IMG/VR virus record: IMGVR_UViG_3300033571_007841
Span: 1-27,619 of that record
Direction: 5' to 3' (one strand)
DNA length: 27,619 nucleotides
Source of the DNA: a virus
Positions 1 to 27,619 of the stretch are shown here, one piece after another. The position numbers and the translations under genes are program-made. The notes beneath the pieces are model-generated. The model saw only the letters and a program-made list of their open reading frames with translations. It made no database searches and was not told the DNA's origin. Each line of letters begins with the position of its first letter. Positions within the stretch are counted from its first letter, which is position 1.

Positions 1-2
1 AG

Positions 3-338
3 ACTCTGTGCGCCGACATCGATGTGACCAGCGGCATCACCTGCATCGGCGGCATGATGGGCTACCTTTCGGTAGCGTTCGAGAAGAAGGACGACGACGC
101 CGTCATGCTCTGCATGAGCAATCCAGTGTTCCTCGACAACCTGTCGGAGATCGCCACCGCCGACAGCGAAGTGAAACTCGCGAACGCCTTCGACCACTGC
201 ATGGCGATGTGGCGCGAGAAGAACGGCGAAGTTGCCAGCCTAAAGGCTGGCATGGGAAGTGCCGTGCAAGCGCCTTCAGGTGATGCGGAGGTGACGCAGT
301 CCGAAGGACCGAAAGGACGGCGGAACGGCGACCGATGA
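3..338 (+). CDS. Hypothetical phage protein, 5' end cut by window
   Basis: The frame is open from the first base of the window to a TGA at 336-338, so the true start is probably upstream. A GTG at 24 is possible but has no visible Shine-Dalgarno sequence. The visible part (111 residues) has a helical, Cys/Met-containing N-terminal section and a low-complexity charged tail (Glu, Gly, Lys, Arg) from about residue 85. I do not recognise the family. It is followed after 107 bases, including a long hairpin, by the nonapeptide-repeat gene. Coding status rests on the open frame and on third-position G/C bias matching its neighbours. Confidence 0.6.
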   Translation, partial: TLCADIDVTSGITCIGGMMGYLSVAFEKKDDDAVMLCMSNPVFLDNLSEIATADSEVKLANAFDHCMAMWREKNGEVASLKAGMGSAVQAPSGDAEVTQSEGPKGRRNGDR

Positions 339-351
339 ACTGGCGGAGACA

Positions 352-397
352 CTCTCTATGTCCCTCTCGTAGTGAAACGAAGAGGGGACATAGAGAG
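352..397 (+). other. Long intergenic hairpin without U-tract
   Basis: The two arms (352-367 and 381-397) are complementary over 16 base pairs with one bulged G, around a 13-base loop. No T-run follows, so a simple intrinsic terminator is unlikely. It lies in the mRNA between the edge gene and the next start at 446. It may be an RNase III processing site, an mRNA 5'-end stabiliser or an attenuator; the sequence alone does not decide which. Confidence 0.7.
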
Positions 398-445
398 GTA
401 TCCCCTAAACCCCCCAAAGTGGCACTGCCACAGGAGACAGCGACC

Positions 446-973
446 ATGAGCAGCAACGACATCAGCACCATCGTCAGCGACATCAATACGGGTCTCGACG
501 CACTCCTCAAGGCGTTCGAGGCGAAGCCCAGCGTGACCGTCGGCGGCGTGAGCAGCATGGAGGTCACCAACCTCGTCGCCAACGCCATCCGTCAGGATGG
601 CAACAGCGTCCGTGACGCAGTCCTCAACGCCGTCGATGCGAAGATCGACGCAGTCGTCACTGACAGGTTGACCGACATCGACTGGTCGGAACACCTCGAC
701 ACCCGCGACATCGCCCGTGCCATCGACAGAAGCGACATCGTAAGCGAGATTGACTTGAGCGACCTCGCAAGCAACATCGACTTGAGCGACCTCGCGAGCC
801 ACATCGAGACGGACGACATCGCCGAGGCTGTCAAGGACTCGATCGATGTCTCCGACATCGCAAGCGAGATCGATTCGGACGACCTCGCCTCGTCCCTTGC
901 GGCGAACGACGCCTTCGTCGCCGCGATCGCCCGTGAGATCATCAGGCAGATGACCGCCACCAAGGTGGCGTGA
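446..973 (+). CDS. Nonapeptide-repeat protein, unknown function
   Basis: The product is 175 residues. The ATG at 446 is chosen over an in-frame ATG at 335 because AGGAGA sits at 432-437, and because the upstream extension would translate the hairpin at 352-397 into an atypical Arg/Pro-rich stretch. Residues 85-151 hold seven copies of a nine-residue repeat with consensus D-x-S-D-(I/L)-A-x-x-I. Copies one to five are contiguous, and a four-residue insertion (KDSI) precedes the sixth. The rest is acidic and helical, ending in a short basic tail. The regular Ile/Leu spacing would suit a solenoid or a helical oligomerisation rod. I do not recognise a named family. A GC hairpin at 991-1020 follows the stop. 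Confidence 0.85.
   Translation: MSSNDISTIVSDINTGLDALLKAFEAKPSVTVGGVSSMEVTNLVANAIRQDGNSVRDAVLNAVDAKIDAVVTDRLTDIDWSEHLDTRDIARAIDRSDIVSEIDLSDLASNIDLSDLASHIETDDIAEAVKDSIDVSDIASEIDSDDLASSLAANDAFVAAIAREIIRQMTATKVA
698..898 (+). repeat. In-gene 27-bp repeat array (seven units)
   Basis: Seven 27-base units encode the nonapeptide D-x-S-D-(I/L)-A-x-x-I. The units at 752-778 and 779-805 are nearly identical at DNA level, which points to recent tandem duplication. The others have diverged. A 12-base insertion separates units five and six. Confidence 0.85.
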
Positions 974-990
974 GACGGACTCATCCTTCG

Positions 991-1024
991 CGGTTCTCAG
1001 GGGGAAACCCCTGCGAACCGTTTG
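991..1024 (+). terminator. Hairpin with GAAA loop, weak terminator candidate
   Basis: Arms 991-1003 and 1008-1020 pair over 13 positions with one internal mismatch, closed by a GAAA tetraloop. Only a short TTTGTC tail follows (about 1021-1026). It could be a weak intrinsic terminator after the nonapeptide-repeat gene, or an mRNA-stabilising hairpin like the others in this arm. Confidence 0.5.
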
Positions 1025-1082
1025 TCAGGACTGTGCGGCACGTCGCTGCACGGGAAGCGCAACGCCATCAGGAGACACACGC

Positions 1083-1502
1083 ATGGCACTGAACTGGAAC
1101 ATCGGCAGCATCCGCGACCATGAGACCCTCTGCTTCGTCGGCGAAGGCGACAAGCGCAAGATGCGCGGCACGACCGAGACGCTGATCTACGCGACGATGT
1201 TCCTCGGCATGAACGGCATCACGGAGAAGAACTGGCAGGAGTTCTACTTCCGCATGTCGTTCTACGAACGGCTCAACGGCGGGCTCCGCCGCAAGTGGGA
1301 TGGCGAGGGGAGCGAGGAAGTGGTCTTCACCGCCGACGAGATCAAGGCGCACATCGGGCTCGGCACGAACGCCACGAACGAGACCAGCGCACGGTGGAAG
1401 AAGCGCATGGTCGAACTCTGGGCGAGGGACTGGAAGTCCCGCCTGATCCGCGAGACGACCACCAAGACCGAGGTCGCTTGGCTTCCGAACCGCTCGGCAT
1501 GA
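1083..1502 (+). CDS. Conserved-looking phage protein, unknown function
   Basis: The product is 139 residues. AGGAGA at 1070-1075 supports the ATG at 1083. It is Trp-rich and mixed alpha/beta in character, with a basic C-terminal half (several Trp-Lys/Arg pairs around residues 104-118). The general look, a short N-terminal 'DHE' strand, a 'TE-LI-ATM' helix, then 'ITEKNW-EFY', resembles small uncharacterised proteins I recall from other tailed phages, but I cannot assign a named family or function. It is separated from the DUF932 gene by a strong hairpin and a promoter, so it probably ends a transcription unit. Confidence 0.8.
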   Translation: MALNWNIGSIRDHETLCFVGEGDKRKMRGTTETLIYATMFLGMNGITEKNWQEFYFRMSFYERLNGGLRRKWDGEGSEEVVFTADEIKAHIGLGTNATNETSARWKKRMVELWARDWKSRLIRETTTKTEVAWLPNRSA

Positions 1503-1507
1503 CGTAG

Positions 1508-1548
1508 GTGATCCCACCCCCCCTTCCTTGTGAAGGGGGGTGGGTCAC
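1508..1548 (+). terminator. Very strong GC hairpin before the 1573 promoter
   Basis: Arms 1508-1526 and 1532-1548 pair over about 17 positions with a two-base bulge. The core is a C-run against a G-run, closed by a five-base loop. There is no T-run, but the position between a stop codon and a consensus promoter suggests it ends or insulates the upstream transcript. Confidence 0.55.
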
Positions 1549-1572
1549 CACTCCAAATGGGTGATGTTGCGT

Positions 1573-1601
1573 TTGACATCACCGAACGTATCAGGTACAA
1601 T
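1573..1601 (+). promoter_or_regulatory. Near-consensus sigma-70 promoter
   Basis: A perfect -35 box TTGACA (1573-1578) and a -10 box TACAAT (1596-1601) are separated by exactly 17 bases. The predicted start is near 1608. A small perfect inverted repeat (1607-1613 with 1616-1622) would sit at the extreme 5' end of the transcript, and AGGAGA (1622-1627) precedes the ATG at 1637. This is the only promoter of this quality I found in the window. It implies transcription by host RNA polymerase. Confidence 0.85.
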
Positions 1602-1636
1602 GAGAGTGTCGCTACAGCGACAGGAGACAAACAGAC

Positions 1637-2644
1637 ATGGCACACAACATTCAGCACAACGACGGCATGGTTCTCATCGGCAAGCCCGCGTGGCACGGCA
1701 TTGGCAAGGTTCTGCCCGAGGCGGTGACCCCGCAGGAGGCGCTCGTCATCGGCGGCATGGACTGGACGGTCGAGGAGAGCGATGCCCTCACCGCCACCTT
1801 CGGTGCGGACAGCGGCAACCCAGAGCGCGTGGCGGTCGAGACGCACAAGACGCTCCGCCGTTCCGACGACAAGTCCGTGCTGGCCACCGTCGGATCGGAG
1901 TACTGCGTACTCCAGAACAACCGACTCGCGGACATCGCGTCGAGCCTTGGCTCGGCTGGAGTGGTCAGGGTCGAGACTGCTGGGACGCTCAACGGCGGTC
2001 GCCGCTGCTACTTCCTCTTGAAGGGAGACACGGTGGACATCGGCGGTCGCGGCGACATGGTCGAGGAGTACCTGTTCATCGCGAACAGCCACGACGGGTC
2101 GCTGGCGCTGACCGCGTTCCCGACCTCGATCCGCGTCGTCTGCGCCAACACGATGACGATGGCGCTTCAGGAACTGCGTTCCAAGAACAACAGCGGAGCC
2201 TACCGCTGGAAGCACACCAGCGGACTGGAAGTCCGCATCGACGAGATCAAGGCCGTCCTCGCCAACTGGACGAACGTCACGACCGACAACCGCGAGGCGA
2301 TGAGAGCCCTTGCGTCGAAGACGCTGACCCGCTCGGAAATCCAGCAGTTGTGGACTGACGTACTCGTCAGCCTCGACGGCGAGATCGCCGTCAACCCGAA
2401 GAACGAGGCGCAGCACCGCCGCAAGGCGAAGGCTGTCTCGGAACTGGCGTACATGAGCAAGGTCTTCGATCAGGAGTCGCAGCAGTTCGGAGCCAGCGCT
2501 TGGGTCGCGGCGAACGCACTGACCAACCTGATCCAGCACAGCAGGGGAACCCTGCGTGGCGAGGCTCGGGTCAACGCCGACCTGCTCGGCTCCTACGGAG
2601 ACGCCAAGAAGGTGGCTATGAAGGCTGCTCTCGCACTGGTCTGA
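1637..2644 (+). CDS. DUF932 phage/plasmid-like protein
   Basis: The product is 335 residues, close to the usual size of DUF932 proteins (also modelled as 'phage/plasmid-like protein'). The N-terminal GKPAWHGIGK segment (residues 16-25) and the central 'TSIRVVCANTMTMA' segment (about residues 163-176) are typical of the family. The C-terminal third is helical. The molecular function of DUF932 is not established; such genes are often found with phage recombination and replication genes, as here. AGGAGA at 1622-1627 fixes the start. It sits directly behind the best promoter in the window, so it is probably strongly expressed early after infection. Confidence 0.9.
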   Translation: MAHNIQHNDGMVLIGKPAWHGIGKVLPEAVTPQEALVIGGMDWTVEESDALTATFGADSGNPERVAVETHKTLRRSDDKSVLATVGSEYCVLQNNRLADIASSLGSAGVVRVETAGTLNGGRRCYFLLKGDTVDIGGRGDMVEEYLFIANSHDGSLALTAFPTSIRVVCANTMTMALQELRSKNNSGAYRWKHTSGLEVRIDEIKAVLANWTNVTTDNREAMRALASKTLTRSEIQQLWTDVLVSLDGEIAVNPKNEAQHRRKAKAVSELAYMSKVFDQESQQFGASAWVAANALTNLIQHSRGTLRGEARVNADLLGSYGDAKKVAMKAALALV

Positions 2645-2683
2645 CGGGGGCTGCACCCTGCTCCTGAAGACATGACGAGTGCC

Positions 2684-2707
2684 GTGCGCCGTCGAAAGAC
2701 GGCGCAC
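2684..2707 (+). other. Perfect GAAA-loop hairpin, intergenic
   Basis: A perfect 10-bp stem (2684-2693 with 2698-2707) is closed by a GAAA tetraloop. No T-run follows. It lies in the 97-base gap between the DUF932 gene and the next start, 35 bases before that ATG. It could act as an mRNA stability or processing element. Confidence 0.7.
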
Positions 2708-2741
2708 CCACCCGCAATGTCGCGGATTGGAGGACAGACAC

Positions 2742-3032
2742 ATGGCTAGGAAGTGCAACGACAGGAAGCGAAAGGCAAGGAAGATCAGCCCGCTTGAGCG
2801 GGTCATCGAGGCGTGGGACGAGCATTGCGTCCCGCTGTGCGAGGACATCGACGACGCAGAGGGGATGCTCTCGGACATCCTCGACCAGATCGAGTGCGGC
2901 GAAGCGACCCCGAACGACATCGCAGCGGCGGTATCCGACGCAGTCATGGCGCTGCGCGACATCAGCAGTGCGTTCGACAAGATGAGCGACCAGATCATGG
3001 AGGCGGAGCGGACGGGGGTGACCGATGAGTGA
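2742..3032 (+). CDS. Small helical phage protein, unknown
   Basis: The product is 96 residues. The ATG at 2742 is preferred over one at 2679 because GGAGGA lies at 2729-2734 and the upstream extension would cover the hairpin at 2684-2707. A strongly basic N-terminus (about residues 1-15, Arg/Lys-rich) is followed by an acidic helical body with a regular heptad-like Ile/Leu/Met pattern. The family is not recognised. The stop overlaps the next start by eight bases (ATGAGTGA), so the two are translationally coupled. Confidence 0.8.
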   Translation: MARKCNDRKRKARKISPLERVIEAWDEHCVPLCEDIDDAEGMLSDILDQIECGEATPNDIAAAVSDAVMALRDISSAFDKMSDQIMEAERTGVTDE

Positions 3033-3234
3033 ACAAGACTGGGCTGTCGTCGTGTCTCAGTACGAACTGCGCGACGAGATCGAACGCATCTGCAAGGAGC
3101 GGGGGATTGAACTCGTCGGACAGGATCGGGACGACGCCATCCGATTCCTCAACTCGTCCCTGCACGGCGTCATCTCAACGAACATCGAACGACTCGCAGA
3201 GGATGCGGTCGAGAAAGCGAAGGTGAAGGAATGA
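3025..3234 (+). CDS. Small hypothetical protein
   Basis: The product is 69 residues, acidic and predicted mostly helical. It starts at an ATG inside the end of the previous gene (eight-base overlap), and a G-rich Shine-Dalgarno-like stretch lies just before it. Its TGA overlaps the ATG of the 30-residue membrane peptide gene. No family recognised. Confidence 0.7.
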   Translation: MSEQDWAVVVSQYELRDEIERICKERGIELVGQDRDDAIRFLNSSLHGVISTNIERLAEDAVEKAKVKE

Positions 3235-3323
3235 ACAAGGACGAACCCAGCATCTCCGACATCGTCGGCGGCATCGCGTCGGTCGCGATCATCGCGCTGA
3301 TCATCGTGTTCTTCGGGCTCTGA
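3231..3323 (+). CDS. 30-residue single-pass membrane peptide
   Basis: A very short gene starts at an ATGA overlap with the preceding stop and ends in TGA at 3321-3323. The peptide has an acidic hydrophilic N-terminus (about 10 residues) and then a nearly uninterrupted hydrophobic stretch (residues 11-30: Ile, Val, Ala, Gly, Leu, Phe) long enough to span a membrane. The overlapping start and the clear transmembrane character argue for a real gene despite the length. Possible roles include a small membrane toxin, a superinfection-exclusion peptide or a holin-like peptide; none can be assigned. Confidence 0.6.
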   Translation: MNKDEPSISDIVGGIASVAIIALIIVFFGL

Positions 3324-3338
3324 TCGGAGTCCCGCTAC

Positions 3339-3364
3339 CAGCCCCTCCTCGCGTGGAGGGGCTG
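3339..3364 (+). other. Perfect 10-bp GC hairpin, intergenic
   Basis: The stem 3339-3348 pairs perfectly with 3355-3364 around a six-base loop. No T-run follows. It separates the small membrane-peptide gene from the ribbon-helix-helix gene. Confidence 0.7.
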
Positions 3365-3395
3365 GGTGCGGGCATTCCGCCCAGAAGGGAACGCC

Positions 3396-3602
3396 ATGCA
3401 TGAAGTGATGACCGAAGAGGCGAAGCCGAAGTCGCCGAACAGCAGCATCTCGCTGCGCCGTCCAGTCAAGGATCGCCTAGATGCGTTCGCCCGACTAGGT
3501 CGTCGGACGCGCACCGCGACGATCCAGTTGCTGATGGACGACTACTGCACCAGACACCCGACCTTCGCTGCTCTCGTAGAGCAGGAACTGAGGGAGTCGT
3601 AA
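3396..3602 (+). CDS. Putative ribbon-helix-helix DNA-binding protein
   Basis: The product is 68 residues. The ATG at 3396, with AAGGGA upstream, is preferred over a GTG at 3366 that lies against the hairpin. Residues 16-48 fit the ribbon-helix-helix plan: a short strand (S-I-S-L-R-R), a helix (V-K-D-R-L-D-A-F-A-R-L), a turn with Arg/Thr, and a second helix (T-A-T-I-Q-L-L-M-D-D-Y). Proteins of this class bind DNA as dimers and act as small repressors. It stands just upstream of the recombination genes and may regulate them; that link is inferred from position only. No operator was identified. Confidence 0.6.
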   Translation: MHEVMTEEAKPKSPNSSISLRRPVKDRLDAFARLGRRTRTATIQLLMDDYCTRHPTFAALVEQELRES

Positions 3603-3608
3603 AAGACA

Positions 3609-3632
3609 CGACCTCGCCCAGAGGCGAGGTCG
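3609..3632 (+). other. Perfect 10-bp hairpin before nuclease gene
   Basis: Stem 3609-3618 pairs perfectly with 3623-3632, with the four-base loop CAGA. The nuclease-gene Shine-Dalgarno sequence (GGAGGAGACA) begins six bases after it, so the hairpin could influence ribosome access. Confidence 0.7.
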
Positions 3633-3651
3633 CGTCGGAGGAGACAGACAC

Positions 3652-4494
3652 ATGGACAGTATACCGAGCAATGGCATCCATGAGATGCCAGACAAAAACT
3701 ATTTCGCGATCGACCTGCCGAGCAGCAGCACGACGAAGCCGCTGCTCTCGAAGACCAACGCCCATGTCGGGTGGGATCGGGAGAACCCGCAGACCGAGCA
3801 TTCCGATGCCTTCAGCATCGGCGCTCTGGTGCATGCTCTGGTTCTCACGCCAGACTCGATTGAAGAATCGTTCATCCGCCATGCGAAGTTGGACAAGCGG
3901 ACGAAGGAAGGAAAGGCGGAGTGGGAATCGCTGACCAAGAGGTCATCGATGACGGGAGCCCGCCTCATCGACGATGAGCAGTGGGCTGATGCCGAGCGCA
4001 TGGCGAACGCCATAGCCGAGCATCGTTCCTGCAAGCAACTCCTGAGTCTTGCTAGCCTTCGTGAACGATCCGTCATCGGAGATGTCTGCGGACGCCCAGC
4101 CAAGTGCAAGATCGACGCCATGTCCGATGACCTATCGGTCATCGTTGACATCAAGACCTGCCTGTCGGCGAGCCCGACGGAGTTCAGCAGGTCGGCTGCT
4201 GCCTTCGGATACGCCCATCAGGCTGCGTTCTACAGGCGGATGGTATGCAGTCTGGACAATCCGCCCAAGCGGGTCGACTTCGTCTTCGTCTGCGTGGAGA
4301 AGACGAGCCCGAATCTCGTCGCCGTGTATCGGCTTGCCGATGCGGCGATCGATCTCGCTGACAAGCGGATCGACGAAGTCGTCGCGAGATGGTGGGCTGT
4401 GAAGGAAGGCGACCGAAGCGGATACCCGACGGAGATCACCGACATCGACCTGCCCGCATGGGCATACAAGACGCAAGGAGACGGCAATGAGTGA
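3652..4494 (+). CDS. PD-(D/E)XK exonuclease, RecE/ExoVIII type
   Basis: The product is 280 residues. It resembles phage 'PD-(D/E)XK nuclease-like / exodeoxyribonuclease VIII' proteins (DUF3799 group). Visible signatures are the N-terminal G-x-x-x-H-x-x-V element (G57-H61 region), the catalytic core with D155 followed by D166-I-K168, and a downstream Q190-x-x-x-Y194 motif of the kind that follows the core in RecB/exonuclease-like folds. It would resect dsDNA 5' to 3' and leave a 3' single strand for the annealing protein encoded next. GGAGGAGACA before the ATG at 3652 fixes the start; an internal ATG at 3685 is less likely. Its stop overlaps the bet start by eight bases, so the pair is probably co-translated. 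Confidence 0.85.
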
Positions 4495-5446
4495 CATCGT
4501 GAAGTCAGGCGGAATCGGAGCGGAGCAGATGAGCCTCATCGCGAGGACGATCGCGAAGGGATGCAGCGACGACGAACTGCGGCTGTTCGGTCAAATCTGC
4601 GAGCGCACGGGTCTTGACCCGTTCGCCCGCCAGATTTACGCCGTCCGACGCTGGGACAAGAAGGAGGGTCGCGAGGTGATGCAGACCCAGATCAGCATCG
4701 ACGGCGCTCGCCTCGTCGCCCAGCGCTCGGGTCAATACGCAGGTCAGGACGGCCCGTACTGGTGCGGGGAGGACGGCAAGTGGCACGATGTCTGGCTGTC
4801 GAGCAAGCCGCCAGTGGCGGCGAAGGTCGGCGTCTACCACAGCAGGTTCCAGACTCCGCTCTACGCCGTCGCCCTGTGGTCTGAGTACTGCCAGTGCAAC
4901 AAGGACGGATATCCATCCCAGATGTGGGGGAAGTTCCCGACCGTGATGCTGGCGAAATGCGCCGAGATGTTGGCGCTCCGCAAGGCATTCCCTGCGGAAC
5001 TGAGCGGACTCTATTCGGCGGAGGAGATGTCTCAGGCTGAGCCTGCCGCTCCCGTGCATGACGATGCGAGCCAGCGCATGTATGCGAAGTTGGTGAAGCA
5101 GAGCCCTGCCACTTCCGCACTCGATGCCCGAATCAAGGATGCTGCGCCGACGAAGGAGGAACTGAATGCGTTGCTCGACCCGACGCCAGTCGAGAAGCGC
5201 GAGCCAGTCGCGATCCCAGACTCTGGGTTCTGCGAGGTGCTGATCGACAAGATCACGCAGCACAATGGCAAGAGCGGACCAGTCTGGAAGGTCATCGACA
5301 CGGACGCGAATGTGTTCGCTTGCTTCGATCCGTACATGGTCGATGACCTGTCGAAACTCCGCGAGGATGGCAGGGTCGTCCGCATGGAGGTCGAGAAGAA
5401 GGGCGAGCGTCACGTCATCATCAGCGTGGAGGGTCTTGCGCAATGA
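4487..5446 (+). CDS. bet: Bet/RecT-family ssDNA annealing protein
   Basis: The product is 319 residues. Residues 1-180 match the phage recombination protein Bet (RecT superfamily): an N-terminal helix, then '[19 protein letters not shown]', the '[17 protein letters not shown]' segment, and the Trp/Cys-rich central part ending in '[13 protein letters not shown]'. These proteins coat single strands produced by the partner exonuclease and anneal homologous strands. Beyond about residue 185 comes a variable linker. A further C-terminal domain of about 80 residues (240-319) with alternating strands could be an OB-like or protein-interaction domain and is not part of minimal lambda Bet. GGAGAC lies just before the start. 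The stop overlaps the next gene by four bases. Confidence 0.92.
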
Positions 5447-5874
5447 CATACGAGATTCCGATTCACATCGTCCGCGCCACCGAGCGCCTTTCCACCCGCT
5501 TCGACACATCGGACGACGCCTTTGCGGCAGCCCCTTCGGGGGCTGCCGCACTTGTGCTGGAGGCGATCAGGAACCAGCCGAGGACTGTCGATGAACTGAT
5601 GGTCGATCTATCCATGTCGCACTCGACCTGCTCGGCGGCGGTCAACAAGTTGATGCGGCAGGGCTGGGTCAGCGACAGCGGCATCAGGGCGATGACGAGG
5701 GCGGGTCGCAAGGCGATCGTGTGGGAGCCGAACCTAGTGCGGAGCCCGATCGTCGTGACCAGACCTACGCGCAAGGAACTTGAGACTCGCGTACACAAGG
5801 CGCTGCTCGCCCTCGCCGCCAAGGCGGATGCATCATGCGTCGAGCGAATCCTGCGAGGTGAACCCCATGCGTGA
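5443..5874 (+). CDS. Winged-helix DNA-binding protein
   Basis: The product is 143 residues. It starts at ATGA overlapping the bet stop, with GGAGGG upstream. Residues about 36-90 form a MarR/Lrp-like winged helix: '[10 protein letters not shown]' helix, 'TVDELMVDL' helix, '[18 protein letters not shown]' recognition helix and a wing ending in '[10 protein letters not shown]'. The C-terminal 40 residues are helical and may mediate dimerisation. Such proteins in phage recombination blocks are likely local regulators or replication accessories; no target is visible. The Ala/Gly segment before the HTH is encoded by a perfect UUCG-capped inverted repeat (5524-5549). Confidence 0.75.
5524..5549 (+). 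other. Intragenic UUCG-capped perfect hairpin
   Basis: An 11-bp perfect stem (5524-5534 with 5539-5549) closed by C(TTCG)G, an exceptionally stable tetraloop, lies inside the winged-helix gene and encodes its Ala-Ala-Ala-Pro-Ser-Gly-Ala-Ala-Ala stretch. It begins about 80 bases after the start codon. Confidence 0.75.
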
Positions 5875-6181
5875 CTTCCTGACGAACGGCATGCATGGAG
5901 AGATCCACATCACGCTCGACCGAACCGACGCTGGCGATAGTCCAGACGGGGTGTCATACGACCTGAGTGCTGCTTTCTTCGGCGACCAGCAGGGATCGGA
6001 CAATGAACCTCAAGTCTGGCTTATCGTCGGTCGCGACCTGAAAGCCAAGGGAGATGATGTACGCCCATTGTTCTGCGTCTCCGTCGCTCGTCTTCGCCGC
6101 ATCTGCGAGTTGGCTGAGTTGATGCACAAGGTCGGCGACGATCAGTTCAAGCACAGAGAGGGGGCGAATCTAGATGAGTAA
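5867..6181 (+). CDS. Hypothetical phage protein
   Basis: The product is 104 residues. The start is the ATG at 5867 with GAGGTG upstream, overlapping the previous stop by eight bases. The upstream in-frame extension to 5780 would run through the winged-helix gene and is Arg/Ser/Pro-rich, typical of an out-of-frame read. The protein has a beta-rich first half (alternating hydrophobic strands around residues 12-60) and a helical C-terminus with conserved-looking 'RLRRICELAELM'. No family recognised. Its stop overlaps the next start by eight bases (ATGAGTAA would be shared). Confidence 0.75.
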   Translation: MRDFLTNGMHGEIHITLDRTDAGDSPDGVSYDLSAAFFGDQQGSDNEPQVWLIVGRDLKAKGDDVRPLFCVSVARLRRICELAELMHKVGDDQFKHREGANLDE

Positions 6182-6473
6182 ACACGATGACATCGTGGCG
6201 CGGCTTCGCGTCCTCGCATCAGAGTTCCCGACGATTGATAGGTGGATGGACAACGAATGGACGAACGCCGCCGACGATATCGAACGGCTGCGCGTCGAGC
6301 GCGACGAGGCTTTCATTCTCGCGAACCAAGTAGCGAGGGAAGCAGCGTCGATCATCACGGCGAAGATTCCATCTGGTAAGGCGAGCGCTTTCTGGGATGC
6401 CTTGGACAAGTTCAGGCGATTCGAGAGTAGACTTCCCGATGCGCCCTCTGGGCGGGAACAGGAGAACAGGTGA
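6174..6473 (+). CDS. Small coiled-coil protein
   Basis: The product is 99 residues. Residues about 27-62 show a heptad-like arrangement (Ile-Glu-Arg-Leu-Arg-Val-Glu-Arg-Asp-Glu-Ala) typical of the short coiled-coil accessory proteins common in phage early blocks. A strong purine-rich Shine-Dalgarno sequence precedes the ATG at 6174. The stop overlaps the following GTG start by four bases. Function unknown. Confidence 0.7.
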   Translation: MSKHDDIVARLRVLASEFPTIDRWMDNEWTNAADDIERLRVERDEAFILANQVAREAASIITAKIPSGKASAFWDALDKFRRFESRLPDAPSGREQENR

Positions 6474-6886
6474 ACCAGAAGCGCCAGTGGGTGCTGGACA
6501 AGTGCGAGAAGGTGATCCTCTGGGAGGGATTGGACGACGCCCTCATAGGTCTGGTCACCAGATGCGGCATGTCCGATCCAGTCGCCGTGTACGAACGGAA
6601 TGCGCTCGTCAGGGTTCTGTCGCGGGACATGAACTTCGACGACGCCGTCGAGTGGATCGACGTGAACATCAACGGGCAGTACGTGGGGGAGTCCACGCCA
6701 TTCATCCTCGACCTCGCGCCGAGGATGAAGCGTCGTCGTGGCGAGAGCCCGAAGATGTTCATCGTCGAGCCCACCGATGAAGTCGTCCGTCTGCGCTCCG
6801 CGCTTCAGGCGATAGCCGAGAACAACGACGAGCCGTATGCGCGAGACTTCGCGAAGGACATCCTCTCTCGGAGGGCTACTCCATGA
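6470..6886 (+). CDS. Conserved phage protein ('YVGExTPF' type)
   Basis: The product is 138 residues. The GTG start at 6470 forms a GTGA overlap with the preceding stop and has GGAGA five bases upstream. A central block, 'GLDDALIGL' then 'VAVYERNALVRVL', 'FDDAVEWIDVNI' and 'YVGESTPFIL' (residues about 20-80), matches a small protein type I recall from many unrelated tailed phages. It is usually annotated only as hypothetical, so no function can be stated. The basic segment after it (residues 84-92, KRRRGE) is unusual, and the C-terminal helix 'EVVRLRSALQAIAEN' could form a coiled coil. Confidence 0.75.
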   Translation: MNQKRQWVLDKCEKVILWEGLDDALIGLVTRCGMSDPVAVYERNALVRVLSRDMNFDDAVEWIDVNINGQYVGESTPFILDLAPRMKRRRGESPKMFIVEPTDEVVRLRSALQAIAENNDEPYARDFAKDILSRRATP

Positions 6887-7152
6887 CGCTCGACGAATGG
6901 GCTACCGTCGCCGACTCGCTCGCTCCGCAGGTGAGCGGCGTCTACAACGAGAGGCCGCTGAACGCACAGCGGTTCGCCATCCAGTGCGGCATCCTGATGG
7001 AGATGCCGAGGGTCAAGCCATCGACCGTCGAGATCGCGTATGCGCTCGGCTCCTGCCACAGCAAGGTGCAGTACGCACTGAAGCGCTGGAGCGACATGCC
7101 GTGGCGCGACAGGCATGGCTGGCTGATGCTTGCCGAAGGGAGGGCGGCATGA
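6883..7152 (+). CDS. Small helix-turn-helix protein, DnaA-C-like
   Basis: The product is 89 residues. It starts at an ATGA overlap with GGAGGG upstream. Residues 47-69 (S-T-V-E-I-A-Y-A-L-G...H-S-K-V-Q-Y-A-L-K-R-W) look like a helix-turn-helix. The 'ALG-xxHSxVxxAL' arrangement resembles the DNA-binding C-terminal domain of DnaA (consensus 'GGRDHTTV'). The resemblance is short and may be convergent. It lies directly before the DUF1376 gene with a four-base overlap, a pairing that would suit replication initiation. An alternative is an ordinary HTH regulator. Confidence 0.6.
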   Translation: MTLDEWATVADSLAPQVSGVYNERPLNAQRFAIQCGILMEMPRVKPSTVEIAYALGSCHSKVQYALKRWSDMPWRDRHGWLMLAEGRAA

Positions 7153-7727
7153 GGCTTCCGTGGATGCCGCTGTACTGCGACGACCTGATCGGGTCTACAG
7201 CCGACATGAGCGCCGAGGAGTTCGGCGGGTACATGCGCTTGCTCTGCCACATCTGGACGCGCGGACCCGTCGAGATGGACGATGCGGTCTGCTGCCGAAT
7301 CGCGGGTGTGAAACTTCGGGTCTGGCGGAGAATCAGAAAGCGATTCGACGTCTGCAAGCGTTCGGACGGCACGGCTGGGTTATCGCACCCACGTCTGGAG
7401 CGAGAGAAAATTGCCCGCACTTTGGCACACGAAGAAAGGGTGGCTTCAGGGCAAAAAGGCGCGATGGCGCGCTGGAAACGCGGTTCTGCGGATGGCTCAG
7501 CCATTGGCTCAGCCAGTGGCAAAGCCAATGGCAACCAGAACCAGAAAAGAAAAACTATATCTAGCGTGGATAGCACGATGTCGGAGCGCTCCGACTCTCG
7601 GGCAGCGCCAGCCATTGAGGTGGCTGGCTTGCCTCGACTCGTCGCGGTGGCGTCCGTGGACGACAACGAACAGGCTGAGCGGAACCGCCAGTTCATCCGC
7701 GACTACAGGGCAGGGGCTCCCAAGTGA
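7149..7727 (+). CDS. DUF1376 (YdaU-like) replication-associated protein
   Basis: The product is 192 residues. The ATG at 7149, with AGGGAGG upstream, gives the usual DUF1376 N-terminus: 'WMPLYCDDLIGSTADMSAEEFGGYMRLLCHIW' spans residues 5-36, in short segments that match the family. A basic helix follows, then a Gly/Ala/Ser/Asn-rich linker (about residues 100-135, containing 'GQKGAMARWKRG') and an unrelated C-terminal tail. DUF1376 proteins are found in phage and prophage replication regions, often in place of an initiator or helicase loader, but the biochemical role is not settled. The linker-coding DNA (7490-7565) is noticeably A-rich compared with its surroundings and contains internal direct and inverted GCC-(A/T)TTGG-type repeats. 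Confidence 0.85.
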   Translation: MRLPWMPLYCDDLIGSTADMSAEEFGGYMRLLCHIWTRGPVEMDDAVCCRIAGVKLRVWRRIRKRFDVCKRSDGTAGLSHPRLEREKIARTLAHEERVASGQKGAMARWKRGSADGSAIGSASGKANGNQNQKRKTISSVDSTMSERSDSRAAPAIEVAGLPRLVAVASVDDNEQAERNRQFIRDYRAGAPK

Positions 7728-8176
7728 ACGCAGCGCTGCTGTCGTGGCCGCACAAGGCGCTCTCGCCGAATGCCAGAGCCCACTACCTCGTCAAGCACAA
7801 GGCTTCTCGGGCGGCTCGGTACTCGGCGTCTGTTATCGGTACGGGCGGGAAACGGCTCCAGAATCCCGTCTGCGCCGTCGTCCCTCTGGTGGCTGATCAG
7901 AGGCATCGGGACATCGACAACGTCTTGGCGGGGCTAAAAAGCGCCTTAGACGGGCTCACCGATGCTGGATGGTGGGAGGACGACAGCAAGATCGTCGGGT
8001 TCCACCTGTCGCCACCCCTGTTCAGTAAGAAATTCAAGGAGAAGAGAATCCTGATCGCGGCGGTGGAGCAGTTCGAGGAACGCGACCTTGCGGAGTGCGT
8101 GAGGCGCTTCCGCGAGGACGTCATCACGGGCTTGCCGCACGACGCGCTGCACAGGTGGTTTGGACTGTCGATGTAA
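7724..8176 (+). CDS. rusA: RusA-family Holliday junction resolvase
   Basis: The product is 150 residues. The GTG start at 7724 overlaps the DUF1376 stop (GTGA). The catalytic region shows the RusA pattern: D63-I-D65-N66, K72, then D86-D87 after 'AGWWED', aligning with the essential Asp70, Asp72, Lys76 and Asp91 of E. coli RusA with a three-residue insertion. The N-terminal 'LSPNARAHYLVKHK' fits the usual RusA start. RusA dimers cut four-way junctions produced by recombination, which suits its place at the end of a block containing an exonuclease and Bet. It is slightly longer than E. coli RusA at the C-terminus (about 35 extra residues after the core). A perfect terminator begins on the last base of its stop codon. 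Confidence 0.9.
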   Translation: MNAALLSWPHKALSPNARAHYLVKHKASRAARYSASVIGTGGKRLQNPVCAVVPLVADQRHRDIDNVLAGLKSALDGLTDAGWWEDDSKIVGFHLSPPLFSKKFKEKRILIAAVEQFEERDLAECVRRFREDVITGLPHDALHRWFGLSM

Positions 8177-8211
8177 TAAGACCCCAGCGGTTGCTGGGGT
8201 CTTATCTTTTT
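8176..8211 (+). terminator. Rho-independent terminator of the + strand block
   Basis: A perfect 13-bp stem (8176-8188 with 8193-8205), a GGTT loop and the tail CTTTTT (8206-8211) follow the rusA stop directly. On the - strand the hairpin exists but no U-run follows it, so it is mainly a + strand terminator. Confidence 0.93.
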
Positions 8212-8262
8212 GATCCCAAAGCATTTCTTCGTTGCTGCGGATCGGTTCCCTGAGAAACGCCA

Positions 8263-8284
8263 CTGCCCCCCTTGCGGGAGGCAG
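8263..8284 (-). terminator. Candidate terminator of the late operon
   Basis: Arms 8263-8271 and 8276-8284 pair over nine positions with one mismatch, loop TTGC. Read leftward it follows the giant-gene stop by about 24 bases and is followed by a weak GTTTCT tract. It is GC-rich but has a poor U-tail, so efficiency is uncertain; read-through to the 8176 hairpin is possible. Confidence 0.5.
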
Positions 8285-8307
8285 CGCGCTGGGGGAAAAG
8301 ATGGTCA

Positions 8308-11300
8308 TCACTGTAGCGGCTTCTGCTTGCGAGTCAAGTTCCTCTGCTGAATCACAAGGCTCATCAGTTGGTTTCGCAGTTTGTCGACCTCCCTGCGCTG
8401 CTCAGGCGTCTGCGCGTCCCTCGCCATCTGGCGCAACCGCTTAGTCGCGTCGTCGATCCGCTGGATCATCCGAGACTCCGAGAACTTGTCGAAGTCCAGC
8501 GTCCCTAGGTCGCGTCCTTCCGCGTCTGGCTTCGCCATCTCGCGCTTGCGCGCGACCTCGACCTGAGCCTCGTCCTTGATCTTGTTGTACTCCGACACCG
8601 TGAACCGCTGATCCTGTGCGCTCGTTCCGTAGAACGTACTCAGGAACGGGATGTCGCGAGTCTCAGCCTCTCCACGCGCCGTCGCGTAACCGCTCTGGAG
8701 CATGCGACCGAATCCGCTGAACATGAACCCGACCATGTACTCCAGCGTGTCGGGGTGGATGTCGAGGAACTCTGGGCGCGGGGGATCGATCTCGTTGCCG
8801 CCACCAGCCTTGGCAAGGAACTCGGATACGTCGCGGTAAACCTGCGGCGTGTTCTCGAACGCTCGGTAGGCTTGCGTAGTCTCCGCCCCGAACGGCTGCT
8901 CTGGGTAGATCCGCGACCCAGCGAAGTTCGAGTTCTGCGCGAGTTCTGGGATGAAGCGCAGCAGCGTCGGGAAGGCGAATGAAACCATGTTGTCCATGCC
9001 CTTGGTGATGCCGCTGCCGCCAAGCGCGTTGTAGGAGTTCATCGCGTTGTCGATGAAGTTCGCGACGACGTCGGAATAGGTGATCCGATCACCGAACATG
9101 GCGTCGGCGAGGTCGGTTCCGAGAGTGGTGAACACATTGAACCCGTGAGGCTGCGGCATGCGGACGAATTCGCCGCTCCCGTTGGGGTTGTACAGGTAGT
9201 AGTAGCCCGCCTTGTCGTATGGACTCTCCTTGTCCCAGTTGTTCATCTTCTTCTCCTCGTCATCGCCAGCGTTCAGGCGGGCGAGTACCGCCTGCATGAA
9301 GCCGATCGAAACCAGAGCGGGGACAAGTTCCTTCGCGCGACCAAGAGCCTTGAGCGTGTTGACGCTGCCTTGGATCGACGCATTCATGTAGAGATGCGTC
9401 ATGTTCAGGGTGCGACCAAGCAGTCCTCGCTTCTTGAAGTCGATGACTACGTCGCGGGAGGAGAGCGCAGCGCGCTCTCGGGTCATCTGACGACCTGCCT
9501 GACGCTCGCGTTCGCGCGCGGCAGGAGACATGCGCTGGTTGAAATGCGCCAGTCTGGTCGCCGTCTCCGACGCCTTGTAGGCAGCGGTGTACCAGCCAGT
9601 CAGGTATCTGGAGATCGTCATCACGCTCGGATCTCCGCGCTCTACCTGCCTTCGGATCTCGTCGAACTGGCGGACCTTCTCGTTGAGCGAGTTGCGCTCG
9701 ATGAACAGCATGTCGCCGCCAGCGTCCACGAAGCGCTTGTATGCGCCAGTAGGACCAAGACCTCGCCACTCGTCGCGCATCACGTTCCAGAATGCCTTCG
9801 GCCACCGAGCGGTCTGCGCGACCGTGTCAGCCAGTCCGTACTGCGCGTAGTTGGTGAGCGATCCAGTCTGGACGTCCTTGATGATGTTGCGGACCATCCA
9901 GATCGGTGCAAGAACGCCAGTCGTCATCGACCTGAAGATGCGGTTCGGAACCTCCATGACCGCCCCGAGCATGCTGATGTCGCGGGAACCAGTCATCGCA
10001 TCCCGAAGCCGCTGGTTCTCGATCTGGATCACGACGAGGTCGCCAGTGTTGTACTGCTCCCCGTTGATCATCATCGGTTCGCTCAGGTACAGACCGAAGT
10101 TGTCTGGGTTCTGCGCCCACTGGTAGTCGAAGACTGGTCGAACGACCCCGTTGACATTGCGGCGAGTGGTCGGCTCGATCACGCGAGCCATGTTGGGATC
10201 GCCTACCGCCATGACCAGACGGAGGAATCGGTTCGCGACTCGGTTTCGCTCGACTCGGCGGATCGAATCCTCGACTACGAACGCGACCTGAGAGGTCACA
10301 TGCATGGCTCTCGACTGACGACCGAGCGCTTGGGGCATGCCGCGACCGCTCGCCGACATTCCCCGTCCGAATGCCGTCCCCTCCTCGAACTCCTCTTCGA
10401 TGAAGTCGTAGCGACCTCGAAGGGGGACATAGTTCTGGTAGCGGGAGGTCATGCGGTCGTACATTTCCTGAGTGATCAACCCGTTCCGCACTCGCTCTTC
10501 CAGAGATTCTCGGAGCATTGCGCGCCACTGGTTCGCGAACCCATTGAGCGTGTCGAACGTGCCGTTCACACGGTGTCCATTGAGGATGTTGTCAGCCTCG
10601 ATGTCCATCATGCCAGAGCCTCCATCAGGCATCTGGGGATTGATGCCTCTGATGTAGTCGTTGCGCTCGCGGGCATGCTGAGCCGTAAGGAACTCATCCA
10701 TCATGTCGAGGTTCACGCCAGCGACATGCATCTCCCGCAGGAGCCGCGTGTAACTCCTGTCTGCCTCCATCACGCGGGCAGCAACGCGATCCGAAAGGAT
10801 GCGGACGCCTTGGTATGGATTCGATGCGTCAGGAAGATTTCCTCCCATGCGGCGACGGATGTCGTCGGTGTACCTGCGAAGTTCAAAATGCTCGTCGTCG
10901 ATGATGCGGCGAGCCACGTCGTATGACCCGTTGATTCCGCGCCTCATGCTGAACATCGGCGTCAACTTGCCTTCTCCAGCAGCGGAAATCATCGCGTCAT
11001 TCAGGACCAACTGCATTCTTGGCGCAGGTCCGAGAGGCATCTGGTTGCCGACCTTGTACTGCTCATACACGACATCAGCGCCGAATTGAGCAGCCATCTT
11101 CTCGGCATACGAGCGGAGCATTCCCTTCGGTCTTGGCTTTCCGCTTGCGATCGATGCCTCGATCTTGTTGATCCTGTCATCGATCTTGTGGCTTTCGCGC
11201 ATCTGTCCGAGCGCCTTTACACGCTTGAGGTCGTCAAGGACATCCCACCCGTACATCGACACGGATGCGGTCGCGGTCATGTGAGAGGCATGCGGAGTCT

Positions 11301-14300
11301 CTTCTGGAAGCGTGAATACGACCCGATTGCCAGCCTTGCCTCCCCTCGCGATCGTTTCATTGATCGCAGAGGCAAGCGTCGGGTAGATCCAGTCGTTGGT
11401 GAGTTGCATCGACGTCGATGACTTGTACGTCGTCGTCAGTGGAGACGGACTCACTGCGTCGGCAGGGAAGACCTTGACCATCGTCTGGAAAAGGGTCGAC
11501 GATCCAGCGCCCTTATGCGTAATGGTCTCCATCCACTTGGAGGTCTGGTTCTTCGCGGCATCGTCATTGCGCTCCGCATAGAGGTCATCGACCGCAGCGA
11601 GTCGATTCACCTCATGTCGAGCCTGCTCCAAGGAAAGTAGGTCGTTCCCATACGCATTGAAGAACGATTCTGGAAGACTGTTGATCAGGGCAGCGCCCAC
11701 ATTTGTCGGACTGCTCATGCTGTCGCTGACAGTCCGCTTTGGCTCACTTTGGGTCGCCGATACATCGATCGATGCCGAACCCTTCCCAGTCGTCAATCCG
11801 TAGCGCAGTTCAAACAGTTTGCCGTGGACTCCAGAAACCTCATGGAACTGGGCGTTGGCAATTCGGCCTTCATGCAATGTTTCTGCTGCCGCTGCCTGAA
11901 TAGCCGATGCCCAGACCGTGTTCTGGAAATGGTCATACATCGACTTCTTGACCTTGGGGCGCAAGTACCCATACACGAATTCCCGTACGACTTTATTCGC
12001 AGCCACATTGGCATAATCACCATCAAGACCCATCATCGCCATCGGATCTTGGGTCGCATAATGGACACCCTTCTCAATGGAATCAGCAGCGACTAGACGG
12101 GCGATCCTATTGACCTTACGAATTTCTGGGTCGTCTCCTTGATACTCTTTGATTTCCTCATCCACCGCTGCTTTGAGTCCGCTTCTGAACCGCAAGTCGT
12201 GTGCGATACGCTCGAATTTTTCCTTTCCGTACCGAACTTCGATTGCTTCGGCAACCAGCGCGTACATGGAAATCGGACTGGAAAAACCGAACTGACTCGG
12301 GGACGAAAGCATCATGTTGGCGAACGTCTGGTCGGCAAAACGATATAGATGTTCGTCTGCCCATGTCTCTCCGAGTTCGCTATCTGGATCGAGGCTCAGA
12401 TTCGAGATGTCAGAAACAGGACGCATTGACTCGTACATAGCCTTTGCGTCGCTTCGGCTCGTCTCTGAAATACTTGCATTGGTTACGACGAATGCTGTCT
12501 CAACAGGAGTCAAGTCCCTCGCGACAAAGTCGAGGATTTCGCCTTTCGACATGAACTTCGACAGGTTCGCTACGTACTCCCTTGCCCTTTCCAGAACAGA
12601 CTGCGCGGAATTCATTCGCGTAGTCGCATCAATCCGAGGGTCTTGATTTGCTCCAGTCCTTGCAATCGACGCTGGAAGATCAGTCAGGTGTATCTTTGGA
12701 TCGAAATCGTCACCAACGACTTCGCGCACATCCATCGTCAAACCAGATGCAGAGTGCAGCGCATCCTCAAGACGGGGCTTGTCAGAAGGGTTCCACACAA
12801 ATGCCCTCTGTGCGACAGCCCTGCCGATCGGTCTAGTCAAAGCCAATCGGAAAAATCCGAGACTATTGCTGACCCCAGAACTATTTCGCTCTCCATCTTC
12901 ATATTTGAAGACGTCGAATTCAGTAGCCCTTGATAGGTATCCACTTCGGAATTGAAGACCCTTGTCGTCCGCCGTCGAGTGATGAATGCTCTGCATTTCC
13001 TCGATCAGCGCATCGGATGTCTTCTTCGGGAACGACACGCGATAGTGAGCGATGTTGTTCTTTCCCTGACGCTCGTCGTCGAAATGAGACTCCACGAATT
13101 GTGGGTCAACCCTGTACGACATCGGGGTCGGCTCGAAGTCCAGTTGGATTCCGACCTCTGCGTAGCCAGTTGTATTGATCTTGAACTTCGGATCGCGGTA
13201 CTCACCGTATGTTTCCGAGTTCACTGGTCCAAGGACAACTGCATTTGCCTTGATCGGAACAGCGGCGTCAATCTCAGCAAGGAACTGCAACGGAGTCATC
13301 TTCGCCGTAGGTTCAGATGCCTGCAATTTCTTCTCGATGCCAAACGGATTGTCGAACATCCAAGGCATCAGGAACTTCGCCTGATCCTTCGGAACACCGC
13401 TTGACGCAAGCCAAGTCATCCATTCATCTGGAGTCAGGCTGGTCTTGCCAGATGGAAGACCCTCAATCTTCGTGCCATTTTTAATTGACTCGGTCAACTT
13501 CGACCGAACCTCTTGGAACTTGCTTGCAAATGGTCTGACTGATTCGACGGTTCTTTCCGTCTTTCCTTCAGCAGCGGTTTCAGTCACATCCACGAACCGA
13601 GACTTGCCGATGGTTGTCTGACTTACCTTTCTCGCCTCCCGCTTGGTTTCTTCTTCTGGTGGAACCGTGATCTCCGTCTTGATCTGCGCCTGTTCCTCGG
13701 CTCCGCGCATAGATGCCATTGCAGTTGGCGATGGCGCAGCAGTGGGCGCAGCAGTGGGCGCAGCGGTGGGCGCAGCGGCAGCAGCACCTTCTGCACGGAG
13801 TTGCTGCTCGTATGCCATGCCCTCTCTGAGGTTCTGCTCGTATCGCTCCTGCGCAGCCTTGCGATAGGCAAGATCCATCTTGGTGTTTCGGTCGATCACC
13901 ATTTGGGCGCGCTGACCAAACATGTCGATGACAGCCTTCGCATGCTTGCCAGCAAAACCACGCTTGGTCAGTACGCTCGAAAGCCATCCCATGAACTTCG
14001 CTGCCGATCGGTTGTTCGCCGACTTGTACAGAGGGTCATGCTTCGACTTGGCTTCGTGCTGTGCCGCCATCGCGACCGTCGAGCCCGTTGTCTGGGTGAC
14101 CGTCTCGGCGACAGTCTCCTCCGCAAAGGTTTCGACCTGCTTCATTTCCCTCTTGGCTTCTGCGCGCTGTTCAGCCGTCGCAGTCTTCGATCCAAGAACG
14201 CGCTGTGCGGCTTCGTAGCGGGCAATCATGTCATTGATCACCTCAGCGTCAGTCGAGTTAGCAAGCATCGGGTTGACACGACGCCAGTAGTCCGCTCCAG

Positions 14301-16950
14301 CCTGCAAGGAGAACACGGGGTCGATGTTGAACAGCAAGTTGACCCAATGAGCGCCACCTCTGGACTGGCTCACGCCGCGATGCACCGCCTCATGGGTTGC
14401 TGCTACGAAGGCAGATCGGAAAGTCATCGCAGATCCGTTCTCGCGGATCAGGAAGATTCCGTTCTCACTCGACTGGCTGTCGTATGCTCCATCCATCGGG
14501 ATGGCAATTGTGCGCTTCTGCCCATTTGATTCGATCGTCACCGTGCCATCTAGGATGACGGCAGGATTACCAGCCGAAGCCAACTGGCGCTCGCCGTCCG
14601 ACAGTTCATCATCCTGAACCTCGAAAAGATCGATGGACACGGACGCGCTGAACGGAACTGGCTCGTATTTCTTGCCGCTCTGCTTGGCTTGCTCAGCCAT
14701 TCTTGCCTGTTCCATTTCATGGCGAGCCTTCTCAGCCTCCATGACTCGCGCCTCTGCCTGAGACTTGATCGACTGGATAGCCGCAGTCTTCTCCTCTGGA
14801 GTGACGGCAGTGGGTTGTCGGCGCTCCTTTCCTCGGGCAAGCAGGTCTAGGTCGATCTGGTTTGAAATCAGGTCGCCGATGTGCTTTGCACTCCCGCTGC
14901 CGTAGATTTCATGCTTGAGTCCGTATTTCCCAGCGCGCTCGGTGGCAAATGCCGATACCTGTTGCGGATCAGCGCTTGCCCCGTACGGAATGATCTCGAC
15001 GACCTTGCCTCCAGAATCACGCATCACGACGGCTCCGACGACGACATCGCCTTCGGCGACCATGTTCGGAATTCCCGTCACGAATGGAGTTACTCCATTC
15101 TGTGCCGCGTTGCCGACTGGCTTCACAAGCGCATCAGACGTGTAGTACAGGAGGTTTCCCTGACGGATCGGGTTGTTCACGTTGATTCCAGCGTCTTCCA
15201 TCTGCTGGACGACGTCTTCGGTCAACGTCACGTCCCTGTTTCGGGCGTCGACGACGACAGCCATCCTGTTTCCAGACCTGTAGTCTTCGATCTGGTGCAG
15301 AGCCATCGCTGATCCAGCCGCTGGCTGAGCCATGTTTGCAACGCGCTGCATCGCAGCGTTGTCCATGACCTGATCGAGGACTCTGGTGACAACCTGCTGC
15401 GCCTTCGTGCGACCAATCTCAGCCCTCTGTCGTCGCTTTTCGATTCCCTGAACAGTCTTGACTCCTACGGCAGTGGCGGTTCCAGCCGCAAATCCCATGA
15501 TCGCTGATTCCGTCGCTTCGCGCCAGAATCGGTTCATGTCTAGATCGTCGGTCATCGGATCGATGCCGAAAGTCTCGGCAGCGACGTTCACCGTTTCTTC
15601 AACTGCTTCAGTCGCACCGACAAGCGCCATTCTTCCAGTCGCCTTCGCTGCACCTATGAGCCCACGCGAACCAAGCGGGCTCTTTGCGCCTTCCAGAATT
15701 GTCCCAGCGATCCTGCTGGTGTTGTTGGCTCCAGCAGAAGCAACGGACTTCGATCCCTTGGCAAGCGTGTTTGCGGACTTGGCTCCCTTGGCGAACATCA
15801 AGCCCATCTCAATCATGTTTCCGACGCCTTCGGAAGCGGTTGAAGCGACGGCAGCGATGTTTCCTGCCTTCTCCATCATCTCCTTCGTCAGGGGCTTCGG
15901 AGCCTCCAGCCCCATCAATTCCGCCGTGTATCGAGCCTGATCGTAGTTTTCCTTCAGACGCTCCTGTCCAGATGCGTAGCCCATCGGCGCGAAGACAGAT
16001 AGCGCTGGAGGGTAGACCATCGACGGAGCGGAAACCGCGACGGTTCCAGCGACGGAACCGATGAACTTTCCAACCCCGCTGCTGTCCTGAAGCACCTCGC
16101 TCTTCAACTGCTTGTTCTCTGGATCGCGCGGATCGGCAAGTTGGCTTACGACTGGCCTGAGAGCGTTCAGCCCAAGCGCAAACGGGTTGTTCATCACTGT
16201 GTTTCGGAATGCTCCGACTGCTTCAGATGCAACCTTGCCGCCCATTTCAATCGGAGCAGCAACGGTGCTTTGCTCGTTCATGTACAGAATCTTGTTCTGC
16301 AATTCCTGCGGGACATCTGGCATCGGAAACGCAGCGTCGATGTCAGCATCGGTCTTGTACGGAAGGTCGGCTTCACCGACCACGTCATCGCTCAAGACCT
16401 TCTTCTGTCCGAATTTCGCTCGAATGCGTTCGTTGTGCTTTCGAGCGGCATCTCGCTTTCGTTCCATGTCCTTTCGGACTGACATGATCCCCTCATATCG
16501 GTCGAGTTCGATTCTGGAGGGGAACCTCGGGTCAAACTCAGACTGCATCTTCCCATAAAGGAACGAGCCAGTTCCCTTGATGGCTCCTTCCGCCGCACCT
16601 TCAATGACCCTGTAGGATGCGCCGACGAAATCGCTGACTTCCGCCTCCACTGCACCGCGCTTGTTTTGCGTCCACTCGTCGAACGACATCACTTGGTTGC
16701 CGTTCGCGTATGCAGAAGCCCTGTAGTTGGCGTAGTCCTCTGGACGACCAGCCTCGATTGCTTCGTCCTTGAGCGTCTTTCGCCTCGACTCCTTGACTCG
16801 GTCTTCGATGCCCTCCATAGCGACAGACCAATCTGGAGAATTTGGAGCGACACCGCGCGCCTGAAGGCGCGATCTCGTCGACTCTGCCAGACGGTCAATG
16901 TCTCGATAGATGTTCTCGAAGAGTCCGTCGTCGATGAAGTCGTTGTTCAT
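8308..16950 (-). CDS. Giant polyvalent protein with zincin and LPD38 region
   Basis: One uninterrupted 2880-residue frame. N-terminal part: Gly/Ala-rich hydrophobic segments at about 293-328, 362-390 and 481-502. Next comes a zinc metallopeptidase signature, H853-E-A-V-H857, with A943-E-E-T-V-A-E949 about 90 residues on, like the HExxH plus 'EELVAE' of the polyvalent-protein metallopeptidase. A Pro/Ala/Thr linker follows at about 1054-1078. At about 1190-2005 lies a module with 'NNIAHYR' (H1302), 'EEMQS' (1317-1321), 'GMLRSYAEKM' (about 1945) and a closing 'PMFS' (about 1997), familiar from other large phage polyvalent proteins. From about 2050 to the end it resembles large polyvalent-protein-associated domain 38: 'NYVPLRG' (about 2175), 'ALGRQSRAM', 'MVRNIIKD', and the Tyr/Gly-rich 'PNGSGEFVRMPQPHGF' (about 2585-2600). 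Proteins of this class are typically packaged and injected with phage DNA. It is last in the operon, nine bases after the previous stop, with no clear Shine-Dalgarno sequence, so coupling is likely. Domain limits are approximate. Confidence 0.85.
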   Translation of the reverse strand: MNNDFIDDGLFENIYRDIDRLAESTRSRLQARGVAPNSPDWSVAMEGIEDRVKESRRKTLKDEAIEAGRPEDYANYRASAYANGNQVMSFDEWTQNKRGAVEAEVSDFVGASYRVIEGAAEGAIKGTGSFLYGKMQSEFDPRFPSRIELDRYEGIMSVRKDMERKRDAARKHNERIRAKFGQKKVLSDDVVGEADLPYKTDADIDAAFPMPDVPQELQNKILYMNEQSTVAAPIEMGGKVASEAVGAFRNTVMNNPFALGLNALRPVVSQLADPRDPENKQLKSEVLQDSSGVGKFIGSVAGTVAVSAPSMVYPPALSVFAPMGYASGQERLKENYDQARYTAELMGLEAPKPLTKEMMEKAGNIAAVASTASEGVGNMIEMGLMFAKGAKSANTLAKGSKSVASAGANNTSRIAGTILEGAKSPLGSRGLIGAAKATGRMALVGATEAVEETVNVAAETFGIDPMTDDLDMNRFWREATESAIMGFAAGTATAVGVKTVQGIEKRRQRAEIGRTKAQQVVTRVLDQVMDNAAMQRVANMAQPAAGSAMALHQIEDYRSGNRMAVVVDARNRDVTLTEDVVQQMEDAGINVNNPIRQGNLLYYTSDALVKPVGNAAQNGVTPFVTGIPNMVAEGDVVVGAVVMRDSGGKVVEIIPYGASADPQQVSAFATERAGKYGLKHEIYGSGSAKHIGDLISNQIDLDLLARGKERRQPTAVTPEEKTAAIQSIKSQAEARVMEAEKARHEMEQARMAEQAKQSGKKYEPVPFSASVSIDLFEVQDDELSDGERQLASAGNPAVILDGTVTIESNGQKRTIAIPMDGAYDSQSSENGIFLIRENGSAMTFRSAFVAATHEAVHRGVSQSRGGAHWVNLLFNIDPVFSLQAGADYWRRVNPMLANSTDAEVINDMIARYEAAQRVLGSKTATAEQRAEAKREMKQVETFAEETVAETVTQTTGSTVAMAAQHEAKSKHDPLYKSANNRSAAKFMGWLSSVLTKRGFAGKHAKAVIDMFGQRAQMVIDRNTKMDLAYRKAAQERYEQNLREGMAYEQQLRAEGAAAAAPTAAPTAAPTAAPSPTAMASMRGAEEQAQIKTEITVPPEEETKREARKVSQTTIGKSRFVDVTETAAEGKTERTVESVRPFASKFQEVRSKLTESIKNGTKIEGLPSGKTSLTPDEWMTWLASSGVPKDQAKFLMPWMFDNPFGIEKKLQASEPTAKMTPLQFLAEIDAAVPIKANAVVLGPVNSETYGEYRDPKFKINTTGYAEVGIQLDFEPTPMSYRVDPQFVESHFDDERQGKNNIAHYRVSFPKKTSDALIEEMQSIHHSTADDKGLQFRSGYLSRATEFDVFKYEDGERNSSGVSNSLGFFRLALTRPIGRAVAQRAFVWNPSDKPRLEDALHSASGLTMDVREVVGDDFDPKIHLTDLPASIARTGANQDPRIDATTRMNSAQSVLERAREYVANLSKFMSKGEILDFVARDLTPVETAFVVTNASISETSRSDAKAMYESMRPVSDISNLSLDPDSELGETWADEHLYRFADQTFANMMLSSPSQFGFSSPISMYALVAEAIEVRYGKEKFERIAHDLRFRSGLKAAVDEEIKEYQGDDPEIRKVNRIARLVAADSIEKGVHYATQDPMAMMGLDGDYANVAANKVVREFVYGYLRPKVKKSMYDHFQNTVWASAIQAAAAETLHEGRIANAQFHEVSGVHGKLFELRYGLTTGKGSASIDVSATQSEPKRTVSDSMSSPTNVGAALINSLPESFFNAYGNDLLSLEQARHEVNRLAAVDDLYAERNDDAAKNQTSKWMETITHKGAGSSTLFQTMVKVFPADAVSPSPLTTTYKSSTSMQLTNDWIYPTLASAINETIARGGKAGNRVVFTLPEETPHASHMTATASVSMYGWDVLDDLKRVKALGQMRESHKIDDRINKIEASIASGKPRPKGMLRSYAEKMAAQFGADVVYEQYKVGNQMPLGPAPRMQLVLNDAMISAAGEGKLTPMFSMRRGINGSYDVARRIIDDEHFELRRYTDDIRRRMGGNLPDASNPYQGVRILSDRVAARVMEADRSYTRLLREMHVAGVNLDMMDEFLTAQHARERNDYIRGINPQMPDGGSGMMDIEADNILNGHRVNGTFDTLNGFANQWRAMLRESLEERVRNGLITQEMYDRMTSRYQNYVPLRGRYDFIEEEFEEGTAFGRGMSASGRGMPQALGRQSRAMHVTSQVAFVVEDSIRRVERNRVANRFLRLVMAVGDPNMARVIEPTTRRNVNGVVRPVFDYQWAQNPDNFGLYLSEPMMINGEQYNTGDLVVIQIENQRLRDAMTGSRDISMLGAVMEVPNRIFRSMTTGVLAPIWMVRNIIKDVQTGSLTNYAQYGLADTVAQTARWPKAFWNVMRDEWRGLGPTGAYKRFVDAGGDMLFIERNSLNEKVRQFDEIRRQVERGDPSVMTISRYLTGWYTAAYKASETATRLAHFNQRMSPAARERERQAGRQMTRERAALSSRDVVIDFKKRGLLGRTLNMTHLYMNASIQGSVNTLKALGRAKELVPALVSIGFMQAVLARLNAGDDEEKKMNNWDKESPYDKAGYYYLYNPNGSGEFVRMPQPHGFNVFTTLGTDLADAMFGDRITYSDVVANFIDNAMNSYNALGGSGITKGMDNMVSFAFPTLLRFIPELAQNSNFAGSRIYPEQPFGAETTQAYRAFENTPQVYRDVSEFLAKAGGGNEIDPPRPEFLDIHPDTLEYMVGFMFSGFGRMLQSGYATARGEAETRDIPFLSTFYGTSAQDQRFTVSEYNKIKDEAQVEVARKREMAKPDAEGRDLGTLDFDKFSESRMIQRIDDATKRLRQMARDAQTPEQRREVDKLRNQLMSLVIQQRNLTRKQKPLQ
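13716..13791 (-). repeat. 12-bp tandem repeat coding Pro/Ala linker
   Basis: Three or more 12-base units (GCAGCAGTGGGC-like on the + strand) encode repeated A-P-T-A units within the giant polyvalent gene at about residues 1054-1078. Flanks are Ala-rich. It marks a flexible linker between the metallopeptidase-bearing half and the following module, and is a likely site of repeat-number change. Confidence 0.8.
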
Positions 16951-16959
16951 GGGTTCACG

Positions 16960-18210
16960 CTAGAGAGGAAGACCAGTTCTCTGTCCACGCGGTGCTGCTG
17001 ATTGCTGCGGCTGCTGAGTCCTCGGCTGCTGCTGCTGCATCGATGGAGCAGGAGCAGTAGGCGTCTGGAACTCGCTTTGATGGACGTTCTGCTGCAACGA
17101 AGCGTTGCCAGCGACCATCTTCTGAACGATGAAGTTGAATGCTGACTGCATCGCTACTGGGTCGGACTGACCGTATCCGAAGTTTCGCTTTGACCAATCG
17201 CTTAGTCGAGCCATATACGCAAACACATCATCTGGTTTGTTCGCGTTCATCGGAATGTCTACGTAGTCGCTGGGGAACAAGTCACGGTCGCTCGCCAACT
17301 GCATCGCCCACCAGATGACTGGGTTCTCACCAGAGTTTCCATCTGCGTCGAGAGTGACGTCAAACAATCCAGTCGTCGGCATTCCCTTCTGCCCGCGCGC
17401 TCGGCGCTTCTCTCCGCCCCGAGTGAAGAACTCAAGGGAATTGAGCGCCGTTGCGTGGCTAGTCCGACCAGACGCCATCGCCTTCTGATAAGCCTCATCT
17501 CTGATGGAAGGAATAGGAACTTCCTTGCTGCCAACTACAATCGCATCCTTGTCAGCCTGAGTCAGTTTTTGGGGATCAAGGGTGACAGGTCTGGAACGGG
17601 GAGACAGAAGACGACCAGCCGTTGCCTGACCGAGAGTGTCCATCATCACGGACTGAAGGTCGTTGGTCAGAACCTTCCCGTTGTCATACGCCATGTTCGG
17701 AAGGACGCTGTCGAACACCTGCTTGACCACGAACTCTGGGTAGATGCCGCTCAGTGAGATGAGCGCCTCCTGCATTTCTGGGTTGATTCGCGGGTTCGCC
17801 TTGATCAGGCGGGTGACGGCATCGGTTGCCCGCGCCTTCTCTCGCTCGAACCGCATCATCTCGTCCATCTCGTTTCGGGTCTTGTTCCGCATGGTCATCA
17901 AGGACATCCACATCGATTGGTCGACGGGAATGGCTCCCTTGCCCATCTTGATCGCTGGCGTTCCATCCTCGAAAAACCCGAGATCAAATGTCTCCATGCC
18001 GATGGGATCGCCATTGACGATTCCCTCCATAGCCAGCATCGGATCAAAGGCATCCGCCGATGCCCGACCCATCACCGCGTCCTGCATGGCTCGCTTCTGG
18101 GTATCTTCGGGCTTGACAAGACCGTTTGCGATGTCAGCCGTAACCGACTCGACGCCAGTGTCGCGCTGGAGCAAGTACGGTGGGGTGCTTTCCTGCTGCT
18201 GGTTCTGCAT
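16960..18210 (-). CDS. Putative internal virion/ejection protein (gp15-like position)
   Basis: The product is 416 residues. TAGGA before the ATG at 18210 supports the start. The N-terminus is Gln-rich, the middle is acidic and helical (Met-rich, about residues 95-175), and the C-terminus (about 375-416) is a disordered Gln/Pro/Thr/Ala stretch. The whole has no signal peptide or membrane segment. No family recognised. Position suggests the role: downstream of the large tail protein and a gp14-like protein, and directly upstream of the giant protein, the slot of T7 gp15 in the ejection apparatus. The assignment is by synteny only. Confidence 0.75.
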   Translation of the reverse strand: MQNQQQESTPPYLLQRDTGVESVTADIANGLVKPEDTQKRAMQDAVMGRASADAFDPMLAMEGIVNGDPIGMETFDLGFFEDGTPAIKMGKGAIPVDQSMWMSLMTMRNKTRNEMDEMMRFEREKARATDAVTRLIKANPRINPEMQEALISLSGIYPEFVVKQVFDSVLPNMAYDNGKVLTNDLQSVMMDTLGQATAGRLLSPRSRPVTLDPQKLTQADKDAIVVGSKEVPIPSIRDEAYQKAMASGRTSHATALNSLEFFTRGGEKRRARGQKGMPTTGLFDVTLDADGNSGENPVIWWAMQLASDRDLFPSDYVDIPMNANKPDDVFAYMARLSDWSKRNFGYGQSDPVAMQSAFNFIVQKMVAGNASLQQNVHQSEFQTPTAPAPSMQQQQPRTQQPQQSAAPRGQRTGLPL

Positions 18211-18218
18211 GGTTCGTC

Positions 18219-18710
18219 CTAACTGACTGTTCCGTCAAGAGCGAAGATCGGAGAACCTCCGCGCGATGGTGATCCGATGTATCTCGGCGCATAGCCGCCG
18301 AAGGTGTCCATCAGCAATGACTGGTACTCGCCCCTTGCCGCTTCCTGCTCGCTGCGAAGGTCAGCACGTTCCATCTTCTCGGACTCTCGTCGAATCCGAA
18401 GAGACTCCTCAAGTTGCTTGAGAGCCCTGTCTATGCTTTTTTCTTGGAAAGTTCGCTCTTCGGCTCGCTCTTCTTGCCTGAATCCACGTTCAGTCTGAGC
18501 AGCCTCTTCCTGAGCCGCCTTGGTTGTCTCGAACTTCTTCAGCCACTGCTGGTATTCCTTTTCGCCTACTTCATCCATTTCCGTTCGGGACATCGCGCCA
18601 GAAATGGCTGCGCCCATGCCTTGAAATGGCTTGTTGACGTCGGATGCTTTCAGCCCAGCGCCAATGCCCCTGACCATGTCTTGAAAGAAGTTGGTTGCCG
18701 TCGGTGACAT
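18219..18710 (-). CDS. Coiled-coil virion-block protein
   Basis: The product is 163 residues. AAGGA seven bases before the ATG at 18710 supports the start. Residues 1-45 are Gly/Ala/Met-rich, perhaps amphipathic helices. Residues about 50-130 form a very charged Glu/Arg/Lys/Gln helix with heptad spacing, a long coiled coil. The last 30 residues are Gly/Pro-rich. It sits nine bases before the gp15-position gene. Its role is likely a structural or scaffold-like component of the ejection block; nothing more can be said. Confidence 0.75.
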   Translation of the reverse strand: MSPTATNFFQDMVRGIGAGLKASDVNKPFQGMGAAISGAMSRTEMDEVGEKEYQQWLKKFETTKAAQEEAAQTERGFRQEERAEERTFQEKSIDRALKQLEESLRIRRESEKMERADLRSEQEAARGEYQSLLMDTFGGYAPRYIGSPSRGGSPIFALDGTVS

Positions 18711-18719
18711 GATGAGTCC

Positions 18720-19592
18720 TTATGCGATTCCAGTCCCACCGTAAACGCCTACCTGCCCAGTGTTGACTCCAGCGACTGTTCCTGCCGCTGGAGCAGCACC
18801 TGATGCAAATGGATTCGCGAATCCTCCAGCAGCCCAAGAACCTAGCCCAGATCCGATGATGCTCAATCCCATCTGACCAAGACCAGCGGTTGCCTGACCT
18901 TCAAGGGCTGCACGTGCCTGAGCAGCGCCGAAATATCCAGCCAATCCGACGCCGCGAGCAGACTGAGCCATCTGGTTCTGAGTCATCATCGCGTTTACGT
19001 ATTGGTTGTTGTACATTCCAAGCAGGCTGGACGACCCAGTCGCCATCTGAGCGCCCATGTTCGCCATTGTGCCACCGTACTGAAGCGTCATTCCGCTCAA
19101 TCCAGCAGCCCGCTGAGCCTCCAAGCCAGAAAGACCGCGCGCGTATTCCTCTCGGATCGCGGATTCCTGCAATGCTCCCTGCGTTCCGATGCTTTCGACC
19201 CTGCGCTGACCGAAGGTGGTAGCGCCAAGTCCGCTGAAAGCCTGTCGGGCAGTTGCAGCCTCCTGCTGCTTCGATACGTTCTGTCGAAGCATGGCGATGG
19301 TCGCCTCTCGTCCAGTCCTGTACTCGCCGATCGCCCGTTCCATTCCTTGCGCGTAATCGGTGCGAGCCTGCTCGAATGTCCGCTGGTAGTCGGACATAGT
19401 CCGAGCGAAGTCATCTCGGTACTGCGCAAGGTTGCTTGCGCGGTTCTCGGAAATGCGTGACAGGATTGGCTCGAACGAAGTCTCGATCTGCGTTGCGTAC
19501 TGACCGTAACGACTCAAGTAGTCGCGCTTCAGTTTGTCGAGCGCTGCCTTCTTGCTGTCGCTTCCGAAAAGCGCTTCTCCTAGAAAACCCAT
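18720..19592 (-). CDS. gp14-position internal virion protein candidate
   Basis: The product is 290 residues. The ATG at 19592 shares an ATGA with the upstream stop and has AGGAG upstream; an ORF start at 19655 would overlap the large tail gene by 64 bases and lacks support. Residues about 14-150 are a long Arg/Glu/Gln-rich helix. Residues about 150-230 are Ala/Gly/Gln/Met-rich. The C-terminus (about 235-290) is Gly/Ala-rich and hydrophobic, suited to membrane insertion. This layout and the position just after the large tail protein recall T7 gp14, the outer-membrane part of the ejection channel; sequence homology is not claimed. Confidence 0.75.
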   Translation of the reverse strand: MGFLGEALFGSDSKKAALDKLKRDYLSRYGQYATQIETSFEPILSRISENRASNLAQYRDDFARTMSDYQRTFEQARTDYAQGMERAIGEYRTGREATIAMLRQNVSKQQEAATARQAFSGLGATTFGQRRVESIGTQGALQESAIREEYARGLSGLEAQRAAGLSGMTLQYGGTMANMGAQMATGSSSLLGMYNNQYVNAMMTQNQMAQSARGVGLAGYFGAAQARAALEGQATAGLGQMGLSIIGSGLGSWAAGGFANPFASGAAPAAGTVAGVNTGQVGVYGGTGIA

Positions 19593-21859
19593 CAGGGGGC
19601 TCCTCTCGATTTGCCTACTTGAGACACCAGAACAGACATGCGCTCGACCGACCACGGACGTCCGTCAGAGGCAATGGTCATGTACATGCATTCCGACCTG
19701 ATGCGAGCCTTGATTGCCTCGTTCCTGCCGTTCTGCAACTGGGCAATCTCAATGACTTCAGAAGTATCGAACGATGCTCCAGAAACGTCGATTCGGTCTG
19801 CGGTGTCTGGAGCGACTGGATCGTCAATGACGTTGACGTATGGTCCGTTTGGCGTCGACAGGTCGCCATTGCTCTTCTCGTACTCGACGACGAATCCAGA
19901 TTCATCTTGCCATCCGATCTTCCAGAGGCTTGATGACACCTTCAAAACGTAGTCAAGTGGACCGTTGTACTCAACGGTCGTTCCAGACGTGAATGGATTC
20001 GCCTTGCTGTACAGACCGAAGGGGCTCAGCGCTCGTCCACCGTTCACCACATCTGGAGTTGGCGCTACGTGCGTCCCGCCGTCATAGGTGATGAACGATG
20101 CAGGGACACTGTGATCCTCGCCATCGAGGATGAGTTCGTTGAACTGGGTCACGAACACCGTGTCCGACTTTAGCCCGATCGCTGCCTGAGCCGTGTCTCC
20201 GATGCCGACTGTGAGAACAGGAGGAACGCTCACGTCTGTCTCGGAGGTCGGAACCTCGTATTCATCCTCGCCAAGATCGACCCTTACCTCCTGCAACATC
20301 ACCCGCTGCGGAAGAGGCGCGATGATCGGACCAACGGTCAAGTTGTTCTTGATCAGTTGAGATCGACGCTGAACGTCAGTCAGCGAATTCGTGTACCCGT
20401 CTATTCCGATCGGAAATCCCCTGTCGATCACGGAGATCCCGTTGTTCCCGTACATGAACAACTTCCCGAGTTTCGACCTCGATGGACTGATGTAGATCGA
20501 ACCAGTCGGACCATACATGTTCGGATCAGCGAATCGCTGCGGCCAGAATGAATCCGTCTTTGCGTCGTAATACAGGTGGACGCTCTGCTGCTCTGCCCCG
20601 CTCACCGTGAGGAAGATCCATACCCCTTCGCGATCCTCATCCCAGCAAAGCGATGGAAATATGTCGCCATTCGACATCGATCCGATCAGCGATTCCGCAG
20701 TCGATATCGCAGATATGTCATCGACCGTTGGATTCGGATCGATGTTCTTGCTCGGATCGAGGATCACTGCCTTCGACCCAGATCCGCTTCCAGACGAGCG
20801 CAGGGTTCCTCCAGAGAACACGCCGCTTCCTCCAGACGGAGGGGCTCCAAGGTCAAGCCGAAGGAAGAACGAATCGAGACGACCAGCGCTTATCCTGTTT
20901 CCTCGGTTGAAATTGAAGTCATTTGGAAGGAGCAAATAGAGCCCATCGCTTCCAAGCACATAGGCGCTCTTTTCCTGACCCTGACACCAAGCGTTTCTGC
21001 CAGCGATTCCGACGCTCTTTGTGAGCCGAACCATCTGCGCGGAACTGTCAAAGTCTGGGTCTGAGGTCAGGTACTCGAACGAGTTCGTGCATCCGAACAT
21101 CAATCCAGTCTGACCGAACGGGAACATGGCGACGATCGGGTCGCCGACGGTTCCGTATCCTTCGCCTCCAGTTCCTCCAGCAAGTGCGGATACGAATCCG
21201 TTGTTCGCATCCCATCCATCTGTGCTAGTGCTTTTTCCGAACGGCTTGTCTGCACCGCATGCGAACCACACGGTCGGAATCGTCCTGAATCCAGAGATGA
21301 CGACGCGAGCGCCCCATCGGCATATCAACGTAGCCCTGTCACCGTTGGTGACACCGACTGGATCGCACTGGTATGGACCAGACTTCGGGCTGCTGCTGCT
21401 TCCCCAGTACTTGACTCCCTGATCCGTTCCAGATCCAGTTGGAGAATCAAGATGAACGACGACGTAGTTGGTTCCGTCGACGAAGAAGAAATGCTCGTTG
21501 AACTGAATTCCGCTGATCACGGATGCAGTGGTACTCAGTTTTGCTGTCGCCTGATCGCCGAACAGCGTCCAACTCGGAGTCGCTGATTGCGCGCTGCCGT
21601 AGTAGACCTTTCCTTCCCTGACCATGATCAGGTTCTCGGTGAACGTGCCGTTGAGGTACAAGCGGTACACGCCTAGGAACTGGACGTTCTGGTCGTACCA
21701 TCGCTTTGTTCCCTGACGAGTTCCGATCCTGATACGCCCGTTGTACACATCCGACGGAAGCACGTTCAGGCACGACGGAGTCATGCCCTGCGGGACGGAA
21801 CTGTAGGAGTTCTGCTCCGTGAAGCCCTTCAGCGGAAGTTGTACGGGCATCATCGTCAT
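19592..21859 (-). CDS. Large tail/nozzle-type structural protein
   Basis: The product is 755 residues. The start is the ATG at 21859, which shares an ATGA with the fibre-gene stop (21856-21858); in-frame ATGs at 21853 and 21850 and an ORF start at 21988 are less likely. The N-terminus, 'LPLKGFTEQNSYSSVPQG' with 'NVLPSD...GRIRIGTRQG', has the look of podoviral tail-tube proteins, where a strand-rich head domain opens with a Gly/Gln loop and 'N-V-x-P-D...G-R-x-R-x-G'. The rest is rich in aromatic and Gly residues with regular strands, as expected of a beta-propeller or beta-sandwich (T7 gp12 is a comparable size, 794 aa). A low-complexity Gly/Ser stretch lies at about residues 370-390. Role inferred, not proven. 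Confidence 0.7.
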   Translation of the reverse strand: MTMMPVQLPLKGFTEQNSYSSVPQGMTPSCLNVLPSDVYNGRIRIGTRQGTKRWYDQNVQFLGVYRLYLNGTFTENLIMVREGKVYYGSAQSATPSWTLFGDQATAKLSTTASVISGIQFNEHFFFVDGTNYVVVHLDSPTGSGTDQGVKYWGSSSSPKSGPYQCDPVGVTNGDRATLICRWGARVVISGFRTIPTVWFACGADKPFGKSTSTDGWDANNGFVSALAGGTGGEGYGTVGDPIVAMFPFGQTGLMFGCTNSFEYLTSDPDFDSSAQMVRLTKSVGIAGRNAWCQGQEKSAYVLGSDGLYLLLPNDFNFNRGNRISAGRLDSFFLRLDLGAPPSGGSGVFSGGTLRSSGSGSGSKAVILDPSKNIDPNPTVDDISAISTAESLIGSMSNGDIFPSLCWDEDREGVWIFLTVSGAEQQSVHLYYDAKTDSFWPQRFADPNMYGPTGSIYISPSRSKLGKLFMYGNNGISVIDRGFPIGIDGYTNSLTDVQRRSQLIKNNLTVGPIIAPLPQRVMLQEVRVDLGEDEYEVPTSETDVSVPPVLTVGIGDTAQAAIGLKSDTVFVTQFNELILDGEDHSVPASFITYDGGTHVAPTPDVVNGGRALSPFGLYSKANPFTSGTTVEYNGPLDYVLKVSSSLWKIGWQDESGFVVEYEKSNGDLSTPNGPYVNVIDDPVAPDTADRIDVSGASFDTSEVIEIAQLQNGRNEAIKARIRSECMYMTIASDGRPWSVERMSVLVSQVGKSRGAP

Positions 21860-23043
21860 GCCGTTCTGATGAATACTCCCCAGATTCCGCTCGTCGCCGT
21901 AAGTGATTGGTTGTTGTCTTCGCTGCAACTCGATGAGGTCACGGTCAGACGCGCATGACCAGCGTTTCCGACCAGAAATCCACGCCAAGTTCCATTGACA
22001 GACCGAAGGTCGGTTCTAAGGTTTCCAACCATCGTGAACAAACCGCTGGTCAGCCTTCCAGACACTTGGAATGCAATCGCTCCAGCCGTCGTGATGTGAA
22101 TAAGTGCGATTTGACCGACTCGGTCGATCTCAAGGTAATCCTTGGTCGCGGCATCCTGTAGCGCCGTCGGATTCGCAAGGTTCTGGATCGATCCGCTGTC
22201 CATGTCCAGATTTCCGCCGATGAAGGCGTTGCCGAGCAGGCTGACAAGACCAGCGGCATTGATGGACACGCGCTGTGTGCCTCCAGTGGAGACAGACACC
22301 TCGTTCGCGCCACTGAAGTAGATGCCAGTATCTGGGTCATCGTGGTTGGAAACGGCAGGAAGAGCGTTTGTTCCGTCCGTGAACAAAGCCTGCTGGCTGC
22401 TGTTGAACCTGATCGCCTCGGCTCCATTTGTGGACACAGCCAATGCGTCGTCAGCAGGGAACCACACGCCAGTGTTGGTGTCTCCGTTGTTCGTGATCGA
22501 TGGAGCAGTGACGGTTCCATCGGAGAACGTTGCCTGACCCTTCGCCTCGAATGTCGTGCATGTAACGGGCGTTCCAGTCGTCGCATCAGTAGCCCACAGC
22601 AAGGTTCCCTGCCATGCTCGCCAGACGGATGCATCGCCGTCGTATACGCGGATGTAGTTCTTGCTTGGAACCGTTCCGTTCCCCTCCGTGGTCAGACGCT
22701 GAACCTTGATAGAATCGAACACCGTCACATCCACGACAACCGATCCGTCGTCAGTCGTGAAAGTGAATGGACCGTTGGTCAGGCTTGTGGTTCCGCTCGT
22801 CCAAACGTATCGACCAAACTGGTTCGCATCGTTGATGTTGCTGACGCCAGTCGATGACCGAAGTGGAAATGTTCCAGCAAGGTAGTCGGTGGTGTTCCAC
22901 GTACCTCCGCTCGAACCTCCGATCTTGACGCCAACTGCGATGCCGCTTGCGTCGTACTCGACAACTGGTTCTCCAGCGGCAATGGCGTCTGCCGATAACC
23001 AGTTGGCTGTCGTGTCTCTGCGGAGTTGGAACTTGACTGGCAT
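21856..23043 (-). CDS. Tail fibre protein with duplicated DGT...GDTxTG module
   Basis: The product is 395 residues. AAGGAG precedes the ATG at 23043, which beats a longer ORF start at 23127 that would read through the lipoprotein gene. The N-terminus 'FQLRRDTTANW' and '(A)GEPVVEYDA' is the usual anchoring start of phage fibres. Residues about 170-213 and 219-261 are two copies of a module with 'F-x-D-G-T...A-P-S/A', 'N-x-G/D-D-x-(N/D)-T-G-(V/I)-(W/Y)-F', and 'S-T-x-G-x-(E/Q)', seen in many tail fibres and likely trimeric beta-strand repeats. The C-terminal 90 residues contain Ser/Thr-rich strands. Role: adsorption. Confidence 0.85.
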   Translation of the reverse strand: MPVKFQLRRDTTANWLSADAIAAGEPVVEYDASGIAVGVKIGGSSGGTWNTTDYLAGTFPLRSSTGVSNINDANQFGRYVWTSGTTSLTNGPFTFTTDDGSVVVDVTVFDSIKVQRLTTEGNGTVPSKNYIRVYDGDASVWRAWQGTLLWATDATTGTPVTCTTFEAKGQATFSDGTVTAPSITNNGDTNTGVWFPADDALAVSTNGAEAIRFNSSQQALFTDGTNALPAVSNHDDPDTGIYFSGANEVSVSTGGTQRVSINAAGLVSLLGNAFIGGNLDMDSGSIQNLANPTALQDAATKDYLEIDRVGQIALIHITTAGAIAFQVSGRLTSGLFTMVGNLRTDLRSVNGTWRGFLVGNAGHARLTVTSSSCSEDNNQSLTATSGIWGVFIRTA

Positions 23044-23045
23044 GG

Positions 23046-23285
23046 CTACTCCTTGTCGGTCACGTACGAGGTCGGAACGATCCAGTACCCCTCTGGAAGC
23101 GGGACCGTGTTTCCACTCAACACCCACTCCTTGCTTCCATCCACGCGCACCCAGACGCGCGCGCGAACGTCTGGACCAAGCCGCATCGGCGAATCTTCAG
23201 GCACGAAGATGGTGCGGTTATTTCCGCATCCACTCGCGGATGCGATCACCAGCGCGACGAAGAACGTCACGGTTAGGAACAGCAT
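23046..23285 (-). CDS. Small lipoprotein, o-spanin candidate
   Basis: The product is 79 residues. Residues 1-19 form a hydrophobic signal sequence ending in 'ASASG' before C20, a plausible though imperfect lipobox. The mature part (about 60 residues) is strand-rich with repeated Val-Arg-Val-Trp-Val and a 'VPLPEGYW' turn. The gene starts 68 bases inside the 50-residue gene (23218-23370), in a different frame, the nested layout classically seen in Rz/Rz1 pairs. It is followed 3 bases later by the fibre gene start. An outer-membrane lysis lipoprotein (o-spanin type) is the best guess. The start at 23285 has only a weak AGCAGG upstream; a longer read to 23366 is Ser/Arg-rich and probably not real. 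Confidence 0.65.
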   Translation of the reverse strand: MLFLTVTFFVALVIASASGCGNNRTIFVPEDSPMRLGPDVRARVWVRVDGSKEWVLSGNTVPLPEGYWIVPTSYVTDKE

Positions 23286-23370
23286 CGCGCGCAACCTGCT
23301 CGCGCGACATGCGCTTGTCGAGCCACGCGATGAGCGCGACGGCGATCTGGGCGACGATGCGCTCAAGCAC
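23218..23370 (-). CDS. 50-residue lysis-cassette protein
   Basis: It is a GTG-start gene with an eight-base overlap on the holin-like stop and GGGAG just upstream. Residues 1-20 form an amphipathic helix, followed by 'MSREQVARDAVPNRDVLRRAGDRIREWM'-type residues (positions 21-48, shown only in outline). This recalls the small 'RAGxRIREW' phage proteins I remember from lysis or holin neighbourhoods. No transmembrane segment is seen. It ends in TAA at 23218-23220, well inside the lipoprotein gene in another frame. Function unknown; it could be an accessory to the holin or a small virion part. Confidence 0.7.
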   Translation of the reverse strand: MLERIVAQIAVALIAWLDKRMSREQVARDAVPNRDVLRRAGDRIREWMRK

Positions 23371-23563
23371 CTGCTCCCGCCTGTTCGGAGGTCACGTTGT
23401 TGTCCCGCGCGAAGAACCCGATGCCCATGATTCCGAGCGCGCCGAACACGACTTCGAGCGAGAACGTGGTCTGCGGGTCTGCGTCAAGCAGGTAAGAGAC
23501 TTGCGCAAGAATGATCGACAGTCCAGCAAGGATGCCGACGGTCGTGGTCTTCCAACTCTTCAT
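23363..23563 (-). CDS. Holin-like small membrane protein
   Basis: The product is 66 residues. AAAGGA precedes the ATG at 23563. Two hydrophobic segments (about residues 8-25 and 38-53) are separated by a short polar loop (D27-D29), with a Lys-containing N-terminus and a polar C-terminus ending in Gly/Ala. 'TTVGILAGL' and 'ALGIMGIGFFARDNNVT' are typical of small phage holin-like proteins. Position supports a role in host lysis: it is overlapped by a TM/coiled-coil gene upstream and by the 50-residue and lipoprotein genes downstream. The exact holin class is not assigned. Confidence 0.75.
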   Translation of the reverse strand: MKSWKTTTVGILAGLSIILAQVSYLLDADPQTTFSLEVVFGALGIMGIGFFARDNNVTSEQAGAGA

Positions 23564-23820
23564 GGCTTTGTCCTTTCGAGGTTTTCTAGTCGACGCTGGA
23601 TCTCCTCCAGCGTCTTGTTGTGCATCGCGTCGGCAACCGCCGCCGATGCCTGCGCTTTGGCAAGGTCGTTGACCGCCACCGCCAACTTGTCGATGTCGGT
23701 CCGCGTCTGGTTCAACTGCTCGGTCTTGCCACCGAACGTGAACAGGATCGTGGCGATGCCAACGATCATGGTCGCGATCTGGAGTATGCCGACTAGGTTT
23801 GTCTGCTTCTGATCGGTCAC
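23560..23820 (-). CDS. TM plus coiled-coil protein, i-spanin-like candidate
   Basis: The product is 86 residues. The GTG at 23820 is chosen because it forms a GTGA overlap with the previous stop and has GCGGAGC at good distance; an ATG at 23826 is the alternative. One membrane segment (residues about 9-27) is followed by a Gln/Glu/Asp/Ala-rich helix to residue 86 with heptad-like spacing. Topology (N-terminal anchor, long coiled coil) is that of i-spanins and of some holin regulators. It shares ATGA with the holin-like gene. Together with the lipoprotein further on, a two-component spanin pair is possible but they are not adjacent. Confidence 0.65.
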   Translation of the reverse strand: MTDQKQTNLVGILQIATMIVGIATILFTFGGKTEQLNQTRTDIDKLAVAVNDLAKAQASAAVADAMHNKTLEEIQRRLENLERTKP

Positions 23821-23984
23821 GACCATGCTCCGCTCGTCTTGATGAAACTGGTGGCGAGTTGCCACGCGCCAGAAACCTTGATGTACACGTCAGACTGCTG
23901 CCACGTTCCCGCGACCTTGATATAGGCAACGGTTCCAGATGGTGGCGCTCCACCTGTGGAACGAAGCAGCGTCAGAAACGTCAT
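23817..23984 (-). CDS. 55-residue three-fold repeat protein
   Basis: A short gene with an ATGA overlap at its start and a GTGA overlap at its end. The peptide is mostly three tandem copies of a unit like (V/S)-(Y/F)-I-K-(V/T)-(S/A)-G-(A/T)-W-(Q/S), at residues about 20-29, 33-42 and 46-55, after a short hydrophobic N-terminus and a Gly/Pro turn. This strand-turn-Trp pattern is of the kind found in tail fibre and baseplate-associated small proteins. It may trimerise on a fibre or plug a surface; no family assigned. Confidence 0.65.
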   Translation of the reverse strand: MTFLTLLRSTGGAPPSGTVAYIKVAGTWQQSDVYIKVSGAWQLATSFIKTSGAWS

Positions 23985-24145
23985 GCCAGCGTCCTCAATG
24001 CGGTGAGCGTGGCGTTGGTCTGGTCGATCTCGTTCTGAAGACGGGTCACCTGATCAACGTCACCGACCCTTGTTGCCTCACTCAGAAGGAAGGCTAGGTG
24101 CGAGATGCGGTTCTCCGCGAGTTGGATGAGTTGGGCGATGGTCAT
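23981..24145 (-). CDS. 54-residue helical protein, unknown
   Basis: The gene starts at an ATG that shares ATGA with the upstream tail protein stop and ends in TGA overlapping the next ATG. The peptide is strongly amphipathic-helical (Leu/Ile/Val at regular spacing, Gln/Asn/Glu/Asp/Arg between) with a short loop near residue 29. It resembles small coiled-coil chaperones or assembly factors encoded after phage tail fibre genes. No family recognised. Coding status rests on the tight overlaps and absence of gaps. Confidence 0.6.
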   Translation of the reverse strand: MTIAQLIQLAENRISHLAFLLSEATRVGDVDQVTRLQNEIDQTNATLTALRTLA

Positions 24146-25566
24146 TGCAGAATCATCATTCTTATGAGGTTGAAGGTTCCGTTTTGTCCCAGATAGAAGT
24201 ACGGAATCTCCGTTGCGCCATCCTTGTAGGTGCAGATTTCGGCGACATAGTTCGCTGTTTCGCTGGTCACGTTGAGCGGGCAGAACCCATATCCGCTCAT
24301 TTCATTGAGTCCGCAATCGAACTCATATACCCGTTGGCTGTTGTTGAAGTACAGGTACAGATGCCCGTTCTTGTGCGCAGCCTTAGATCCCGTGGTGACG
24401 GCCAGCGAACTTCCTTTCGACCATGTGACGGTTGACCATGAGTTTGCGGCAATGTCGTATCTATTGATGTTTGAGTTTGAGTTTCCTTCAAACGAATAGA
24501 TGTATCGACCGTTCTGGATGTTGTTCTCATTTGTCCATGCGGGAGATGGATGACCGAACACCCAATGCGCAGTAACGCCGTTTCCAGTTATCTGCGCGCG
24601 AGATCCCATCGTGGTCCATGTTCCAGTCGACAGCGTGAGCCGATGGGTGGCTGTCGCGGCATTACCCGTGACGTACAGATAATCGTCGTTTCCTTCGATC
24701 GAGTACGTCGATGTCGCATCAGGCGTCGTGGTCCAGTTTGCGCTGACGGTCAACTGGGTTCCCGTGTTCGACGAGATGGTTCGGATCTGCCCTGCTCCAG
24801 TTCCTCCCACAATGCGAACCTGATGGTTCGTCCACTGGTTCGTCGTCCACGATTTCGCGGAATTGGACAAGGTGTTCAACCCCGCCGACGTGGCTGTTCC
24901 TGTTGCGAACGACAGGAAATCCGAGTGATACCAAGACGGAGTGGTGACGATCTGCAATGAGTTTGAAGGCGTGAACGGAAGGGCGTTTGAAGAAGCATTG
25001 GTCCAAGTACCGAGTGCGTAGTCGTAGTACTTGAATGATGTATTGACCGTTGATCCGCCGCTCATCACGTACCACCTCGGAGTGATGAGGCGGTAGGTGG
25101 TCGCCGTGGTGGTCGATGCGCTGAATGCCGTCGTGACGGTGATGACCGCGTTCGCTCCGATCGTGTTCGATGCGATGACGCGAACATCTCCCGCCGCTGG
25201 ACCAGATGTGATGTGGATTCGGTATCCATCGAGGCTTCGCACCAACGTCAGGTTCGTGTTGATCGTCGTCGTAGAACCGTTTGCAGACGCCGTACCCGAT
25301 GGTCCGATGGCGGTGCATGCGCCATGCGATCCGAACGTGATTCCAGATCCGCCGAGAGATGGGTTCTCAATGTTGTGGAAGCCATCCGTGGACGGGTTGT
25401 ACAGATGCATGCCTGTCGCGCTGGCGGCAGCGGCAAAGAGCATCAACTGCGTGTGGTGCGGACATGTGCTGAAGAAATGTCCGATTGACGGCTGGGTCGG
25501 CGTTTGACCGAGTATCTCCCACCGTGGGATGTCGAGGATTGGTCGGTTTCCGTTTGTCGTTGGCAT
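24142..25566 (-). CDS. Beta-rich tail/adhesin protein with internal duplication
   Basis: The product is 474 residues, starting at the ATG immediately after the upstream stop with only a weak Shine-Dalgarno sequence. It is rich in Thr, Ser, Gly, Asn and aromatics. Residues about 90-161 and 221-290 are two versions of a 70-residue module: each has a Thr/Ser-rich lead, then 'G-(Y/Q)-x-I/V-x-I-x-(S/G)-G-x-(A/G)-A-G', 'V/I-R-x-I-(A/S)-S-N-T', and 'T-x-(T/S)-(A/T)-x-T-Y-(R/S)-(L/I)'. The second half alternates Trp/Tyr-rich strands in a way that suggests a beta-propeller or Kelch-like fold. Such proteins usually form host-binding appendages. Family not named. Confidence 0.8.
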   Translation of the reverse strand: MPTTNGNRPILDIPRWEILGQTPTQPSIGHFFSTCPHHTQLMLFAAAASATGMHLYNPSTDGFHNIENPSLGGSGITFGSHGACTAIGPSGTASANGSTTTINTNLTLVRSLDGYRIHITSGPAAGDVRVIASNTIGANAVITVTTAFSASTTTATTYRLITPRWYVMSGGSTVNTSFKYYDYALGTWTNASSNALPFTPSNSLQIVTTPSWYHSDFLSFATGTATSAGLNTLSNSAKSWTTNQWTNHQVRIVGGTGAGQIRTISSNTGTQLTVSANWTTTPDATSTYSIEGNDDYLYVTGNAATATHRLTLSTGTWTTMGSRAQITGNGVTAHWVFGHPSPAWTNENNIQNGRYIYSFEGNSNSNINRYDIAANSWSTVTWSKGSSLAVTTGSKAAHKNGHLYLYFNNSQRVYEFDCGLNEMSGYGFCPLNVTSETANYVAEICTYKDGATEIPYFYLGQNGTFNLIRMMILQ

Positions 25567-26007
25567 TTATGTCACCGAGATATTGTGTCGGGTCTGGAAT
25601 GACGGCACGTTCATCATTCCAACGAAAGCGCCATATGCAGGTCGGTTTCCGATGTTGGCGATGTCAGTCACGGAACTCACGGCACTCACCGTGGTTACGC
25701 CAAGTACGGTGGTGACTTGGTTGACTTGGTTGAGGCTGGAGTTCGTGTCGAAGATGACCTTCGCGCGCCGTCCTGAATCCATGAACTGAAGATGCGATGC
25801 AAGCGCGGACACGGTCATGCGAAGCGCCTCGACTGCCTCGATCAACTCGCCGTATGCAGCCATCGGCATCGGGTTGGTCGCGCTCACGTCGACTGCGGTT
25901 CCATCGACTCCCGTGACGGGCTTGACTCGCTGGAAAAGGACGCCGCCGATTTCGTCTGCTGCGACGGTCGCTCCTGATCCTGGCGTGTATCCGACGTTGT
26001 CAGGCAT
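25567..26007 (-). CDS. Small virion-associated protein (phage-conserved type)
   Basis: The product is 146 residues. AGGTGA before the ATG at 26007 supports the start. The N-terminal 'GSGATVAADEIGGVLFQRVKPVTG' region (residues about 11-34) and 'DGTAVDVSATNPMP' (35-48) are recurrent in phage structural blocks, in small proteins annotated only as hypothetical or virion proteins. The middle has a helical segment (residues 52-72) and the C-terminus is strand-rich. It lies seven bases after the HxH fibre stop and abuts the beta-rich tail gene, so it is probably a tail or connector accessory. Confidence 0.75.
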   Translation of the reverse strand: MPDNVGYTPGSGATVAADEIGGVLFQRVKPVTGVDGTAVDVSATNPMPMAAYGELIEAVEALRMTVSALASHLQFMDSGRRAKVIFDTNSSLNQVNQVTTVLGVTTVSAVSSVTDIANIGNRPAYGAFVGMMNVPSFQTRHNISVT

Positions 26008-26014
26008 GAGTCAC

Positions 26015-27619
26015 CTAGTACTTGAAGTAGAGATCGCCGTCAGCGCCGAGGCCGCTGCTCGGAGTAGTCGTGCCAGAGTATATGGTCGGTACGGATATCG
26101 CAGAACGAGCCGCCGCCGCATCCGCTGCGGTCAGCACGTTTCGACCTACTGACGTGCTGTTGGAGATGTCGGTGGCGACATGCGTGTGGCTCGACGCAGC
26201 CTTGCCATCAAGCGTTGTCTGGAGGTTCGTCACGTCGGAGATGACGTGCGTGTGAGCAAGAGGCGTTCTGGCATCGCTGAGTCTGGAATCGTTGCCGATG
26301 CAGACAGTCGAGGACGTTGTCCCAGTCGGAATCCTCGCGATGTTGAACGTGCCAGACGTGACGTCCGAAGCCGCGTGGACATGGGCAAGCGGCGTCCGTG
26401 CGTCGGACAGGCGCGCATCGTTGCCGATGCAGACGGTCGTCGACGTCGATCCTGTCGGGATGCGCGCGATGTCGAGCGTTCCCGTGGTCACGTCCGCAGC
26501 CGAATGCACGTGGCTTGTAGCCGCCTTGCCGTCAAGGGCGGTCTGAAGACCAGTCACGTCAGAGATTGCGTGGGTGTGGACGGATGCAGCCTTGCCATCC
26601 AACGACGTCTGTAGGTTCGTGACGTCGCTGATCGCGTGGGTGTGCGCAAGCGGGGTTCTTGCGTCCGAAAGGCGGGAGTCATTTCCGATGCAAACCGTCG
26701 ATGACGTGGTTCCCGTCGGAATTCTGGCGATGTTCAGGGTTCCAGACGTGATGTCGCCCGCAGCGTGGGTATGGCTGGCTGCTGCCTTTCCATCCAGCGT
26801 GGTCTGGAGATTCGTGACGTCGGAAATGGCATGGGTATGCGACGATGCCGCCTTGCCGTCCAAAGTCGTCTGAAGGTTCGTTACGTCCGAGATCGAATGC
26901 GTGTGCGCGGTAGGGGTACGCGCATCAGACAGGCGCGAATCGTCTGCGCGAACCGCCTTGGTGCTGCTGCTGACCCCGCTTGCCGCGAAGTCGACGGCAA
27001 ATGTTCGATCTGCTGACAGGTCGCCGCCACCAGTCAGACCTGTTCCCGTGGACAACGTCCGAAGAGTGTCCACCAGCGCGGCGTTCGGGTCGGAGATTCC
27101 GTTCGCGACCAGCATTCCCGACTGCAACTTCAGTCCGTTGCCAACGGTGATCTCTTGAACAGATCCGACCGACGTGACGCCTCGTCCAAGAAGGCGGGTT
27201 CCCGTCACGTTCTGGATCTTGGCGTAGGTGACAACGCCGTTGTCGATCGTCAGCGTGGTTCCGCCTCCGCTTACGGTGATGTCTCCCTTGTCACCGTCTG
27301 CGATTCCCTGCCCTGCTGGTCCTTCTGGTCCCTGCGGGCCATCTGACGCCATGATCGACCACGAAGACGATGGCGGATCGTCGTTCGTATTCCCGATCTC
27401 GCAGATCCATGTCTTGCCGTCGAAGCGGACGACGTCCCCGATTACATAGGTGTCGTTCGCATCCCATGTTCCACGCCATCGGATATTCGATGTCGCGGTT
27501 ACTGGGGTTAGAGCGGCCCCTGCACTGGGCGAAACTGCATATTCCCTACGAAAGGGGCTGACACGATTCGGCAGCAACCTCCCGTAGTCTCTCTGCTGGA
27601 TTCCGTCCTTGATTGCCGC
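26015..27619 (-). CDS. HxH-repeat tail fibre with CBM-like domain (partial)
   Basis: The frame runs unbroken to the window edge, so the true start is probably beyond it; a TTG at 27577 is possible but sits directly against a GGGAGG. Residue numbers below count from that TTG. Residues 31-76 resemble a small carbohydrate-binding module of the CBM5/12 chitin-binding kind: W34, W38, 'Y-V-I-G-D-V-V-R-F', W57 and W73. Residues 79-90 form a short collagen-like G-P-Q-G-P stretch. Residues 214-466 hold repeating blocks, each ending in a His-x-His motif, nine in all (first at 225-227, last at 464-466), with a longer unit 'NIARIPTG...STVCIGND...LSDARTPLAH' three times. In T4 gp37 such HxH motifs bind iron along a trimeric fibre, and the same is likely here. 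Role: adsorption. Confidence 0.88.
   Translation of the reverse strand, partial: AAIKDGIQQRDYGRLLPNRVSPFRREYAVSPSAGAALTPVTATSNIRWRGTWDANDTYVIGDVVRFDGKTWICEIGNTNDDPPSSSWSIMASDGPQGPEGPAGQGIADGDKGDITVSGGGTTLTIDNGVVTYAKIQNVTGTRLLGRGVTSVGSVQEITVGNGLKLQSGMLVANGISDPNAALVDTLRTLSTGTGLTGGGDLSADRTFAVDFAASGVSSSTKAVRADDSRLSDARTPTAHTHSISDVTNLQTTLDGKAASSHTHAISDVTNLQTTLDGKAAASHTHAAGDITSGTLNIARIPTGTTSSTVCIGNDSRLSDARTPLAHTHAISDVTNLQTSLDGKAASVHTHAISDVTGLQTALDGKAATSHVHSAADVTTGTLDIARIPTGSTSTTVCIGNDARLSDARTPLAHVHAASDVTSGTFNIARIPTGTTSSTVCIGNDSRLSDARTPLAHTHVISDVTNLQTTLDGKAASSHTHVATDISNSTSVGRNVLTAADAAAARSAISVPTIYSGTTTPSSGLGADGDLYFKY
26180..26938 (-). repeat. Degenerate HxH repeat array in tail fibre gene
   Basis: Protein-level repeats of the HxH blocks cover residues 214-466 of the fibre. 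The short block coding for ISDVTxLQTxLDGKAAxxHTH (about 60 bases) recurs at least five times (near 26203, 26526, 26592, 26787 and 26853), and a longer block three times. The copies agree strongly in amino acids but differ at many third codon positions. Confidence 0.8.

Follow-up and report, generated by a model that had tools for sequence, protein, structure and literature searches.

An LPD38-containing giant polyvalent protein with a putative divergent zincin-like metallopeptidase next to a site of module exchange

The window analyzed here, the whole of a 27,619-base IMG/VR virus record, is probably a fragment, and the phage it comes from is uncultured, short-tailed, and probably of freshwater origin. 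It encodes a giant protein of 2880 amino acids that is supported as a phage polyvalent protein with an LPD38 domain, and thus belongs to a known class of proteins that are carried by virions and probably injected with the DNA. The region at residues ~775-1015 is likely to be a divergent zincin-like metallopeptidase. The best explanation, to which we give about an even chance, is that a podovirus packages this polyvalent protein in its virion and ejects it into the cell, and that its divergent zincin cuts the giant protein itself near an adjacent linker.

The giant protein is encoded on the minus strand by a single intact, ATG-initiated open reading frame (8308..16950) and has full-length relatives in L006/L086, L007, and L095. 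The original prediction had described this uninterrupted frame correctly without stating its strand. The N-terminal region, residues 1-770 (14641..16950, minus strand, as are all parts of the protein), is conserved in the family, being ~43-50% identical to L006/L095. It contains Ala/Gly-rich hydrophobic stretches at residues 293-321 and 482-500, and has zero matches in named phages and zero in Pfam. It is followed by the putative zincin-like metallopeptidase domain (residues 775-1015; 13906..14628), a Pro/Ala-rich linker at approximately residues 1056-1077 (13720..13785), a central variable region (residues 1110-2010; 10921..13623), and a C-terminal module (residues 2010-2860; 8371..10923). 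The HExxH signature, the later AEETVAE motif, and the Pro/Ala linker named in the original prediction are all found, as HEAVH at residues 853-857 (14380..14394), FAEETVAE at residues 942-949 (14104..14127), and the linker given above.

The C-terminal region had been proposed to be of the LPD38 type, and Pfam confirms this with a match to PF18857 at residues 2570-2766 (8653..9243; E=2.7e-24; 86.7 bits, cut-off 27). LPD38 is the sole Pfam domain detected in the giant protein, and across the relatives this region keeps 67-68% identity to the window protein. The C-terminal ~850 residues have counterparts in three PHROG families of giant proteins and in 125 named phage records, the latter at ~24-27% identity, mostly in Vibrio phages but also in phages of Burkholderia, Escherichia, Ruegeria, and others. 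One match is labelled Methanosarcina virus, which has an archaeal host. An HExxH motif is present in 35 of the 53 non-redundant proteins with this module, compared to 2.8% in shuffles. Many of the giant proteins, including L005, L023, L026, and L028, have two separate HExxH regions, one of them in the form HEWFHxLDNYF.

Two groups of proteins from named phages are among the closest points of comparison. The "DarB-like" giant proteins of Bcep22-like podoviruses, such as JC1 gp69 and Bcep22 gp75, share with the window protein the C-terminal ~800 residues and the position as the last gene of the virion block; the identity over these residues is 24-25% to the orthologues of DC1, BcepMigl, CSP3, and BcepIL02, a comparison that leaves out JC1 itself. 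On the other hand, the Bcep22-like proteins carry lytic transglycosylase, helicase, and methylase regions, while the window protein lacks these by Pfam and has the HExxH region. The gp69 of the Burkholderia podovirus JC1 (4515 aa, LPD38 at 4195-4401) was identified by 51 unique peptides in CsCl-purified virions, in which it was the second-best scoring protein (PMC9144972). As a distant homologue of the window protein, JC1 gp69 offers the best evidence that such proteins are virion parts. In Vibrio phage 1.205 and Escherichia phage PhiR5_2, the giant proteins (2789-3130 aa) share the C-terminal module at ~27% identity, have one or two HExxH regions, and are preceded directly upstream by a gene for a protein of ~420-440 aa. 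However, their HExxH regions have no ordinary-search match to that of the window protein, and the N-terminal and central regions are unmatched.

The gene order around the giant gene fits the ejection-protein position assigned to it in the original prediction. The plus-strand genes at the left of the window are exonuclease VIII-like, RecT, primosomal-like, and RusA-like, and they are convergent with the minus-strand virion genes. A strong intrinsic-terminator-like hairpin (8176..8205, plus strand) lies between these convergent early and late blocks. Also on the plus strand, the frame at 335-973 contains 27-nt tandem-like units at 706-888 and has no family match, and 1637-2644 encodes a DUF932 protein (E=1.2e-35) near the exonuclease VIII-like and RecT genes. 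In the order of transcription, the virion block consists of a repeat-bearing tail fibre (26015-27577), fibre-associated genes, an Mtd_N-bearing fibre (21856-23127), a 798-aa tail nozzle-like protein (19592..21988), a 311-aa protein (18720..19655), a 163-aa protein (18219..18710), a 416-aa protein immediately upstream of the giant gene (16960..18210), and the giant protein, which is encoded among the late virion genes and comes last in the virion operon; all are on the minus strand. The first of these tail fibres has repeated HTHAISDVTNLQTTLDGKAA-type units and long direct repeats of 200-260 nt with 60-75% identity.

The nozzle-like protein is the best conserved of the upstream proteins; its frame is listed from the first possible start and overlaps its neighbours in that form. 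The 311-aa protein is coiled-coil-like with a Gly/Ala-rich C-terminus, and the 416-aa protein is a probable internal virion protein. The names "nozzle" and "gp14-like", the latter given to the 311-aa protein, are readings by eye of sequence and position, with no family matched. Three close relatives keep the order nozzle-like/311/163/416/giant, and L008 keeps most of it; the synteny of the three small genes is conserved. In L107, a contig belonging to the L008 record, genes for terminase, portal, capsid, and fibre proteins lie upstream. By position only, the giant protein resembles T7 gp16, as both come last after a nozzle and small-protein block of which they are the largest member. It differs from gp16 in that Pfam finds no lytic transglycosylase domain in the whole protein or in slices of it. 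Delivery into the host would follow from the family and the position of the gene.

The evidence for a metallopeptidase starts from the HEAVH motif, the only HExxH in the giant protein. Since shuffled copies of the protein also yield HExxH (3.7%, or 0.35% when HExxH is followed 40-140 residues on by EExx[AV]), the motif alone is weak evidence. The homologous position, however, keeps HExxH in five of five relatives, down to 24% identity, which raises the motif above chance. These relatives, which carry LPD38 and come from uncultured viruses, share the N-terminus and the HExxH region of the window protein. They are L006/L086 (two records of almost the same virus), L007, L008, L009, and L095, the last of which is a contig assigned to a Lake Erken MAG. 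Alignment queries recovered them from viral contigs and, in one search, from genome contigs, whereas a single-protein search of the viral contigs returned no relatives. No further copies were found in 400 genomes from the order of the bin that holds L095, and the window's version of the peptidase is absent from 50,697 named phage records.

Among the segments of the protein, the putative peptidase is one of the best conserved, with 62-66% identity to the relatives. HExxH is exact in six of six family members and FAEE in all except L009; the more weakly related L013 reads FVDEN at this place. Three residues, E944, E945, and E949, had been put forward as the third zinc ligand. From residue conservation, E945 (14116-14118) is the best candidate, as it is kept in five of the six family members and in L013; a third ligand is not evident in L009, the most distant relative. 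E949 was rejected because it is lost in L008.

Beyond the family, profile comparison links the HExxH region to its likely counterparts in other giant proteins (score 34.8, P 1.6e-6, hhalign 80%). The highest control scores are 9.7 among 150 shuffles of the columns and 7.1 among 11 shifted regions. The alignment spans the whole domain, placing HExxH on HExxH and the EE helix on the Glu helix. The apparent link to the zinc-peptidase regions of other polyvalent proteins is fragile: it is abolished when L013, L067, or L059 is omitted, and masking HExxH reduces the score to 15.7, about half. A second group of polyvalent-protein HExxH domains gives no profile match to the window's region. In sequence searches of Pfam and the PDB, the peptidase region matches no peptidase, and neither it nor the central region has matches in Pfam, PDB-sequence, or named-phage searches. 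This silence of Pfam tells little, because most of the other, clearer HExxH domains of polyvalent proteins that were tried escape Pfam as well; one is matched as SprT-like at E=6e-4.

Two AlphaFold models, built from 6 and 7 sequences, are of low confidence (mean pLDDT 55.7 and 53.1, and ~40-50 at HExxH). They show strands, the HExxH helix, and the later E945 helix in the order expected of a zincin, but their quality is too low for this to be taken as a fold. A mixed alignment with remote HExxH regions was excluded from the modelling because its Glu helix was misaligned. A PDB fold search with the models gave no convincing match. A viral fold search gave one formally significant match, A0A516L502, which is uninterpretable at an rmsd of 22.7. 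The region resembles the zincin-like metallopeptidases known from polyvalent proteins (Iyer et al. 2017) in its place within a giant phage protein and in its predicted HExxH helix, with predicted strands before it and a predicted helix with a conserved Glu after it. It differs from them in being divergent and Pfam-negative, with ~85 residues from HExxH to the Glu helix. The metallopeptidase of the original prediction is thus probable on the conserved catalytic residues and the profile link, while it lacks a Pfam or PDB family match and its modelled fold is of low confidence.

The region after the linker is the fastest-changing part of the protein and is swapped among relatives. Near the position of the Pro/Ala linker in the window protein, L006, L007, and L095 are longer by ~430 residues or more, and L006 carries an ADP-ribosyltransferase domain (PF18760, residues 1403-1547, E=8e-16). 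L008 has a partial domain of the same family (residues 1637-1693), and L009 has a ddrB-ParB domain. PF18760 (ART-PolyVal) is absent from the window protein by Pfam, searched whole and in slices. The domain tally of the window protein stands at a certain LPD38 and a probable peptidase, with the central region unassigned; relatives add an ADP-ribosyltransferase or a ddrB-ParB domain. Between the window protein and its relatives, residues 1401-1800 drop to 15-24% identity per 100 residues. The motifs NNIAHYR (residues 1298-1304; 13039-13059), EEMQS (1317-1321; 12988-13002), and PMFS (1998-2001; 10948-10959) are present in the central region, as predicted. Their proposed likeness to modules of other polyvalent proteins holds by motif only: the NNIAHYR/EEMQS region resembles an "LAHVRF...IEExQSDWH" segment of two other LPD38 proteins, but the profile score against these is not significant.

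Several readings of the HExxH region have to be weighed. That HExxH is a chance motif in a helical, non-zincin region is very improbable. Such a motif is expected in 3.7% of such proteins, and a family or fold match is lacking, but HExxH is exact across divergent relatives, strands precede it and a second EE helix follows it, and the profile link exceeds all controls. A purely structural or assembly function within the ejection machinery, with the peptidase activity lost or irrelevant, is doubtful, though less far-fetched. The virion RNA polymerase of phage N4 may be such a case, as its peptidase region is needed for packaging while the protein is unprocessed (Iyer et al. 2017). The helices predicted around and after HExxH in the low-confidence models, and the absence of HExxH from about one third of the C-terminal-module proteins, are in line with a structural role, and the conservation of the peptidase region would fit it too. 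On the other hand, the invariance of HExxH in all six members, together with an EE pair kept down to ~28% identity except in the most distant member, suggests selection on catalysis.

The original prediction saw the protein as an injected effector whose metallopeptidase could cleave proteins of the host, in particular those of its defences. Polyvalent proteins have been proposed to enter with the DNA, host-directed action has been considered possible for some such peptidases (Iyer et al. 2017, PMC5512222), and a homologue is virion-associated in JC1. Nevertheless, the peptidase is among the most conserved parts of the protein and is retained while the region after the linker is exchanged, and the data here point to no target. 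Because the peptidase is highly conserved and the post-linker region is swapped and fast-changing, self-processing or a structural role is favoured over cleavage of host defence proteins, which we consider unlikely. Self-processing predicts an arrangement of this kind, in which the peptidase stays constant next to a flexible linker while cargo is exchanged there. Self-processing has been proposed for such peptidases from the processed DdrB of phage P1, while the packaging of the peptidase-bearing N4 protein in unprocessed form counts against it (Iyer et al. 2017, PMC5512222).

Under the self-processing explanation, the giant protein would be packaged in the podovirus virion and ejected into the cell with the DNA. 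Its conserved parts, namely the N-terminal region, the putative peptidase, and the C-terminal LPD38 module, would enclose an exchangeable central region. Zinc would be bound by H853, H857, and probably E945, with E854 as the general base. The peptidase would then most likely cleave its own polypeptide within the neighbouring Pro/Ala linker or close to it. This would release the central and C-terminal modules, whether ahead of packaging, inside the head, or once the cell has been entered. More tentatively, the family could be a modular delivery device that combines conserved delivery parts with a self-cutting metallopeptidase of a new clade, in which the linker beside the peptidase would be both the cleavage site and the place where effector cargo, such as the ADP-ribosyltransferase of sister phages, is inserted or swapped.

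The class of proteins has already been described, as have LPD38 and the frequent occurrence of zincin-like peptidases in the class (Iyer et al. 2017). The combination of an ejected protein with a metallopeptidase has likewise been described (Iyer et al. 2017), though it is functionally uncharacterized, as the original prediction had it. What is new here is the putative clade of divergent peptidases, so far seen in only a few uncultured phages, together with the exchange of modules at the linker. As a phage strategy for bringing several activities into the cell with the DNA, polyvalent proteins are proposed but largely untested. The present family has a constant putative peptidase beside a linker that gains or loses cargo among close relatives, and this arrangement makes it directly testable whether such a peptidase cuts its own protein or the proteins of the host.
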